Shown here: positions 1 to 64,000 of the stretch, piece by piece
How positions within the stretch are numbered: position 1 is the stretch's first letter
Layout of the letters: the number at the start of each line of letters is the position of its first letter
From: an uncultured Bacteroidales bacterium
GTDB taxonomy: Bacteria; Bacteroidota; Bacteroidia; Bacteroidales; P3
Length of the DNA: 64,000 bases
Assembly (NCBI GenBank): GCA_900314725.1
Contig: OMWJ01000002.1
Span: 1-64,000, forward strand
Direction: 5' to 3'
Notes under the pieces: generated by a model
What the model saw: only the letters and a program-made list of their open reading frames with translations
What the model was told of the DNA's origin: nothing
The model's database searches: none
Position numbers and translations under genes: made by a program

Positions 1-780
1 TAGTACCTTTGCAGCCACATCAAGGTTCTTGATTGTATTGGTAACGTCAGCGGAATTGGACTGCTGTTTGCCAATCCATTCAAGAGCCTTGTTTTTATCC
101 GCATACTTCAATGAATTATCTATATTATGTTCGCCCTCTGAAATCATATCAGAGATAAAAAGCTGTCCCTCTTTTCCGTGAATACTTGCTATCTCATTGA
201 TGGTCATTTCTTCACCATTTCTCTCAAGTTTAACGGCAACAGTTATTTTGTCGCTGTTTTCTCTTGTTATGTTGGTTATTATGATGGTGGATTTTGCTTT
301 TGTTCCCCATTCATAAACCATCATAGGATTGTTTATTGCATTCGGCAAATCTTTTATCTCTTCTATTGATATTCCGTGCTTATCTAAGTGTTCTTTCAGT
401 GTTTTTGCAGTTAATGTTATTTCACTCGCATTTAAACCAGAACTTCTCAATAAGGCATTAGGCTCGCCTAAATGCAGTATTCCTCCCTTTAGTTGCTTAT
501 CTTTAAATTCGTCTAATTCCTCATTAAACCTCTTATTAACTTCTTTATTTGATATTCTTTCAGGTCTTACTCTGCCGTTATACTCATTAATAATCCTCTG
601 TGCCTGCTCGTTGTCGGTGATAACATTATCCTTGCCTATGGCTTCGCCTAACAAATCTATCAAAGCGTCCCTCACTTTCGCCTCTTGCTCAGTGATAGGT
701 GCTTTTTCTGTAGCCTTGTGTTCCTTCCTCTTTTCTGGTCTGCAAACAGAGATGAGTTTTACAGATGGGTTGATGAGAAG
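1..780 (-). CDS. MuF C-terminal-like phage/ICE protein, partial, N-terminus lost
   Basis: An open frame of 260 codons runs from a stop at 781-783 to the left edge, so the C-terminus lies outside the window. It has no ATG near its 5' end; the first Met codons fall past its middle, in NNPMMVYEWG. The segment LGEPNALLRSSGL, KDLPNAINNPMMVYEWGTKA and EIASIHGKEGQLFI reads like the phage MuF C-terminal domain found in large polyvalent proteins of Bacteroidales phages and conjugative elements. The upstream part (EAIGKDNVITDNEQAQRII) also resembles such proteins. Codons such as GGC, GCC, GAG, CAG and ACC are commoner here than in the neighbouring genes, which suggests transfer. The 5' end appears fused to unrelated DNA, so this is probably a dead remnant. 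Family assignment is by eye. Confidence 0.5.
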
Positions 781-858
781 TTAGCCGATGGCTATACCGT
801 AATAATTGTGTATGATAAGGACGAAGATGTATATTTCGGATGGGCTTTAAAAGATTAG
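739..858 (+). pseudogene. 3' remnant of an unrecognised plus-strand gene
   Basis: The plus-strand frame reading FWSANRDEFYRWVDEK and then LADGYTVIIVYDKDEDVYFG ends at TAG 856-858. It has balanced, protein-like composition but no plausible start codon. Its upstream part overlaps the 5' end of the minus-strand MuF-like frame. I read it as the tail of a gene cut by insertion or deletion of the mobile element, with the join near 725-785. No family recognised. Confidence 0.3.
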
Positions 859-914
859 TTTCTTCTTCAGACTTTTGCTTTTGATGTTTGTCGAAAATAT
901 CAGGATTTGAAAAA

Positions 915-978
915 TTAAAACCAAGTCTTTTCATACAAAAGACTTGGTTTTAAGATAAAAAGATTTGATGTTTTTTTG
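915..978. repeat. Modular palindromic intergenic repeat, copy a
   Basis: A perfect inverted repeat has 17-nt arms TTAAAACCAAGTCTTTT (915-931) and AAAAGACTTGGTTTTAA (937-953) around the loop CATAC. It is followed by a GATTTGATGTTTTTTT word at about 961-977. It lies downstream of the minus-strand citC-citG fusion. It belongs to a family of six related sites in this window and could serve as a terminator for the fusion gene. Confidence 0.75.
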
Positions 979-1033
979 CGTTGTGTTTTAGGTAGTAGTG
1001 GAAGGTAAAACATAAGGTTTAAAGCAATGTATT

Positions 1034-2788
1034 TCAGAGTATAATTGAATCAATAAAGAGTGTAAGTGAAAGCATATCGGCTGCACCTCCTGGTGAGATG
1101 TTTTCTTTAACGAACTCTTTATTAAGCTTTTCTACCCTATCTATTGAGAAATCGTCCAAGATTTCCTGTGCTTGTTGCTTTACATGAGCAACAACTTCTT
1201 CTCCTTTTCTATAATATATGTTGGTATCATCCAAGTTAGTCATTATAAACAGAAGAAGTTTTATCAAAGAATGCTCTTCATTCCTATGTTTTCTATAAAA
1301 AGGCAACCACTCATCAAACAACAAAGGATAACCATCAATAGCCGAGTTTAAGGCTCCTTTTATATTATGTTTTTCAATAACCTTTTTACCGTGAGTATCA
1401 TTTGGTTGAGAGAATTTACTTGATAATAACTTTATCGTTTTTTGAAGTTGTTGTTCTTGTACTTTATCCCTTTGTTGGCAGAGATAAGAAGCAGCGTATA
1501 AGACTAATCCCATAGAAAATAAAGCACCTTTATAGGTATTTACGCCATTGGTGGTGAATAACATCTGTTTTTCTGCTTCAATACCGATGGTTTTAATCTT
1601 ATCTATATTTATAACATCCTCATTATAAGCAAGACAAGATAATTTAGTAAAGTGTGGGTGTAGAGAATAGATACTCTTCAGCATAAGATTATAGTCCATA
1701 TCTGAATGAGCGCCATTATCTGCCTTATCTACCAAACCTGGCTTGGGTGTTGTATCTAACTCTGCCTTAATGGACTGAACAGCAAGATATGACAATAAAA
1801 ATGGAATAGTAGTAGGATATACTAATTGCTTTGCATCATAGAAATCAAAGCTTGAAAGACATTCTCTTACAGTCGTTGCAGATATAATAACATTTGACTC
1901 ATTCTGCAATCTATCTACTTCAACAACTTTAATACATTTTTCAGGTAAAATACTTTTTATTAAATAGTTATACCTGTTAGTAAGAATGTCTTTTGGTTCT
2001 GTTCCTATGAATCTTTTCTTTATGTTTAACGCAGGAGCAATATGTTTGGAAAATAAATCTAAATCTAAAGAAATTTGAGTGTCTGTTGCGTCTGTTATTT
2101 CTTTTAGAAAATAAGTCGGGAAAGTAGTATTTGATATTTGATAATCACTTCCTTCACAAATGATTACATTTTTTAAATCTTCTGTTCCTTTAGTTATCAT
2201 CTGTTTTCTATCATCATAAGAAAACAGACTTCTATTTTCCTTAACTACAATAATATATAGATTATTAACTTCTTTAGCAGCTGTTTCTATCAAATATCTA
2301 TGTCCCAAGGTAAAAGGGTTAGCATTCATAACAATTGCTCCATTCTCCCCTTCTCTTCTTAGTGAAGCAAGGTAATCGCAATAATGTTTTAAGCCATTAC
2401 CGTTTTCTAAAAGTATTGCTTTATCTGAAGTCGCTAACAGTTTAAAACCTAATGAAGTGAATATCTCTTTATTTTTAGGTTTAGTGAATACTCTTACCGT
2501 ATCTTCTCCATTATTTATAGCTTGTAGATATAGATGAGAAATGAGTTTTGTTCCCATTCCTGTCTCTCGCAAGTCATCTGTAATAGCAATACATTTGATA
2601 ACATTACCTTGCAATCCTCCACCTCCAAGTAGGACATCGTCTTCTCCGACAAGAAAAACTCCTGCATAATAATCTACACCATCTAAACGTAAATCATTAT
2701 CATTGAGAAATTTCTCAACTTTATTCTTATATGATTTAATGCTCAGTGGTATTGACCTTATTTCAAAGTTCTGCCCAAATGTATCCAT
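1034..2788 (-). CDS. citC-citG: Bifunctional citrate lyase ligase / triphosphoribosyl-dephospho-CoA synthase (CitC-CitG fusion)
   Basis: The 584-aa product combines two enzymes that make active citrate lyase. Residues about 1-330 are CitC: an N-terminal GNAT-like segment (LRETGMGTKLISHL near 73-86), a nucleotidyltransferase HxGH-type motif NPFTLGH (157-163) and ISATTVRE (302-309). CitC acetylates the citrate lyase acyl carrier with ATP. Residues about 330-584 are CitG, which makes the prosthetic-group precursor from ATP and dephospho-CoA; the signature is DTTPKPGLVDKADNGAHSDM (345-364), with SPGGAADMLSLT near the C-terminus. Neither the lyase subunits citDEF nor citX is in the window. It is the most downstream gene of the minus-strand run with DUF1573 and nusB, 60 bp after the former. 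CitX-CitG fusions are well known; CitC-CitG is less usual. Confidence 0.88.
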   Translation of the reverse strand: MDTFGQNFEIRSIPLSIKSYKNKVEKFLNDNDLRLDGVDYYAGVFLVGEDDVLLGGGGLQGNVIKCIAITDDLRETGMGTKLISHLYLQAINNGEDTVRVFTKPKNKEIFTSLGFKLLATSDKAILLENGNGLKHYCDYLASLRREGENGAIVMNANPFTLGHRYLIETAAKEVNNLYIIVVKENRSLFSYDDRKQMITKGTEDLKNVIICEGSDYQISNTTFPTYFLKEITDATDTQISLDLDLFSKHIAPALNIKKRFIGTEPKDILTNRYNYLIKSILPEKCIKVVEVDRLQNESNVIISATTVRECLSSFDFYDAKQLVYPTTIPFLLSYLAVQSIKAELDTTPKPGLVDKADNGAHSDMDYNLMLKSIYSLHPHFTKLSCLAYNEDVINIDKIKTIGIEAEKQMLFTTNGVNTYKGALFSMGLVLYAASYLCQQRDKVQEQQLQKTIKLLSSKFSQPNDTHGKKVIEKHNIKGALNSAIDGYPLLFDEWLPFYRKHRNEEHSLIKLLLFIMTNLDDTNIYYRKGEEVVAHVKQQAQEILDDFSIDRVEKLNKEFVKENISPGGAADMLSLTLFIDSIIL

Positions 2789-2848
2789 TATATGCTATCA
2801 AGTTCTTAGAGGCTATTAACCTGATTAACAAACTTGTATATAAAGACA

Positions 2849-3262
2849 CTAATCTACTTCTGCAATTATCTTTAGATTAGTACGAGAAGGGTTTGTATTA
2901 GATGAAACTGTTACATATTTTTCTACTCTCATTCCGTGAGTACCTTTAGAATCGTATGTAACGGAAATAAGTCCTTCTTCTCCTGGTTTAATTGCCTGCT
3001 TTGGATAGTCGGCTACTGTACAACCGCAGTTTGCTGCCACATCTCCTATGACAAGGTCGTGATCGCCTACGTTCTTAAATTTGAAACTGCCGGTAACTTT
3101 CTCGCCAGAACGGATTGTATGAAAGTTAAGGACATCGTTTTCAAACTTAATAGCCGCTTGATTTTCTATAACAGAGACATCAATATTTTCCTTATTTTTT
3201 GAACAGGAAAACAATAGACAGCAAGCCATTAAAACCGCAAATAAATGTTTATTCATCATCAT
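2849..3262 (-). CDS. DUF1573 lipoprotein
   Basis: The 137-aa protein starts with an SPII signal ending in a lipobox (LLFSC, Cys20), so it is probably an envelope lipoprotein. The rest is one DUF1573 domain, an Ig-like fold common in Bacteroidota, with the typical core FKNVGDHDLVIGDVAANCGC near residues 52-71 and a TYDSKGTHG turn. The molecular function is unknown. Its first codons overlap the 3' end of nusB by 14 bp, so the two are translationally close; DUF1573 genes often sit next to nusB in this phylum. Three consecutive Met codons make the exact start uncertain by up to two residues. Confidence 0.85.
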   Translation of the reverse strand: MMMNKHLFAVLMACCLLFSCSKNKENIDVSVIENQAAIKFENDVLNFHTIRSGEKVTGSFKFKNVGDHDLVIGDVAANCGCTVADYPKQAIKPGEEGLISVTYDSKGTHGMRVEKYVTVSSNTNPSRTNLKIIAEVD

Positions 3263-4244
3263 TATCCTTTTTTACTACATCTAACAAATACTCATCATCA
3301 TTAATTTTGTGTATCTTGTTCTCTGTACGCAAATCAACCACAATTCTGTCTAATATACCATTGACAAACAAACGGCTTTTTTCGGTGGAGAACTCTTTGG
3401 ATAGTTCTATATACTCATTCAGTGTTACACGCAAAGGAATTGTAGGGCAATAGATAAATTCAGTTATTGCCATTTTGATTATGATTATATCAATAAAGGC
3501 AATACGGTCCATATCCCAATTCAGTATTCTACTATCTATTAACTTGTCATATTCTTCCCAATGATTTATGGTATTGCGGAAAAGATTGGACATATAATCT
3601 TGGTCTGTCTCTATCGCATTGTCTATTTTCTTATCAAAAGGAGTTGATAATAGTTTATCCTTGCAATCGGTTTGTTCCCAATTTCTAAGCAAGACAATAA
3701 CAACTTGACACAAATACTCGTAATCATCTTCCCATGAGAATTTCTTTTCAATCAACAGCTCATAGAAATTAGCGTCCTTTATGATGTAGTTCTTGAACAA
3801 CTGAACTATTACACGTCTGTGCTGCTCAAAGGTTACCTCTTCACTTTGCATATAGTCTTTATAGGAATCTGAACCTTTGAAACGAAGAAATATTTGACGT
3901 AACAAATCTTTCTGATCGTGCCAATTAATATGCAAACGTTTGATAGCTTTAGTCAATTGCTCGCATTCAGCCATTCTATCAAAGACAGGATTTTCTACAA
4001 AACGATAGGATGGATTCTTTTCCTCTTCTGTAGGACGGAATTTATTCTTACCTTCATCTATTATCTCCAAAGCAATGTCTTTTATCTCAAAGATAATCGA
4101 AAGTAAATAAACCTCTAAGTCAAACATCTCATCTATATTGGAAAACATCCATTTTTCTTGTGCTTCTATATTGCTTCTGCCGGCAGTATGATAGGCATAT
4201 AAGGATTGTAGCACTTTTGCTCTTAAAAAATGACGATTAAGCAT
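3249..4244 (-). CDS. nusB: Transcription antitermination factor NusB
   Basis: The 331-aa protein begins MLNRHFLRAKVLQSLYA, the usual start of the enlarged NusB of Bacteroidota. Its NusB RNA-binding core is in the C-terminal half (DRIAFIDIIIIKMAITEFI, then LRVTLNEYIELSKEF and FVNGILDRI). NusB binds boxA RNA with NusE/S10 and supports rRNA antitermination. The N-terminal half is the phylum-specific helical extension. It overlaps the DUF1573 gene by 14 bp. A TATCTTTG-type -7 element lies on the minus strand at 4316-4323, 72 bp before the start. Confidence 0.92.
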   Translation of the reverse strand: MLNRHFLRAKVLQSLYAYHTAGRSNIEAQEKWMFSNIDEMFDLEVYLLSIIFEIKDIALEIIDEGKNKFRPTEEEKNPSYRFVENPVFDRMAECEQLTKAIKRLHINWHDQKDLLRQIFLRFKGSDSYKDYMQSEEVTFEQHRRVIVQLFKNYIIKDANFYELLIEKKFSWEDDYEYLCQVVIVLLRNWEQTDCKDKLLSTPFDKKIDNAIETDQDYMSNLFRNTINHWEEYDKLIDSRILNWDMDRIAFIDIIIIKMAITEFIYCPTIPLRVTLNEYIELSKEFSTEKSRLFVNGILDRIVVDLRTENKIHKINDDEYLLDVVKKDNDDE

Positions 4245-4315
4245 GTATCTCTTCGTTCTTTATATTTATGCAATTAATAAATTCACACCATAACAAACTT
4301 CTTGTTATGAGCCTG

Positions 4316-4323
4316 CAAAGATA
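4316..4323 (-). promoter_or_regulatory. Putative -7 promoter element of nusB
   Basis: The minus strand reads TATCTTTGCAGG, matching the Bacteroidota -7 consensus TAnnTTTG. I see no good -33 TTTG at the usual distance, so this rests on the -7 box and its position upstream of nusB. Confidence 0.45.
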
Positions 4324-4431
4324 CTATAATTTATTTAAATAACGAAAAACTCAAAGTTTTTTTTATCTGCGTTACTTGATATAATAAACGTAACAAAGAC
4401 CTATCTTGTTTCCTATACCTTAAAACATTAC

Positions 4432-4471
4432 AAAAAAAAACGGCTATCATCCTTATGAGTGGTAACCGTTT
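4432..4471 (-). terminator. Rho-independent terminator after the ferritin-like locus
   Basis: On the minus strand an imperfect hairpin (AAACGGTTACCA pairing with the segment ending in CCGTTT; outer 6-bp stem perfect, about 4438-4471) is followed directly by a run of nine T (plus-strand A run 4432-4440). It closes the transcript that carries the ferritin-like gene and two small ORFs. The 4245-4431 stretch otherwise holds only the nusB promoter region. Confidence 0.55.
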
Positions 4472-4493
4472 GATTTCATAAATTGTTATATAA

Positions 4494-4589
4494 CTAATTA
4501 TTCTTCATCTTTTCTATGACAAAACAACCGGACTGCTTTGCATGTATGTAAACCGATGCAGCTTCTTTATTATTTTCCCTATTAAGCAT
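4494..4589 (-). CDS. Possible small ORF, 31 aa
   Basis: An ATG-started frame on the minus strand encodes 31 residues (MLNRENNKEAASVYIHAKQS and onward) and ends in TAG just before the terminator at 4432-4471. It is collinear with the ferritin-like gene and the 47-aa ORF. No family recognised, and at this length chance is a real possibility; it may be the tail of a decayed gene. Confidence 0.25.
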   Translation of the reverse strand: MLNRENNKEAASVYIHAKQSGCFVIEKMKNN

Positions 4590-4633
4590 TTAAAAATAAA
4601 TAATACAAACCAAACGCAACTAACTCCTTGTAT

Positions 4634-4777
4634 TTATTCTGCTAACATAACATAGTTCTGAACTCTGCCACGATAACGGATATTTTTATCAAACTTATAG
4701 ATGTCTTTTTTTTCACCAAAAGCAAAAGGATGGATACTATACCCATCCTTTCTAAATTTTACTGCAAGTATCTTCAT
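4634..4777 (-). CDS. Small hypothetical protein, 47 aa
   Basis: An ATG-started frame encodes 47 residues beginning MKILAVKFRKDGYSIHPFAF and ending YRGRVQNYVMLAE. It starts 15 bp after the stop of the ferritin-like gene on the same strand, so it is probably cotranscribed. It is basic with mixed beta-type composition and has no signal peptide or membrane segment. No family recognised. Its coding composition looks better than that of the 31-aa ORF that follows. Confidence 0.4.
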   Translation of the reverse strand: MKILAVKFRKDGYSIHPFAFGEKKDIYKFDKNIRYRGRVQNYVMLAE

Positions 4778-4791
4778 AGACAGTTATGGTA

Positions 4792-5139
4792 TTACATCAT
4801 TGCTGTTAAGAAATTCTCGTATCCTAATTTATCTATATAGTTTAGATACTGAGCCTCCCAAGCCATATGGTCTTTCTCACCGTCAATCCACTTATAGATC
4901 AGTTTTTGTGTAGGATAGTCATCAGCGAAGGCTTCTGCTAATTCACTCATTATCTTTATAGCCTCAGGTTGATAATCAGATTCTATTTGTTGTTTAGGAT
5001 CATCATAGAAAGGAAATTCCATAGTTGTCATTACTTTCTGTAAGTCAGCAGGTTTGCAGCCAAGTTCTACTAAACGGTTTAATACTTCTTCAGCCTCATC
5101 CCACTCTTCTTCTGCTTCTTCTTTCCATTTGTCAGCCAA
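4792..5139 (-). CDS. Ferritin-like protein, main part downstream of an in-frame TAG
   Basis: The 115-residue frame can only open at a TTG (LADKWKEEAEEEWDEA). The C-terminus (DGEKDHMAWEAQYLNYIDKL, then GYENFL) closely resembles the last helix of bacterioferritins. The N-terminal stretch resembles helix B with acidic metal-site residues (EEAEEEWDEAEEVLNRL). The same frame continues upstream past one TAG (5146-5148) into a 35-codon segment starting MTKEEALKQF, which fits helix A. The complete gene would be 153 codons, close to normal ferritin length. It therefore looks like one ferritin-family gene interrupted by a single nonsense codon. If translated alone, this fragment lacks helix A. Confidence 0.6.
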   Translation of the reverse strand: MADKWKEEAEEEWDEAEEVLNRLVELGCKPADLQKVMTTMEFPFYDDPKQQIESDYQPEAIKIMSELAEAFADDYPTQKLIYKWIDGEKDHMAWEAQYLNYIDKLGYENFLTAMM

Positions 5140-5145
5140 TTTATT

Positions 5146-5253
5146 CTAACCATTCAAACGGCAATATGCTGAGAAAGCAAAATGTTGTTTACTATTTCCA
5201 AACCAAGCAGAACCAAGCTCGGCAAACTGTTTTAAAGCTTCTTCTTTTGTCAT
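5146..5253 (-). pseudogene. N-terminal fragment of the interrupted ferritin-like gene
   Basis: Thirty-five codons from ATG 5253 (MTKEEALKQFAELGSAWF, then HFAFSAYCRLNG) end in TAG at 5146-5148. The TAG is in frame with the downstream ferritin-like ORF, with only AAT AAA between it and that ORF's TTG. Ferritins commonly carry a Tyr or other aromatic residue at this point (GYNKL), so a TAT/TAC to TAG change is the simplest explanation. TAG is used as a normal stop elsewhere in the window, which argues against genome-wide recoding. Confidence 0.55.
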
Positions 5254-5371
5254 AATTGTTCTTTTTTAATTAATACTTTTATTATTTGATTTCTAATTAT
5301 TAAGACTGCAAGGTTAGTATTATTATTTATAACAACAAAATTTATCGCATATTTTCTTGAAATGAAGGACT

Positions 5372-9062
<3,691 letters not shown>

Positions 9063-9115
9063 TTAAAATTTTATTATAACCCTATAAAGTGTTTTTTCGT
9101 TATTATTAAGGTTTG

Positions 9116-9123
9116 CAAAAATA
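9116..9123 (-). promoter_or_regulatory. Putative -7 promoter element of the acyl-CoA ligase gene
   Basis: The minus strand carries TATTTTTGC, matching TAnnTTTG, 54 bp before the ATG. No clear -33 box was found. Confidence 0.4.
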
Positions 9124-9206
9124 CAAAAATATTTTAAAGTAAGTTATAATTTTATAGTAATTTTTGCGTTAGTAGTAGCAAAAAGAAGTAAAAAAAAGAG
9201 AAAACG

Positions 9207-10634
9207 ATGGCAACATATAATAATGTAGTAGAAATAAGAAGATACATTCTTCAGATGTTAGCAAAGATGATTTGTGATGGCAACATAGAAGAGAAAATTG
9301 ACCGTCTTCCTTTTGATATGTACAGTAAAAAAACTGAACATACACGTTGTTGTATTCACAAAGCAAGAGCGGAAGCAAAGTATAAAACAATGGCTATACT
9401 TGGTTTCAATGTTGATGATGAAGTTGATGAGTTTGATAATCTTTCTCATTATGTTCAACTTGCCAAAAAAAGAGAAAAAAGTACAGAAGTAATGCTAACT
9501 GTTGTAGATGAAGCATGTTCTTCTTGTGTTAAAAGTTCTTATATTGTTACAAATTTATGCCGTTCTTGTATTGCACATCCTTGTACATACGCATGCAAGA
9601 AAGGAGCGATGATAAAGCATGAAAATTCCCAAGCACACATTGACACAGAAAAATGTATCAACTGTGGTTTATGTATGCAGGCTTGTCCTTATCATGCTAT
9701 CATATTTCAACCTGTTCCTTGCGAAGAAGCTTGTCCTGTAGGAGCAATAAGCAAGCGTGAAGACGGCGTTGAACACATAGACCCAGAAAAATGTATCTAT
9801 TGTGGAAAATGTATGGTGGCTTGTCCATTTGGAGCTATCTTTGAGAAGAGTTTTATGTTTGAGATAATGAATGCAATAAAACAGAAGAAAGAAGTTATTG
9901 CTATGGTAGCACCGTCTTTAGGAGGACAGTTCAATCAGCCATACGGGAAAGTCCTTACTGCGATTAAAAAACTCGGATTTTCTGACGTTGTAGAAGTAGC
10001 AAAAGGTGCTAATATGACAACAGAAAACGAAACCAAAGAGTTTGAAGAACGTATGGAAAAAGGAGAAAAGTTTATGACCACTTCTTGTTGTGCAGCGTGG
10101 AGAGAACTATATAAGAAACACCTCCCAGAAATTCAGCCATACGTTTCTGATGCTTTAACACCTATGGGTTATACTGCTCAATGGCTAAGAAAGACTAAAA
10201 AAGATGCAGTCCTTGTCTTTGTCTCTCCTTGTGTAGGAAAAAGAAGCGAATGCCATTCTAATCCGGATGTGAATTACGTTCTTTCATACGAAGAATTGGA
10301 TGCCTTGTTCAAAGCTTCAGAAATAGATATTGCTTCTTTGGAAGAAACTGTTTTGGACAGCACTATTCTTGGACACGGTAGAGGTTTTGCAATGGTAGCA
10401 GGAGTTACTGCTTCTGTAAAAGCAACAGCAAAGAATCCAGAAATAATCAACGATGTGGTTATAGATGGTTTGACAAAGCAAAGCATAAGAGATTTGAAAC
10501 TGTGGGCAAAGAAAGGAGAAGCACCAGGTAACTTTATTGAAGTTATGTCTTGTCCTGGAGGTTGTGTTAATGGTTGTGATACAATCAATCTTCCTAAGCC
10601 AGCAGCACGTCAAATACTTCCTACTACAAAGTAG
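9207..10634 (+). CDS. Monomeric [FeFe] hydrogenase, group B-like
   Basis: The 475-aa protein is a cytosolic iron-only hydrogenase that probably evolves or oxidises H2 with ferredoxin. The N-terminal part carries Cys pairs (CSSC, CRSC, CTYAC), then two 4Fe-4S motifs CINCGLCMQAC (150-160) and CIYCGKCMVAC (196-206). The H-cluster domain has L1 TSCCAAW (292-298), L2 SPCVGKRSE (340-348) and L3 VMSCPGGCVNGC (446-457), so all four H-cluster cysteines are present. The usual Pro in TSCCP is Ala. The Cys-rich N-terminus and motif variants resemble the group B hydrogenases of gut anaerobes. The maturase HydG is encoded at 25385-26791; HydE and HydF are not in the window. Confidence 0.9.
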   Translation: MATYNNVVEIRRYILQMLAKMICDGNIEEKIDRLPFDMYSKKTEHTRCCIHKARAEAKYKTMAILGFNVDDEVDEFDNLSHYVQLAKKREKSTEVMLTVVDEACSSCVKSSYIVTNLCRSCIAHPCTYACKKGAMIKHENSQAHIDTEKCINCGLCMQACPYHAIIFQPVPCEEACPVGAISKREDGVEHIDPEKCIYCGKCMVACPFGAIFEKSFMFEIMNAIKQKKEVIAMVAPSLGGQFNQPYGKVLTAIKKLGFSDVVEVAKGANMTTENETKEFEERMEKGEKFMTTSCCAAWRELYKKHLPEIQPYVSDALTPMGYTAQWLRKTKKDAVLVFVSPCVGKRSECHSNPDVNYVLSYEELDALFKASEIDIASLEETVLDSTILGHGRGFAMVAGVTASVKATAKNPEIINDVVIDGLTKQSIRDLKLWAKKGEAPGNFIEVMSCPGGCVNGCDTINLPKPAARQILPTTK

Positions 10635-10685
10635 AACTAAAAAAGAAATAAATAAATTTATTAATATTATAAAAACCTTATCAAC

Positions 10686-13601
10686 ATGAAAAAATTACTT
10701 ATTAGTGGCATTATGTTGATGGCTATGCTTTTTGCAGTTTTCACAGTTAATGCCCAAAATTTCAAGAAACAAACGTATAAGAATGACCCTATGAATGTTA
10801 TTCACTATACTTTGGACAATGGTTTGGAAGTCTTTCTTTCAGTAAATAAAGATGTTCCAAGAATACAAACCTACATTGCCGTAAGAGTTGGTAGTAAGAA
10901 CGACCCAGCAGAATCTACAGGTCTTTCTCACTATTTGGAACACCTAATGTTCAAGGGAACAACTTCTTTTGGTACTCTTAATTGGCAAGAAGAGCAAAAA
11001 TACATAAAAGAAATAGAACGTTTGTATGAGGTATATAATCATACTACAGACCCTCAAAAAAGAACTGAGATTTATCATCAAATAGACTCTGTTTCTTACA
11101 TAGCTTCCAAATATGCTATCCCTAATGAGTATGATAAAATGATGTCTATGATAGGCGCTCAAGGGACCAACGCATTCACATCTAATGATATGACGGTTTA
11201 TCAAGAAGACATACCTTCAAATGAGTTGGAACGCTGGTTGAAAGTTGAAGGAGACAGATTTGCAGACCCTGTTTTCCGTCTATTCCACACAGAGTTAGAG
11301 GCTGTTTATGAAGAAAAGAACATGGGTATGGCTAACGATGGAAGAAAAGTATATGAAGCTTTAAACCTTGCTCTTTATCCTAATCACCCATACGGAACTC
11401 AAACAACAATAGGAACAATAGAACACTTAAAAAATCCTTCTTTGGACAATATCAAAAAGCACTTTGAAAACTATTATGTTCCAAACAACTATTGTATTGC
11501 TATGAGTGGAGACTTTAATCCTGATGAAGCAATAAAACTTATCAACAAATATTTTGGAAAAATACCTGCTAAGAAAGTTCCAGAGTTCAAACCTATCAAA
11601 GAACCTGCTATTACTGAAGTAAAGAAAGTTGATGTTTGGGGCTTGGATGCAGAAAACATCAGAATAGGTTTCCGTATTGATGCTGGAAACGGAAGCAGAG
11701 ATGTTTTACTTGCCTCTCTTATGGATAGAATACTTAGCAACGGTAGTTGTGGTTTGATAGATGAAAACATCAATCAAAAACAACTCACAATGTATGCAGG
11801 AAGTGGTGTTAGTGCTTTGAATGACTATTCTGCTTTCTTGCTTGTCGGTATGCCAAAGCAAGGACAAACTCTTGACGAAGTAAAAGATCTTCTTTTGGAA
11901 CAAATAGATATTTTTAAATCTGGTAATTGGGATGAGAGTCTTCTTACTGCTGCTATAAACAACCTTAAACTTGATGAAATGAAAGGTTTAGAAAGCAACG
12001 AAAATCGTGCCATGAGCATTATTTCTGCTTATCTTGCTCATCAAGATTGGCAAGATGCAGTCAATGAAACTGAACAAATGTCTAAAGTAACTAAGAAAGA
12101 ACTTATAGATTTCGCAAAACGTATCTTCAAAGACAATAATTATGTAGTTATCTACAAACGTCAAGGCGAACCAAAGGACGTTAAGAAGGTTGAAAAGCCA
12201 GCCATCACTCCTGTATATATGAATAGAGATGTAGAAAGTCCTTTCTTAACTGAGGTAAAGAATATGAAGGTTAAAGAAATTGAGCCTGTGTTTGTAAACT
12301 ATGAAAAAGATATGCAAAAAGGAAAACTTAGCAAAGGCAGTGAAGTTCTTTACGTAGAAAACAAACAAAATGGCAGATTCCAACTTAGTTTCCGTTATGA
12401 TTTCGGATACCGTTATAATAAAATGGCTTCAGTATGCAACTATGCTACAGATTATCTTGAAAGCACCAATCGTTCTCTTGCTCAGATAAAAAGAGAAATG
12501 TATGACATAGCTTGTGATTACAATATATCTATGGGTGGTGGTGAATACTGCACAGTTTCTCTTGAAGGTTTAACAGAAAACATGGAAAAAGCATTGGATA
12601 TTGTTGAAGACATACTTAATAACCCTAAAATCTCTGATGATGTTATAGAAAATGTAAAACTTGACATCCTTAAATCACGTAATGATGCTAAGGCTAATCA
12701 AAACAGAATTTTCCAACGCTTAGTTTCTTATGGTAACTTTGGTCAAGAAGGTTTGAAATACACTCCTACTGACGAAGAAATCAACTCTTTGTCTGCCGAT
12801 ATGGTTGTAAAGACTCTTAAACAAATGACTGAACAAAAACAGACTGTTCTTTTCTATGGTAATATGAAAATGAAAGATGTTATCAAACTTATAGACAAAA
12901 AGCATAAAGTAAGCAACAAAAAGTCAATGCTTATCAAACAAGGAAACTATGATTATCTACCTACAGAAGAAAACAAAGTCTTATTCGTTAATTACAACGC
13001 AAAACAATCACTTTGCAGACAACTTACAACCATAGACGAGATATTCAATCAAAACCTTACTCCAAGAGTAGATTTATATAACGAATACTTTGGTGGAAGT
13101 ATGAACAGTATTGTTTTCCAAGAGATAAGAGAAAAACGTTCATTGGCTTATTCTGCTGCTGCATATTTTGTTAGCCCTTCTGAAAAAGAAAACCACTATA
13201 TGAATATGTCTCACATCGGTACACAAAACGACAAACTTATAGACGCTTTGAGTGCTTTCACAGACTTATTTGAAAATATGCCTGTATCACAACAGAATTT
13301 TGATATAGCAAAACAAAGCCTAATATCTTCTTACAAAACTTCTCGCACAAGCAAGATGGGTATCATCTCTTCTTATCTTTATACTCATAAGATGGGATTG
13401 GAGAATGGTTGGCAAGAAAAAGAATACAACGCAATCAAGACTTTGAAACTTGATGATGTTTTGGACTTCAACAAGAAATACATCAAAGGTAAGAAACGTA
13501 CTATCGTTGTTCTTGGCAATGAAGACGAAATAGATATGGAAGGTTTGAAAGCCTTTGGTAATGTTAGCAAACTTTCTCTTGAACAAATCTTCGGCTACTA
13601 A
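10686..13601 (+). CDS. M16 family zinc metallopeptidase, secreted
   Basis: The 971-aa protein has a signal peptide (Met1 to about Ala23, VNAQ) and two tandem M16 halves. The first half has the inverted zinc motif HYLEH (82-86), with the distal Glu in the ELEAVYEEKN stretch, so it should be catalytically active. The second half has the M16_C fold and no HxxEH, as is usual for the pitrilysin family. It probably degrades peptides in the periplasm. It starts 52 bp after the hydrogenase and may be cotranscribed. A strong terminator follows at 13627-13657. Confidence 0.93.
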   Translation: MKKLLISGIMLMAMLFAVFTVNAQNFKKQTYKNDPMNVIHYTLDNGLEVFLSVNKDVPRIQTYIAVRVGSKNDPAESTGLSHYLEHLMFKGTTSFGTLNWQEEQKYIKEIERLYEVYNHTTDPQKRTEIYHQIDSVSYIASKYAIPNEYDKMMSMIGAQGTNAFTSNDMTVYQEDIPSNELERWLKVEGDRFADPVFRLFHTELEAVYEEKNMGMANDGRKVYEALNLALYPNHPYGTQTTIGTIEHLKNPSLDNIKKHFENYYVPNNYCIAMSGDFNPDEAIKLINKYFGKIPAKKVPEFKPIKEPAITEVKKVDVWGLDAENIRIGFRIDAGNGSRDVLLASLMDRILSNGSCGLIDENINQKQLTMYAGSGVSALNDYSAFLLVGMPKQGQTLDEVKDLLLEQIDIFKSGNWDESLLTAAINNLKLDEMKGLESNENRAMSIISAYLAHQDWQDAVNETEQMSKVTKKELIDFAKRIFKDNNYVVIYKRQGEPKDVKKVEKPAITPVYMNRDVESPFLTEVKNMKVKEIEPVFVNYEKDMQKGKLSKGSEVLYVENKQNGRFQLSFRYDFGYRYNKMASVCNYATDYLESTNRSLAQIKREMYDIACDYNISMGGGEYCTVSLEGLTENMEKALDIVEDILNNPKISDDVIENVKLDILKSRNDAKANQNRIFQRLVSYGNFGQEGLKYTPTDEEINSLSADMVVKTLKQMTEQKQTVLFYGNMKMKDVIKLIDKKHKVSNKKSMLIKQGNYDYLPTEENKVLFVNYNAKQSLCRQLTTIDEIFNQNLTPRVDLYNEYFGGSMNSIVFQEIREKRSLAYSAAAYFVSPSEKENHYMNMSHIGTQNDKLIDALSAFTDLFENMPVSQQNFDIAKQSLISSYKTSRTSKMGIISSYLYTHKMGLENGWQEKEYNAIKTLKLDDVLDFNKKYIKGKKRTIVVLGNEDEIDMEGLKAFGNVSKLSLEQIFGY

Positions 13602-13626
13602 AATACGAATCTTTGTTTCTAAATAA

Positions 13627-13657
13627 AAAAGGACGATATGAAAAATATCGTCCTTTT
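13627..13657 (+). terminator. Rho-independent terminator of the M16 peptidase gene
   Basis: Perfect 13-bp arms AAAAGGACGATAT and ATATCGTCCTTTT surround GAAAA, with T-rich sequence at the 3' side. It lies 26 bp after the stop. Confidence 0.85.
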
Positions 13658-13663
13658 CTTGTT

Positions 13664-13749
13664 AAAAAAAGAGTTGGTTTTAAAAAATTAAAACCAACTC
13701 TTTACACCCTAAACATCAAGAGTTAATTTTTTTAAACCAAGTCTTTTTT
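13664..13749. repeat. Modular palindromic intergenic repeat, copy b
   Basis: A perfect inverted repeat AAAGAGTTGGTTTTAA (13668-13683) / TTAAAACCAACTCTTT (13688-13703) is followed by the core ACACCCTAAACATCAAGAG and then AAACCAAGTCTTTTTT (13734-13749). It comes just after a complete conventional terminator, so termination alone does not obviously explain it. Confidence 0.75.
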
Positions 13750-13844
13750 CATCAAAAGTAAAGTTATTAATCTCTATCTTGTAAAATATAATCAACACTT
13801 GTTCGTTATCAATATTGATGAACTAATATTTAACTACAAGACAA

Positions 13845-14981
13845 GTGAGAATAGGAGTTAATACACGTTTGCTTATAGATGGGAAGTTGGAAGGCATAGG
13901 TTATTTTGCCTTTCAAACTCTTAAAAGGATGACAACTCTTCACAAGGAACACGAGTTTGTTTTTTTCTTTGACAGACCCTATAGTCAAGATTTTGTTTTT
14001 TCAGATAATGTCAAACCTGTTGTTATCCCATTGCAAGCACGACATCCTATACTTTGGAAGATATACTTTGATTACTTGCTTCCTTTGTACTGCAAGAGAT
14101 ACAAGATAGACATATTCTTTTCTCCTGAGAATTACTTACCCAAAACAAGTGGTATTCCCTTGATTTGTACGGTGCATGATTTGAATTTTCTGCATGACAA
14201 TTCTTTTATTGGAAACAAAAGTCATCAAAAATATTTCCTGAAGTATTTCCCTCTTAATGCAAAAAAAGCGGACAGTATTGCCACAGTCTCAGAGTACAGC
14301 AAGAAAGACATTATCAATACTCTGAATATTGAAGAAAATAAAATATCAGTCGTATATTCTGCTGCTAATGCTTGCGACACTAAGCAAAAGGAAAGCGATA
14401 TTGTAGCCACAAAACAAAAATATACCTCAGGAGAAGAGTATTTTTATTTTGTTGGGGCAATATCTAAGAGAAAGAACCTTACGGGCATATTCCGTGCTTT
14501 TGACTTGTTTAAACAAAGGCAGAAAGGTAAAGACAACAAGACAAAACTTGTCATAATAGGAAATAGAAAATGGTGGCAGGGAGAAATAGAAGACACCTAC
14601 AATGCAATGAAATATAAGCAAGATGTTGTATTCACGGGTAGAATTTCAAAGGAAGAGATATACAACATTGCCTGTGCTTCTTTAGGATTAGTTTTCCCGT
14701 CATTTTTTGAAGGTTTTGGAGTACCTATTATTGAAGCCTTTGAAAGCAAGACAGCAGTTATTACGTCTAATCTTACTTCAATGCCTGAGATAGTTGGAGA
14801 TTCAGCCTTGGTCGTTGATCCATACGATGACAATGCAATATGCGATGCAATGACAACAATATACAATGACAGACAGCTTAGACAAGACCTTATAGATAAA
14901 GGATTACAAAGAGCAGATTTTTTTACTTGGGATAAAACATCGGAACTGATATGGAACATAATTCAAAAATACATAAAATAG
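13845..14981 (+). CDS. GT4-type glycosyltransferase
   Basis: The 378-aa protein is a GT-B fold glycosyltransferase of family 4. The N-terminal domain starts MRIGVNTRLL and includes GIGYFAFQTL. The C-terminal sugar-nucleotide site has FFEGFGVPIIEAFES, the E-x7-E motif. The start is GTG, because the family N-terminus coincides with it. The next gene (murF) begins 31 bp before its end, so they form an operon with anmK. The sugar donor and acceptor cannot be read from sequence; the context suggests envelope or polysaccharide work. Confidence 0.88.
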   Translation: MRIGVNTRLLIDGKLEGIGYFAFQTLKRMTTLHKEHEFVFFFDRPYSQDFVFSDNVKPVVIPLQARHPILWKIYFDYLLPLYCKRYKIDIFFSPENYLPKTSGIPLICTVHDLNFLHDNSFIGNKSHQKYFLKYFPLNAKKADSIATVSEYSKKDIINTLNIEENKISVVYSAANACDTKQKESDIVATKQKYTSGEEYFYFVGAISKRKNLTGIFRAFDLFKQRQKGKDNKTKLVIIGNRKWWQGEIEDTYNAMKYKQDVVFTGRISKEEIYNIACASLGLVFPSFFEGFGVPIIEAFESKTAVITSNLTSMPEIVGDSALVVDPYDDNAICDAMTTIYNDRQLRQDLIDKGLQRADFFTWDKTSELIWNIIQKYIK

Positions 14982-16270
14982 ACAATAATCTGTTGCAACA
15001 AGTCTTAGAAGAATATCAGAAATCTTATCTTCTTACGACAGATTCAAGAAAAGTTCAACAAGGAAGTATTTTTGTTGCACTGAAAGGAGAAAACTTTAAT
15101 GGCAATACATTTGCTTCTATGGCTTTGGAACAAGGAGCAAGCATGGTGATAATAGATGACAACAACTATTATATTGACCAAAGGACTATATTGGTTGAGG
15201 ATAGTTTAAAGTTTCTTCAAAAGTTTGCCAATTATTATAGAAAACAATTTGATATTCCTGTCTTTGCCATAAGTGGAACAAACGGCAAGACAACAACCAA
15301 AGAACTTATTCATCAAGTTCTTGCAAAAAAATACAATGTTCTTGCGACCGTTGGCAATCTAAACAATCAGATAGGCGTACCGCTTACTCTTCTAAACCTT
15401 AGAGCAGATACCCAGATAGCAATCATTGAAATGGGAGCATCACATATTGGAGATATTGATGAGTTATGTAATATAGCAGAACCTACTTGCTGTCTTTTGA
15501 CAAACGTAGGAACAGCACATATAGAGGGATTTGGCTCCAAAGAAGGTGTTTTAAAAACAAAGACAGAACTATACAGATATATAGACAAACAAAAAGGAAA
15601 AGTATTTGTCAATTATGACGATGAAGGTCTAAGAAAACAGCAAATTCAAAACAAAACTACTTATTCTTTGAATGACAAGTCAGCAGATATTTTTGCAAAA
15701 ATGATAAACGCAGACTCTCCTTTTGCATCTATAGAGATAGAAGGAAGGAAGATTAACTCTTGTCTTGTAGGTTCTTTCAATGCATATAATATTTTAGCTG
15801 CCGTAGTTGTAGGGAAGTATTTCAATGTGCCTTTAACGGATATAAAACAAGCAATAGAAGAATATCAACCAACAAACAATCGTTCTCAGATTCAAAAAAC
15901 TCAAAAAAATACCCTGATATTAGATTGCTACAACGCTAATCCGTCTTCATGTAAATTTGCCTTAGAAGCTTTTGAGAAAATCCATTCAGAAGATAAACGA
16001 GTTTTTATTGGAGCAATGAAAGAATTGGGTGCTGTAAGTCGGGATGAACATCATAATATAGTAAAGAAATTAAAGACAATGTCTTTAAAAGAGATTATAC
16101 TTGTTGGAGAAGAATATAAAGAGTTTGCGAATTTAGATGAAAGAATAAAATATTTTGACTCTTCTAATGAAGCAAGCGAATATTTAAAGCAAGAAAATAT
16201 AAACAATTCTCTTATATTAATCAAGGGTTCAAGGGCAACAAAAATGGAGGTTTTGATAGATGTTCTATAA
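14951..16270 (+). CDS. murF: UDP-N-acetylmuramoyl-tripeptide--D-alanyl-D-alanine ligase MurF
   Basis: The 439-aa Mur ligase adds D-Ala-D-Ala to UDP-MurNAc-tripeptide in cytoplasmic peptidoglycan synthesis. An N-terminal MurE/MurF-type domain (LTTDSRKVQQGSIFVALKG) precedes the ATP loop GTNGKTTTK (109-117). NLNNQIGVPLTLL is typical of MurF, and DCYNANPSS (about 325-333) marks the C-terminal linker. It overlaps the upstream glycosyltransferase by 31 bp and the downstream anmK by 11 bp. Confidence 0.95.
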   Translation: MEHNSKIHKIDNNLLQQVLEEYQKSYLLTTDSRKVQQGSIFVALKGENFNGNTFASMALEQGASMVIIDDNNYYIDQRTILVEDSLKFLQKFANYYRKQFDIPVFAISGTNGKTTTKELIHQVLAKKYNVLATVGNLNNQIGVPLTLLNLRADTQIAIIEMGASHIGDIDELCNIAEPTCCLLTNVGTAHIEGFGSKEGVLKTKTELYRYIDKQKGKVFVNYDDEGLRKQQIQNKTTYSLNDKSADIFAKMINADSPFASIEIEGRKINSCLVGSFNAYNILAAVVVGKYFNVPLTDIKQAIEEYQPTNNRSQIQKTQKNTLILDCYNANPSSCKFALEAFEKIHSEDKRVFIGAMKELGAVSRDEHHNIVKKLKTMSLKEIILVGEEYKEFANLDERIKYFDSSNEASEYLKQENINNSLILIKGSRATKMEVLIDVL

Positions 16271-17312
16271 AGTTTTAGGTTTGATGTCGGGAACGTCTTT
16301 GGACGGATTGGATTTAGCGTATTGCGAATTTGAAATAAAAGATGATGTTTGGCAATACTCTATCCCTAAGGCTATGACCATACCTTATAACAACGAACTG
16401 AAAGAAAAGATACTCTTAAGCGAACATTCTGCTCCAGAATATCTTTCCTATATGGATTTCTATTTAGGAAAATATTTTGGCAAACAAGCCTATAATTTTC
16501 TAAAAGATAACAACCTTCAAGTAGATTTTGTTTCTTCTCATGGACAGACAATATTTCATCAGCCAGATAAAGGATTCACAACTCAGATAGGCAACATCAG
16601 TGCTTTATGTTCTGAGGCTAAAACCACAGTTGTTGGAGATTTCCGTTCATTAGATGTAGCCTTAGGAGGACAAGGAGCTCCTTTGGTACCTATAGGAGAC
16701 AGACTTCTTTTCAGAGACTATGACTATTGTTTGAATCTTGGTGGTTTTTCCAATATATCCTACGAAGACAAGTTCAAACGCAAGGCATACGACATCTGTC
16801 CTGTGAATATGGTGTTGAACTATTTGGCTTCTATGCTTGGAAAGAGCTTTGATGACAGAGGAATGTTGGCAAGAAAAGGTAGGATAGACGAGACCCTATT
16901 AAATACTTTGAATACCCTGCCCTATTATAAGGATAATGTACAAAAATCTTTAGGTAAAGAATGGGTAAAACAGAATATCTTTCCCATTTTATCAAACTTT
17001 CCTCTTAGAGTTGAGGATTTGCTTGCGACATATACAGAACATATTGCTGTACAAATGGCAAAACACATCAAAGGCTCTACGCTCGTTACAGGAGGAGGAG
17101 CTTATAATGATTTCCTTATTGAAAAATTGAGAGAAAAAACTCTACAGAATATAATCATACCTGACAAGACAACCATAGATTTCAAAGAAGCATTGATATT
17201 TGCTTTCCTTGGAGTGAAAAGGATGAGAAAAGAGGTGAATTGTTTAGCCTCTGTTACAGGAGCAAAACAAGATAGTTGTTCCGGGGCGGTGGTTTATTGG
17301 AATGAAATTTGA
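16260..17312 (+). CDS. anmK: Anhydro-N-acetylmuramic acid kinase
   Basis: The 350-aa sugar kinase converts 1,6-anhydro-MurNAc, released by lytic transglycosylases, to MurNAc-6-P in peptidoglycan recycling. The N-terminus GLMSGTSLDG (7-16) is diagnostic, and LGGQGAPLVPIGD and TGGGAYND are further family motifs. It overlaps murF by 11 bp, so synthesis and recycling of the wall are coexpressed. The MltD-like enzyme at 42966-44627 could supply substrate. Confidence 0.95.
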   Translation: MFYKVLGLMSGTSLDGLDLAYCEFEIKDDVWQYSIPKAMTIPYNNELKEKILLSEHSAPEYLSYMDFYLGKYFGKQAYNFLKDNNLQVDFVSSHGQTIFHQPDKGFTTQIGNISALCSEAKTTVVGDFRSLDVALGGQGAPLVPIGDRLLFRDYDYCLNLGGFSNISYEDKFKRKAYDICPVNMVLNYLASMLGKSFDDRGMLARKGRIDETLLNTLNTLPYYKDNVQKSLGKEWVKQNIFPILSNFPLRVEDLLATYTEHIAVQMAKHIKGSTLVTGGGAYNDFLIEKLREKTLQNIIIPDKTTIDFKEALIFAFLGVKRMRKEVNCLASVTGAKQDSCSGAVVYWNEI

Positions 17313-17349
17313 TATGTTATAAATAATAACCAATTAAAAACATAAAAAG

Positions 17350-17964
17350 ATGAAGAAAGTATTTGTATTAATGGCTGCTTGTATGATATTAGCCATACCT
17401 TCTTTCGCTCAGAAGGACAAAACAATAAAAAAGGGCGGTGATAAAAAAGAAATGGTTAAACCAAGAAAAGACAAGAAAGAAATTCTTGACAGACGTGCTA
17501 AGTTTGATGTTAAGGAAATGGAGAAAAAACACGACAAAATGTTTTCTATGAAGCAAGATATTTTGTGTAAAGAATTGAATTTGGAGGGAGATCTAAGAGA
17601 TAAGTTTTTAGAGGTATATAAAAACTACGATGCAGAAATGTTTAAAACAGAACTTGAAATAGCCGAAATTCAAAACAAGGTTTTCTCTCAAAATCCTAAG
17701 GCACTTAAAGAAAATGATTTGTTGCTATTATCAGAAGATGAGGCAAAGATGATTTTAGATAAGTCTTTAGAAATGGAAAAAATAAGATTTGATATCACTC
17801 ATCATTATCTTATGAAGTTTCAAGAAATAATAAAACCTCAGGGAGTTCTTAAACTAAAAGAAGCTGAAAAGAAATTTGAACAAATTCAAATGACATTGGA
17901 AGCAAAAGAGAAAGAAAAGAGAGATAAACTTTTCACTCAACCAACAATAAAGAAAAACAATTAA
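17350..17964 (+). CDS. Secreted helical protein, Spy/CpxP-like by character
   Basis: The 204-aa protein has a signal peptide (MKKVFVLMAACMILAIPSFA, cleavage before QKD). The mature part is highly charged, about a third Lys/Glu, and predicted helical. The pattern LCKELNLEGDLRDKFLEVYK recalls Spy/CpxP-type periplasmic sensors, but I see no clear LTxxQ motif. It sits 37 bp after anmK and 1 bp before the TauE/SafE transporter. Function unknown. Confidence 0.7.
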   Translation: MKKVFVLMAACMILAIPSFAQKDKTIKKGGDKKEMVKPRKDKKEILDRRAKFDVKEMEKKHDKMFSMKQDILCKELNLEGDLRDKFLEVYKNYDAEMFKTELEIAEIQNKVFSQNPKALKENDLLLLSEDEAKMILDKSLEMEKIRFDITHHYLMKFQEIIKPQGVLKLKEAEKKFEQIQMTLEAKEKEKRDKLFTQPTIKKNN

Positions 17965-17965
17965 C

Positions 17966-18754
17966 TTGACTGTTTCATTAATAATCATACTGATACTATC
18001 TGGTATCCTTGTAGGATTTATCAATACACTTTCTGCAGGGGGTACGATAGTTAGTATTGCTTTGTATCTTGCAATAGGACTACCATCACAAGGAGCAAAT
18101 GCAGTCAATCGTGTTGGAGTGCTATTGCAAGATGCTTTTGGTTCCGCCTTATTTCTAAGACAAGGTCTGTTTAAAATCAAAGAAGTTTTTCCATACGCTT
18201 TGCCTGTGATGTTGGGGGCTTTGTTTGGCTCCTTGGTTGCGGTAAGTATTAGTGAAGAAGTCTTCTCTTTTTGTTTAGGAATCATACTTTTAGTTATGAT
18301 TATTTTCCTTTTTGTTCAAGAAAAACAAAGCGACAAAGGAGAAAGAAAACTATCTTTAAAACAGTACTTGATTTTCTTCCCTATTTTTGTGGGTATAGGT
18401 TTCTATGGCGGTTTTGTTCAGGCGGGAACCGGCTTTTTATTGATTGCAGCCTTGTCTATGATATTAGGTTATGATATGATTAAGACTGCCGCCGCAAAAC
18501 TTTTTATTATGTTTCTTTATACCGTAGTTGCAATCACTGTTTTCTTTGCCAAAGGTGGAGTTGATTTGAATTATTGGCTTTATGGTCTTATACATTCTAT
18601 AGGAATGATAATAGGAACATGGATTGCTGACAGATACGCATTAAAGAAAGGCGAAAAAATAATAAGAATTGTAATAATATTTGTAATAGTTATTACTGCT
18701 TTAAGTTTGTTTGGTATTCTGGATTTGCAGAATATTTTTAAAACTATAATTTAA
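17966..18754 (+). CDS. TauE/SafE family membrane transporter
   Basis: The 262-aa integral membrane protein has about eight hydrophobic segments in two repeats. The motifs are characteristic of TauE/SafE (DUF81): GFINTLSAGGTIVSIALYL (18-36) and the second-repeat GGFVQAGTGFLLIAAL. The family exports small anions such as sulfite or organosulfonates; the substrate here is unknown. The only reasonable start is TTG, 1 nt after the preceding stop, so translation is probably coupled. It is followed 11 bp later by the diadenylate cyclase. Confidence 0.85.
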   Translation: MTVSLIIILILSGILVGFINTLSAGGTIVSIALYLAIGLPSQGANAVNRVGVLLQDAFGSALFLRQGLFKIKEVFPYALPVMLGALFGSLVAVSISEEVFSFCLGIILLVMIIFLFVQEKQSDKGERKLSLKQYLIFFPIFVGIGFYGGFVQAGTGFLLIAALSMILGYDMIKTAAAKLFIMFLYTVVAITVFFAKGGVDLNYWLYGLIHSIGMIIGTWIADRYALKKGEKIIRIVIIFVIVITALSLFGILDLQNIFKTII

Positions 18755-18765
18755 TACGAAGGAAT

Positions 18766-19605
18766 ATGATACTGTTGGATATTTTAAAAGAGTTGCCTAA
18801 ATTCACAATCATAGATTTTGTGGATATTGTTCTTGTGGCTATATTGCTGTTCTTCCTTTTCAAGTTGTTGAAAGGGACAAACGCAATCAGTATTGTTGTA
18901 GGCTTTTTCATTCTTTATATTGTTTGGAAAGTAGTTTCTCTTTTAGGGATGACAATACTGAGTGAGATATTTGGACAATTTATATCCTTAGGGGTATTGG
19001 CTCTTATTATTTTGTTCCAACCTGAAATACGTAAATTCCTTATTCTTATAGGTTCTAAAAGTCTTACAAAACGAGGTGCAAAATTTCTATTCTGGAAATA
19101 TTCTTCTGAAAACGAAAAACAATTGGACACAAATGCTATCGTTCAAGCTTGCTCGCACATGTCATCATCCTATACAGGTGCTTTGATGATTTTTTGTAGA
19201 GAAAACAAATTAGAGAATATTATTCAAACAGGTGAAATTTTTAAAAGCGATTTATCATCTCAATTATTGGAAACAATATTCTTTAAGAACACACCTTTAC
19301 ATGATGGTGCGGTAATTATAGACAATGGAAAAATACAAGCTGCTCGTTGTATTCTTCCTGTTTCTCATTCTCATAATATTCCTCTTTCTATGGGGTTAAG
19401 ACATCGTTCTGCACTTGGTGTTACAGAAAATACAGATGCCATTGCTGTTATTGTATCCGAGCAGACAGGAAAAATTTCCATAGCACAAGAAGGTAGCATA
19501 ACACATGGTGTAACCGCTCACTTTTTGCAAGAATTTCTTGATAAGGAGTTTAATAAAACGCCAAATAAAGAGAAAGCTGAGAAACAAAAGCAGAATAAGA
19601 ATTAA
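18766..19605 (+). CDS. cdaA: Diadenylate cyclase CdaA
   Basis: The 279-aa membrane enzyme makes cyclic di-AMP from two ATP. Three N-terminal transmembrane segments (about 16-90) precede the DAC domain. That domain has the catalytic DGA (180-182, in LHDGAVIIDNG) and RHRSA (212-216), then ENTDAIAVIVSEQTG. The C-terminal tail is Lys-rich. The gene ends with a 4-bp overlap of its stop with that of the convergent xseB. The usual partner ybbR is not adjacent. Confidence 0.94.
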   Translation: MILLDILKELPKFTIIDFVDIVLVAILLFFLFKLLKGTNAISIVVGFFILYIVWKVVSLLGMTILSEIFGQFISLGVLALIILFQPEIRKFLILIGSKSLTKRGAKFLFWKYSSENEKQLDTNAIVQACSHMSSSYTGALMIFCRENKLENIIQTGEIFKSDLSSQLLETIFFKNTPLHDGAVIIDNGKIQAARCILPVSHSHNIPLSMGLRHRSALGVTENTDAIAVIVSEQTGKISIAQEGSITHGVTAHFLQEFLDKEFNKTPNKEKAEKQKQNKN

Positions 19606-19805
19606 AGGGCTTCTATTTCCTTTATAAGTTTATCAACATCTACTTCTATTTTTGCAAGTCTTTGTTTGCAATATTCTATCAGTTCGTTGGCTTGCTGCAA
19701 CTTTTCAGACAAAACATCAACATCTGTTTCGTTGTTTTCTAAGTCCTTGAGAATGTTTTGCAACTCTTGATAGGCTTGTTTGTATGTTTTTTCTTCGTTA
19801 TTCAT
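19602..19805 (-). CDS. xseB: Exodeoxyribonuclease VII small subunit
   Basis: The 67-aa, fully helical protein matches XseB: YKQAYQELQNILKDLEN, then DVDVLSEKLQQANELIEYCK. It binds the XseA catalytic subunit, which is not nearby. The stop shares TTAA with the convergent cdaA stop. It starts 3 bp after the beta-helix lipoprotein on the same strand, so the two are cotranscribed. Confidence 0.9.
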   Translation of the reverse strand: MNNEEKTYKQAYQELQNILKDLENNETDVDVLSEKLQQANELIEYCKQRLAKIEVDVDKLIKEIEAL

Positions 19806-19807
19806 AA

Positions 19808-21370
19808 TTATCTTCTTTTTCTTGCTAAGTAGTTATTGGTGGCAACGTACTCTATGGCTCCAATTGTTGGATAAGATCCCCTATAGTTATTGAAAATATC
19901 TGTATAAACTATGTAATTCCAATTAGCATCAGCATTAGCTATCAAAGGAGAGTTTTCCATTGGAGTAACATCGTTGCTATATGGGTCTTTAAACAAAGGG
20001 TCTATATTGAAAATACAGTCTTTGCTGAAAGATTTTGAGTTGTTGAAAGCAGAAGTCTTTATCAAACAATGGTCAAATTTATAGTTTATGTTTTCTGTTT
20101 CTTGTAAATCAAACTCAACTTCATCTTTAGCGGAATTGCCATAAATAACGCAATTGTAGAACTCTGCATTGTAAAGCGTTCTTATTATTTTTGCACCTCC
20201 CGAAGCTTCATACCAATCATTCAAAACCAATACAGCATCGTTTCTTGTTGAGTTGCTACTCCAATAGTTTGCGAAAGTACAATAGACAAACCTGTAGTTT
20301 CCTCCCATAGCCAAACCTACTGTGTAAGAACCTGTGTTCTGTATGATAAGATTATAACCTTCCACAACCGCACCTCTTGCATATAATCCAATAAGGGAAC
20401 AGTTTTCTATCTTAGAATTTTCTATTTTTAGAGTAGGAGCAGTAAAACTGTTATCGTTTATTGCCTGAGTAACACAAGTATCAACAGTTAGTCCAATAGT
20501 AGCATTCTTTATTGTTGTGTAATTGATAATATTGTTCTTAGAGCCCGCAGAAAGATACACGCCAGTCCACTGTCCTGCAATGTCAGAGTAACGTCCTTGT
20601 GTTCTAATAGAAGTAATTACCACCGGTTCATTTACACTTCCTGTTGAATGGAGAGAACTTCCATTAAGAACGGTTAAATCTCCACCATTAGATACGTATA
20701 TTTTGTTACCATCTTGAAGTTTAAGAGTATAATTCCCAGCTACTACACACGTGCCAACAATAACGTGAGGCTTATCTGTTTTCCATGTAATATCTGTTCC
20801 GCTTATCTCTACTCCAGAACCAAGAGGAGAAGATTCCTCATTGGCTAATGAACAGTTTATATCAACATTTTCTCCTCCTATATTAAATGTATGTTTAGAA
20901 GGTTTGTGATAATAAGCATCTTGACCGTATGCCAAAAGTTGTATATATTGTTGTTTGTTATTAAAAGAAAGGATTATGGAATCCTGAACAAGCAATGGAT
21001 TGTTCTGATTATTGACATCTAACTCAACTCTCACAAATATACTTATACTATCCTTAGCTGGTATCTCTATATTTTTGGCTACAAGGTTAGGATTGCCATC
21101 TACATTTATTCTATAATAAGAATTTGCACCACCACCTAAGGTTATTGAGTTTATTTTTACAGCATCTGATTCCTTATTATAGACGGTTACTCTTTTGGTA
21201 ACAGAACCTACAGTCGTAAAAATAGTATCAAAACTTACAGTGTCTTGAGAAAATTTTAGAACAACACTGCTATCTGTTATATAGTCTTCGTCTCTAACAC
21301 AAGAAACGAAAAGCCATTGCGAAACAACTAATAATATACTTATAAAAGCAAGGATATTTTTTTTTCTCAT
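19808..21370 (-). CDS. Beta-helix-type surface lipoprotein
   Basis: From Met at 21370 (MRKKNILAF) the protein is 520 aa; an upstream in-frame start at 21418 would spoil the signal peptide. The SPII lipobox is LFVSC. An N-terminal Ig-like part (SFDTIFTTVGSVTKRVTVYN) precedes a repetitive Asn/Ile-rich region with pectate-lyase-like coils (NTIKNATIGLTVDT, KIENSKIENCSLIGLYARG). The C-terminal SPLIANADANWN and IGAIEY are common at the end of such right-handed beta-helix proteins. It is probably cell-surface; substrate or role unknown. Confidence 0.8.
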   Translation of the reverse strand: MRKKNILAFISILLVVSQWLFVSCVRDEDYITDSSVVLKFSQDTVSFDTIFTTVGSVTKRVTVYNKESDAVKINSITLGGGANSYYRINVDGNPNLVAKNIEIPAKDSISIFVRVELDVNNQNNPLLVQDSIILSFNNKQQYIQLLAYGQDAYYHKPSKHTFNIGGENVDINCSLANEESSPLGSGVEISGTDITWKTDKPHVIVGTCVVAGNYTLKLQDGNKIYVSNGGDLTVLNGSSLHSTGSVNEPVVITSIRTQGRYSDIAGQWTGVYLSAGSKNNIINYTTIKNATIGLTVDTCVTQAINDNSFTAPTLKIENSKIENCSLIGLYARGAVVEGYNLIIQNTGSYTVGLAMGGNYRFVYCTFANYWSSNSTRNDAVLVLNDWYEASGGAKIIRTLYNAEFYNCVIYGNSAKDEVEFDLQETENINYKFDHCLIKTSAFNNSKSFSKDCIFNIDPLFKDPYSNDVTPMENSPLIANADANWNYIVYTDIFNNYRGSYPTIGAIEYVATNNYLARKRR

Positions 21371-21516
21371 TTTACTTTTTTTCTTAAAATTATAACTTAT
21401 AAACTCAAAAAAGCACATTTTTATTTTGAAATAATTATTTTTTTTCTTGTTTTATGCAACATTTTTACAATTTTAACGTAATATTACCTGAAAAATAGTT
21501 GTATGTTAATTATATT

Positions 21517-22380
21517 ATGAGACAATTAAAGATATCTAAGCAATTAACCAATAGAGAAATTACTTCTTTAGATAAATATCTTCAAGAGATTGGTCGTTTG
21601 GAAATGATTACTCCAGAAGAAGAAGTAGTTTTAGCACAAAAAATTAAGCAGGGAGATCAAGCAGCATTGGATAAACTGACAAAAGCTAACCTTAGATTTG
21701 TTGTTTCAGTCGCAAAACAATATCAAAATCAGGGAATGTCATTGCCAGACCTTATTAACGAAGGAAATGTTGGCTTAATTAAAGCTGCACAACGTTTTGA
21801 TGAAACAAGAGGCTTTAAGTTTATTTCCTACGCTGTGTGGTGGATACGTCAAAGCATACTTCAGGCATTAGCAGAACAAAGTCGTATTGTTCGTCTGCCT
21901 CTAAATAAGATAGGCTCTATGAATAAGATAAATAAAGCCTTTGCTAAGTTGGAGCAAGAATATGAACGTACTCCTAATTATGAAGAAGTTGCTGCCACAT
22001 TGGATATTCCTGATAACGAAGTAAGAGAAAGTATGCGTCATTCTGGAAAACATTTGTCTATGGATGCTCCTTTGGCTAATGACGAAGACAATACTATGTA
22101 TGACTTTATGCGTTCTGATGAGGATACAACACCAGAAAGTGAATTGATGTATGAGAGTTTGAAGACCGAAATCAACCGTGCAGTTTCCACTCTTTCACCA
22201 AAAGAAGCCGATATTATAAGAATGTTTTTTGGTTTAGATGGTTATACTCCTATGACTTTAGATGAAATCGGTGAAAAATTTGATTTAACAAGAGAAAGAG
22301 TTAGACAAATTAAAGAAAAAGCAATAAAACGTTTAAAACAAACTTCTCGTAGTTCTATATTAAAATCATATTTGGGATAA
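21517..22380 (+). CDS. rpoD: RNA polymerase primary sigma factor RpoD, copy 1
   Basis: From ATG 21517 ([14 protein letters not shown]) the protein is 287 aa, the normal length for the housekeeping sigma of Bacteroidota, which lacks region 1.1. Region 1.2 is [20 protein letters not shown], region 2 contains [18 protein letters not shown] and [15 protein letters not shown], and region 4.2 is [19 protein letters not shown], the standard -35 recognition helix. It should direct transcription from the TTTG/TAnnTTTG promoters seen here. A terminator follows at 22423-22460 and a second rpoD-like gene follows that. Confidence 0.95.
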
Positions 22381-22422
22381 AAGCTATTTATTTTATACTT
22401 ATTTTATACTTGTTTTTATAAT

Positions 22423-22460
22423 ATAGGGAAGCAAAAATATTTTTCTTCCCTATTTTTATT
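22423..22460 (+). terminator. Rho-independent terminator after rpoD copy 1
   Basis: Arms ATAGGGAAG (22423-22431) and CTTCCCTAT (22445-22453) are perfect and followed by a T-rich stretch. It separates the two sigma genes into distinct transcripts. Confidence 0.85.
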
Positions 22461-22611
22461 TTCACGATTATCAAAAAGATAGAATCAAAAACAAAAATAT
22501 TAAGGCATATTACTTAGATAAATATTTACTTTTCAAAATTTTGGTTAGAAATCAACAATTTTAAGTTAATAACTTTGTTTTAATTCGTTTTTCTATACAG
22601 ATATTTGTGTC

Positions 22612-22619
22612 TAAATTTG
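22612..22619 (+). promoter_or_regulatory. Promoter -7 element of the second rpoD-like gene
   Basis: TAAATTTG followed by CA matches TAnnTTTG. It lies 21 bp before ATG 22641 and inside the upstream extension that starts with a TTG at 22605, so it favours the ATG at 22641. Confidence 0.55.
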
Positions 22620-22640
22620 CACAAAATATTTTTGCAATTT

Positions 22641-23501
22641 ATGAGACAGCTAAAAATATCTAAGTCTATAACCAATAGAAGCAGTAATTCCCTTTACCAG
22701 TTCTTGCAAGACATAAGTAAAGAAGAAATGGTTACGCCTGAGGAAGAAGTTATCCTTGCACAAAGGATAAAGAATGGGGATCAGGTCGCTCTTGATAAAT
22801 TAGTAAAGAGTAATTTGAGATTTGTTGTCTCTGTTGCAAAACAATATCAAAATCAAGGTCTGTCTCTGCAAGACCTTATCAACGAAGGAAACATTGGACT
22901 TATAAAAGCAGCTCAGCGATTTGATGAAACAAGAGGCTTTAAGTTTATCAGTTTTGCTGTGTGGTGGATACGTCAAAGCATACTTCAAGCCATTGCTGAC
23001 AAGTCTCGTATGGTGAGATTGCCATTACATCAAGTCGGAATGTTGAATAAGGTGAAGAAAGAACGTGCAAAACTTGAACAACTCTATGAAAGACAACCTT
23101 CAGAGGAAGAAGTTGCAGATGCTATGAACATCTCCGAAGACAAACTTCATGAAACAGTTTCTGCTGGTAGTAGAGTTTTAAGTGTAGATGCACCTTTATC
23201 AGAAGAAGATGATACTAATTTAATAGATATTCTTCAACCTGAGGATGCTGAACAGCCAGATGACAACGTAATGCAAGAATCTTTACAAAAAGACATTAAA
23301 GAGATAGTTGCAACTCTTAATCCTTTGGAGCGTAGAATTATTTTCCAGTTCTTTGGAATAGGATGTACGCACGGAAAAACTTTAGAAGAAATTGCATCAA
23401 CGGAAAACATAACGAAAGAAAGAGCAAGAAAAATCAAAGAAAGAGCCTTGAATCGTTTGAGAAATAATGAGAATAGCAAAAAATTGATAAAATATCTGTA
23501 A
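22641..23501 (+). CDS. RpoD-type sigma factor, divergent copy 2
   Basis: The 286-aa protein is collinear with the first rpoD and nearly identical in region 2 ([35 protein letters not shown]). It diverges in regions 3 and 4: DKSRMVRLPLHQVGMLNKVK replaces the copy-1 version. The recognition helix reads NITKERARKIKERALNRL instead of [18 protein letters not shown], with Arg to Lys, Val to Ala and Gln to Lys changes. It may therefore read a different -33 element. Its stop overlaps the start of dnaX. It has its own promoter and a terminator separates it from copy 1. Confidence 0.9.
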   Translation: MRQLKISKSITNRSSNSLYQFLQDISKEEMVTPEEEVILAQRIKNGDQVALDKLVKSNLRFVVSVAKQYQNQGLSLQDLINEGNIGLIKAAQRFDETRGFKFISFAVWWIRQSILQAIADKSRMVRLPLHQVGMLNKVKKERAKLEQLYERQPSEEEVADAMNISEDKLHETVSAGSRVLSVDAPLSEEDDTNLIDILQPEDAEQPDDNVMQESLQKDIKEIVATLNPLERRIIFQFFGIGCTHGKTLEEIASTENITKERARKIKERALNRLRNNENSKKLIKYL

Positions 23502-24640
23502 TGGCTGAAGAAAATAGTAATTATATAGTATCTGCACGAAAGTATCGTCCTACAACTTTTGCTTCAGTTGTAGGTCAGCAACATATTACTTCAACTCTTC
23601 AAAATGCAATTGCAACAAATCAATTAGCACAGGCTTTTCTTTTTTGCGGACCACGTGGTGTTGGTAAAACAACTTGCGCTCGTATATTGGCAAAAACAAT
23701 AAATTGTACCAATTTAACAAAAGACACAGAAGCATGTAATGAATGTGAGTCTTGCCAAAGTTTTAACAAAGGTTCATCATTCAATATTATAGAATTAGAT
23801 GCTGCATCTAATAACTCAGTAGATGATATTCGTGAGTTGGTGCAGCAGGTTAATATTCCTCCAATGAATGGAAAATATAAAATATACATCATTGATGAGG
23901 TTCATATGTTATCTACTGCTGCTTTTAATGCCTTTTTGAAAACTTTAGAAGAACCACCTAAGTATGCAAAGTTTATTCTTGCAACCACAGAAAAGCATAA
24001 AGTATTATCTACTATTCTTTCTCGTTGTCAAATATTCGATTTCCATAGAATAACTGCTAACGATATATCTACTCATTTAGAATATATAGCAAAAAAAGAA
24101 AATGTTAAGTATGAAAAGGCTGCTCTTGATGTCGTAGCCTCTAAGTCTGATGGTGCATTAAGAGATGCTTTGTCTATGTTTGACCTTTTGGTGTCTTTCA
24201 CAGATGGCAATCTTACTTATGATGCAGTTGTTTCTTCTTTGAATATTTTAGACTATGACTATTTCTTTAAGTTTGTGGATTATATTCTTACAGGCGATAT
24301 TAGCAATACCCTTTTGTTATTTGACGAAGTTTTAACCAAAGGTTTCCAAGGAGATACTTTCACCGAAGGACTTGCATCTCATCTTAGAAATCTTCTTGTT
24401 GGAAAAGATGTTCAAACAATTCAACTTTTGGATGTTCCTTCTGCTATACAACAAAGGTATATTGACCAATGCCAAAAGACACCGACTTTGTTTCTTTTAA
24501 GATGTTTGGATTTTGCAAACAAGGCTGCACAGGAGTACAGAATATCTAATAACAAGAGATTATGTATTGAACTTATGCTATTGAAGATGTGCAACGTGAT
24601 GAATAAAATGGCTGAAAAAAAAAAACCAATAGCGAAGTAA
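23501..24640 (+). CDS. dnaX: DNA polymerase III gamma/tau subunit, frame-0 (gamma-like) product
   Basis: The 379-aa frame-0 product is the clamp-loader ATPase. Walker A is GPRGVGKT (50-57), the zinc-binding cysteines are C69, C79, C82 and C85, Walker B is IIDEVHMLS, and TTEKHKVLSTILSRCQIF holds the SRC motif. The frame stops at TAA 24638-24640, just after an 11-A run (24615-24625). This makes a gamma-like protein without the polymerase-binding tail. The missing tail is open in the -1 frame to 25308; see the separate entry. The start overlaps the end of the second sigma gene. Confidence 0.93.
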   Translation: MAEENSNYIVSARKYRPTTFASVVGQQHITSTLQNAIATNQLAQAFLFCGPRGVGKTTCARILAKTINCTNLTKDTEACNECESCQSFNKGSSFNIIELDAASNNSVDDIRELVQQVNIPPMNGKYKIYIIDEVHMLSTAAFNAFLKTLEEPPKYAKFILATTEKHKVLSTILSRCQIFDFHRITANDISTHLEYIAKKENVKYEKAALDVVASKSDGALRDALSMFDLLVSFTDGNLTYDAVVSSLNILDYDYFFKFVDYILTGDISNTLLLFDEVLTKGFQGDTFTEGLASHLRNLLVGKDVQTIQLLDVPSAIQQRYIDQCQKTPTLFLLRCLDFANKAAQEYRISNNKRLCIELMLLKMCNVMNKMAEKKKPIAK

Positions 24641-25308
24641 TTACCCCTGTTATTCAACAAAAAGAACAAAAACCAGAACAAAAAGAGCATAAAGAGCAAA
24701 ATTCAGAACAAAATACAGAACATAAAAACAAAATTATTGAAGTTTCAAAAGAAGATTCTAAGCCTGAGAATAATGTTTTACAGCAACGTCAAGAAGAATT
24801 TGTAAAAGAACTTCCTAAAGATAGTAACCCACAAGATTTAACTCTGAAAATCTTAGGAAAAAAACTTTCTTCACCTTTTGCTATCAAAGAAGATGTAAGC
24901 GGTGTTCAACCAAAACCTATTGATGAAGTAGAAGAGACTCCGTTTAATTTTAATGATGTTTTAAATTATATTGAGGCCTACTCTTCTTCTATATCTACCA
25001 ATGAGGAAAAAGCAGATTTATTCTTTGCCCTTTCCAATGCTAAAAAACAGTCTAATAAAAATTACATTATAGAGCTTATTGTTAAAAACTCTATGGATGA
25101 ACAGGTGTTATTAAAAAACAAAGCAGAACTCGTTCAATCCATAAAAAATAAATTCTCCTATTCATTCTTGAAAATAGAAATATCGCTGGATACACAAGAA
25201 AGAAAAGAATTACATTACAATCCTATGGATAAATTCTTTGTTATAATAAAAGATAATCCAGCGGTAACAAAACTTAAAGATGCTTTTGATGCAGATGTTC
25301 AGCTTTAA
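24615..25308 (+). CDS. dnaX: dnaX -1 frame extension (tau-like C-terminal region)
   Basis: Slipping back one nucleotide in the A11 run (24615-24625) turns the frame-0 reading GAA AAA AAA AAA CCA into GAA AAA AAA AAA ACC. It opens about 225 further codons to TAA at 25308, for a total of about 602 aa. The extension has a Gln/Glu/Lys-rich linker and then a globular part (ETPFNFNDVLNYIEAYSSS, ending DNPAVTKLKDAFDADVQL), in the position of tau domain V. E. coli makes gamma by a programmed -1 shift and Thermus by transcriptional slippage on an A run. Here the arrangement fits slippage, though a simple indel or assembly error in a homopolymer is also possible. Confidence 0.75.
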
Positions 25309-25329
25309 GGATTTCTTTAAAATAAAAAA

Positions 25330-25349
25330 GGACGAAAGAAATTTCGTCC
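25330..25349. terminator. Hairpin between convergent dnaX and hydG
   Basis: GGACGAAA / TTTCGTCC around GAAA, flanked by A-rich sequence on the left and less T-rich sequence on the right. With dnaX (+) and hydG (-) converging, it can act for hydG through the A run (T run on the minus strand) and possibly for dnaX. Confidence 0.65.
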
Positions 25350-25384
25350 CTTATAAATATATGTATAGAACTAATTTCGTTTAA

Positions 25385-26791
25385 TTAGAAATAAAGATCT
25401 CTTTGTCCGTTATTTATTTCTTTAAGGTTGTTTTCAATCTTAGGAATAAGTTGTTTTTGATCATATTCTTGCAACATCTGTTTGATAAGTTGCATTCCTC
25501 TTTGTTTAGTTTTTTCACTTGCAAAATCATTTAAGTATTCTTGGAAAGTAAAGATAGCATTTGGCAAACAATACTGCTTAATCAAACCCGGTTTTGCCAA
25601 ATCCATAAAGTCCTCTCCTACTCTTCCTTTACGATAACATCCTGTGCAGAAAGAAGGAATATAGCCTTCATCTATAAAACTGTTGATTACATCTTCCATA
25701 CTTCTTTCATCACTTAGAGAGAATTGAGAACCGGTGTTTCTTTCTTCTTCTGCGTATGCTCCAGGATTAGTTCGGCTTCCTGCACTTATCTGACTTATTC
25801 CATAATTAATAAGTTCGTTTCTCATTTTAGCACCTTCACGAGTAGAAAGTATCATTCCTGTATATGGAAGAGCAATTCTAATGATTGCAACTAACTTCTT
25901 AAAATCTTCATCACTTACTCTATTAGGTACATTTTCACTATCGGGAGCTCCAATTGCTGGCTCTAATCTTGGGACACTTACAGTATGAGGACCAACTCCA
26001 TAACATTCTTCCAAATGATGAGCATGTTCCATCATAGCAAGAACTTCAAATCTATAATCCACTAAACCTAATAATGCTCCAATACCAATATCATTTATTC
26101 CTCCTTCTTGAGCTCTATCCATAACAGTAAGACGGTATTCATAATCAGCCTTTGGTGTGCCTGCTGGGTGAAATCTCTTGTATAAAACAGGATCGTATGT
26201 TTCTTGGAAGCAAACATAAGTACCTATCTTTTGTTCGTGTAGTTTTCTAAAGTCTTCCACTTCCATTGGAGCAAGTTCTATATTTATTCTTCTTATATAA
26301 TCTCTTCCGTTATGTTCTCTTACTCCATAGACTCTTCGTATTGCTTCACACATATATTCTGTATCATTCTTGCGGTTTTCTCCACAAATCAGCAATACTC
26401 TTTTATGTCCTTGTCGCAAAAGTGCAGAAGTCTCCTGTTCTATTTCTTCAAAACTTAGTATTTTTCTTTCTATTAGGTGATTATCTTTTCTGAAAGAACA
26501 ATATGTACAATTGTTACAACAAACGTTGCCTGTATATATAGGAGCAAACAAAACAAGACGTTTGCCATAGATTTCTTCCTTTACTGTGTGAGCAACGTCC
26601 ATTATCTTTTGAATATCCTTAACGTCTTCAACTTTTAGTAACATTGCAACATCATCCAAAGAAAGACCTTTTAGTTTTAAGGCTTTATTAAGAATGCTAT
26701 TAAGTTCTGTTTCACTTGGTGCTTTTCCTTCAAGCAGAGAATAAAGTTTATCTCTGTCAATAAAATTCTTGTTTCGTTTTTCTATATTCAT
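25385..26791 (-). CDS. hydG: [FeFe] hydrogenase H-cluster radical SAM maturase HydG
   Basis: The 468-aa radical SAM enzyme cleaves tyrosine to supply CO and CN for the hydrogenase H-cluster. The CX3CX2C radical SAM motif uses C91, C95 and C98 (NVCCNNCTYC). The HydG-specific C-terminal cluster motif CX2CX22C is exact: C382, C385 and C408. This separates it from ThiH, which lacks that cluster. It stands alone, convergent to dnaX, and should serve the hydrogenase at 9207-10634. HydE and HydF must lie elsewhere. A minus-strand -7 box TAACTTTG lies at 26821-26828. Confidence 0.95.
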   Translation of the reverse strand: MNIEKRNKNFIDRDKLYSLLEGKAPSETELNSILNKALKLKGLSLDDVAMLLKVEDVKDIQKIMDVAHTVKEEIYGKRLVLFAPIYTGNVCCNNCTYCSFRKDNHLIERKILSFEEIEQETSALLRQGHKRVLLICGENRKNDTEYMCEAIRRVYGVREHNGRDYIRRINIELAPMEVEDFRKLHEQKIGTYVCFQETYDPVLYKRFHPAGTPKADYEYRLTVMDRAQEGGINDIGIGALLGLVDYRFEVLAMMEHAHHLEECYGVGPHTVSVPRLEPAIGAPDSENVPNRVSDEDFKKLVAIIRIALPYTGMILSTREGAKMRNELINYGISQISAGSRTNPGAYAEEERNTGSQFSLSDERSMEDVINSFIDEGYIPSFCTGCYRKGRVGEDFMDLAKPGLIKQYCLPNAIFTFQEYLNDFASEKTKQRGMQLIKQMLQEYDQKQLIPKIENNLKEINNGQRDLYF

Positions 26792-26820
26792 GATAAATTG
26801 TATCTTTTATAAAAGTCCTG

Positions 26821-26828
26821 CAAAGTTA
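26821..26828 (-). promoter_or_regulatory. Putative -7 promoter element of hydG
   Basis: The minus strand reads TAACTTTGCAGG, matching TAnnTTTG, 30 bp upstream of the hydG ATG. Confidence 0.5.
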
Positions 26829-26897
26829 CAAAGTTTATTTATTTTAAGTTATTTTTTAGCACTTTTTATTAATTTTTTGAAAAAATAATTCAAATAT

Positions 26898-26927
26898 ATT
26901 GTAATTAGAAAAATTGTTATACCTTTG
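26898..26927 (+). promoter_or_regulatory. Promoter of the first T9SS cargo gene
   Basis: TTG (26899-26901), an 18-nt spacer and TACCTTTG (26920-26927) match the Bacteroidota -33/-7 promoter arrangement. The gene starts 56 bp downstream. Confidence 0.6.
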
Positions 26928-26982
26928 CAGCCGAAAGATATTATTGTACAAAAATTAAAAACAATTAAAAAAAAACAAAAAA

Positions 26983-27915
26983 ATGAAAAACATCGCTTTA
27001 ATAGCACTTTCATTGTGCTTAACACTTGGAGTATTTGCTCAAAGACCTACTCCTGTAAAATCAACAGAAAACAATCCTTTTGGATTTAAAAAGGCAGAGC
27101 AAGTTATTAATGTTATGCCTGAAACTTGTGGAGAACTTAGTAACGCTACTTATTACACAGCCCAAAATAATGGCGGATATGTAACAGGAACCAACATCTA
27201 TGGTGATGCTGCTATAGCACAAGCAATTGGTCTTAGCAATGAAACAGAATACACTATCACAGGATTAATGATTGCTATGAGTAATGGTAATACTTCTGCA
27301 ACAGATAATCCTACTTATTACGTTAGAATTTATGATTCTCAACTAAGTAATATTTTGGCTGAAACATCTTATACAGCTGAAGATATTAACACTGAAGGCT
27401 TGACAGAATTTCATTTTTCCACTCCAGCACAAGCAGGACTTTTTTATGCAGCAGTTACTTTTGAATCATGCAATAACACATTAGACGCAACAAAACCTTG
27501 GATATTTGTATATACTACAGAAGAAGGTTGCGGCTATGGTGATTATTTAGCATCTTATTCTCCTGCACAAGATGGTTCTTGGGGTTGGTATTCAGTAAAA
27601 TCTTCTTGGGAATTCAACGATAATCTTACTGCTTACATATATCCTGTTTTGGATATGGAATCTTCCATCAGCGAAGTAGAGTTAAATAAACTTTCTACTG
27701 TATTCCCTAACCCAACTAAAGATATGGTTACTGTAGCTTCAAGCGTTGAACTACAACAAATAGATATCTACAACACTTTAGGACAATGTATTTATTCAAA
27801 CAAAGTTAATGGAAATCAAGTTACAATCAACACTTCTGACTTTGCACAAGGAAACTATGTTGTAAAAATGCAAACAAAAGCAGGTGTAGCAACAAAGAAA
27901 CTTGTTATTGAATAA
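26983..27915 (+). CDS. Secreted protein with type IX secretion sorting domain, 310 aa
   Basis: It has a signal peptide (MKNIALIALSLCLTLGVFAQ). The central region of about 200 aa is beta-rich and Thr/Asn/Tyr-rich, with no recognised catalytic motif. The last about 80 residues are a type A T9SS C-terminal domain: VFPNPTKDMVTVASS, then IDIYNTLGQCIYSNKV and a final VATKKLVIE. The product should cross the outer membrane by T9SS and be released or anchored to the surface. It has its own promoter and terminator. Its C-terminus is closely related to that of the next gene. Confidence 0.88.
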   Translation: MKNIALIALSLCLTLGVFAQRPTPVKSTENNPFGFKKAEQVINVMPETCGELSNATYYTAQNNGGYVTGTNIYGDAAIAQAIGLSNETEYTITGLMIAMSNGNTSATDNPTYYVRIYDSQLSNILAETSYTAEDINTEGLTEFHFSTPAQAGLFYAAVTFESCNNTLDATKPWIFVYTTEEGCGYGDYLASYSPAQDGSWGWYSVKSSWEFNDNLTAYIYPVLDMESSISEVELNKLSTVFPNPTKDMVTVASSVELQQIDIYNTLGQCIYSNKVNGNQVTINTSDFAQGNYVVKMQTKAGVATKKLVIE

Positions 27916-27946
27916 TTCAATATTAGTTATTTAGTTATAATAATTT

Positions 27947-27978
27947 AGCACACAAATTTCTTTGTGTGCTATTTTTTT
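27947..27978 (+). terminator. Rho-independent terminator after the first T9SS cargo gene
   Basis: Perfect 10-bp arms AGCACACAAA and TTTGTGTGCT around TTTC, followed by ATTTTTTT. Confidence 0.9.
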
Positions 27979-28021
27979 AAAAAATTCAACAAAAAGAATA
28001 GAACTTTTCAAAAAAATATTA

Positions 28022-28029
28022 TAACTTTG
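28022..28029 (+). promoter_or_regulatory. Promoter -7 element of the second T9SS cargo gene
   Basis: TAACTTTG followed by CAG, 50 bp before the ATG, matches TAnnTTTG. The -33 region is not convincing. Confidence 0.5.
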
Positions 28030-28078
28030 CAGACTGAAATTTTGAAAAACATTTTAATAAACAAAAAATTACAAAAAG

Positions 28079-29275
28079 ATGAAAAGAATTACATTATTAG
28101 CACTTGCATTGTGCTTGACATTCGGAACATTTGCTCAAGTAAATCTTAGCAAATCAAGAACACTTCAACCTACTTCTGTAAAAGTTCTTAAAAAAGACGG
28201 AAAAAAAGGAACATTTACAGCAAAAGATTTTCAATTAAAAACATCTACTGCTACTATTTCAGCAGTTACAGCTAATGAGGTTACAGCGCAATCTTCTGAC
28301 GCAAGCTTAGGTTTTCAACTAACTTTTAATGTAACTATGGGTGAAAATGCAACTAAATTCTATTATGATGTTTTTACAGCAAACACTTTAGAGAACTTTG
28401 TAGATACTTCTTCTAATTTTTCTACACTGGAAGAATATCTTCTTTATGAAGCTAACTATTATTTAGACAATGGTTACGACTATTGGGAGACTTCTAATGG
28501 ACAAGGAGAATGGCAAGGTCTTTGGGGAGACACAGAATATGAAATATACGTATTAGTTTCTGATGACACAGAAGAAGATGTTGCTGTTATTACTTATACT
28601 TTCACTACAGACCCATCTGTTTGGTCTGGAACACCAGCTCTTACAGTTAGCAAAGTAGATAACACAGAAGATGGAACAATCAATTGGACTGTAACTCCTA
28701 ACAATGATACAAGAAGATATTATTTCTTGTGCGAAGAACAAGCAGAAGCTCTTTACTGGATAGAAAACTATCCTGACTACTTTGAGACAAATGCTGATAG
28801 TTACGAATATGAACTATTAGGATATTGGTTAGGTGGTAACTATGCAAGTTATTTTACTTTTGATAGATATGATGATGTAAATGAAACTTTCAACCAAAAT
28901 CTTTTAGCTGAAGATGGTCTATACATTGAAGGTGAAGACTATGTTTGGATGGCTATTGCTGTAAATGGAAATCAAGAAGCTGGTGATTTCACTTACGGAG
29001 AATTTGTTTATGGAAGTTCTTCTTCTTTAAACGATATGGCAAAACTTATGAACACTGTTGTTTATCCTAACCCTACAAGAGATTATGTAAATATTACTTC
29101 TAAAGTTAATATGACTAAGGTAGAACTTTACAACACTTTGGGACAAGTTGTCTATACAAGCAATGTAAATGCTAACACAGTTAATGTTCCTGTTTCTTCT
29201 TTGAACAACGGAACTTACTTTGTAAAAGCATACGCTAATAATATGGTTGTAACAAAGAAACTTGTTATTGAATAA
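28079..29275 (+). CDS. Secreted protein with type IX secretion sorting domain, 398 aa
   Basis: The signal peptide MKRITLLALALCLTFGTFAQ resembles that of the neighbour. The mature region has fibronectin-III-like beta character (VTANEVTAQSSDASLGFQLT, then TEYEIYVLVSDD) and is rich in Tyr, Asp and Glu. The C-terminal sorting domain is VVYPNPTRDYVNITSK, VELYNTLGQVVYTSNV and VVTKKLVIE. It is probably a surface protein; binding partner unknown. The signal and C-terminal parts are similar to the preceding gene while the middle differs, so the pair shares export modules. Confidence 0.88.
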   Translation: MKRITLLALALCLTFGTFAQVNLSKSRTLQPTSVKVLKKDGKKGTFTAKDFQLKTSTATISAVTANEVTAQSSDASLGFQLTFNVTMGENATKFYYDVFTANTLENFVDTSSNFSTLEEYLLYEANYYLDNGYDYWETSNGQGEWQGLWGDTEYEIYVLVSDDTEEDVAVITYTFTTDPSVWSGTPALTVSKVDNTEDGTINWTVTPNNDTRRYYFLCEEQAEALYWIENYPDYFETNADSYEYELLGYWLGGNYASYFTFDRYDDVNETFNQNLLAEDGLYIEGEDYVWMAIAVNGNQEAGDFTYGEFVYGSSSSLNDMAKLMNTVVYPNPTRDYVNITSKVNMTKVELYNTLGQVVYTSNVNANTVNVPVSSLNNGTYFVKAYANNMVVTKKLVIE

Positions 29276-29323
29276 AATTAATATTTTCATAATATATTTT
29301 TTTGATTATCAATTAATTTATTG

Positions 29324-29349
29324 AGCACGACTCACGTCGTGCTTTTTTT
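29324..29349 (+). terminator. Rho-independent terminator after the second T9SS cargo gene
   Basis: Arms AGCACGAC and GTCGTGCT around TCAC, followed by a T run to 29349. Confidence 0.9.
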
Positions 29350-29460
29350 ATGAAACAATCTATAACCTATAGTAATTCAAAAAAAATAGTCTTTTTTATA
29401 TTCTTTGACTATCATTAAATATACTCAAAAGAGAGTATTGTAGGGAATGAAAAGTCGGAG

Positions 29461-29468
29461 TAATTTTG
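29461..29468 (+). promoter_or_regulatory. Promoter -7 element of the feo operon
   Basis: TAATTTTG followed by CA, 41 bp upstream of the feoAB start. I found no obvious Fur-type operator by eye. Confidence 0.5.
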
Positions 29469-29509
29469 CAAAACTAAAAGATAAAAACTAAACGATAGAA
29501 GATACTAAT

Positions 29510-31918
29510 ATGTTATTATCTGAACTAAAAACGGGAGAAAAAGCAGTTATTGTGAAAGTATCGGGTTACGGTGCTTTCAGGAAAAGAATTATTGAAATGG
29601 GTTTCATTCAAGGAACCGAGATTGAAGTAATCCTTAACGCTCCTTTGAAAGACCCCATTAAATATCGGATAATGAACTTTGAAGTCTCTCTTCGTAGAAA
29701 AGATGCAGAGAGTGTTGAAGTGGTGTCGTTAGAAGAAGCCAAGCAAAGTCTTTTTAACGACAAAGAAGAATCTAATAATATAGTTTCAGAAAACAATTCT
29801 TATGATTCAGACACAAAAAAAATAATGCACACTTTAGCACAACAAAAGTCTAAGATTATTAGAGTTGCTTTGGTGGGTAATCCTAATTGCGGAAAGACTT
29901 CCATATTCAATATTGCTGCCAATGCTCACGAACATGTAGGTAACTATAGCGGAGTAACTGTTGATGAAAAACAAGGTAAGTTTGTTTTCAATGGATATAC
30001 TTTTCTTCTTACCGACTTACCAGGAACATATTCCCTTAGTGCCTACTCTCCTGAAGAACTATATGTTCGCAAACATATAATGGAGAAGAAACCTGATATT
30101 ATTCTTAATGTCTTGGACTCATCCAACTTGGAAAGAAATCTATATCTGACAATGCAACTTGTGGATATGGACTTGCGTTTGGTTATAGCCTTGAATATGT
30201 TTGATGAACTGAAAAGAAGTGGAGATAGTCTTGACTATGAACAATTCAGCAAACTTCTTGGCTGTCCTACGGTGCCAACCAAAGGAAGAAATGGAGAGGG
30301 AGTTAGAGAATTATTTCAAAAGATAATAGATGTATATGAGGGCAAAGACAGTTTTACTCATCATATTCACGTAAATCATGGTGAAGAAATTGAGAAGAGG
30401 ATAAAACTTATACGTACTTCTCTCAATGAACACGGATATATAGATGATATGTCTTCACGTTTTCTTGCCATAAAGCTTTTGGAGAACGACTCCCAAATGG
30501 AACAAAGGATAAAGGCTCAGGACAAAGACGGAGACATACTTCAGCTGAGAAACGAAATAAGAGACAAATATCAGAAAGAATTCAAAACCGATATTGAAGG
30601 AGCGATAACCGATGCAAAATACGGATTCATAAGAGGTGCTTTAAAAGAAGTATATCAGAAATCCAAGAAGAGAAACATCAACAAGATAACCGAACAGATA
30701 GATAATGTCGTTACAAACAAATACTTGGGTTTTCCAGCCTTTGTGTTGTTTATGTTTGTTACTTTCTTCTGCACTTTCTTTATCGGACAATATCCTATGG
30801 ATTGGATAGATTCTTTGTTCGCATGGTTCGGAGATATTGTTAGTAACAATATGTCTGACGGACCTTTCAAAGATTTGTTGGTAGATGGAGTTATTGGTGG
30901 TGTAGGCAGTGTTATTGTTTTTTTGCCAAACATCCTGATACTATATTTATTCATTTCTTTTATGGAAGACAGTGGCTACATGGCAAGAGCTGCTTTTATT
31001 ATGGATAAGTTGATGCATAGAATGGGACTACATGGTAAAAGTTTTATTCCAATGATAATGGGATTTGGTTGCAATATACCTGCTATAATGGCTACACGTA
31101 CAATAGAAGACAGAAAATCTCGTCTTATTACAATGCTTATCATTCCTCTTATGTCCTGCTCTGCAAGAATACCGGTCTATCTTATTCTAATTGGTGCCTT
31201 CTTTCCTTCAAAAGCAGCTTTAATTCTTTTGACTTTGTATTTGTTAGGTATGATAATGGCTGTGATAATGGCGAAGATATTCTCAAAATTCTTTGTCAAA
31301 GGCGAAAGCACTCCATTTGTTATGGAACTACCTCCTTACAGAATGCCTACAAGTAAAGCAATCATACGTCATACATGGGAAAAAGGCAAACAGTACTTAA
31401 AAAAAATGGGAACCATTATTCTATTTGCCTCAATACTTGTTTGGGCTTTAGGATATTATCCTAACCATAACAACTACAACAATCCTCAACAACAAATGGA
31501 AAACTCATACCTTGGCAAGATAGGCAAAACCATAGAACCCGTGATGAAGCCTTGCGGGTTTGAATGGAAGCAAAGCGTGTCTCTGCTCAGCGGTGCCTTT
31601 GCTAAAGAGATAGTTGCTTCAACCTTGGGAGTGCTTTATTCTCCAGCAGATGAGAGTTCTGCTATTGAAAACGGAGATATTGACAGCAACGACACAGAAC
31701 TTAGAATTTCTAAAGTAATTCACAATAATATGACTCCTCTTTCTGCCTTTGCTATGCTTATATTCGTGCTATTGTATATGCCTTGTCTATCCACCATTGC
31801 TGCTATCAAAGGAGAAAGTGGTAAATGGAAATGGGCTTTGTTTGTGGTTGTATATACAATATGTTTAGCTTGGATTGGTTCAACTTTGGTTTATCAAATA
31901 GGAAGTCTCATAATATGA
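29510..31918 (+). CDS. feoB: Ferrous iron transporter, FeoA-FeoB fusion
   Basis: The 802-aa protein joins an N-terminal FeoA SH3-like domain (1-72, LKTGEKAVIVKVSG, RIIEMGFIQGTEIEV) to FeoB. The G domain has G1 GNPNCGKT (123-130) and G3 DLPG. The membrane part has two Gate-type repeats with GFGCNIPAIMATRTI and the second-gate AKEIVASTLGVLY. It imports Fe2+ under anoxic conditions, which suits the iron-rich hydrogenase and fumarate reductase in this window. The fusion is common in Bacteroidales. The last 4 bp overlap the FeoB-associated gene. Confidence 0.96.
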   Translation: MLLSELKTGEKAVIVKVSGYGAFRKRIIEMGFIQGTEIEVILNAPLKDPIKYRIMNFEVSLRRKDAESVEVVSLEEAKQSLFNDKEESNNIVSENNSYDSDTKKIMHTLAQQKSKIIRVALVGNPNCGKTSIFNIAANAHEHVGNYSGVTVDEKQGKFVFNGYTFLLTDLPGTYSLSAYSPEELYVRKHIMEKKPDIILNVLDSSNLERNLYLTMQLVDMDLRLVIALNMFDELKRSGDSLDYEQFSKLLGCPTVPTKGRNGEGVRELFQKIIDVYEGKDSFTHHIHVNHGEEIEKRIKLIRTSLNEHGYIDDMSSRFLAIKLLENDSQMEQRIKAQDKDGDILQLRNEIRDKYQKEFKTDIEGAITDAKYGFIRGALKEVYQKSKKRNINKITEQIDNVVTNKYLGFPAFVLFMFVTFFCTFFIGQYPMDWIDSLFAWFGDIVSNNMSDGPFKDLLVDGVIGGVGSVIVFLPNILILYLFISFMEDSGYMARAAFIMDKLMHRMGLHGKSFIPMIMGFGCNIPAIMATRTIEDRKSRLITMLIIPLMSCSARIPVYLILIGAFFPSKAALILLTLYLLGMIMAVIMAKIFSKFFVKGESTPFVMELPPYRMPTSKAIIRHTWEKGKQYLKKMGTIILFASILVWALGYYPNHNNYNNPQQQMENSYLGKIGKTIEPVMKPCGFEWKQSVSLLSGAFAKEIVASTLGVLYSPADESSAIENGDIDSNDTELRISKVIHNNMTPLSAFAMLIFVLLYMPCLSTIAAIKGESGKWKWALFVVVYTICLAWIGSTLVYQIGSLII

Positions 31919-32094
31919 TACAAGAGTTATTGGTTATATTGACTTTGCTTGTTGTTGGCTTGGTTACCTTGAGGAAAATAGTTCAGATACTTAGAGGTAA
32001 AGAAAGTGTATGCGAGTGTGAAAAAGGTAAATGCGACTGTTGTAATCAATGTGTGAAGACTTTTCAAATGAAAACCAAAAATGTAGATAAATAA
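31915..32094 (+). CDS. FeoB-associated Cys-rich membrane protein
   Basis: The 59-aa protein begins at the ATG overlapping the feoB stop (ATGA). One N-terminal transmembrane helix (LLVILTLLVVGLVTL) is followed by a Cys-rich cytosolic tail CECEKGKCDCCNQC and a charged end. This is the layout of the FeoB_associated family, a proposed accessory to FeoB. A longer in-frame ORF from 31825 would overlap feoB by 94 bp and is not needed. Confidence 0.8.
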   Translation: MIQELLVILTLLVVGLVTLRKIVQILRGKESVCECEKGKCDCCNQCVKTFQMKTKNVDK

Positions 32095-32152
32095 AAAGAA
32101 TATAATAATTTTTTACGCCATATAAGTTATTATAATTGTTCCTTAATACTTG

Positions 32153-32194
32153 AAGTAGGCTTGTTGCGAAACAATCACCTACTTTTCTCTTTTT
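32153..32194 (+). terminator. Terminator of the feo operon
   Basis: AAGTAGG (32153-32159) pairs with CCTACTT (32178-32184), with an inner TTGTT/AACAA stem, followed by TTCTCTTTTT. It lies 59 bp after the last feo gene, in the 369-bp gap before the acyl-CoA synthetase gene. Confidence 0.7.
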
Positions 32195-32214
32195 CAAGTG
32201 ATTAGTATTAGCTC

Positions 32215-32325
32215 AAAAAAGAGTTGATGTTTATGGTAAAAAGACTAAGTCTTTACACCTAAAAGAGTTGATGTTTTTTTGCTAAAACGAAGACTTTTTT
32301 CAGCAAGACAAAGACTTAGTATTTT
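32215..32325. repeat. Modular palindromic intergenic repeat, copy c
   Basis: Contains two copies of AAAAGAGTTGATGTTT (32217-32232 and 32261-32276), the palindrome AAAGACTAAGTCTTT (32240-32254) followed by ACACCTAAA, then AAAACGAAGACTTTTTT (32284-32300) and AAAGACTTAGT. These are the same words as at the other five sites in a different order. It lies between the feo terminator and the next promoter, so it is not needed for either. Confidence 0.7.
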
Positions 32326-32372
32326 GTTTGAAAAGTTTTGGTTATTTTTGGCAATATTTTCACAAAAAAGTC

Positions 32373-32402
32373 TTGTCTTTTCAGTATTTTTCTTTATTTT
32401 TG
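32373..32402 (+). promoter_or_regulatory. Promoter of the ADP-forming acyl-CoA synthetase gene
   Basis: TTG (32373-32375), a 19-nt spacer and TATTTTTG (32395-32402) followed by CA fit the Bacteroidota -33/-7 consensus well, 62 bp upstream of the ATG. Confidence 0.65.
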
Positions 32403-32463
32403 CAAAATTGAATTAAAAACATTTCAAGCTTTTTTTGAATAAATATAAAAAATATAAAACAAT

Positions 32464-34527
32464 ATGGGTACAAAAGTAACAAAAGAACTTGTAAATCCAA
32501 GAAGCATAGTTGTTGTTGGTGCAAGTGATGATACTACAAAGCCGGGTGGTGCTTTGGTTAGAAACATTAAAGAAGGCGGATTTAAAGGAAACCTTTACAC
32601 CGTTAATCCTAAAGCAGATGAAATACAAGGAATAAAATGCTACCGTCAAGTAGAAGACCTTCCACAAGTTGATTTGGCTGTTTTGGCTGTTGCTGCCAAG
32701 TTTGCTGAACACACAGTGGAAGTGCTTGCAAAAGAAAAAGGGACAAAAGCCTTTATTATCATCTCTGCAGGTTTTGGAGAAGAATCTCACGAAGGTAAAG
32801 AACTTGAAAACAGACTGGTTAAGGTTATAGAAGAAAATGGTGGCTGTTTGATAGGACCTAACTGTACAGGTGTATTCACTCCTTATCATCACGCAATCTT
32901 TTCTCAGCCTTTCTCTGAGCCATCTAAGAAAGGTGTGGATTTTATTACCGGTTCAGGTGCAACAGGTTGTTTTATAATGGATATAGGCAAACAACAAGGA
33001 TTACATTTCAATAACTGCTGGGCAGTAGGTAATTCTGCACAACTTGGAATAGAAGATCTGTTGGAATACCATGATGAAGTATTTGATCCTGAAACATCTT
33101 CAAAAGTTATAATGCTTTACATTGAAAATATTAAACAGCCTCAAAAACTTCTTAAACATGCTAAAAGTCTTATAAACAAGGGTTGCAAGATTGTTGCTGT
33201 TAAGGCTGGTAGCAGTGCTGCTGGTTCTCGTGCGGCTTCTTCTCACACAGGAGCTTTGGCTACTGATGACGTTGCTGTTGATGCTTTGTTCCGCAAGGCT
33301 GGTATTGTTCGTTGCTATGGTAGAGAAGAACTATGTACTGTTGCTGCTATCTTCACTTACCCTCGTTTTGAAGGCAACAATATAGCTATCATTACTCACG
33401 CAGGTGGTCCTGCTGTTATGCTTACAGATGCTTTAAGTAAATGTGGAATGAACATTCCTAAGATAGAAGGAAAGGTTGCTGATGAACTTCTTACTAAACT
33501 ATTCCCTGGCTCTTCTGTTGCTAACCCTATTGACTTCCTTGCAACAGGAACACCAGAACAGTTGGATACTATTATAGAAACTGTAGATAAACAAATGCCT
33601 GAGATTGACGCAATGTGTGTTATCTTTGGAACTCCAGGATTGGTTAAAAACTATGATGCTTACGATGTAATACATCAAAAGATTAATTCTTGCAAAAAAC
33701 CTATCTTCCCAATACTTCCTTCTACTCTTGTGGCAGGTGATGAAGTTAAGGATTTTGTAAACAAAGGTCATACTTATTTCCCTGATGAGACTGTATTTGG
33801 AAACGCTGTCAGCAGAATAGTTGTTACACCTAAGCCTGCAACAGAAGAAGACCTTATAAAAATAGATGTAGAAAAGATAAGAAAAGTCATAGACTCTTGT
33901 GAAAATGGTTATATTGATGTGAAGAAAGCCAATGAGTTGTTTGACATAGCTGGCATTTCTCACTACAATGACATTTCTTCTGACAATGAACAAGAGATAG
34001 TTGATTTTGCAAACAAGGTTGGTTATCCTGTAGTTATGAAGGTTGTAGGTCCTGTTCATAAGAGTGATGTTGGCGGAGTCTCTTTGAATGTTAAAGATGA
34101 ACAAAGCGTAAGAAGAGAATTCCAACGCTTGATAAAAATCAAAGACACTTACGCTGTACAGTGCTATCACATGTACTTTGGAACAGAGATTTACATCGGT
34201 GCTATTCGTACTCCTATGTTTGGTCATCAAGTTCTTTGTGGTTTAGGCGGTATATTTATTGAAGTTCTTAAAGATGTAAGAAGTAACCTTGCTCCTATTG
34301 GAATAAAAGAAGCTAAGGAAATGATTAAATCTTTGAAGGGCTACAAGATTATCCAAGGAGTCAGAGGTCAAGAAGGTGTTAATGAAGACCTTTATGCTGA
34401 CCAGATAGCAAGAGTTTCTGCTCTTGTACAGGCTGCTCCTGAAATTGCTGAAATGGACCTTAATCCATTGCTTGGAACAAAGGATACTATTGTCGCAGTT
34501 GATGCTCGTATTAGAATAGAAAAATAA
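32464..34527 (+). CDS. Acetate--CoA ligase (ADP-forming), fused alpha and beta subunits
   Basis: The 687-aa protein converts acyl-CoA, ADP and phosphate to acid, CoA and ATP. The alpha part has a CoA-binding Rossmann domain (SIVVVGASDDTTKPGGALV) and a CoA-ligase domain with the phosphorylated His in SSHTGALAT (H261). The beta part (about 470-687) is an ATP-grasp domain (YPVVMKVVGPVHKSDVGG) with DLNPLLG near the end. This gives substrate-level ATP in a fermentative anaerobe. It has its own promoter. Confidence 0.93.
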   Translation: MGTKVTKELVNPRSIVVVGASDDTTKPGGALVRNIKEGGFKGNLYTVNPKADEIQGIKCYRQVEDLPQVDLAVLAVAAKFAEHTVEVLAKEKGTKAFIIISAGFGEESHEGKELENRLVKVIEENGGCLIGPNCTGVFTPYHHAIFSQPFSEPSKKGVDFITGSGATGCFIMDIGKQQGLHFNNCWAVGNSAQLGIEDLLEYHDEVFDPETSSKVIMLYIENIKQPQKLLKHAKSLINKGCKIVAVKAGSSAAGSRAASSHTGALATDDVAVDALFRKAGIVRCYGREELCTVAAIFTYPRFEGNNIAIITHAGGPAVMLTDALSKCGMNIPKIEGKVADELLTKLFPGSSVANPIDFLATGTPEQLDTIIETVDKQMPEIDAMCVIFGTPGLVKNYDAYDVIHQKINSCKKPIFPILPSTLVAGDEVKDFVNKGHTYFPDETVFGNAVSRIVVTPKPATEEDLIKIDVEKIRKVIDSCENGYIDVKKANELFDIAGISHYNDISSDNEQEIVDFANKVGYPVVMKVVGPVHKSDVGGVSLNVKDEQSVRREFQRLIKIKDTYAVQCYHMYFGTEIYIGAIRTPMFGHQVLCGLGGIFIEVLKDVRSNLAPIGIKEAKEMIKSLKGYKIIQGVRGQEGVNEDLYADQIARVSALVQAAPEIAEMDLNPLLGTKDTIVAVDARIRIEK

Positions 34528-34546
34528 TAATGTATCATAAATTGCT

Positions 34547-34831
34547 ATGAATAAGATAACTTTAAAAAACTTCTTTATGATGCTTTTAGCTGGCCTATTG
34601 ATAATCGCAATGATGGTTATCCTTGGTGCAACAGCTGAAGAAAATGGAGTAATATATTGGTTAGGATTAATTATTGTTTGCTGTGCTGTTATCTTTATTT
34701 TGTATGAAACAATACAGGTTTCAAATAAATTAAACAACACAACTAACGAACTTAACCAACTGAAAGAAAAGTTAAAGAAACTTGTTCCTCCTACTCCTGA
34801 ACAAAAACAAGAAGAAAATAAAGAAGCATAA
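34547..34831 (+). CDS. Small membrane protein with C-terminal coiled coil
   Basis: The 94-aa protein has two transmembrane helices (about 10-28 and 36-56), then a helical Lys/Glu/Asn-rich cytoplasmic tail with heptad-like Leu/Asn spacing (KLNNTTNELNQLKEKLKKL) and a Pro/Glu/Lys end. No family recognised. It starts 19 bp after the acyl-CoA synthetase and ends 7 bp before dapF, so the three probably share a transcript. Confidence 0.7.
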   Translation: MNKITLKNFFMMLLAGLLIIAMMVILGATAEENGVIYWLGLIIVCCAVIFILYETIQVSNKLNNTTNELNQLKEKLKKLVPPTPEQKQEENKEA

Positions 34832-34838
34832 CAAATCA

Positions 34839-35750
34839 ATGACTTTGCATTTTTATAAATATGAAGGTGCAGGCAATGATTTTATAATTATTGACAATAG
34901 AAACTTGAATATTGCCTTAGACAAAGAGAAGATACAGTCTCTTTGCCTAAGGCATTTTGGTGTAGGAAGCGATGGTTTGATGCTCTTGGAAAGTGTTTCT
35001 AAGCATTGTCCTTCTATTTATACCCAAAGTCCTAACACTGCTAATCAGAAATCAGAAAACTCATATTCGCAAACAATTCTCAACGCTAAAAAGACTGATA
35101 CTCTTGTCCACAATTTTGAAAACTTGGACTTTGCTATGCGTTTTTTTAATCCAGATGGAAGCAGTGGTATGATGTGTGGCAATGGTGGAAGATGTATAGT
35201 TAGATTTGCCAAAGATATTGGTGCTATACAAGGCAAAGAGACTACTTTTCTTGCTCCGGATGGGATACATAGTGCAGAAATACTTGCAAATGAAGATATT
35301 TCTCTAAAGATGAAGGATGTGGATTCTTGGGAAACTTATCCCGATGGCTATTGGATAGACACGGGAACTTCGCATTTTGTGGTAAAAAGCAAAGATGTTA
35401 AGCAGGAAGACATACTCCTAAGAGGTAGAGAGTTAAGACACGACAAAAGATTTTTGCAACACAATGGCACAAACGTAAATTTCTATACTGAAATCAAACA
35501 AAACAATCTTTTAATCAGAACCTACGAACGAGGTGTGGAAGATGAGACGCTTGCATGTGGTACAGGCATAACTGCAACTGCACTCTGCTATGCGATAGAT
35601 AAAGACTTTAAAGACGGAATCTATACTATTGATGTATCAACTCTACACAATAAGTTAAGAGTCAAGTTTTTCAAGCAAAATAACTTGTTTAAAAATATCT
35701 ACCTTATAGGTCCTGCCACCAGAGTCTTTGAAGGAGAAATAAAAATTTAA
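34839..35750 (+). CDS. dapF: Diaminopimelate epimerase with an internal insertion
   Basis: From ATG 34839 (MTLHFYKYEGAGNDFIIID) the protein is 303 aa and converts LL-DAP to meso-DAP for lysine and peptidoglycan. The two catalytic cysteines are in MMCGNGGRC (C113) and LACGTG near residue 248. An unusual insertion of about 35 residues (roughly 52-95, Ser/Asn/Thr/Gln-rich, starting SVSKHCPSIYTQSPNTANQK) lies between GLMLLE and the LDFAMRFFNPDG strand, where other DapF have a short loop. An upstream Met at 34782 would add a non-homologous basic leader overlapping the previous gene, so I reject it. Confidence 0.93.
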   Translation: MTLHFYKYEGAGNDFIIIDNRNLNIALDKEKIQSLCLRHFGVGSDGLMLLESVSKHCPSIYTQSPNTANQKSENSYSQTILNAKKTDTLVHNFENLDFAMRFFNPDGSSGMMCGNGGRCIVRFAKDIGAIQGKETTFLAPDGIHSAEILANEDISLKMKDVDSWETYPDGYWIDTGTSHFVVKSKDVKQEDILLRGRELRHDKRFLQHNGTNVNFYTEIKQNNLLIRTYERGVEDETLACGTGITATALCYAIDKDFKDGIYTIDVSTLHNKLRVKFFKQNNLFKNIYLIGPATRVFEGEIKI

Positions 35751-35755
35751 AATTT

Positions 35756-36736
35756 ATGAAAGTAGGAAAAATAATTTTACTAACAATATTTTGTTTTGTA
35801 GCTTTGCAAACAAAGGCTCAGGACTATAATATGCAGGGGTTTGAGTTGATATTGAAGCCATTGATGGATGAAATGTTCTCTGCTGAGACCGATAATGAAA
35901 GATTTGCAGCCAATGAAAAGTTTATTTCAAACTTGGAAGACGCTTTAAATTTTGAAAAGAGTTTCTCTTACGATTTTCCTACGCTTAGAAATATCAGCAT
36001 TTTGACTTCTCCTGACAAACAGTTCAAGATTTTCACTTGGGCTATTATGTCTGAAAGCGGAGAATTTGAGAACTTTGGTTTTGTTCAGTCAAAAAATAGC
36101 AAAGGAGAGTATGTCGTTTATCAATTATTTGACAAAAGCGATGACATTATTCAACCTGAGTTTGCGAAACTCAATGATTCTCTTTGGTTTGGAGCAGTCT
36201 ATTATGATTTAATCCAAACGAAATATGATGGGAATACGTTTTATGTTCTCTTAGGTTGGGATGGTAACGACATATTTTCAAGACGTAAGGTGATAGAACC
36301 TATTTCTTTTCACAAAAATACTGGAAAAGTAACCTTTGGACAAAATGTTTTCTACAAAGAAAAAGACAGAAAGCGTTTTATTTTTGAGTATTCAACCGAG
36401 GCGAACTTCACTCTTAGATATGAAACTCAACACTATGATGTCGGAAACACCAAGAAAGCCAAGAGTACTTTGTTCCACAAGGCTAAACCTTTTGAAGTTG
36501 AAGCTCCAGAAACAGAAAAACGTCAGATGATATTCTTTGATGAGTTAGAGCCGATGAACTCTGCTATGCAGGGCTTCAAACAAAACTATGTTCCTTCTGG
36601 CAATGTTACGGGCTTGTATTTTGAAAATGGTAAATGGAGAAAGCTAAAACAAAACGTACTTCCTCGTAACAAGAAAGAAAAAAAGGATAACTACGTTCCA
36701 AAAGAAAGAAAGAGCGGACTATTTCCAGAGAAATAG
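35756..36736 (+). CDS. Secreted protein of unknown function, 326 aa
   Basis: A signal peptide (MKVGKIILLTIFCFVALQTKA) is followed by a protein with mixed helix and beta pattern: helix-rich residues 25-70, then beta-rich with aromatic motifs (QFKIFTWAIMSESGEFENFG, then FYVLLGWDGNDIFSRRKVIE). The C-terminal 40 residues are strongly basic (KKEKKDNYVPKERK). I recognise no domain. It begins 5 bp after dapF and is probably cotranscribed. It ends before a modular repeat (36738-36845). Confidence 0.7.
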   Translation: MKVGKIILLTIFCFVALQTKAQDYNMQGFELILKPLMDEMFSAETDNERFAANEKFISNLEDALNFEKSFSYDFPTLRNISILTSPDKQFKIFTWAIMSESGEFENFGFVQSKNSKGEYVVYQLFDKSDDIIQPEFAKLNDSLWFGAVYYDLIQTKYDGNTFYVLLGWDGNDIFSRRKVIEPISFHKNTGKVTFGQNVFYKEKDRKRFIFEYSTEANFTLRYETQHYDVGNTKKAKSTLFHKAKPFEVEAPETEKRQMIFFDELEPMNSAMQGFKQNYVPSGNVTGLYFENGKWRKLKQNVLPRNKKEKKDNYVPKERKSGLFPEK

Positions 36737-36737
36737 A

Positions 36738-36845
36738 GAAAAAGACTTAGTTTTAAGAAAAAAAGACTTGATTTTAAATTTTTAAAATCAAGTCTTTTTG
36801 GTATAAACTCTTGGTTTTAATTTTTTAAATCTTGATGTTTTTTGT
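36738..36845. repeat. Modular palindromic intergenic repeat, copy d
   Basis: Words AAAAAGACTTAGTTTTAAG, then a perfect 19-bp-arm inverted repeat AAAAAGACTTGATTTTAAA (36760-36778) / TTTAAAATCAAGTCTTTTT (36781-36799), the core GGTATAAACTCTTGGTTTT, and TCTTGATGTTTTTTG. It fills the space between two convergent genes, so it may terminate in both directions. Confidence 0.8.
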
Positions 36846-36856
36846 TAGAAGTTTAA

Positions 36857-37363
36857 CTAATTTTTTCTATCTCCACAATTGCATGGATGATCTTTGCGTA
36901 TTCTTGCCTTAGGAAAAAGTTTTTTGATAGCATTCTGCTCTTTACGTGTCATTTGTATTGCTCTAATATCAAGGTATTTCAGTTCAAGATTTGCAAAACT
37001 TGTATCAAAGGCACGTATCATATTGTCCCAAAGTATAAGGGTATCTATTGGAAGTTGAGATATTTCTTTTGGAAGTGAAGTAAGTTGGTTTTGTGCAGCA
37101 TTGACATAATGCAGATGTTTCAACTCTTGGATTTTAGAAGGTATCTCCTTTATGTAGTTACGCGAAATATCCAATCGTTCCAAATTATTTAACTCCAATA
37201 TTTTTAAAGGGAATGATTGAAGTTTTTGTTTTTTGAGTATGAGTGTAGTAACGCTGTCTTTATGAAGTAATGCTTCATCTATGGAATAACAAGTTAAACC
37301 CTGAGAAAAAACAAGTTCTACAACAAGACAAAACAATAAACTAAGCAAGAATTTTCTTTGCAT
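36857..37363 (-). CDS. Secreted leucine-rich repeat protein, 168 aa
   Basis: The signal peptide MQRKFLLSLLFCLVVELVFS is followed by about four LRR units (LQSFPLKILELNNLERLDIS, IKEIPSKIQELKHLHYVN, LTSLPKEISQLPIDTLIL, LKYLDIRA). The C-terminus ends HPCNCGDRKN. LRR folds bind proteins; the partner here is unknown. Its first codons overlap the ribF 3' end by 23 bp on the same strand. It is short compared with typical bacterial LRR proteins but looks intact. Confidence 0.8.
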   Translation of the reverse strand: MQRKFLLSLLFCLVVELVFSQGLTCYSIDEALLHKDSVTTLILKKQKLQSFPLKILELNNLERLDISRNYIKEIPSKIQELKHLHYVNAAQNQLTSLPKEISQLPIDTLILWDNMIRAFDTSFANLELKYLDIRAIQMTRKEQNAIKKLFPKARIRKDHPCNCGDRKN

Positions 37364-38270
37364 CTTCGCAGTCTTTTTCTATTTGCACAGCTAACAAGTC
37401 TGCACTCTCAAATTTCTTTTCTTCTCTGATATAATCTACGAATTGAAGCCTAACCTCTTTATCATAGATATTTTCATTAAAGTCAAAAATAAAGGTCTCT
37501 ATTGTTTTCTCTTGTCTGTGAAAAGTAGGACGGTAGCCTATATTTGTTACACTTTTATATACATTATCATTGTAGTGTAACAAGGTAGCATAGACTCCAT
37601 TTTTAGGAATGAGTTTTTTGTTTGGCACAAATATATTTGCAGTAGGAAAGCCCAAAGTTGTACCCAATTGAAAGCCTTTTTCTACATTGGAAGATAAAGA
37701 ATAATATTCTCCTAACATCTTGTTTGCCAAAGAAATATTACCATTGCTTATTGCTTTTCTAATCTCAGAAGAAGAAATCTCTATATCATCTTCATATAAT
37801 GCAGTTTTATCTCTTATAATCTTGATGTTAGAATATTCTCCTTTGCTGATTATCTCCTTAAACTCTTCATTATTAGGATTTCCGAAACTATTATCATAGC
37901 CCAAAAGCAAAACTTGAATATTTATCTTTTGTTTTAAAATATCAAGAAATGCTTTTGGGCTTATCTGAGCAAATTCTTTTGTGAAAGGGATTGTTATCAA
38001 ATAATCAATCTCTGAGTTCTTTATCTTGGAATAGCGTTCTGAGTTTGTTTGTAGGAGTTCTATAGGATTTTTCTCTTGCTTAGAATCCAAAACTTCTCGT
38101 GGATGATTGGCAAAAGTGATGACAACACTCTTGCAAGATTCTCTCTGTGCAATATTATTTAACTCCTGCAACATAAACTGATGTCCTTTATGCACACCGT
38201 CAAACATTCCTATTGTCGCAACAGAGTTACAAGGCAGAGAAGTAATGTTTTCTAATTCTAAGATTTCCAA
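37341..38270 (-). CDS. ribF: Bifunctional riboflavin kinase / FAD synthetase RibF
   Basis: The 309-aa protein makes FMN and then FAD. The N-terminal FAD synthetase domain has GMFDGVHKGHQ (22-32) and an ISSSEIRKAI motif. The C-terminal riboflavin kinase domain has KGFQLGTTLGFPTANI and KNGVYA. It supplies FAD for fumarate reductase and other flavoenzymes. It overlaps the LRR gene and starts 18 bp after the SulP stop. Confidence 0.95.
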   Translation of the reverse strand: MEILELENITSLPCNSVATIGMFDGVHKGHQFMLQELNNIAQRESCKSVVITFANHPREVLDSKQEKNPIELLQTNSERYSKIKNSEIDYLITIPFTKEFAQISPKAFLDILKQKINIQVLLLGYDNSFGNPNNEEFKEIISKGEYSNIKIIRDKTALYEDDIEISSSEIRKAISNGNISLANKMLGEYYSLSSNVEKGFQLGTTLGFPTANIFVPNKKLIPKNGVYATLLHYNDNVYKSVTNIGYRPTFHRQEKTIETFIFDFNENIYDKEVRLQFVDYIREEKKFESADLLAVQIEKDCEDAKKILA

Positions 38271-38288
38271 GATAAAACAGTTTATCAG

Positions 38289-40004
38289 TTATAGGTTTAG
38301 AGTTTTTAAATATTCTGTACAGTCTTCGAATGTTTTGAAAGTCTTTTCTTCTGGTATAATCTCAGGAATCAACTTCATATTCTTCAGCATATACATAGGT
38401 TGAGGCTGAATGATAGTCATCAACACTTCAGCTCCTGATGCTTGTAAATCTTTTATTGCAGTTTCCATCGCATATAGGCCTGATTGGTCCATAAATGAAA
38501 CTAAACGCATACGAATGATTACTACCTTTGCATCTTTTGGAACATCGTGCATAACTTCCTGAAATCTTGTTATAGAACCAAAGAAAATAGGTCCGTTCAA
38601 ACGTTGGATATATATCTTGTGTTTGATGTTTTCAGGTATTCCGCCTTCGTCTGACCATGGAGACTCTTTATCAAAGTGCTGCATTTCTTGAGAAGAGTAA
38701 CTACCTTCAACCAAATCACCTGCGCGCTTCATAAATAAAACACAAGCGATTATCATTCCTATTCCCACAGCCGTAAGCAAATCAACAAAAACAGTCATCA
38801 ATAGCACGACAACCAAGACAAATGCATCGGCAACAGGGATTTTCAAAAGGTCTTTCAAGCCTTTGAAGTCTATTATCCCCCACCCTACGGTTATAAGTAT
38901 TCCTGCTAAAACTGAAAGAGGAACATATCTAACCAAAGATCCTAAACCCAAAAGAATGGCAAGCAAGAAAATAGAATGAATCATTCCGCTTATCTTGGTT
39001 CTACCTCCACTTTTTACATTGACAACAGTTCGCATGGTTGCCCCTGCACCTGCTAAACCACAGAAAAGTCCTGCAACCATATTGCCTATTCCTTGACCTA
39101 TGAGTTCTTTATTTGAATTATGCTTTGTCTTTGTGATGTTATCTGCTACTACAGAGGTCAATAATGTGTCTATACTTCCTAAACCTGCAAGAGTAAGTCC
39201 AGGAATTATACTTGCTTTCAAAACTTGCAACCAATCAACTCCTGCAAGTGAAAGTCCCTCTTTTGCAAAGAAAGGCATAGGAAGTCCTGCTGGTATTGCA
39301 CCTATAATAAGTTTGTCATCCATATTAAGAAACAAAGACACAACAGTCATAACTATCAACGCAACAAGTGTTGATGGAACTTTCTTTGTTACAAACGGAA
39401 ACAATTGAATAATAATTATTGTTCCTAAACCTAATATTAAAGCAGTAGTAGATATTCCTGTGGATACCATTTCTGGAAATTTAGCCACCATATCAACAAC
39501 TAAAACCGGAGATTTTAAACCTATCAATGGGTAAATTTGTTGTAGGATAATAATGATACCTATTCCACTCATAAAACCTGAAAGTACAGGATAAGGAATG
39601 TATCTTACGTATTTACCTATTTTGATTATACCGAAAAGAATCTGGAATAAACCGCAGAAAAGTCCTGCCATAGACATAGAAAGCAAGACTGTGGAAATAT
39701 TACCTGAAGACATTGACCACGCACCTGAGATTAATGAAGCTGTAATCACTGTCATTGGTCCTGTAGGTCCGCTTATCTGAGAAGGAGTTCCTCCAAACAT
39801 TGCAGCAAAAAAGCCTAACATTGTTGCACCTATCAAACCTGCTAATGCACCAAGTGAAGATGCAGAAGGAGAATCTATACCTCCGAACGCCTGAATACCG
39901 AATGCTAAAGCTAAAGGCAAGGCTACGATTCCAGCAGTTATGCCTCCAAATACATCACCTTTAATATTATTTGTGGAAATAAAAGCCATATTATTATTCT
40001 TCAA
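38289..40004 (-). CDS. SulP family anion transporter with STAS domain
   Basis: The 571-aa protein has about 12-14 transmembrane segments. The N-terminal KGDVFGGITAGIVALPLALA and GPTGPMTVI are SulP signatures. A C-terminal STAS domain (about 455-565, GPIFFGSITRFQEVM, VVIIRMRLVSFMDQSGLYAM) follows. Substrates in the family are sulfate, bicarbonate or other anions; this one is undetermined. The start overlaps the end of the cyclophilin gene by 11 bp; a second Met six residues in (39989) is a possible alternative. Confidence 0.92.
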   Translation of the reverse strand: MKNNNMAFISTNNIKGDVFGGITAGIVALPLALAFGIQAFGGIDSPSASSLGALAGLIGATMLGFFAAMFGGTPSQISGPTGPMTVITASLISGAWSMSSGNISTVLLSMSMAGLFCGLFQILFGIIKIGKYVRYIPYPVLSGFMSGIGIIIILQQIYPLIGLKSPVLVVDMVAKFPEMVSTGISTTALILGLGTIIIIQLFPFVTKKVPSTLVALIVMTVVSLFLNMDDKLIIGAIPAGLPMPFFAKEGLSLAGVDWLQVLKASIIPGLTLAGLGSIDTLLTSVVADNITKTKHNSNKELIGQGIGNMVAGLFCGLAGAGATMRTVVNVKSGGRTKISGMIHSIFLLAILLGLGSLVRYVPLSVLAGILITVGWGIIDFKGLKDLLKIPVADAFVLVVVLLMTVFVDLLTAVGIGMIIACVLFMKRAGDLVEGSYSSQEMQHFDKESPWSDEGGIPENIKHKIYIQRLNGPIFFGSITRFQEVMHDVPKDAKVVIIRMRLVSFMDQSGLYAMETAIKDLQASGAEVLMTIIQPQPMYMLKNMKLIPEIIPEEKTFKTFEDCTEYLKTLNL

Positions 40005-40698
40005 TTATTTTTACAACCATTCTTATATCTTCCAATGGTCTATCGTTTCTATCTGTTCTAACTTCTGCTATTTTATCAACAACTTCCAATCCCTCTACCA
40101 CTTCTCCAAAAACGGTGTAATCACCATCAAGGAATGGAACACCACCAAGAGTTTTATACACTTCTCTTTGTGCAGTTGTAAATTGTCTTCCTGTTCTGCT
40201 TGAAATCATATCTAATTCTTGGTCAGTATAAGTTTTTCCTTGTACTATATAAAACTGACATGCAGAAGAAGATTTTTGAGGATTGTTGTCTCTTGCTGCG
40301 GCTAAAGCTCCTTTCTTGTGGAATAGAGTGCTATTTATTTCAGCTGGCACTTTGTAACCCAAGTCTCCTGCTCCAAGTTGTTGTCCTTTTCTTGCAGTTT
40401 TGCTGGTTGGGTCTCCTCCCTGTATCATAAATTGTTTGATAACTCTGTGAAATAAGGTACTGTCAAGAGATTTATTCTTTACGATTTGAATAAAATTATC
40501 TCTGTGTTGAGGAGTTTCGTTGTAGAGAGCAAGCTTAATATCTCCATAGTTAGTAGATATTAACACCATTGTTTGTTTCTGTGTTTTTTCCATTGATTTT
40601 TCTTCTTTTTCGTTTGTAACTGTGGTAGTTTTCTTTGAACATCCAAACAAAAGAATGCTAAAAGAAATAAATAAAATTAAAAATTTTCTTGTGTTCAT
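39994..40698 (-). CDS. Cyclophilin-type peptidyl-prolyl isomerase lipoprotein
   Basis: The 234-aa protein has an SPII signal with lipobox LLFGC (Cys20), a short Lys/Thr-rich linker, and a cyclophilin domain from about residue 44: NYGDIKLALYNETPQHRDNF, FHRVIKQFMIQGGDP with the catalytic Arg, SACQFYIVQG, and GDYTVFGEVVEGLEVVDKIA. It should assist folding at the periplasmic face of a membrane. It is first in a minus-strand run with SulP, RibF and the LRR protein. Confidence 0.94.
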   Translation of the reverse strand: MNTRKFLILFISFSILLFGCSKKTTTVTNEKEEKSMEKTQKQTMVLISTNYGDIKLALYNETPQHRDNFIQIVKNKSLDSTLFHRVIKQFMIQGGDPTSKTARKGQQLGAGDLGYKVPAEINSTLFHKKGALAAARDNNPQKSSSACQFYIVQGKTYTDQELDMISSRTGRQFTTAQREVYKTLGGVPFLDGDYTVFGEVVEGLEVVDKIAEVRTDRNDRPLEDIRMVVKIIEE

Positions 40699-40710
40699 AA
40701 TATTTTTTAT

Positions 40711-40718
40711 TAAATTTG
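40711..40718 (+). promoter_or_regulatory. Promoter -7 element of the lipoprotein gene at 40768
   Basis: TAAATTTG followed by CA, 50 bp upstream of ATG 40768. It would precede any ATG further upstream by too little, which supports the 40768 start. Confidence 0.45.
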
Positions 40719-40767
40719 CAACTTGAAATATTTAAAAATAAAGTGCAAAATTACAAATAATATTGTT

Positions 40768-41145
40768 ATGAAACTAAATATCTTTAAGAAAATTGTTGCA
40801 AGCCTTATGATTTGCTTGACCGTTGTAGGATTCTATTCTTGTAGTGATGATTTGGATGGCTGTGGTTTAACAGTTGTTGTTACAGACTCTGTTGGTAACC
40901 GCATTCCTGGTGCTTTTGTAACTGTAGGAGTAGATATTAATGGTGAAATTGCTGATGGTAATACAATAAAAAGAGAAGCTTCTGCAGATAAAAACGGAGA
41001 AGCATACTTCTTTTTTGATAATGAGGCAATATTTACTATCTATGCAACTATATTAGCAGAAGATGGCTACACACTTAGAAGTGGAAAATCTACCGTTCAG
41101 TTAAAATACAACGAAATGGTTACTAAGGATGTAATCCTTCCCTAA
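40768..41145 (+). CDS. Small lipoprotein with carboxypeptidase-regulatory-like domain
   Basis: From ATG 40768 (MKLNIFKKIVASLMICLTVV) the protein is 125 aa with lipobox GFYSC. The rest is a single beta-sandwich domain reading LTVVVTDSVGNRIPGAFVTV, then ASADKNGEAYFFFDN and STVQLKYNEMVTKDVIL, like the CarboxypepD_reg folds on Bacteroidota surface proteins. Binding function unknown. It is followed by a terminator at 41217-41247. Confidence 0.7.
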   Translation: MKLNIFKKIVASLMICLTVVGFYSCSDDLDGCGLTVVVTDSVGNRIPGAFVTVGVDINGEIADGNTIKREASADKNGEAYFFFDNEAIFTIYATILAEDGYTLRSGKSTVQLKYNEMVTKDVILP

Positions 41146-41216
41146 GAATATTGCCTAAAAAAGTTTGATTGCATATATATAAATAAGGTAATCCTATTTT
41201 ATTTTCAAAGAAAATC

Positions 41217-41247
41217 AAAGGGACACTGCAAAAACAATGTCCCTTTT
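41217..41247. terminator. Hairpin between convergent lipoprotein and recX genes
   Basis: AAAGGGACA (41217-41225) pairs with TGTCCCTTT (41238-41246), with T-rich sequence to the right and A-rich to the left, so it can act for both converging genes. Confidence 0.8.
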
Positions 41248-41309
41248 CTGTGTTTTATAAATTAAGTGTTAGTTTTTATATAAACTGAGTTGATTGTCTA
41301 ATAAGGAAA

Positions 41310-41795
41310 CTAAACGTTGTTATTTTCAAAAGCTTCTTCTATTAATTCATTTTCAAAACCATGAGAAGACAGATAGTATCTTAGTTGGTATTTCTTTTGA
41401 TATTCGTCCGTAGTACTTATACTGTTTATCTTCTTATTTAAAAGCATATCCAAAATCTGTTTATATTCATCCATATCAATCTTAGCAAGTGATTTTTGAA
41501 TCAAGTTTTTTGGAAGTTGTTTTGAGGTTAGCATATTTCTGATTTTAATTCTGCCCCAATGATTTTGGTGAATCTTGCTTCTAACATAAAGTTCTGTGAA
41601 TCTCTCTTCGGATATATAGCCTGTTTTAATAAGCTTTGAAACTATTTTTTTTGAAATTTCTTCACTGACACCTTTATCTCTAAGTTTGCAACGAACATCC
41701 TTAGGACATCTTTCCAAACTTGCACAGTATTTTTGAGCGTATTCCAACGCTTCTTCCATACTTAGTGTCTGTTGTTTTGTGTTAATCATAAGCAA
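41310..41795 (-). CDS. recX: Regulatory protein RecX
   Basis: The 161-aa helical protein matches RecX: ALEYAQKYCASLERCPKDVR, VRSKIHQNHWGRIKIRNML and YQKKYQLRYYLSSHGFENEL, three tandem three-helix repeats. RecX modulates RecA filament activity. Start may be the second Met (MINTKQ). recA is not in the window. A minus-strand -7 element TATCTTTG lies at 41814-41821. Confidence 0.88.
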   Translation of the reverse strand: MLMINTKQQTLSMEEALEYAQKYCASLERCPKDVRCKLRDKGVSEEISKKIVSKLIKTGYISEERFTELYVRSKIHQNHWGRIKIRNMLTSKQLPKNLIQKSLAKIDMDEYKQILDMLLNKKINSISTTDEYQKKYQLRYYLSSHGFENELIEEAFENNNV

Positions 41796-41813
41796 TGTTT
41801 AAGAAATTTTTTG

Positions 41814-41821
41814 CAAAGATA
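41814..41821 (-). promoter_or_regulatory. Putative -7 promoter element of recX
   Basis: The minus strand reads TATCTTTGC, matching TAnnTTTG, 19 bp upstream of the recX start. Confidence 0.4.
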
Positions 41822-41881
41822 AACTTTTTTTCTAAAAAATGCGTTATATAGACAAGAAAAATGAAAATATCTTAAATTTTT

Positions 41882-42874
41882 ATGAATAAATTCAAATACA
41901 TAATCTTTCTTTTTTTTGTTGTTTTGTTCTTCGTTGCCTGCAAAAAGGATAATAACAAACTTTATGGCGTGTCTATTGAGACTAATAAGATGATAAACTC
42001 ACCTGCAGAAGTCTTTTCCCTTCAACAAATTAAAATATTTATGGCTTCCAATGACTTTACTTTGAAAGGGCTTCCTTATTTGATTAACGATAGTTCAAAA
42101 CAAAACACTTTTTTTGCTTTTTCTCCTTTGTTTCTTACCTACACTATAGCACAGGACTCTTTGTTTGACGATTATTTAGACCAATATGAAAAACAATATA
42201 ATCTTTCTTTGTCAAACCAGAATAAAAGATTACAAATATTCAACTCTTTTCTTTCCTCAGTAAAAGACATAGATTCTTCAATAAACATTGAATCTAAAAT
42301 CATAGAAAACAAGGAAAACATAATAAAAATTCAGCAGTCTTTGGATCTAAACCTTAGCTATGATAATATAAACTTAGAAGAAGACAGATATTCATCTAAA
42401 CAACATATAATAATATCTGATGAGTTCTCAGTATTAGATAATTCTGAACAGACAATGGTTGATATTCTTGTTGGAAATGGCAACTATGTTCTGACACTTA
42501 TTCAACCCAACAACACCTCTTTCCAAGACTATATCAAAACATTCAATGAAGAAAAATATGCATCCCTAATCAATCATATGGAAAATAGAAAGAATAGTGT
42601 TATATTTCCTCTTATTGACATGGATATGCAAGGAAAAACGATGAATGATATTAATCTTTCAAGCGACAATTCTCATTTCAGATTTCCAAAAGAAGTTGTT
42701 TTAGATTGTCATTTTTCAATCAGTCATCAGCAACAAACTAACTCTTCTTTTGAACAAACACTTTTGAAGTCAAACACCTCAAAACCTATATCATTTAACA
42801 AGGATTTCTTGTTTATTTTGCGAGGTAAGAACTCAAATCTGATAATGTTTATTGGCTATTATTCTGTTAATTAG
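41882..42874 (+). CDS. Lipoprotein, possibly a highly divergent serpin
   Basis: The 330-aa protein has an SPII signal with lipobox FFVAC (Cys20). The C-terminal stretch FNKDFLFILRGKNSNLIMFI followed by GYYSVN mirrors the serpin C-terminus (PFLFFI...ILFMGR). Earlier segments fit serpin order: SPLFLTYTIAQDSLF, GNYVLTLIQPNNTSFQDYI and NSVIFPLIDMD. I do not see a recognisable reactive-centre hinge of small residues, so an inhibitory role is doubtful. It may only share the fold. It lies between recX (divergent) and the transglycosylase gene. Confidence 0.55.
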   Translation: MNKFKYIIFLFFVVLFFVACKKDNNKLYGVSIETNKMINSPAEVFSLQQIKIFMASNDFTLKGLPYLINDSSKQNTFFAFSPLFLTYTIAQDSLFDDYLDQYEKQYNLSLSNQNKRLQIFNSFLSSVKDIDSSINIESKIIENKENIIKIQQSLDLNLSYDNINLEEDRYSSKQHIIISDEFSVLDNSEQTMVDILVGNGNYVLTLIQPNNTSFQDYIKTFNEEKYASLINHMENRKNSVIFPLIDMDMQGKTMNDINLSSDNSHFRFPKEVVLDCHFSISHQQQTNSSFEQTLLKSNTSKPISFNKDFLFILRGKNSNLIMFIGYYSVN

Positions 42875-42965
42875 GTTAAGGGGCTGCTAACAAAAGACTA
42901 AGATTAGTTTATCAATTCAAAAAAATGTATTAATTTAGCAAATTATTTTAGAAAAGATTTTGATA

Positions 42966-44627
42966 ATGAAAAAACACAATATATATATACTATTTCTGTT
43001 AGTGTCATTCTCTATTGCTGCCTTCGCACAGCAAAAAAAAGAGAGTGAATACCTCAATTACGAAAACAATTATAATGATCTTTTGCAATCTTATTACATT
43101 CAGATGAATGAAAAACTTCTCAATGAAAGATTTGCTAAAAGTGAATATGCATCATCTTCTGCAGCAGGTGCCTCTTTAGTTGCAGATGAAGTTTATGAAC
43201 GAAGACTTAAAAGCCTACCATCTGCAGTTGAGCTTACATATAATCAACAAGTAAGAAACCATATCATATATTATTTAGATAGAATGCACCGTAGCGTTGG
43301 CGTTATGTTGGGTTTGAGCAAATATTATTTTCCTTTATTTGAAGATATATTGGATAAACATGGCGTACCAACAGACTTGAAGTACTTGGTAATGATAGAA
43401 AGTGCATTCAATCCTAAAGCTGTTTCACGAGCAGGAGCAACAGGCTTGTGGCAATTTATGTATGCAACGGGAAGAATGTATGATTTAAGAGAGAATTCTG
43501 TTATTGATGACAGAAGAGACCCTATTCGTGCAACAGAAGCAGCAGCTAAGTTTCTTAAAGACCTATATAACATATATAATGATTGGCAATTGGTGTTAGC
43601 TGCTTACAATTGCGGTCCGGGAAACGTAAATAAAGCAATAAAACGTTCAGGTGGTAAGACATTTTGGGAGATTTATGACTTTCTTCCTCGCGAAACAAGA
43701 AACTATGTTCCTGCTTTCATATCAGCAGTATATGTTATGAACTTCTATTATGAACATGGTATAAAACCGGTTGAACTTACTCAACCTTTAGCTCTTCTTA
43801 ATGACACTGTAATTGTTAATAAAGACGTTTATTTTGGTCAGATTTCAAGTCTATTAAATGTATCTGTAGAAGAAATAGAAAGCCTTAATCCTCAATATAA
43901 GATGTCTTTCATTCCTGGAACTCAAGATAGATATTCTCTTAAACTGCCTTTGAAATATATAGAACAATATATTGAATTAGAAGACTCTATTGCTAACTTT
44001 GAATTAGAGAAATATCGCAAAGATTTGATGAAAAACAGTGATGGAGACAGCACAGTTTATATTACAAAAACAATATATCATAAGGTAAAAAAAGGAGAAG
44101 GTTGGACATCTATTGCAAGACGATATGGAAAAACTGTTTCTGAACTAAGAGCATGGAATCGTAAGATAAAGAAAAACAAACTTAAGCCAGGTACTCTTCT
44201 TGCTATCAAACAAAAAGTTGCTGTTGAAAAAGAAAAGATGATAGAAAAAGACGACACAGAAAACAAATCATCCTTTGAACAAAATGAAATCGTTGAGGCA
44301 AACAATTCTGACAACCAGATTGAAACAGTAAAGAAAGAAGAAAAGAAGACTAACAAAGAGAATATCAAGAATAAGAATACAGACAAGAAAGAGAACGTCA
44401 AGAAGGATAACACTAAAAAAGAAAATAACAAAAAAGACAACACTAAAAAGGACGATAAGAAAAATACTAAAAAACAATCTCAATCTCATAGTGTGAAATC
44501 CGGTGAGACTCTTTCGTCTATTGCAAAAAAATACGGCACTACTGAGCAAAAACTTATGAAACTTAACGGTCTAAACAAAAAGTCAGCAAACAAACTTAAA
44601 GTTGGTCAGAAAATAAAGGTAAAATAA
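42966..44627 (+). CDS. MltD-like lytic transglycosylase with LysM domains
   Basis: The 553-aa protein from ATG 42966 has a signal peptide (cleavage after SIAAFA). An SLT catalytic domain follows at about 110-260, with ESAFNPKAVSRAGATGLWQF holding the catalytic Glu, and LAAYNCGPGNVNKAI. One LysM lies near residues 355-420 (HKVKKGEGWTSIARRYG) and another at the C-terminus (HSVKSGETLSSIAKKYGT). They are joined by a Lys/Asn/Asp/Glu-rich linker (about 420-500, KKENNKKDNTKKDDKKNTKK). It cleaves peptidoglycan to 1,6-anhydro products that AnmK can recycle. The TTG at 42960 is less likely as start. Confidence 0.93.
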   Translation: MKKHNIYILFLLVSFSIAAFAQQKKESEYLNYENNYNDLLQSYYIQMNEKLLNERFAKSEYASSSAAGASLVADEVYERRLKSLPSAVELTYNQQVRNHIIYYLDRMHRSVGVMLGLSKYYFPLFEDILDKHGVPTDLKYLVMIESAFNPKAVSRAGATGLWQFMYATGRMYDLRENSVIDDRRDPIRATEAAAKFLKDLYNIYNDWQLVLAAYNCGPGNVNKAIKRSGGKTFWEIYDFLPRETRNYVPAFISAVYVMNFYYEHGIKPVELTQPLALLNDTVIVNKDVYFGQISSLLNVSVEEIESLNPQYKMSFIPGTQDRYSLKLPLKYIEQYIELEDSIANFELEKYRKDLMKNSDGDSTVYITKTIYHKVKKGEGWTSIARRYGKTVSELRAWNRKIKKNKLKPGTLLAIKQKVAVEKEKMIEKDDTENKSSFEQNEIVEANNSDNQIETVKKEEKKTNKENIKNKNTDKKENVKKDNTKKENNKKDNTKKDDKKNTKKQSQSHSVKSGETLSSIAKKYGTTEQKLMKLNGLNKKSANKLKVGQKIKVK

Positions 44628-44636
44628 ACCATCAAA

Positions 44637-46172
44637 ATGGCTATAAACGACAACTCTCTTAGTGGTTCCAAAATAGCAAAAAATACTCTTATACTCTATT
44701 TTCGTATGTTTTTGCTAATGATTATTAGCCTTTATACGAGTAGAGTTGTTTTGAAGGTATTAGGTGTTGATGACTTTGGTATATATAATGTTGTTGCAGG
44801 CGTTGTTGCAATGTTTGCTATTCTTTCTCAAAGTCTTTCTACTGCAATAAGCCGTTTTCTTACCTTTGAACTTGGTAAAGACAATCCAAGTAAGCTTCAG
44901 CGTATCTTTTCCACAGCTCTTTCTGTGCAGATATTTATGGCTATAGCCTTGCTTATAGTCTGTGAGCCAATAGCGATTTGGTTTCTAAACAATCACTTAC
45001 AGATACCCGAGGCAAGAATCTATGCTGCCAATTGGGTTTTGCAATGTGCTATCCTCATTTTCTTGATTAACCTTGTTGCAGTTCCTTTCAATGCAGCCAT
45101 AATAGCACATGAAAGAATGAGTGCTTTTGCTTACATCTCCTTGATTGAAGGAGGAGCAAAACTGTTGATTGCTTTTTTGATAACGTTTTCTTCTTTTGAT
45201 AAGTTAATAACTTACGCTCTGTTAATGCTTTCAGTGGATTTGCTGATAAAGATGATGTATGTTATCTATTGCAGGTTGAAGTTCAAAGAATGCAAATATA
45301 CTTTCGTTTATGATAAATCACTTTTAAAAGAGATAGGCAGTTTTGCCGGTTGGAATTTCATAGGCAATGGAGTATGGATTTTGAACACTCAGGGTATAAA
45401 CGTTTTAACCAATCTGTTTTTCCACGTTAAAGTGAATGCTGCACGAGGTATTGCTACACAAGTTGAGAATGCGGTGAAACAGTTTGTAAACAACTTCACC
45501 ACAGCTCTCAATCCTCAGATAACCAAATCCTACGCAATGGGAGAATACTCCTATATGAACAAACTGATATTCAGTGGTGCAAAATACTCTTACTTCCTTA
45601 TGTTCTTCTTTGCCTTGCCTATCTGCTTGGAAACTGAACAGATCTTGAATATTTGGTTGCATAAAGTTCCTGAATACTCTATTGTTTTTGTAAGACTTAC
45701 TTTTGTTGCATCCTTATGTACAGTAACCGCAGACACGTTGGTAAGGGTTATGTTTGCAACAGGCAAGATTAAGAAGTATCAAATAGTCGTTGGCCTAATA
45801 GGATTGATGAACTTCCCTATCACTTATTTAGCCTTTAAATTCGGTTGTCCTCCTTGGGCAGCATACGTTATTTATGCTTTTATCTATTTTGTTCTTATCT
45901 TTGTTAGGTTGTTTTTGGTTAAAGAACTGATAACCTTATCCGCAAGAGAATATATCAAACAAGTATTACTAAAAATATTCTTTGTAACGTTGGTTTCTTC
46001 TATTCTGCCTTTTGCTGTAAGATATTTTATGCCACAAAACCTGATTCGTTTGATTGTAGTCTTTATTCTAAGTTTTGTTTCTTGCATAATCAGTATATAT
46101 ATCTTTGGTTTAGATAAAAACGAAAGAATATTCTTTTTCAACAAGTTAAAGACTTTAATTCATAAAAGATAA
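44637..46172 (+). CDS. Polysaccharide flippase, Wzx/MATE-like
   Basis: The 511-aa protein has about 12-14 transmembrane helices. The N-terminus SKIAKNTLILYFRMFLLMII, then SRVVLKVLGVDDFGIYNVVA, is typical of oligosaccharide flippases of the polysaccharide_synt family. It should move lipid-linked glycans across the inner membrane. It begins 9 bp after the transglycosylase gene. No other polysaccharide cluster genes are nearby. It ends before modular repeat copy e. Confidence 0.88.
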   Translation: MAINDNSLSGSKIAKNTLILYFRMFLLMIISLYTSRVVLKVLGVDDFGIYNVVAGVVAMFAILSQSLSTAISRFLTFELGKDNPSKLQRIFSTALSVQIFMAIALLIVCEPIAIWFLNNHLQIPEARIYAANWVLQCAILIFLINLVAVPFNAAIIAHERMSAFAYISLIEGGAKLLIAFLITFSSFDKLITYALLMLSVDLLIKMMYVIYCRLKFKECKYTFVYDKSLLKEIGSFAGWNFIGNGVWILNTQGINVLTNLFFHVKVNAARGIATQVENAVKQFVNNFTTALNPQITKSYAMGEYSYMNKLIFSGAKYSYFLMFFFALPICLETEQILNIWLHKVPEYSIVFVRLTFVASLCTVTADTLVRVMFATGKIKKYQIVVGLIGLMNFPITYLAFKFGCPPWAAYVIYAFIYFVLIFVRLFLVKELITLSAREYIKQVLLKIFFVTLVSSILPFAVRYFMPQNLIRLIVVFILSFVSCIISIYIFGLDKNERIFFFNKLKTLIHKR

Positions 46173-46181
46173 TTTTCATTG

Positions 46182-46267
46182 AAAAAAGACTTGGTTTTCA
46201 CGTTAAGAAATCTTCGTTTTTATACCCTAAACTCTTCGTTTTAAAAAATTAAAACGAAGACTTTTTT
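46182..46267. repeat. Modular palindromic intergenic repeat, copy e
   Basis: AAAAAAGACTTGGTTTT, then AAATCTTCGTTTTTATACCC, then TAAAC and a perfect 12-bp inverted repeat TCTTCGTTTTAA (46233-46244) / TTAAAACGAAGA (46249-46260) followed by CTTTTTT. It fills the gap between two convergent genes and uses words shared with copies a and c. Confidence 0.75.
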
Positions 46268-47330
46268 AATCAAGTTTTTCTATTATTTTACTTGGGTTTA
46301 TAAGTGTTGAAAATCTATACAACAATTCACCCTCTGTAGTCAAGGCAAAGACTTCTCCCGAGTTGGTAAAGTTTTTTGCATCTGTAACAAAAACAGTGTT
46401 GTTTATTATATTTATATGATAGGGCATCATCATATTAGGCAGTGTTTTTTGATGTAAAACAGTGGGAGTTGCGTTAAGATTATTAATATCCAAATAAGCG
46501 AAGTTGAAATCGTTGTTGGTCGTAGGAGAAGCATAAGGCGATGTGTAAAAGAAATAAAGTCTATCTTGCCAAAAGTCAAAATCTGCCATATTTATTGATA
46601 TAGTCTGCTCTATTTCAGCATTTTTTATCACTGTCAATTGAGGTGTTGTCATATAATTACCTGTAGAAAGAACATAAACTTTTCCATTATGGGCTTTAAG
46701 AGTCTGAGGATTTTCCATAACGGTCAAGTTCTTCTCAAAAGAAAAGCTGTTTAAATCTATGACAGACACCGTTTTATCATAATTAGGAAAGTCTAATCCA
46801 CCAGAATTGGCTACATATATTTTTCCATTAGCAACTGCTATGCCTTCAGGATAACGTCCTTGGACAGCACACGTTGAAACAATGGTATTAGTGCTTGAAT
46901 TTATCTTGACAACATTTCCATCCCAACAGGAAACATATACATATCCATCATAAGAAGTCAAGTGTCTTGGCTTCCTATTGTTGCCGTCATTGTCTGTAAT
47001 GCTGATTCTTGCAATCTGCTGACCTGTTTTCATATCCACAACCCAAACGCAAGCACTCTCAGTTACAACTATATAGAGTTTGTTATCTAACTTTATCATA
47101 TCATTTGCATTCTTTCCTAAACCACCAGAAAAGAAATCGTTGATACTCACGCTGTCTTTAAAGTCAAAAAAGGTAAGTGTGGAATTGTTATCCGAACCTG
47201 TACCTTCGCAAAGCACATAAAGACCTGATGTTATGCCATTGTTTTTTCTTTTTTCTACATCCTCATCTTTGAAACAAGAAGAGAACAACACCAAAATAGA
47301 AATCAATAAGATTAATTTGTTAGTTTTCAT
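46266..47330 (-). CDS. Beta-propeller surface lipoprotein, BtuG/YncE-like
   Basis: The 354-aa protein has lipobox LFSSC (Cys19) and about seven beta-propeller blades. The run GGLGKNANDMIKLDNKLYIV, CWDGNVVKINSSTNTIV, PEGIAVANGKIYVANSGG and YDKTVSVIDLNSF matches the YncE/DUF5074 lipoproteins that include the surface cobalamin-binding BtuG. It overlaps the TonB receptor stop by 4 bp, the usual receptor-plus-lipoprotein layout. By analogy it should bind the ligand on the cell surface and pass it to the receptor; a cobamide is a reasonable but unproven guess. Confidence 0.8.
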   Translation of the reverse strand: MKTNKLILLISILVLFSSCFKDEDVEKRKNNGITSGLYVLCEGTGSDNNSTLTFFDFKDSVSINDFFSGGLGKNANDMIKLDNKLYIVVTESACVWVVDMKTGQQIARISITDNDGNNRKPRHLTSYDGYVYVSCWDGNVVKINSSTNTIVSTCAVQGRYPEGIAVANGKIYVANSGGLDFPNYDKTVSVIDLNSFSFEKNLTVMENPQTLKAHNGKVYVLSTGNYMTTPQLTVIKNAEIEQTISINMADFDFWQDRLYFFYTSPYASPTTNNDFNFAYLDINNLNATPTVLHQKTLPNMMMPYHINIINNTVFVTDAKNFTNSGEVFALTTEGELLYRFSTLINPSKIIEKLD

Positions 47331-49294
47331 AGACTAATATTTAATTTTAGATTATAATTTCTTCCCATCATTGGATAGGAACGAATAACTTCATATTGTT
47401 TATTCAATATATTATTTACACTTAATATGATTTTATATTCACCATATTTCGTCTTTTGGACATAAGATAGACTAAGAGAATGGTCAGCATAGTGAGGTAG
47501 AAGATTAAAACTAATATTTTCTGGTAAAGAATAGCGATTATCTACAAGCATACAAGCATATCCCAATGAAAACTGTTGCCATTCAAGACGTGAAATCACA
47601 GAATAGATTTGTTCAGGTGAGTAAGGAAGAAGATGTTTGTAGGTTATGGACGTTGATTCGTTGTCCATCGCATGAGAATAAGAATAGTTTAGTTTAATAT
47701 CCAAGGATATTTCCTTTATCTTAGCGAAAACTCCCAATCGCAAATCAAGTCCATAAATCTCAACTTTACCATAGTTTATCATAGACCAAAGATAAATATT
47801 CTTCGGAATTGCTACTATTTTGTCTGTTACATCATTATAATAAAGGCTAAGTTCAGTTGAGAGCCTCAATGACTTGAATTTCTTGGTGTAATTATTTGTA
47901 AAAGATATTTGAGAAGTATTTTCTGGTTGCAAATCTCTTGACCCTACCCTTCTGTAATACAACTCGTTGAATGTTGGCATTCGGAAAATATTCTTGTAAA
48001 ACAGAGTTGAAGAGAAATCACCCTTACTAAATTTAATCGCAATGTAAGGAGAAAAATGCGAAGTATTCTTGTTTGAATTTAAATAGTAATCAGCATAATA
48101 TGAGTTTAAGATGTTTGCTGTCAGATAAAAGTATTTCCAAAAATGAACATCAACAACAAATGCTGTAAGAGAAGACAACCTTTGAGGCTCATCTTCCATT
48201 TGAGGTATTGCTTCTAAGGTGTTATAATACACATCGTTGGTTAGTGTAAAGAAAAGATTTTCCCTTGGTTGAAAACTTATTGCATTATTATCATAAAAAA
48301 GAAGCTGTCTATACTCATCATCTTCTCCTCCTAAGCCGTTAGTTAATAAAGGATCAATATATTCGGTGAAATTATAATCCACTTTGAAGTTATTTTTATA
48401 AGTAAACAAGCCGTTTAAAAAAGAAGTGTAAGATGACTGAATAAAAAAGTTTTTGTTATACAATCTTTCTTTGCTGTTCATATAATATAAGGTAACAGCT
48501 GAGGGCAAACCTCTGTCAGAATAATATGCAAAAGCTTTGAGTTTTAATGTATTTGTTCTGTTTATAGTCCAAAACCAATTTATTTCTGCATGAGATGAAA
48601 GGATGTCGTTGTTCTCTCTTTTGAGTGTTTCTGTCTTTTGATTGGATAACAAACCATAATGCAAAACAAATGGGTAATCTCCTTTGGAATTAAGAATATC
48701 AACATAGGTTGTGAGAATGTTGTCTTTGTTTATCTTATAAGCAAAAAAAACATTGGAACTTATTGTATTGAAAGAACCGTAAGACAAAGAAATATCGGTG
48801 CGAGTCTTTCTGTTGTTTAGGTTAGGTTTCTCTGTTTGTATGCTTAGACTTGAAGCACTTGCCAAAGAAGTTGCAGTTGGCAGTGTAGGAGTAAATTGTC
48901 CGTTGGCTAAAGATAAAGATTCTATGGAAGAAAGAGTGTATTTTCCCAAATCAACTTGGCCACTTTGGTTGTCAAATATATTTACTCCATCATAAAGTAT
49001 TGCTGTGTGATTAGCAGAAAGCCCTCTTACACTGATAGTTTTAACTCCTCCTAAACCGCCATAGTCTTTTATTATCGTACCGCTGAGAAACTTTGCTGCA
49101 TCTCCTATGGAATTGGTGTTTAATGTTTGTAGTTCTTTCTTCTGTAAGGCATCTCCCGAAGGAGTTTTTTCTAATAGGTTTATTTTCTCTGCACTTATAA
49201 CAACACTATCCAAAGTCTTTGTCCGCAAACTATCTTGTGCAGACAAAGAAAGATAACAAAAAACAAACAATATCACTATTGCCAGACGTCTCAT
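47327..49294 (-). CDS. TonB-dependent outer membrane receptor, BtuB-like
   Basis: The 655-aa protein has a signal peptide (MRRLAIVILFVFCYLSLSA). A plug domain follows (LDSVVISAEKINLLEKTPSG, GGLGGVKTISVRGLSANHTA, ILYDGVNIFDNQSG), then a 22-strand type barrel ending LKLNISL. There is no N-terminal carboxypeptidase-like domain and no SusD partner, so it is not a SusC. The size and the downstream propeller lipoprotein suggest BtuB-type uptake. No cobalamin riboswitch is visible in the 170 bp upstream; a minus-strand -7 TACTTTTG lies at 49330-49337. Confidence 0.9.
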   Translation of the reverse strand: MRRLAIVILFVFCYLSLSAQDSLRTKTLDSVVISAEKINLLEKTPSGDALQKKELQTLNTNSIGDAAKFLSGTIIKDYGGLGGVKTISVRGLSANHTAILYDGVNIFDNQSGQVDLGKYTLSSIESLSLANGQFTPTLPTATSLASASSLSIQTEKPNLNNRKTRTDISLSYGSFNTISSNVFFAYKINKDNILTTYVDILNSKGDYPFVLHYGLLSNQKTETLKRENNDILSSHAEINWFWTINRTNTLKLKAFAYYSDRGLPSAVTLYYMNSKERLYNKNFFIQSSYTSFLNGLFTYKNNFKVDYNFTEYIDPLLTNGLGGEDDEYRQLLFYDNNAISFQPRENLFFTLTNDVYYNTLEAIPQMEDEPQRLSSLTAFVVDVHFWKYFYLTANILNSYYADYYLNSNKNTSHFSPYIAIKFSKGDFSSTLFYKNIFRMPTFNELYYRRVGSRDLQPENTSQISFTNNYTKKFKSLRLSTELSLYYNDVTDKIVAIPKNIYLWSMINYGKVEIYGLDLRLGVFAKIKEISLDIKLNYSYSHAMDNESTSITYKHLLPYSPEQIYSVISRLEWQQFSLGYACMLVDNRYSLPENISFNLLPHYADHSLSLSYVQKTKYGEYKIILSVNNILNKQYEVIRSYPMMGRNYNLKLNISL

Positions 49295-49329
49295 TAAGAA
49301 AGTAAATATATGTTGTTGTTATTTTTTTG

Positions 49330-49337
49330 CAAAAGTA
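49330..49337 (-). promoter_or_regulatory. Putative -7 promoter element of the TonB receptor gene
   Basis: The minus strand reads TACTTTTGC, matching TAnnTTTG, 36 bp before the ATG. Confidence 0.45.
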
Positions 49338-49458
49338 GTACTTTTTTTACAAATTTTATAGAAAATTAAATAATAATACTTAAGCTTACAAGCAGAGGAT
49401 TAATAGTTAGGTTTCAAAAAAAAGAACTAAAACGTTGGCGATATAAACATTTTTGTTG

Positions 49459-49466
49459 TATTTTTG
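49459..49466 (+). promoter_or_regulatory. Promoter -7 element of the YD-repeat-like protein gene
   Basis: TATTTTTG followed by CAC, 28 bp upstream of ATG 49494. Any start at 49464 would lie inside this box, so 49494 is preferred. Confidence 0.5.
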
Positions 49467-49493
49467 CACTTTGAAAGAATAAAATATTTAGTT

Positions 49494-50486
49494 ATGAAGA
49501 AAAATAGTTTATTTATACTTGCAGTTCTTTGCTTTTTAATAAGCACACTAAAAGGACAAGATACTCCATACAGAACCCAAGACTTCAATCTTTTAGGTTA
49601 TGTTAAAACTCTTAGATACATGAAGTTTGAGGGTGATACTACAATAAAAAATCAAAGGTCTTCTTTTATTGAAGACTATCAGTTGAGTTTTGCTAACAAC
49701 AGACTTTTACAAGAAAGACTTAATTTCATTGGTGGACAAAGCGATAGAAAGACTACGTATGAATATAATAACAAAAGACAACTTGTAAAGGAAACAATAA
49801 CTGAAAAAGATGGCAAAGTAGTTAGTGTAACTACATACACATACAACAATATTGGACGTCTTGCAACAGTAAAAGAAGTTTCATATCCTAACAGTAAAGG
49901 TGGAGCTAACAAAGTTATAAAAGATGAAGTTTTAACTTATAACACTAAAGGTTTGCTTGTTGAACGAAATTTAAGCAGTGATAATAAAGGAGGAAACAAA
50001 ACTGTAAAGTATTTTTATGGTCCTGCTGATTCTTTAATTGCTACTGTTACTACATATAAGCATAATTCTAACGTAGATAAAGTAAATTACAAAAGAGCTT
50101 TCAACAATTTAGTAATAGAATGTACTCGTTTGAGAAACGATAAGATGACAAGGAGAGAGACATACGAATGGGACGATGAAGCACGATTGATAAGCAAAGA
50201 CGTGTATCAAAGAGACAACAAAAAGATATTGTCTTACACTTACAAATACGATGAACACGACAATCTGATAAGTGAAGTTGCGATAGATGATAAAGAAGTT
50301 AAGACAATAGACTATCAATATAAATACGAAAAAGATAAATTCTTTAATTGGACAAAGCGTTCTGTATATGATGGAGGAAGTTTAAAATATACTGAGATAA
50401 GGACTATAGAATATTTTGACAAAACTCATTTCTATGAAGATTTGAAAGACGCTGACACAGGCAGAATTCTAAAAGACGAAGAGTAA
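49494..50486 (+). CDS. Secreted protein with RHS/YD-like repeats, 330 aa
   Basis: From ATG 49494 (MKKNSLFILAVLCFLISTLK) the protein is 330 aa with a signal peptide ending near KGQ. The mature part consists of repeated Tyr-centred units of about 20-25 residues: TTYEYNNKRQLVKETITEKD, VTTYTYNNIGRLATVKEVSY, LTYNTKGLLVERN, YEWDDEARLISKDVY and YTYKYDEHDNLISEVAI. These recall the YD repeats of RHS proteins and short Bacteroidota surface proteins. There is no toxin domain at the end. Function unknown. It is convergent with tamB, 12 bp apart. Confidence 0.75.
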   Translation: MKKNSLFILAVLCFLISTLKGQDTPYRTQDFNLLGYVKTLRYMKFEGDTTIKNQRSSFIEDYQLSFANNRLLQERLNFIGGQSDRKTTYEYNNKRQLVKETITEKDGKVVSVTTYTYNNIGRLATVKEVSYPNSKGGANKVIKDEVLTYNTKGLLVERNLSSDNKGGNKTVKYFYGPADSLIATVTTYKHNSNVDKVNYKRAFNNLVIECTRLRNDKMTRRETYEWDDEARLISKDVYQRDNKKILSYTYKYDEHDNLISEVAIDDKEVKTIDYQYKYEKDKFFNWTKRSVYDGGSLKYTEIRTIEYFDKTHFYEDLKDADTGRILKDEE

Positions 50487-50498
50487 GTCTTTTTCTTT

Positions 50499-53400
50499 CT
50501 ATTTCTTTTTCTTTCGTTTGAATATATCTTTTATGGAATTGTAATCTCGTTTGTAGATTACTTTTGCTCCTTGTGTATATGGAGAAATGTTGTATTTAGT
50601 GAAGTCATTTGCATTAGAATGGTTAAAGACTTCAAATTGCAAGTTCTCTGTGTATTTATATTTAGCAGACATATCTCCTATGATGTTAGTTGCGTCTGAT
50701 GTTTTTGTTGTTGTTTGGTCTCCTCCCAAAGAAGCATTAACAGATAAATCCCATTTTCCGAAACTTTTTCCAACATTAACATCCATCTGTCCAGAATATG
50801 TTTCATCACCTGTTGTATAGTTAAGTCCTACATCAACAAATCTAACCATATTAGTAAGCATTCCACTAAGTTGAGAAAAAGCCATTCCCATAACGGATGA
50901 AGTTACTCCTGATTGAAGAGCATTAGTTTGATAGCCTCCTTGAGAAAGATAGAACTGATTTGTAAGAAGAATAGAAGCAGTCTGTTCTAACATTACTTTT
51001 TCATCAGAACGGTCTATATTCATAAAGACTTGTTCTCTTGTCTGCTCATCTACATTAGGTAGTTGTATATCAAAAGAAGGTTGAGGATTAGTCATTTGTC
51101 CTGTGATGTGAATAATACTTTCAACATCTACAGGTTTTGAATATGTTTCTCCAAGTATAGAAGCTAAGGAAGTCTTGGTTTTATATATAGCCGTTAAATC
51201 TAAGACACCTCCTGCAGGTTCTCCATTCCAAGTAAGCGTTCCTCCTTGTTCAATATCAAAAGTCTTCTCCATAATGTCCATCATATTGAACTTAAACTTA
51301 CCATTATCTATGGCTACAGTGCCAATCATAGAGAATTTACCTGAAGAATTCATTTCTATTTTTAAATCTCCATCACCAGCAGCAGCCAAATCACCTTTTA
51401 CTTGGTTGAAGTCTATAGGCAGGTAAAGTTTAGCATTAGGATTAACATTCAAATCCAAAGATATGTTGTAGGCTAAAGACTTTTCGTTTGCTATTTTTTC
51501 TGTCGTAGTATTGCTTAATGTAGTATCCTCTTGCGAAGTAAAGACTATGAAGTTGCTTTCTTCTATTGATTCCTTACTTGTTACAGGTACGGTCAAAGAT
51601 GTTCCAGGTTCTGTCCTTGCTGTTCCTGTTATATCTATCATAGTTGAATCACCTTTTATCAATACTGTAGCTGAGGCGTACGCTGTTCCATAATACATTT
51701 GGTCGCTAGTCTCTTTGGTGTCTAAGATTTTTATCTTATCAGCCACAGCTTTAAGCTCTATATCAAAAGTAGAAAAATCATTATGAGCAACATTGCCATC
51801 TATGGTTATCTTGTTTTTTTGTGCATCTCTAAGAGTAAATTTGTTGAAACTTAGTTTATTTCTATCTACTTTTATACTATCAGTGAAGTAATACTTAGTT
51901 CCAAGCATATTAACTCTCATTGCTGCTTTATTCAGATGAAGTGTTCCTTGTACTTCAGGAGAAGAAAACATTCCTCTTACTTTAAAATCTTTACAAGATA
52001 GGACTCCTTCCATATCGGAAGCAAATGAAGAAACAAAGCTATTGGCTATTGCTAAGTCAAACTTATCCATATCTATGGAAAGATTCATTTGTTCTTCCTT
52101 GCTTTGTGGTGCGATAGTTCCAATAAGTTGCAAAGGAACATATTGCTTATCCTCTGTTTCATGCAGGAATTTTATATTTGCATTGAAAACATCCGAAGCA
52201 ATAGCATTATCTACATTTAACCAAGCTTTTCCAATAGGAATATCATTTACAGAAAAGTCATCAAGTTCTAAGTTAGATGTAAAAACAAGTCCTTTTTTTA
52301 CATTTTTCAGAACAACATCCTTATTCATTACTCCACCAAGTTTTATATTCTTATCTTCCAAAAACATATTTGCAATTGAAAGGTCAAGATTGGAGAATGA
52401 ACAAGTAAGCAAACCATCATCAGAAATCATTCCGTCCAATGTCAGTTCGCTATTATCAACCCTTATACCTAAGTTCATAATGGAAATATCACCTTTTAGC
52501 ATTCCAAGAATATGATTATTGTTAAAGGATATATGTTTTCCCATTATATCAAAATAAGTATCAGTAAAGTTTGCCTGTATTCCTTTCTCAGAAAAATAAG
52601 AATTGAGTTCTACCCTTCCTTGTGTGGAGTCATTGTTAGCGTCTGTGAATCTCGCAAGCAAATCTACATTCTTATTCTGTGAATTTACAGCCAAGCCTAA
52701 GTCTTTTATTGCTATACTATCCGTTATGGACAGGTTATTAGCGTTGGCTGTCAATGACAATTCTTTGCTTGTTGTGCTTATAACCACAAATCCGTTGTCC
52801 AATTTCTTGTCTGCATATTGCACAAAAGGAAGCCGCATTTCTGCATATAGAATATCTTTGTCATTAAGCCTTCCATCTATGCTTAGATTATCTGCTATAT
52901 TTACATCAACATCAAACAATTCTCTCAAAAGAGTAAGATCTTTTACTTTTATATCAAAATTCAAGTTAGAAGCAATTGCATAGTCTTCTTTAAAAGTTTT
53001 TTTGTTTCCCACAGATCCTTCTTGAGCAGAAATAACAGAAAAGTCGGGTATGTATTTATTTATGATGTAGTCAAAATCTTCTTGCAAAGACTCAACAGTA
53101 TATTTACCTTTAAACTCAGCATCCAAAATATCCGAAACCACAGAGATATTATTTGCCTCTTCAGTCGTTGTCATCTTAACAGATATACCATCAAGACTAA
53201 TATCATTGTTTGTATTTATAACATTGATATGTTTTATATCTACATTACCATTCAGATTGTTTATGTCCAAATTTTGTATATCAGCATTCAAATCCAAAGA
53301 AATGACTGTATTGGTGTCGGAAAATGAATATAAGTGCAAACGATGTAAATCCAATTGTGAAACTTTTGCATCTAAGTCAATAGTAGGTTTGCCTTCATAA

Positions 53401-54950
53401 TTTAGATTACACAACGCTTGAACGTTAGCATAATCGTCAATAATATTCAAATCTGCTTCAATATCATAGTTGTTTAACGTTGCATTCAAATCTATTTCAT
53501 CATAGCTATTGCCTTTGAAATAGAAATTCTTAACATTTGCTTTCAATACTCCGCTCTTGTTTTTATCAGATAAGACTATATCAGCATTAGCCAACAAAGA
53601 AGTATTGCCAAGCATAGAGTTGTTTATCAAAGTACCTACATTAACTCCAGAGGATTGAACATCTGCTTTGTATCTTGTGCCATTATTACCTTCAGGAGTT
53701 GCCATTGCTTTTAAATCAACAGAACCTAAGTTCGTAGTAATATCCAAATCTGTTGTAAAGTCATTGATTTTACCTTCAAAATCTCCTCTGACAGTCATAT
53801 CTCCCAAGCGTTCTATCATTGAAGGCAAGGATTTCAATTTCTCATTCATTGCCCCAAATTTTTGAGAAACAATATCTTTGTAAGAAGTGCTTACATCTGC
53901 TAAGGTAAGGTCAAAGTATGTGTCTTTGATGTTTGGTAATCCTTTTATACTACCAAAGGTTTGCAGGTGAGTATTGTTTGCTTTTACTTCAAGATTAGTG
54001 ATTTTAAGATTATTTGCCAAACCTTCCAAGTCTGTTGTTATGTATATTCTCTGCTCTGCTCCTCGTAATTGTTTAGAAAAGTAAGAAATATCTTTCATTC
54101 CAACAAAGGAACCATTAGCAATATCTAACTTAAACAAAACAGAATCCATAAAAGAGCCGTATGTTTTATATGAATCTGTCTTCAAATCTACATTCATAAC
54201 CACAGAAGTATTATCTGTTACTATCCTACCCTCTTTTATGTATATATTCTTTTCACTTGCTTTTAGTTTGCCTGACAGTTTAACTAAATTAATTCCGCAA
54301 CGTTCCTTCAAACTCAAATCTTTAACATCCAAAGTAATGTCTCCACCTTTAAGCATAAAGTCTTTGGCTAAGAGATTCATATTTTTTACATGAATAAGAT
54401 TGCTTGCAAAAAGCCCCTCTTCAACTTCTGCTTTGTTTTTCAGATTACGCATTCTGAAGTTTATGTTGTTTAAACAAATATCTTCAATCTCTAATACAAA
54501 AGGTTCTTTTTTCTCTTCTTTCTTTTCCTTCTTTTCTCCCTTGAAGTAGTCTATGATAAACTGAAAATTAGTTCCTTTTTCAGTAATGTCCATATTGAAG
54601 ACAACATTCTCAAGTTTTGCATTACGGATGATGATATGCTTGAAAGTCTCTATGCTTTTAAGGTTTGCTTCTACGTATGAAACGTAGCAAAGTGTGTCTT
54701 TTTGTAGGTCTTCTACATATATGTCTTTAATGCCTGCAGTGATAAATGGAGAAACATTCAATGCTCCAATACTAACCTTTGTATTCCACTCCTTAGAAAA
54801 GAAATCTGCGACCTTGGCAGCTGTAAATGATTGAACAATAGTTGTGTTGAGTAAGGCTATAAGAATATAAAGGAATATCAGCACTCCGCTTAGAGTACCT
54901 AAGATTGCTTTCAATATTTTCTTTACAAGCCTTTTGCTTACCTCGTTCAT
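50499..54950 (-). CDS. tamB: TamB-like translocation and assembly module / AsmA-related protein
   Basis: The 1483-aa protein has one N-terminal transmembrane anchor (LKAILGTLSGVLIFLYILIA, about 14-33) and a very long periplasmic beta-taco region of repeated strand pairs, ending in the DUF490/TamB C-terminal domain (about 1150-1480, FKFNMMDIMEKTFDIEQGG, and GGVLDLTAIYKTK). TamB bridges inner and outer membranes and helps move lipids or assemble outer membrane proteins. The Bacteroidota version is typically about 1400-1700 aa, so it is full length. A stretch near residues 115-127 is Lys/Glu-rich. A minus-strand -7 TATTTTTG lies at 55004-55011. Confidence 0.92.
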   Translation of the reverse strand: MNEVSKRLVKKILKAILGTLSGVLIFLYILIALLNTTIVQSFTAAKVADFFSKEWNTKVSIGALNVSPFITAGIKDIYVEDLQKDTLCYVSYVEANLKSIETFKHIIIRNAKLENVVFNMDITEKGTNFQFIIDYFKGEKKEKKEEKKEPFVLEIEDICLNNINFRMRNLKNKAEVEEGLFASNLIHVKNMNLLAKDFMLKGGDITLDVKDLSLKERCGINLVKLSGKLKASEKNIYIKEGRIVTDNTSVVMNVDLKTDSYKTYGSFMDSVLFKLDIANGSFVGMKDISYFSKQLRGAEQRIYITTDLEGLANNLKITNLEVKANNTHLQTFGSIKGLPNIKDTYFDLTLADVSTSYKDIVSQKFGAMNEKLKSLPSMIERLGDMTVRGDFEGKINDFTTDLDITTNLGSVDLKAMATPEGNNGTRYKADVQSSGVNVGTLINNSMLGNTSLLANADIVLSDKNKSGVLKANVKNFYFKGNSYDEIDLNATLNNYDIEADLNIIDDYANVQALCNLNYEGKPTIDLDAKVSQLDLHRLHLYSFSDTNTVISLDLNADIQNLDINNLNGNVDIKHINVINTNNDISLDGISVKMTTTEEANNISVVSDILDAEFKGKYTVESLQEDFDYIINKYIPDFSVISAQEGSVGNKKTFKEDYAIASNLNFDIKVKDLTLLRELFDVDVNIADNLSIDGRLNDKDILYAEMRLPFVQYADKKLDNGFVVISTTSKELSLTANANNLSITDSIAIKDLGLAVNSQNKNVDLLARFTDANNDSTQGRVELNSYFSEKGIQANFTDTYFDIMGKHISFNNNHILGMLKGDISIMNLGIRVDNSELTLDGMISDDGLLTCSFSNLDLSIANMFLEDKNIKLGGVMNKDVVLKNVKKGLVFTSNLELDDFSVNDIPIGKAWLNVDNAIASDVFNANIKFLHETEDKQYVPLQLIGTIAPQSKEEQMNLSIDMDKFDLAIANSFVSSFASDMEGVLSCKDFKVRGMFSSPEVQGTLHLNKAAMRVNMLGTKYYFTDSIKVDRNKLSFNKFTLRDAQKNKITIDGNVAHNDFSTFDIELKAVADKIKILDTKETSDQMYYGTAYASATVLIKGDSTMIDITGTARTEPGTSLTVPVTSKESIEESNFIVFTSQEDTTLSNTTTEKIANEKSLAYNISLDLNVNPNAKLYLPIDFNQVKGDLAAAGDGDLKIEMNSSGKFSMIGTVAIDNGKFKFNMMDIMEKTFDIEQGGTLTWNGEPAGGVLDLTAIYKTKTSLASILGETYSKPVDVESIIHITGQMTNPQPSFDIQLPNVDEQTREQVFMNIDRSDEKVMLEQTASILLTNQFYLSQGGYQTNALQSGVTSSVMGMAFSQLSGMLTNMVRFVDVGLNYTTGDETYSGQMDVNVGKSFGKWDLSVNASLGGDQTTTKTSDATNIIGDMSAKYKYTENLQFEVFNHSNANDFTKYNISPYTQGAKVIYKRDYNSIKDIFKRKKKK

Positions 54951-55003
54951 TTAGTTTTTTGAGTTAATCAGTTTTCTTTACGTTAATTACTCTGATTTTG
55001 TTG

Positions 55004-55011
55004 CAAAAATA
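55004..55011 (-). promoter_or_regulatory. Putative -7 promoter element of tamB
   Basis: The minus strand reads TATTTTTGC, 54 bp before the tamB ATG. A plus-strand TATTTTTG at 55102-55109 serves the divergent rarA in the same way. Confidence 0.4.
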
Positions 55012-55101
55012 CAACTTTTTTTTGTCATACAAGATGTTATTTTTATTACAGATAGAACAAATTAATCAGTGATTAAACAGATATATGAAACAAATTTTGT
55101 G

Positions 55102-55109
55102 TATTTTTG
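55102..55109 (+). promoter_or_regulatory. Putative -7 promoter element of rarA
   Basis: TATTTTTG followed by CA, 29 bp before the rarA ATG; matches TAnnTTTG. Confidence 0.45.
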
Positions 55110-55137
55110 CATTTTAAACGGAAAATAAGAGCAACTT

Positions 55138-56394
55138 ATGAAACCTTTGGCAGAAATATTAAGACCCGATAGTTTAGACACTTATCTTGGACAGCAGCAC
55201 TTGGTTGGTAAAGGAGCCATACTCAGAAACTCCATAGAAAAAGGTCAAATACCATCTATGATTCTTTGGGGTCCTCCCGGAGTAGGCAAAACAACTCTTG
55301 CCAATATCATATCTACTACACTAAATACTCCTTTTTTCTCACTAAGTGCTATAAATTCCGGAGTAAAGGATGTTAGAGACGTTATTGATAGAGCAAAACA
55401 ATATGGTGGTAACTGCATATTATTCATTGATGAAATCCATCGTTTTTCCAAAAGTCAGCAAGATTCTCTGCTTGGTGCTGTGGAAAAAGGGATAGTAACT
55501 CTTATTGGTGCGACAACAGAAAATCCTTCTTTTGAGGTAATCTCTCCTCTTTTGTCCCGCTGTCAAGTATATATTCTTCAAGAATTAGACAGAGAGGATT
55601 TAATCTCTTTATTAAATAAAGCCAAAGACTATATAGAAAAGACAGAAAAACGAAAAATAGAAATAAAACAGACTGAATCCTTGCTTAGAATAAGCGGTGG
55701 TGATGCAAGAAAACTGCTGAATGCTTTTGAAATGGTATGTTCGCAAAGCAAAGAAGATATGGTTATTACCAATGAGTTTGTCAAACAAATCATTCAGCAA
55801 AACCTTAGTATCTACGACAAAAAAGGTGAAAATCATTACAATATTATTTCGGCTTTTATCAAAAGTATGCGTGGTAGTGATCCTAACGGTGCAGTCTATT
55901 GGTTAGCTCGAATGATAGATTCAGGCGAAGACCCTTTGTTCATTGCAAGACGTATGCTTATACTTGCAAGCGAAGACATTGGCAATGCTAATCCTAATGC
56001 TTTGTTGTTAGCCAATACTTGTTTTGACGCTTGCAATAAGATAGGTTATCCTGAATGCAGGATAATACTTTCTCAAACAGCTATCTATCTTGCAACATCA
56101 CCTAAAAGCAATGCCTCTTATCTTGCGATAGATGGAGCTTTGGCAGAGGTGAAAAACTCAGGTGATTTGCCTGTACCTTTACATCTAAGAAACGCACCTA
56201 CCAAACTTATGAAACAAATCGGATATGGCAACGACTATAAATATGCTCACGACTATCAGGACAACTTTGTTCAACAACAATTCCTGCCTGATAAGTTGCA
56301 AGGTACAAAGTTTTATCAACCACAAGAAAATACAAAAGAAAAACAGTTGCTCTCTTCCTTAAAACAACATTGGAACGGAGTCTATGACTATTGA
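55138..56394 (+). CDS. rarA: Replication-associated recombination protein A (RarA/MgsA)
   Basis: The 418-aa AAA+ ATPase acts at stalled forks and in recombination. Motifs are LRPDSLDTYLGQQHLVG, Walker A GPPGVGKT (45-52), Walker B CILFIDEIHRF, sensor GATTENPSFEV, and the C-terminal tetramerisation region with MRGSDPNGAVYWLARMI and ARRMLILASEDIGNANP, both diagnostic for RarA. It stands alone on the plus strand, divergent from tamB and followed by modular repeat copy f. Confidence 0.95.
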   Translation: MKPLAEILRPDSLDTYLGQQHLVGKGAILRNSIEKGQIPSMILWGPPGVGKTTLANIISTTLNTPFFSLSAINSGVKDVRDVIDRAKQYGGNCILFIDEIHRFSKSQQDSLLGAVEKGIVTLIGATTENPSFEVISPLLSRCQVYILQELDREDLISLLNKAKDYIEKTEKRKIEIKQTESLLRISGGDARKLLNAFEMVCSQSKEDMVITNEFVKQIIQQNLSIYDKKGENHYNIISAFIKSMRGSDPNGAVYWLARMIDSGEDPLFIARRMLILASEDIGNANPNALLLANTCFDACNKIGYPECRIILSQTAIYLATSPKSNASYLAIDGALAEVKNSGDLPVPLHLRNAPTKLMKQIGYGNDYKYAHDYQDNFVQQQFLPDKLQGTKFYQPQENTKEKQLLSSLKQHWNGVYDY

Positions 56395-56427
56395 TACTTG
56401 CCATAGAATCACCGATAATTCTGACAG

Positions 56428-56540
56428 AAAAAAGACTTGGTGAAAAAAGAGTTGGATTTAAGAAAAAAACATCAAGTCTTTAGAAAAAAAGACCAACTCT
56501 TTTGCACCAAAAGACTTAGTCTTTTTTTCTAAACTTCAAG
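56428..56540. repeat. Modular palindromic intergenic repeat, copy f
   Basis: The most composite copy: AAAAAAGACTTGG, AAAAAAGAGTTGGATTTAAG, AAACATCAAGTCTTTAG, AAGACCAACTCTTTTGCACC, and the palindrome AAAAGACTTAGTCTTTT (56509-56525) with a T run. The first and third words pair (GACTTG/CAAGTC), as do the second and fourth (GAGTTGG/CCAACTC), so two interleaved stems are possible. It lies between the convergent rarA and a lipoprotein gene. Confidence 0.75.
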
Positions 56541-56564
56541 TGTTTTTTGACTTAAACTAAGAAT

Positions 56565-56996
56565 TTATTTTTTATAATAATAATAGTAATCATCATAACC
56601 GTAATAGTAGTCATCTTCTCCTCCTTCACCATATTTGTGGAAAACATATCTCTTACCATTATAAGTTACTATGCATTTCTTTTCTGTTAATGATTTTATG
56701 CTTGCTTCACCAAGTTCATTAATAACAAGAGTATTGTCTTTCAATGACCAATGAAATTCAAATTCATCTTCATACGGCCAGCCAGCAGGTGGATCAATAT
56801 CTAAATAACCTGTATGGTCTTTGTAGAAAGAGATGATGTTTATTTCAAAGTCATCTGCTTCACACCACCAATCGCCGATTAAAAGATTTTCATTACCGCT
56901 AATAGCGTCATCATCATCGTCTCCACAGGAAGAAAAGTTTAACACTACAGCGGAAAGCATAAACACAAATAAAATTTTCTTTAAAATGTTTTTCAT
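56565..56996 (-). CDS. Small lipoprotein with Asp-rich linker and Tyr-rich tail
   Basis: The 143-aa protein has lipobox NFSSC (Cys24), followed by GDDDDDAISG. A beta-rich lipocalin-like core follows: LLIGDWWCEADDFEINIISF, EFHWSLKDNTLVIN and KCIVTYNGKRYVFHKYGE. The final residues are an Asp/Tyr/Gly repeat (DDYYYGYDDYYYYYKK). The core is like the short lipocalin-like lipoproteins common in Bacteroidales. Ligand unknown. Confidence 0.75.
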   Translation of the reverse strand: MKNILKKILFVFMLSAVVLNFSSCGDDDDDAISGNENLLIGDWWCEADDFEINIISFYKDHTGYLDIDPPAGWPYEDEFEFHWSLKDNTLVINELGEASIKSLTEKKCIVTYNGKRYVFHKYGEGGEDDYYYGYDDYYYYYKK

Positions 56997-57076
56997 AATT
57001 TTAATTATTTTTATGGTCTAAAAACTTCTGTCGCCACAAAATTACATAAAATAAATTAAATAACAAAACTTTCAAT

Positions 57077-58846
57077 CTATTTTTTTGCATTCATTATAGA
57101 ATCGTAGTTCAAGGTGTTGGCAACTATTCTATCTTTGATTAAATATTTCATACTTAGAGCATCCCTTTCTGACCTATAGTATTTTGTTTCAATATCTGAA
57201 AGAGAAAACAAAACATTATAGACATTATCAGTCATTATTCTTTTGTCAATTGCTTGTTGAATGGCAAGGATTCTATCCTTATGTTTTTCTTTGTAAGTAT
57301 TGCTGCACCAAATATAAAAAGGTATTTCGTATTGATAACGAAGATAATTCTGAATATCTTCTTTGTATGATGCCCTACCTTCTGAATTGCGGTAATCATA
57401 TTCTTCTTCGCCATGGTCAGACAAATAAATCAGGACAGTATTTTCGTTTCTATACAAATCTATTATGCTTTTGAGAACATAGTCATTGTAAAGCGTTGCA
57501 TTGTCATAGTCTGCTATCTTTTGAAGTTTCTCTTTGTCAAGGTATTTTTCATTCCTTTTTATATCAGAATACGAAAACTTAGCAAAAGATTTTGGAAAAC
57601 GTTTCTTGGCTGCTATATGCTGACCTTTAAGGTGCAGAAGTATAAGGTTCTTATCTTTTAACAAATGACTATGCTTCTTGAGATTAGCAATCAGTGTTTT
57701 ATCGAATCTGTATGAGTGCTTGTTTAAATAATCGTAAGATAAGTTAATCACATCCTTATTATAGAGAAAGTTATTCAAAGAGAAAGTTACACCCATATTG
57801 TTCAGATATTCTTTTTGATTATCCCAAAACATAACATTGAATCCTGCACTCTTAAATATAGCAGTAAATATTGGCTTATCTGAAAAGCTTTCCTCATCAC
57901 TCACACTATTGCACGAAAATATATCTCGCAAAGATGTTGATGTAAAATTCTGTGTAGTAACAACATCATTAAAAACAAACAAGTTCCCATTCTTCCTTTC
58001 TTGTTCAAGATAAGGCTGAGTAGGAAGATAATAACCATAAAGAGAAGAATGATATTTGATATGCGATTCTCCTATAACAAATATTACATTTATAGTGTCG
58101 TTATTTTTTGATATATTGTTTTCTTTATATGCTACAAGAGTATGTTTTGCCACTTGTTTATTGCCTTTACTTTCATAATGTATTTGATAAAGAGAATAGA
58201 CAGTGCGAGTTATAGGGTCTTGAATCTGTTTGTTATAGGAATCCCACAGGCTTATTTCTCTTAAATTATTTATCGTAAGAAGGTTGATATATGTTTTTAG
58301 CGTAAATACAGCACTTGTAAGAACAAAAATAAGAAGAATATTTTTTAGAATATTTTTCCCTGAAAGGTTACTTGCAAAGTTTCTTATCCTATTTTTATGA
58401 TTTTCTAAATAGATGACAAGTGCAATCGCAACAATCATAACAATATAAACCAGAATACTATGACTATTGAAGGCGAAAGTTGATATAAAATCTGAAGTTT
58501 CAGCCCTATTAGTTTCAAATATTGCAGTTAATACTTGAGGAGTTATCTTCAAAGAAAAAACATTATGCAAGAAAATATAAAACAAGAAAAAAAAGAATAA
58601 CAAAACGTAACAAATAAACTTAACAATCTTTGTTTTAGAATAATATATGAGCAACGTCAAGATGTATGAGATAAAAATCGGAACCGCCAAGGCTGAAAGA
58701 AAATCTGCAAAGTTGGTATGGCTAACAGGAAACAAACTTACCAGATTGGGATAGTTCATCAGGATTGCAAACATCAGAAAGAATATACACTGATGTCTGA
58801 TTGGAAAAAAGAGAACGCTGATTATGTTTTGTAATCTTCTTTTCAT
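57077..58846 (-). CDS. Phosphoethanolamine transferase, EptA/CptA-like
   Basis: From Met at 58846 (MKRRLQNIISVLFF) the protein is 589 aa. Five N-terminal transmembrane helices precede a periplasmic alkaline-phosphatase-fold domain. Motifs are VIFVIGESHIKYHSSLYGYY, the catalytic-region TTQNFTSTSLRDIFS with a Thr/Ser nucleophile, LLHLKGQHIAAKKRFP and LIYLSDHGEEEYDYR for metal ligands. The family adds phosphoethanolamine to lipid A or other envelope glycans, altering surface charge. It is monocistronic, following the fumarate reductase terminator. Confidence 0.88.
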   Translation of the reverse strand: MKRRLQNIISVLFFPIRHQCIFFLMFAILMNYPNLVSLFPVSHTNFADFLSALAVPIFISYILTLLIYYSKTKIVKFICYVLLFFFFLFYIFLHNVFSLKITPQVLTAIFETNRAETSDFISTFAFNSHSILVYIVMIVAIALVIYLENHKNRIRNFASNLSGKNILKNILLIFVLTSAVFTLKTYINLLTINNLREISLWDSYNKQIQDPITRTVYSLYQIHYESKGNKQVAKHTLVAYKENNISKNNDTINVIFVIGESHIKYHSSLYGYYLPTQPYLEQERKNGNLFVFNDVVTTQNFTSTSLRDIFSCNSVSDEESFSDKPIFTAIFKSAGFNVMFWDNQKEYLNNMGVTFSLNNFLYNKDVINLSYDYLNKHSYRFDKTLIANLKKHSHLLKDKNLILLHLKGQHIAAKKRFPKSFAKFSYSDIKRNEKYLDKEKLQKIADYDNATLYNDYVLKSIIDLYRNENTVLIYLSDHGEEEYDYRNSEGRASYKEDIQNYLRYQYEIPFYIWCSNTYKEKHKDRILAIQQAIDKRIMTDNVYNVLFSLSDIETKYYRSERDALSMKYLIKDRIVANTLNYDSIMNAKK

Positions 58847-58923
58847 AGTATTTTGTTTTTTATTATACAACACTTAACACTTGATTTGCAGTATATACTT
58901 TCAACTACTACGCAAAAAACAAA

Positions 58924-58960
58924 AAAGTCCTCAAAGGATTTATTTGCTTTTGAGGACTTT
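58924..58960 (-). terminator. Terminator of the fumarate reductase operon
   Basis: Perfect 12-bp arms TTTGAGGACTTT (58949-58960) and AAAGTCCTCAAA (58924-58935). On the minus strand it is followed by TTTGTTTTTTG. It lies 18 bp after the iron-sulfur subunit gene. Confidence 0.85.
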
Positions 58961-58978
58961 GGATTTCATAGAATATTC

Positions 58979-59734
58979 TTATTCTTCTGTGTTTGTAAGC
59001 TTAGAACAAATAAACTCTCTGTTCATACGTGCTATGTTGGTACGTTTGATTGATTTTGGACATTCAGCTTCGCAAGCGTAAGTATTAGTACAAGAACCAA
59101 ATCCCAATTCGTCCATTTTCTTTATCATCTTAACAACTCTTTGTTTTGCTTCTGGCTTACCTTGTGGTAAAAGAGCAAACTGACTTACTTTTGCACCAAC
59201 GAATAGCATTGCACTTGCATTCTTACATGCAGCAACACAAGCTCCGCAACCTATGCAAGAAGCAGCATCCATGGCTTCATCTGCTTGTGGTTTTGGAATA
59301 GGAATAGCATTTGCATCAGGAACTCCACCTGTTGTCGCAGAAATATATCCTCCTTCTTGAATAATTTTGTCAAATGCACTTCTATCCACAACTAAGTCCT
59401 TAATGATTGGAAATGCTTTTGCACGCCAAGGCTCTATGGTTATGGTATCGCCATCTTTGAAATGACGCATGTGAAGTTGGCAAGTAGTAATGCCATCATC
59501 TGGTCCGTGAGGTCTGCCGTTGATATACAAACCACACATTCCACAAATACCCTCTCTACAATCGTTATCAAAGACAACAGGGTGTGCTATATTATCATTA
59601 ATAAGACTTTCGTTCAATATATCTAACATTTCCAAGAAAGAACAATCTGGAGATATATCTTTTATATGATAAGTTTCAAATCTTCCTTTGGCTTGAGCAT
59701 TCTCTTGACGCCATATTTTTAATGTAAGATCCAT
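58979..59734 (-). CDS. frdB: Fumarate reductase / succinate dehydrogenase iron-sulfur subunit
   Basis: The 251-aa protein carries the 2Fe-2S motif CREGICGMC with a later Cys (ITTCQLHMR), then [13 protein letters not shown] and C-x-n-C motifs at [13 protein letters not shown] for the 4Fe-4S and 3Fe-4S clusters. It passes electrons between the quinone-facing subunit and FrdA. It starts 6 bp after frdA. In anaerobic Bacteroidales the complex mainly reduces fumarate. Confidence 0.95.
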
Positions 59735-59740
59735 AATCTA

Positions 59741-61678
59741 TTATTTATAATTTCTTTGTTGTACTTTGATGAATTCATAATTAAGGTCTTCTTTGTGCAT
59801 TTCAGGAGTTTCACCTTCTCCCTTATATTGCCAAGCACCTACAAACATAAAGTTGTCATCATCTCTCTTTGCTTCACCTTCTTCTGTCTGATGTTCTTCA
59901 CGGAAATGACCACCACAACTTTCTTCTCTTTGTAAAGCATCTCTTGCTATAAGTTCTGCAAGTTCTACGTGGTCAGCAAAACGAAGTGCTTTCTCCAATT
60001 CAGGATTCATACATTCGTTTGCTTCTTCTACTTTAACATCTTTCCAAAATTCTTCTTTCAAAGATTGAATCATAGGAATAGCTTGCTCTAATCCGGCTTT
60101 GTTTCTTCCCATTCCAACATTCTCCCACATAATGTGTCCAAGACGTTTTTGGAAAGAATCCACAGTTTTTGTTCCTTTTACTGCAAGAATGCTGTTTATT
60201 CTTTCTTTTACTTGCGCTTCTGCTTTTTCAAATTCTGTATGTGAAGTAGGTATTGGAGAATTATAGATTTCAGCTGAAAGATAGTTCTGAATAGTGTAAG
60301 GTAATACGAAATAACCATCAGCTAATCCTTGCATCAAAGCACTTGCTCCTAAACGATTTGCTCCATGGTCAGAGAAATTACATTCTCCTGCTGCAAACAA
60401 TCCTTCTATTGTTGTTTGAAGTTCATAATCTACCCAAAGACCTCCCATAGTATAATGCACAGCAGGGAAAATCATCATAGGTGTTTCGTAAGGATTGTCA
60501 TTTGTTATCTTCTGATACATTTGGAATAAGTTGCCATAACGCTCTGCAACTTTGTCTTTTCCTAAACGATTGATAGCATCTTTAAAGTCAAGATAAACAG
60601 CTTTTCCTGTTCCTACTCCATAACCTGCATCACATCTTTCTTTTGCAGCACGAGAAGCTATATCTCTTGGAACCAAGTTTCCAAAAGCAGGATAACGTCT
60701 TTCTAAGTAGTAATCTCTGTCTTCTTCTGCTATATCGTTAGCTGTTTTCTCTCCTCTACGTATTGCTTCTGCGTCTTCTTTTTTCTTTGGAACCCAAATT
60801 CTACCATCATTACGCAAACTTTCACTCATAAGTGTTAGCTTACTTTGATAATCTCCATGAACAGGAATACAAGTTGGGTGAATTTGTACATAACAAGGGT
60901 TAGCAAAATAAGCACCTTTTTTATAACATTGCCAAGCTGCACTACCGTTGCTATTCATTGCATTGGTAGAAAGATAATATACGTTGCCATAACCTCCTGT
61001 TGCCAAAACAACACAATGTCCAAACCAACGTTCTATTTCTCCTGTTTTAATATCTCTTGTTATAATACCTCTTGCTTTACCATCTATAACAACAAGATTT
61101 TCCATTTCCTTTCTTGTATAAAGCTTTACTGTACCAGCTTTTACTTGTTGGCTAAGTGCAGAATAAGCTCCAAGAAGAAGTTGTTGTCCTGTCTGTCCTT
61201 TAGCATAAAAAGTACGGCTAACTTGAGCTCCTCCAAAAGAACGGTTTGCAAGATAACCAGAATATTCTCTTGCAAAAGGAACACCTTGAGCAACGCATTG
61301 GTCAATTATATTGTTAGCAACTTCTGCTAAACGATAAACATTGGCTTCTCTTGCTCTATAATCACCACCTTTTATTGTATCATAGAACAAACGACCTATA
61401 CTATCACCATCATTAGGATAATTTTTTGCTGCATTAATACCTCCTTGAGCAGCAATAGAGTGAGCTCTACGTGGAGAATCTTGAATGCAAAATACTTTAA
61501 CATTAAAACCTAAAGCACCTAATGAAGCTGCTGCTGAAGCACCTGCAAGACCTGTTCCTACAATTATTACATCTAACTTTCTTTTGTTTGCAGGATTAAC
61601 CAATTTCTGAGAGGCTTTGTATTTAGTCCATTTTTCTGACAAAGGACCCTCAGGGATTTTGGAATTAAGTGTTGTCAT
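59741..61678 (-). CDS. frdA: Fumarate reductase / succinate dehydrogenase flavoprotein subunit
   Basis: The 645-aa protein has the FAD-binding [20 protein letters not shown] near residues 39-58, the His-FAD linkage region [15 protein letters not shown], and [20 protein letters not shown] with [18 protein letters not shown]. This is the non-classical type used in Bacteroidota. It converts fumarate to succinate. The cytochrome b subunit (sdhC/frdC), normally just upstream, is absent: the next gene upstream is the divergent truA, with only 170 bp between. Confidence 0.95.
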
Positions 61679-61768
61679 ATATTTTACTTTTTTAGTTATT
61701 CCTTAAAATTAAAATAACGTTTTTATACTTTAATTATTATTATGTAGGACTTATACGTCTACAAATTT

Positions 61769-61799
61769 TTTGCAAATTTAGAAAAAAAATATAATTTTG
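61769..61799 (+). promoter_or_regulatory. Promoter of truA
   Basis: TTTG (61769-61772), a 19-nt spacer and TAATTTTG (61792-61799) followed by CAG is one of the best -33/-7 matches in the window, 50 bp before the ATG. Confidence 0.65.
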
Positions 61800-61848
61800 C
61801 AGAATATTTAACGCATTATTTTTTAATTTCAAAGAAAAAATCAAAAAA

Positions 61849-62664
61849 ATGGATAACACAAATGCTATTGTACAAGAGAATAACGAAATTCAAAACGCTG
61901 TGTCTTTATTTAGATATGCTTTGGTTTTGCAATACAATGGCACTAAGTATCACGGTTGGCAAGTTCAATTAAATTCCGAAACTATACAAGGTGTTTTAGA
62001 AAGAAGTTTTTCTAATGTTCTAAGAAGAGAAACCAAAATCTACGGTTGCGGAAGAACAGATACAGGTGTTCATGCACGGCATTTTGTTGCTAACTTTGAA
62101 GCTGTGGATATGGACGAGCAAGGGTTAGAAGAATTAGTCAGAAAGATGAATGCTTATCTTCCAAACGACATAAGAATATTCAAAATAAAGAAGATGGATT
62201 ATGCTTTTAATGCAAGATTTGATGCTGTTTCAAGAACATATAAATACTACATTGCAACACAAAAACAACCGTATAATGAAGATTTTTGTTTGCTTTACTC
62301 TGGAGAATTAGACGTTGAAAAGATGAATAGAGCTGCTGCAAGAATGTATGAATACTCAGATTTTGCTTCATTTACTACTGCAGAACTTGGAGAAGTAAAT
62401 AATTTTAGGTGCAATCTTATGCTTGCCTATTGGAAAAAGGAAGGAGACTATCTTGTTTTCACCATTAAAGCAAACCGTTTTCTTAGAAATATGGTAAGAT
62501 GTGTTGTTGGAACACTCTTAGCAGTTGGAAAAGGCACTATAACAGAAGATGATTTTGTTAGAATAATTAAGGCAAAAGACAGAAAACAGGCTATGTCTTC
62601 CGCCCTTGCCAAAGGTTTATTCTTAGAAAATATAGAATACAAAGACTTAGACTTGCAACGCTAA
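61849..62664 (+). CDS. truA: tRNA pseudouridine(38-40) synthase TruA
   Basis: The 271-aa protein isomerises uridines 38-40 in the tRNA anticodon stem. The catalytic Asp is in YGCGRTDTGVHARHFVANF, and RTYKYYI, ASFTT and ANRFLRNMVRCVVGTLLAVG are family motifs. The first about 20 residues before LFRYALVLQYNGTKYHGWQ are extra. It is convergent with the sulfatase gene, 5 bp apart, and divergent from frdA. Confidence 0.95.
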   Translation: MDNTNAIVQENNEIQNAVSLFRYALVLQYNGTKYHGWQVQLNSETIQGVLERSFSNVLRRETKIYGCGRTDTGVHARHFVANFEAVDMDEQGLEELVRKMNAYLPNDIRIFKIKKMDYAFNARFDAVSRTYKYYIATQKQPYNEDFCLLYSGELDVEKMNRAAARMYEYSDFASFTTAELGEVNNFRCNLMLAYWKKEGDYLVFTIKANRFLRNMVRCVVGTLLAVGKGTITEDDFVRIIKAKDRKQAMSSALAKGLFLENIEYKDLDLQR

Positions 62665-62669
62665 AAGAA

Positions 62670-64000
62670 TTAGTTTCTCTTTTCAGCGTATGTCAGCATA
62701 GCGAAAGCATAGTCTTTCATTTCTTTGATTTTACTTTTGTATGTCGGAGAATTGATGTAGTTTTTCTTATCTCTCCTACCCTTCTTATATTTAAATAGGT
62801 ATTCTTTTCCGTTTCTATCCCAAATATAGAACAGTTCCTTATCTAATACACCTATCTTATTGTCTGCTGAAAAGTAAGCATATTTTCTCTTATACAAGTC
62901 AAAAGCAACACCCATGGTCTGTCTGTTCTCTATTCCAAGATAAGAACATATCATTTCATCCACATCAATTTGCAAACCAAGATTATAATCTTTTCTTGCC
63001 TGCAAATAATATGGGTTATAGAATATTAGAGGTGAATGATGATATTCCAAAGGCATAGGATAAAGAGTCGTCTTTGTTTTCTTTTTGCCGTGATCTGCAA
63101 TAAAAACAAACAGAGTATTCTTAAACCATTCTTCTTTGCTTGCCTTTTGCATAAAATCTCCTATTGCCCAATCAGCATACTCTATTATTTTATTCTTAAC
63201 TGTTTTGGATTTATACTTCAAACCAATATCTTCAGGAAAAATATAAGGTCCGTGATTGGATGTTGTCAAAAGAGTAACAAAGAAAGGCTTGGTTTTATCG
63301 TAAGAGTTGATTTCTTTTATTGCTCTACGAAACATTATATGGTCAGGAACTCCAAGAGTTGATTTAACTTCTTTTGAAGGATAGTGTTGTTGAGAAAGTA
63401 TTTGTTGAAAATCATTAGCAGAAAGAAAACCTCCGATATTGTCAAATTGGTCATCATGCGTAGTAAAATAATGAGTGCTGTAGTTGTTTTGTCTAAGTAT
63501 TGAAGCTAAGCCTCCCTGCATTTTTGGAATAATTGTTCTTTTCATACTATGCCTATCCATTAATGCAGGCATTCCAAACAAAGTTGAATAAACACCATTA
63601 TAAGTGTGTATTCCAGCAGTATATACATTTTCATACGAAACGCCATTGCTAAGAAGACTATCAAGATTTGGAGTAAGATTGCTTTTAGGATTGAAGTTTT
63701 TAAGATTAACCGCTGTCATACTCTCCATTATAACCAAAACAACATTAGTCTTTTGTTTATAAAAAACCGTATCTCTTTCGTTTATTGGATTGGAATACAT
63801 ATCTTTATATTCTTTTTCCACAAAAGCGATGGCCTTTCTCTCTTCCATAAGATTAAGAGATTGGTTTTTCTTAGAAGTTTTTTCCTGTATGCTTTTAATA
63901 AGGGTAAAATTAGGATTTAAACCTAATTGATTAATAAAAGCATTGTTTGAAAAATAAGCAGTTCCAACTCTTATAGGACTTTTTTCTGCTAATCTTCCTC
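62670..64000 (-). CDS. LTA-synthase-like sulfatase, partial at the right edge
   Basis: The frame stays open to 64000, so the N-terminal membrane part is outside the window; an internal Met at 63848 is not the likely start. Visible are NVVLVIMESMTAVNLKNFNP, with the metal-binding Glu, NGVSYENVYTAGIHTYNGVY with the Thr nucleophile region, LTTSNHGPY and FVFIADHGKKKTK. This is the alkaline-phosphatase fold of LtaS and related phosphoglycerol or phosphoethanolamine transferases. In a diderm it probably modifies a membrane glycan or lipid. It is convergent with truA. Confidence 0.88.
   Translation of the reverse strand, partial: GRLAEKSPIRVGTAYFSNNAFINQLGLNPNFTLIKSIQEKTSKKNQSLNLMEERKAIAFVEKEYKDMYSNPINERDTVFYKQKTNVVLVIMESMTAVNLKNFNPKSNLTPNLDSLLSNGVSYENVYTAGIHTYNGVYSTLFGMPALMDRHSMKRTIIPKMQGGLASILRQNNYSTHYFTTHDDQFDNIGGFLSANDFQQILSQQHYPSKEVKSTLGVPDHIMFRRAIKEINSYDKTKPFFVTLLTTSNHGPYIFPEDIGLKYKSKTVKNKIIEYADWAIGDFMQKASKEEWFKNTLFVFIADHGKKKTKTTLYPMPLEYHHSPLIFYNPYYLQARKDYNLGLQIDVDEMICSYLGIENRQTMGVAFDLYKRKYAYFSADNKIGVLDKELFYIWDRNGKEYLFKYKKGRRDKKNYINSPTYKSKIKEMKDYAFAMLTYAEKRN

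Follow-up and report, generated by a model that had tools for sequence, protein, structure and literature searches.

Amber suppression, the recoding of TAG, is known from some phages, and genes recoded in this manner combine an in-frame TAG with a sequence that is otherwise conserved. The same combination occurs in a bacterioferritin-like gene of an uncultured Bacteroidales bacterium, located within a 64,000-nucleotide stretch of DNA that was analyzed as a whole and is referred to here as the window (GC 0.334). When translated through its TAG, the gene yields a protein whose modeled structure resembles P. aeruginosa BfrB (5d8q; TMq 0.81) and E. coli Bfr (1bcf; TMq 0.83) in having the four-helix fold. 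Unlike those proteins, with which it shares just 18–20% identity in structural alignments, the protein of the window is encoded by a gene that a TAG interrupts. This TAG is probably a real nonsense mutation, and a fixed one, in a ferritin gene that was functional until recently, and it would be one step in the decay of a small cassette.

Architecture of the Interrupted Ferritin Gene

Read on the minus strand, the locus consists of 35 codons, the TAG (5148-5146), the codons AAT and AAA, a 115-codon ORF that opens with TTG (5139-4792), and a terminal TAA (Table 1). The initial annotation had described these pieces as a single 153-codon protein of the ferritin family, split by one in-frame TAG into 35 and 115 codons, and this description is borne out by the translation, by PF00210 (Pfam Ferritin) and by co-linear homologues. 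Both pieces align in order with intact 153-aa homologues at 109 full-length loci, which are up to 91% identical. With an X at the stop, PF00210 scores 43 bits across the junction, relative to a cut-off of 24.5; because this match spans the junction, chance does not account for the pairing of the two ORFs. The NCBIfam bacterioferritin profile TIGR00754, in contrast, scores 29 bits, far below its equivalog cut-off of 125.55, as does one intact relative at 31.4 bits. Sequence matches to bacterioferritins in the PDB begin at E 4.9e-06. With regard to the di-iron ligands, the alignment with 2fkz starts past the Glu expected in helix A, and an E and an H near residues 126–129 align with the E-H pair of helix D.

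Table 1. Features of the ferritin locus and its surroundings in the window.
Feature	Position	Strand	Remarks
Ferritin/bacterioferritin-like gene	4792..5253	-	153 codons plus terminal TAA, interrupted once in frame by TAG; a pseudogene or an allele of the strain
In-frame TAG	5146..5148	-	Codon 36, in the helix A/B loop; Trp in all close relatives
5′ fragment	5149..5253	-	35 codons, corresponding to helix A
3′ ORF	4792..5139	-	115 codons, TTG start, without helix A; no homologue seen with a start here
47-codon ORF	4634..4777	-	Codons 1–44 (4646-4777) form the beginning of an MBL-fold plus rubredoxin gene (313 codons in relatives)
ligA (NAD-dependent DNA ligase), presumed	5372..7408	-	Intact upstream neighbor, outside the cassette of relatives
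nusB-like gene, presumed	3249..4244	-	Intact downstream neighbor, outside the cassette
Candidate Bacteroidales-type promoter	5309..5339	-	TTTG-19-TAnnCTTG, 86 to 56 nt upstream of the ferritin start

The read-through model, in which the TAG was folded as W, is a helical bundle with a pLDDT of 94.1. Helices are predicted at residues 3–33 (A), 37–63 (B), 68–77, 86–93, 97–108, 113–143, and 145–152. Foldseek matched the model to Bfr structures (best E 8.2e-05, TMq 0.81, 18% identity), in keeping with a four-helix bundle. The stop, at residue 36, lies between helices A and B, and helix A would indeed be lost from the main fragment, as the initial annotation had stated.

It is scarcely credible that the gene is naturally split and that a functional 115-aa protein is produced from the TTG. 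This codon does stand three codons past the stop, in a frame that stays open for 115 codons, but helix A belongs to the predicted bundle and the N-terminal segment is present in all 109 full-length relatives. Homologues that start naturally at LADKW, which had been named as evidence that would count against an interrupted gene, are not found among these relatives.

Codon 36 in Related Ferritins

Close loci were defined as those with at least 60% identity and coverage of the N-terminal half, with distant and short matches dropped. In this set, codon 36 encodes Trp without exception (110/110 loci and 98/98 distinct DNA sequences), and a stop at this codon occurs in none of the 110. A wider count, made first and covering 89 loci, comprised 81 W, five F and one Y, the rest being the window's own two copies; Phe and Tyr are confined to distant homologues. 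The stop had been proposed to occupy the position of an aromatic residue, which is correct, but the residue is Trp rather than the suggested Tyr.

Each species was represented by one genome. Relatives came from a scan of genome contigs, which confirmed 257 and from which the top 80 were taken, and from a family search that gave 33 places beyond the window, in genomes that may overlap with those of the scan. Internal stops were absent from the 109 full-length ferritin loci, from the 33 places of the family search and from five other matches in the order sample. A stop that comes early, where a sense codon is otherwise conserved, in a gene with intact copies elsewhere is the pattern of a nonsense pseudogene, and the window shows it.

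Use of TAG in the Host

The window has 44 ORFs that do not overlap and reach 100 aa or more. TAG terminates 11 of them, and beyond it these 11 frames remain open for no more than 27 codons. Other genes with an in-frame TAG had been suggested as a check on suppression, and no other long read-through was seen among the ORFs of the window. The genome also encodes RF1 (prfA; 489.6 bits relative to a cut-off of 423.25). A change of genetic code is ruled out by the use of TAG as a stop together with prfA.

An amber suppressor tRNA, likewise suggested as a check, was sought among the tRNAs of the genome and none was found. The search gave 38 tRNA matches from 150 scored candidates out of 159, and ARAGORN returned one as 'tRNA-???' and left one uncalled. 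None of its 36 anticodon calls is CUA, in a list that lacks Ala and Lys-UUU and leaves nine of the 159 candidates unscored. The two matches left without a call are tRNA-like genes located outside the window, L129 (G000:C24:38847-38920) and L130 (G000:C1:4032-4100). They agree exactly in the acceptor, the start of the D-arm and the T-arm but differ in the anticodon arm, and ARAGORN assigns them no anticodon. Neither shows a CUA anticodon by eye. At zero mismatches, their exact pattern occurs in 0 of 13 other genomes of the genus.

If the TAG were read through, whether by a suppressor tRNA, by natural misreading or through programmed recoding, a full-length ferritin would be made. Conservation in both halves of the gene would fit such a mechanism, as would the presence of two unusual tRNA-like genes in this genome. 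Nevertheless, read-through is highly improbable: no called anticodon is CUA, RF1 is present, TAG is an ordinary stop, no relative carries a stop at codon 36, and the short residence of a recent mutation accounts for the conservation equally well. It is most improbable that read-through reaches a useful level, by way of an odd tRNA-like gene or near-cognate misreading, such that leaky termination sets the dosage of ferritin. If true, this would occur in a species with no other ferritin and with odd tRNA-like genes that are private within the sampled genus. A nonsense mutation is preferred, and of the two possibilities offered in the initial annotation, a recent lesion or a suppressed codon, it is the former that agrees with the tRNA calls, RF1 and the normal use of TAG.

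Constraint on the Ferritin and Age of the Stop

The ferritin of the window departs from its relatives at three of 105 positions that are at least 95% conserved, namely the stop, A15S and K76T. With the stop set aside, two of 104 conserved positions are changed and 102 are kept. Its median pN to relatives is 0.072, compared to 0.081 among the relatives themselves (109 loci). pS exceeded 1 for some pairs, and synonymous distances were left unused.

Base composition at silent sites sets the gene apart from its relatives. GC3 is 0.30, whereas relatives average 0.71 and none falls below 0.48. At fourfold sites, GC is 0.09 in the ferritin, 0.14–0.31 in three neighboring genes of the host and 0.36–0.91 in relatives, and identity between the ferritin and any relative is at most 0.49. 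These fourfold values indicate that silent sites are saturated and have adapted to an AT-rich type of genome. Since conserved residues were kept despite this saturation, purifying selection apparently maintained the ferritin in an AT-rich host for a long time, up to the very recent past. A Poisson bound on the two changes allows no more than ~0.027 changes per nonsynonymous site since the loss of constraint; it takes each codon to have ~2.25 nonsynonymous sites and counts both changes as later than the stop. It would appear that the TAG either arose very recently or is not real in the population.

The latter could arise from a sequencing or consensus error, or from a minor allele fixed in the assembly, with the ferritin intact in most cells. 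A single lesion on the scale of one base, in a gene that keeps its other conserved positions and is the only ferritin found in the genome, is what an error or minor allele would produce. This explanation is considered unlikely, although it retains some weight. The assembly, in 29 contigs, has a completeness of 99.33% and a contamination of 0.07%, and the 11 long ORFs of the window that end in TAG all close within 27 codons of it. Moreover, the adjacent MBL-fold/rubredoxin remnant represents independent and real decay of the same cassette, which makes pure error less likely as the whole story.

A Decayed Neighbor

Directly downstream of the ferritin, 44 of the 313 codons of an MBL-fold/rubredoxin gene persist, followed by three codons and a stop. 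The rest of the gene was not found in the window. The only other match to the protein in the genome covers its rubredoxin-like residues 261–312 and lies on another contig. 'No other damage' had been claimed in the initial annotation; this is accurate so far as the ferritin goes, but the gene next to it is damaged. The 47-codon ORF was also considered as a conserved small protein and rejected, being the 5′ end of the 313-codon gene with its constraint relaxed.

The median pN of the MBL remnant to 40 relatives is 0.225, compared to 0.085 among those relatives (48 loci were collected, the 40 most similar to L041 were used, and L064 was dropped for its stop). Because the MBL piece has drifted and the ferritin has not, decay probably took place in two steps, with the MBL gene first.

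The start of the MBL gene was recognized in 53 relatives. Its frame extends for at least 240 codons in 41 of them, runs off the locus in seven and is short in five. Stops or internal deletions appear to have broken the gene independently in the latter five (L064 9683-9814, L013 3304-3480, L022 3320-3440, L047 5984-6046, and L088 6062-6121); an in-frame TAG is responsible in L064. In genome G036 (L005 1504-1590), it is the ferritin that has been reduced, with approximately its last 30 residues remaining beside the remnant of an AraC-type regulator. Based on the five broken MBL genes and the reduced ferritin of G036, the cassette appears to decay repeatedly.

Cassette Composition and Distribution

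In many relatives, the ferritin is followed ~5 to 4,200 bases on by the 313-codon gene, which encodes an MBL fold with a C-terminal rubredoxin. Between the two there often lie genes for PNPOx-like and small winged-helix proteins and for a rubredoxin. Examples in which the ferritin is accompanied by PNPOx-like, winged-helix, rubredoxin and/or MBL-rubredoxin genes include L041 5001-7349, L067 5001-8590, and L014 5001-8268. A regulator named by eye as AraC-type is often divergent upstream of the ferritin in relatives; the single copy scanned in Pfam gave no match. A literature search on the cassette found no paper.

The ferritin of the cassette is distributed patchily over several families of the order, at 82–91% identity. 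At E <= 1e-20, it was detected in 32 of 190 genomes of the family sample: one of 14 in the host's own genus, 30 in a single other genus, g3, and one in g5. The order sample contained it in six of 393 genomes, those other than the window's belonging to four other families (82–88% identity). A nucleotide comparison of window positions 1-15000 with the loci of relatives revealed a shared ferritin and, in some, a shared MBL start, and the neighboring genes were not shared. The patchy distribution and the unshared neighbors suggest that the cassette was probably transferred horizontally, and it is from these that we infer its acquisition. In the tree, the window falls inside the clade of close relatives, joined to 42 rows with 94/85 support, and no donor is singled out.

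The flanking genes, which we take from their sequences to be ligA and a nusB-like gene, permitted no empty-site comparison because other genes precede nusB in the four loci of the genus whose ORFs were examined (by sequence, one fabD-like, one lptG-like and two ilvE-like), and no nusB locus save the window's own has a ligA match. A motif similar to the candidate promoter of the ferritin, based on what we take to be the Bacteroidales consensus, was found in 22 of 105 relatives, relative to 0.85 expected from shuffles.

PF00210 matched three places in the genome. One is the window ferritin (42.7 bits, with one TAG inside), and no further true ferritin was found; the remaining two, named by eye from their sequences, resemble rubrerythrins. 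Several members of the genus possess a distant ferritin (~26% identity) plus a 250-codon MBL gene, and this distant ferritin is absent from the genome considered here. The nonsense allele suggests that the organism may now be without a true ferritin and rely on rubrerythrins.

Proposed Sequence of Events and Comparison with Known Systems

Under the preferred explanation, a nonsense mutation, selection would long have kept a bacterioferritin-like gene in an AT-rich Bacteroidales genome. The MBL gene would have been cut to its first 44 codons at an earlier time and have drifted since, and the break in the ferritin would be the second step, in which a nonsense codon very recently replaced the invariant Trp codon to give a null allele. 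Translation would end after 35 residues, which make up helix A, and a restart at the TTG would give a 115-residue piece that lacks this helix and should fail to form the four-helix bundle. We infer this loss of function and order of events from the sequence. Several points weigh against a null allele. Conserved halves would also be expected if the TAG came from faulty base calling or assembly, belonged to a minor allele of the strain, or were read through; the genome yielded no second true ferritin, and loss of this one should be costly; and the tRNA list is incomplete, with no Ala or Lys-UUU seen and with two tRNA-like genes that have no clear anticodon.

Taken alone, the locus matters little, being a nonsense allele of recent origin in an iron/redox gene of patchy distribution, in a gut-type Bacteroidales. 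It does illustrate sequential loss cleanly, since one cassette gene is already in drift and its partner has only just been broken.

The locus differs from TAG-recoded genes in that one gene is affected, a CUA tRNA was not found, RF1 is kept, and TAG is a normal stop. It closely resembles the ordinary nonsense pseudogenes of decaying bacterial cassettes, with a single premature stop, a conserved remainder, and a truncated neighbor under relaxed constraint. There is no difference in kind from these; the cassette, a ferritin with an MBL-fold/rubredoxin protein, is simply uncommon and patchy.

Follow-up and report, generated by a model that had tools for sequence, protein, structure and literature searches.

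The window analysed here comprises 64,000 nt of contig OMWJ01000002.1 from the assembly of an uncultured Bacteroidales bacterium of family P3 (GCA_900314725.1). It includes a dnaX gene whose two parts lie in different reading frames (Table 1). Frame 0 begins with an ATG at 23501, and its product matches the Pfam models DNA_pol3_delta2, DNAX_ATPase_lid, and DNA_pol3_gamma3, indicating that the AAA+ clamp-loader module and domain III are both present; it scores 450 bits against TIGR02397. There is one copy of dnaX in the genome, the remaining matches being weak AAA+ similarities with E values of about 1e-5 to 1e-9. Two RpoD-like sigma factor genes are located side by side upstream of dnaX (21517–22380 and 22641–23501), and region 4.2 of the second is diverged and reads KERARKIKERAL. 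The stop codon of this second gene overlaps the ATG of dnaX in a TAATG sequence (23499–23503), which suggests that expression of the two genes may be coupled.

Table 1. Features of the split dnaX gene in the window and of the amber-containing dnaX genes in a sister genus
Feature	Position	Strand	Basis or comment
dnaX frame 0, encoding a gamma-like protein of 379 aa with AAA+ domains I–III and tail KKKPIAK	23501–24640	+	Pfam, TIGR02397, NF011531
A11 run, putative slippery site at the boundary of domain III and linker	24615–24625	+	A9–A13 at the equivalent junction in relatives
+1-frame stop TAG, predicted gamma end for A10 or A13 transcripts	24630–24632	+	Computed products
Frame-0 stop TAA, predicted gamma end for A11 or A14 transcripts	24638–24640	+	Computed products
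Tau extension, −1 frame: Gln/Glu/Lys linker and C-terminal domain, stop TAA at 25306–25308	24616–25308	+	NF011531 positions 401–613
Folded C-terminal domain of tau (predicted)	24949–25284	+	AlphaFold model; weak Foldseek similarity
Amber loci of sister genus g3: L040, L046, L053, L213, L214, L322–L381	TAG at 4093 (L046) and 4096 (L053)		
Public g3 examples: CAMZFW010000113.1 (L040), ONQD01000012.1 (L046), CADAWR010000007.1 (L053)			

A recount and an ORF check confirmed the A11 run and the 379-residue frame-0 product that had been described in an earlier, sequence-only reading of this DNA. Runs of 11 or more A residues occur at only two sites in the 1.96-Mb genome, the one in dnaX and an A18 tract outside any ORF, and given this rarity the dnaX run is more than chance. 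The A18 tract (L283, about 1501–1518, on contig C6 of the same genome) adjoins an inverted repeat with 17-nt arms. Among 30 sampled A or T runs of at least nine residues in the genome, 25 are not within any ORF of at least 90 codons. In the window dnaX, both non-tau frames have stops no more than four codons past the run. The product sizes computed for transcripts with different A counts (A9, 601 aa; A10, 376; A11, 379; A12, 602; A13, 377; A14, 380) mean that every transcript from A9 to A14 would yield a protein of either gamma or tau size. In the computed translation, the tau extension is read from A9 or A12 transcripts or by way of a −1 ribosomal shift, and an A_AAA_AAA heptamer is in phase within the run.

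The two reading frames were compared with the DnaX equivalog model NF011531 (PRK14971), which has a length of 614 positions and a curated cut-off of 685 bits. As the sequence-only reading had stated, the −1 frame stays open as far as 25308, and the joined 602-residue protein scores 719.6 bits over positions 2–613, above the cut-off. Frame 0 alone scores 676.6 bits (positions 2–372) and falls below it, and the −1 ORF alone scores 37 bits (positions 401–613). Judged by these matches, frame 0 and the −1 ORF are a single dnaX gene.

The gamma/tau junction was classified in 268 dnaX genes from Bacteroidota, a set in which deliberate retrieval of split genes has led to their over-sampling, so that the counts are not prevalences. 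A run of A9–A13 is present at the junction in 179 of these genes (A9 in 35, A10 in 119, A11 in 21, A12 in 2, and A13 in 2). The run-bearing genes comprise three layouts: (i) tau in frame with the N-terminal part (106 genes), (ii) tau in the −1 frame (67 genes), and (iii) tau in the +1 frame (6 genes), and the run length stays near 10 in all of them. The sampled −1 splits have a run of at least nine A residues near the stop in 66 of 68 cases, and the run is A10 in 49 of the 68. In each layout the two non-tau frames close soon after the run: relative to a null in which the next 80 codons were shuffled and kinship among the genes was ignored, the median distances to a stop are 3.3 and 1.7 codons versus 12.3 and 7.7 for the in-frame class, 3.3 and 2.7 versus 13.3 and 7.7 for the −1 class, and 0.7 and 2.8 versus 6.7 and 11.3 for the +1 class. 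On a FastTree phylogeny of the DnaX N-domain, in which many branches are weak, the run-bearing genes require at least 31 changes of layout; the −1 state involves at least 18 changes when well supported branches alone are counted, and the six +1 genes, with runs of A10–A12, represent six separate changes. The remaining genes include 78 of the 268 that are single ORFs with no run of nine or more A residues at the junction, and the two-product design is therefore not universal. Most relatives have both parts of dnaX in one frame. The open frame is shorter than 500 codons in about 3 in 10 genomes of the phylum sample and in roughly one-sixth of the rows listed for the order sample, both counted by eye. 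In one public metagenome-assembled genome (L093), the contig end resembles a Nextera adapter (CTGTCTCTTATACACATCTGACGCTGCCGACGAA) and creates a false stop in dnaX.

We consider it probable that the window dnaX is expressed by programmed transcriptional slippage, giving a gamma-like and a tau-like protein. RNA polymerase would stutter at the A11 run and produce mRNAs that differ in their number of A residues. Transcripts with A10, A11, A13, or A14 would encode the gamma-like protein (376–380 residues) because a stop is reached within four codons in either non-tau frame. In A9 or A12 transcripts, the N-terminal clamp-loader part would be joined to the −1 extension, and the resulting tau-like protein of 601–602 residues would carry the linker and the C-terminal domain. 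Both proteins would presumably enter the clamp loader. Two hallmarks of slippage, a homopolymer of at least nine residues and close stops (at 24630 and 24638), are present in the window dnaX, and the comparative evidence lends good support to this claim, which the sequence-only reading had also made. From these comparisons we infer that slippage takes place in the cell, and with some efficiency, and that it is mainly the work of RNA polymerase and not of the ribosome. The sequence-only reading had taken full-length, single-frame relatives lacking an A run as evidence against slippage; such relatives are found in some lineages, but the claim stands because most of the single-ORF relatives read keep a run of A9–A13.

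A different account, in which tau is made from an unaltered transcript by programmed −1 ribosomal frameshifting at the A_AAA_AAA heptamer within the run, appears unlikely. The heptamer is in phase, and −1 is by far the commoner direction among the split genes (67 versus 6 for +1). Seven A residues would suffice for −1 ribosomal slippage, however, and the runs of nine or more in 66 of the 68 −1 splits, which are left unexplained by a ribosomal shift, therefore favor slippage by the polymerase. The stops lead in the same direction: a mechanism that uses only the −1 shift needs a single stop, so that the prompt stops in both non-tau frames favor polymerase slippage, and that in the unused frame has no explanation under ribosomal frameshifting. 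The six independent +1 splits at runs of A10–A12 are also unaccounted for. No conserved stimulator was found in the −1 class, where downstream hairpins are not in excess (mean z of −0.37 for the downstream 60 nt versus −0.20 inside the gene) and upstream Shine-Dalgarno-like motifs are not enriched (7% versus 5% elsewhere in the gene). Nevertheless, E. coli-like stimulators may be present in Chlorobium phaeobacteroides according to a review (PMC5009743), and one Bacteroidota gene (L173) has a −1 split with no run of even seven A residues; its junction, AGA AAA AAG TAG, contains an in-frame A_AAA_AAG heptamer of the E. coli type. This junction indicates that at least one lineage uses, or could use, ribosomal shifting. 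L181, a family relative of L173, has a long A run at the same place. We hold polymerase slippage to be probable rather than certain because ribosomal slippage is possible on any long A run and because of L173; an A11 run always contains A_AAA_AAA, and ribosomal −1 slippage may add to the product.

In four further genes without an A run (L022, L063, L167, and L201), and also in L354 and L379, tau continues in the +1 frame, with the change of frame at the frame-0 stop or immediately ahead of it; L063, L167, and L201 have AGGCAATC in common upstream of the stop. These loci are possible candidates for +1 ribosomal frameshift sites.

The −1 ORF could in principle encode a second protein, initiated independently beside a gamma-only DnaX, and the overlap of the two ORFs does resemble translational coupling. 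This arrangement is very improbable. No ATG, GTG, or TTG occurs in the tau-frame ORF before 25093, which is codon 156 of 227, so that the ORF is not an independent gene with a start codon of its own; initiation at 25093 would leave only 71 residues and cut the C-terminal domain, and most relatives carry both parts in one frame. Within the genus, the tau extension has a conserved domain at its end and is kept open, except in one metagenome-assembled genome (L007), which has an additional frame break within the C-terminal region and was excluded when rates were calculated. The mean identity within the genus is 32% for the extension versus 77% for the N-terminal part. In the closest pair (L016/L017), pN/pS is 0.36 for the extension and 0.13 for the N-terminal part; the medians over all pairs in the genus, many of which are saturated, are 0.72 and 0.23, respectively. 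By these rates, the tau extension is under constraint, although a looser one than the N-terminal part. The AlphaFold model of its C-terminal domain has a mean pLDDT of 86.5. No Pfam family matches this domain in the window sequence and a search of the PDB with the single C-terminal sequence gave no match, whereas a profile of the C-terminal region gave weak matches to DnaA domain I and PolC; among relatives, Pfam identifies DnaX_C in one (0.0043) and PolC N-terminus II in 11. Foldseek comparisons with the model returned DnaA domain I (TM score of 0.67 on the target), DciA, and, weakly, E. coli tau domain V. Since all of these have E values above 0.03, the likeness of the modelled domain to DnaA domain I, DciA, or E. 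coli tau is a lead only.

Within the genus, 13 other genomes were searched, and each has a dnaX gene. The junction is readable in 12 of them; in the other (G004, locus L018) the contig stops short of the A run. All 12 have the identical split, with a run of A9, A10, or A11 and tau in the −1 frame, so that both the run and the frame change are conserved in the genus, and split dnaX genes also occur in other genera of the family and, across the order and phylum, in many families. The competing explanation raised in the sequence-only reading, that dnaX is truly a single-frame gene interrupted in one strain by a mutational frameshift or an error of assembly, draws on the error-prone nature of homopolymers and on the origin of the window in a 29-contig draft. 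It has to be rejected as extremely improbable, given that the 12 genomes are split at the same place with differing run lengths, that dozens of other lineages are split likewise, some of them in single-contig assemblies, and that the extension is open and constrained, as seen in the closest pair. Phase variation at the DNA level, in which replication slippage would create subpopulations with A9 or A12 (tau only) and with A11 (gamma only), is scarcely credible: homopolymers do mutate rapidly and run length differs between species (A9–A11 in the genus), but the −1 state is fixed in all 12 genomes despite these differences, where a random switch would leave some of them joined. Tau is needed in E. 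coli, and if it is similarly needed here, cells with gamma alone would probably not be viable. On the evidence of these genomes, the split dnaX is a stable, genus-wide state of a core replication protein that is encoded out of frame.

A different arrangement is found in g3, a sister genus in the same family as the window organism. All 66 g3 loci that were read, which include two duplicates (L213 and L344 are from one genome, and L046 and L348 are identical), have a TAG near codon 370–390 of dnaX and never a TAA or TGA. Past the TAG, tau continues in the same frame for about 170–260 codons in 64 of the loci and in the +1 frame in two. Positions 1–11, TAGAT-[AT]-GC-N-AG, vary only at two wobble positions among 61 distinct sequences. 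A small hairpin usually begins at position 14, and its sequence differs between loci (CGCC-NNN-GGCG, GCC-NNNN-GGC, or CCC-GAAA-GGG). Relative to mononucleotide shuffles, the hairpin shows no gain in stability (median z of −0.3), so that any role would rest on its position and form and not on its energy. Of 190 genomes of the family, 45 contain the strict pattern, once each, and all of these belong to g3; its reversed control never occurs. The amber-containing genes form one well supported group on the DnaX tree. No suppressor tRNA with a CUA anticodon was found in the one complete g3 genome that was searched (G015). A peptidyl-tRNA hop at the TAG was judged unlikely in view of the variable codon that precedes it. 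These features suggest that g3 dnaX is a candidate for programmed amber readthrough in place of the A run; a literature search found nothing on recoding of dnaX by amber readthrough.

With modest confidence, we favor the view that selection in Bacteroidota holds the gamma and tau pair and that the means of producing it are exchangeable. Most lineages would rely on slippage of RNA polymerase at a run resembling A10, around which the frame drifts freely (0, −1, or +1); one lineage would use an A_AAA_AAG ribosomal site, and g3 seems to use UAG readthrough, with UAGAU-W-GC-N-AG as its invariant context and a short hairpin usually following. Since polymerase slippage would fill all three frames in any case, an insertion or deletion at the site would alter the ratio of the products and not their kind. 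The comparison provides a test that tells polymerase slippage and ribosomal frameshifting apart without wet-laboratory data. For annotation, the consequence is that a truncated DnaX is all that automatic gene calls report in a considerable share of Bacteroidota. The g3 layout, if confirmed, would be a rare instance of a core bacterial gene with programmed readthrough of a stop codon. The window dnaX alone is of moderate interest, and the phylum-wide picture of higher interest.

The sequence-only reading had presented the layout as new, and in this it was mistaken. Two-ORF dnaX genes in which recoding makes the longer subunit were reported in 2013 by Antonov et al. for 17 genes in 12 genera, inferred from sequence, with Chlorobi named and A10 in nine of the genes (PMC3711429), and the finding is repeated in a 2016 review (PMC5009743). 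As in that GeneTack dnaX cluster, the short form in the window is in frame 0, tau requires a −1 change, and poly-A is present at the frame change, where transcriptional realignment was proposed; the run is mostly A10 in the earlier set and A11 in the window. The survey adds conservation across a genus, the +1 splits, the changes of layout on the tree, and the pair of stops outside the tau frame. The split layout is thus already known, and what is added is the insight that the frame drifts while the run is kept; a literature search of main texts found no paper that states it.

In Thermus, slippage at an A9 run yields gamma (PMC1088944, PMC5009743). The window dnaX resembles that of Thermus thermophilus in having a run of nine or more A residues near the junction and close stops in the non-tau frames, and mixed transcripts, which give gamma and tau in T. 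thermophilus, are proposed to have the same outcome here. The polarity is reversed: the Thermus gene encodes tau in its genomic frame and gamma arises by slippage, whereas in the window the genomic frame encodes gamma and tau requires slippage. The 106 single-ORF Bacteroidota genes with an A run have the Thermus polarity. E. coli dnaX, with its −1 ribosomal frameshift at A_AAA_AAG, gives the same two products that are predicted here, but the shift produces the short form in E. coli and the slip would produce tau in the window gene; the E. coli site has a Shine-Dalgarno-like element and a stem-loop, neither of which is seen here. Blochmannia also has essential genes out of frame at poly-A tracts, including dnaX in B. 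vafer and B. floridanus, and these homopolymer frameshifts are possibly rescued by slippage (PMC3017870). The dnaX tract in Blochmannia lies within the part found only in tau and is regarded as a defect that is tolerated, whereas that in the window is at the gamma/tau junction and is followed by stops in both other frames. In Shigella mxiE, two overlapping ORFs are similarly joined by a nucleotide inserted in the transcript to give a longer product (PMC1088944), although mxiE is an unrelated gene that encodes a transcription activator and dnaX encodes a replication protein.
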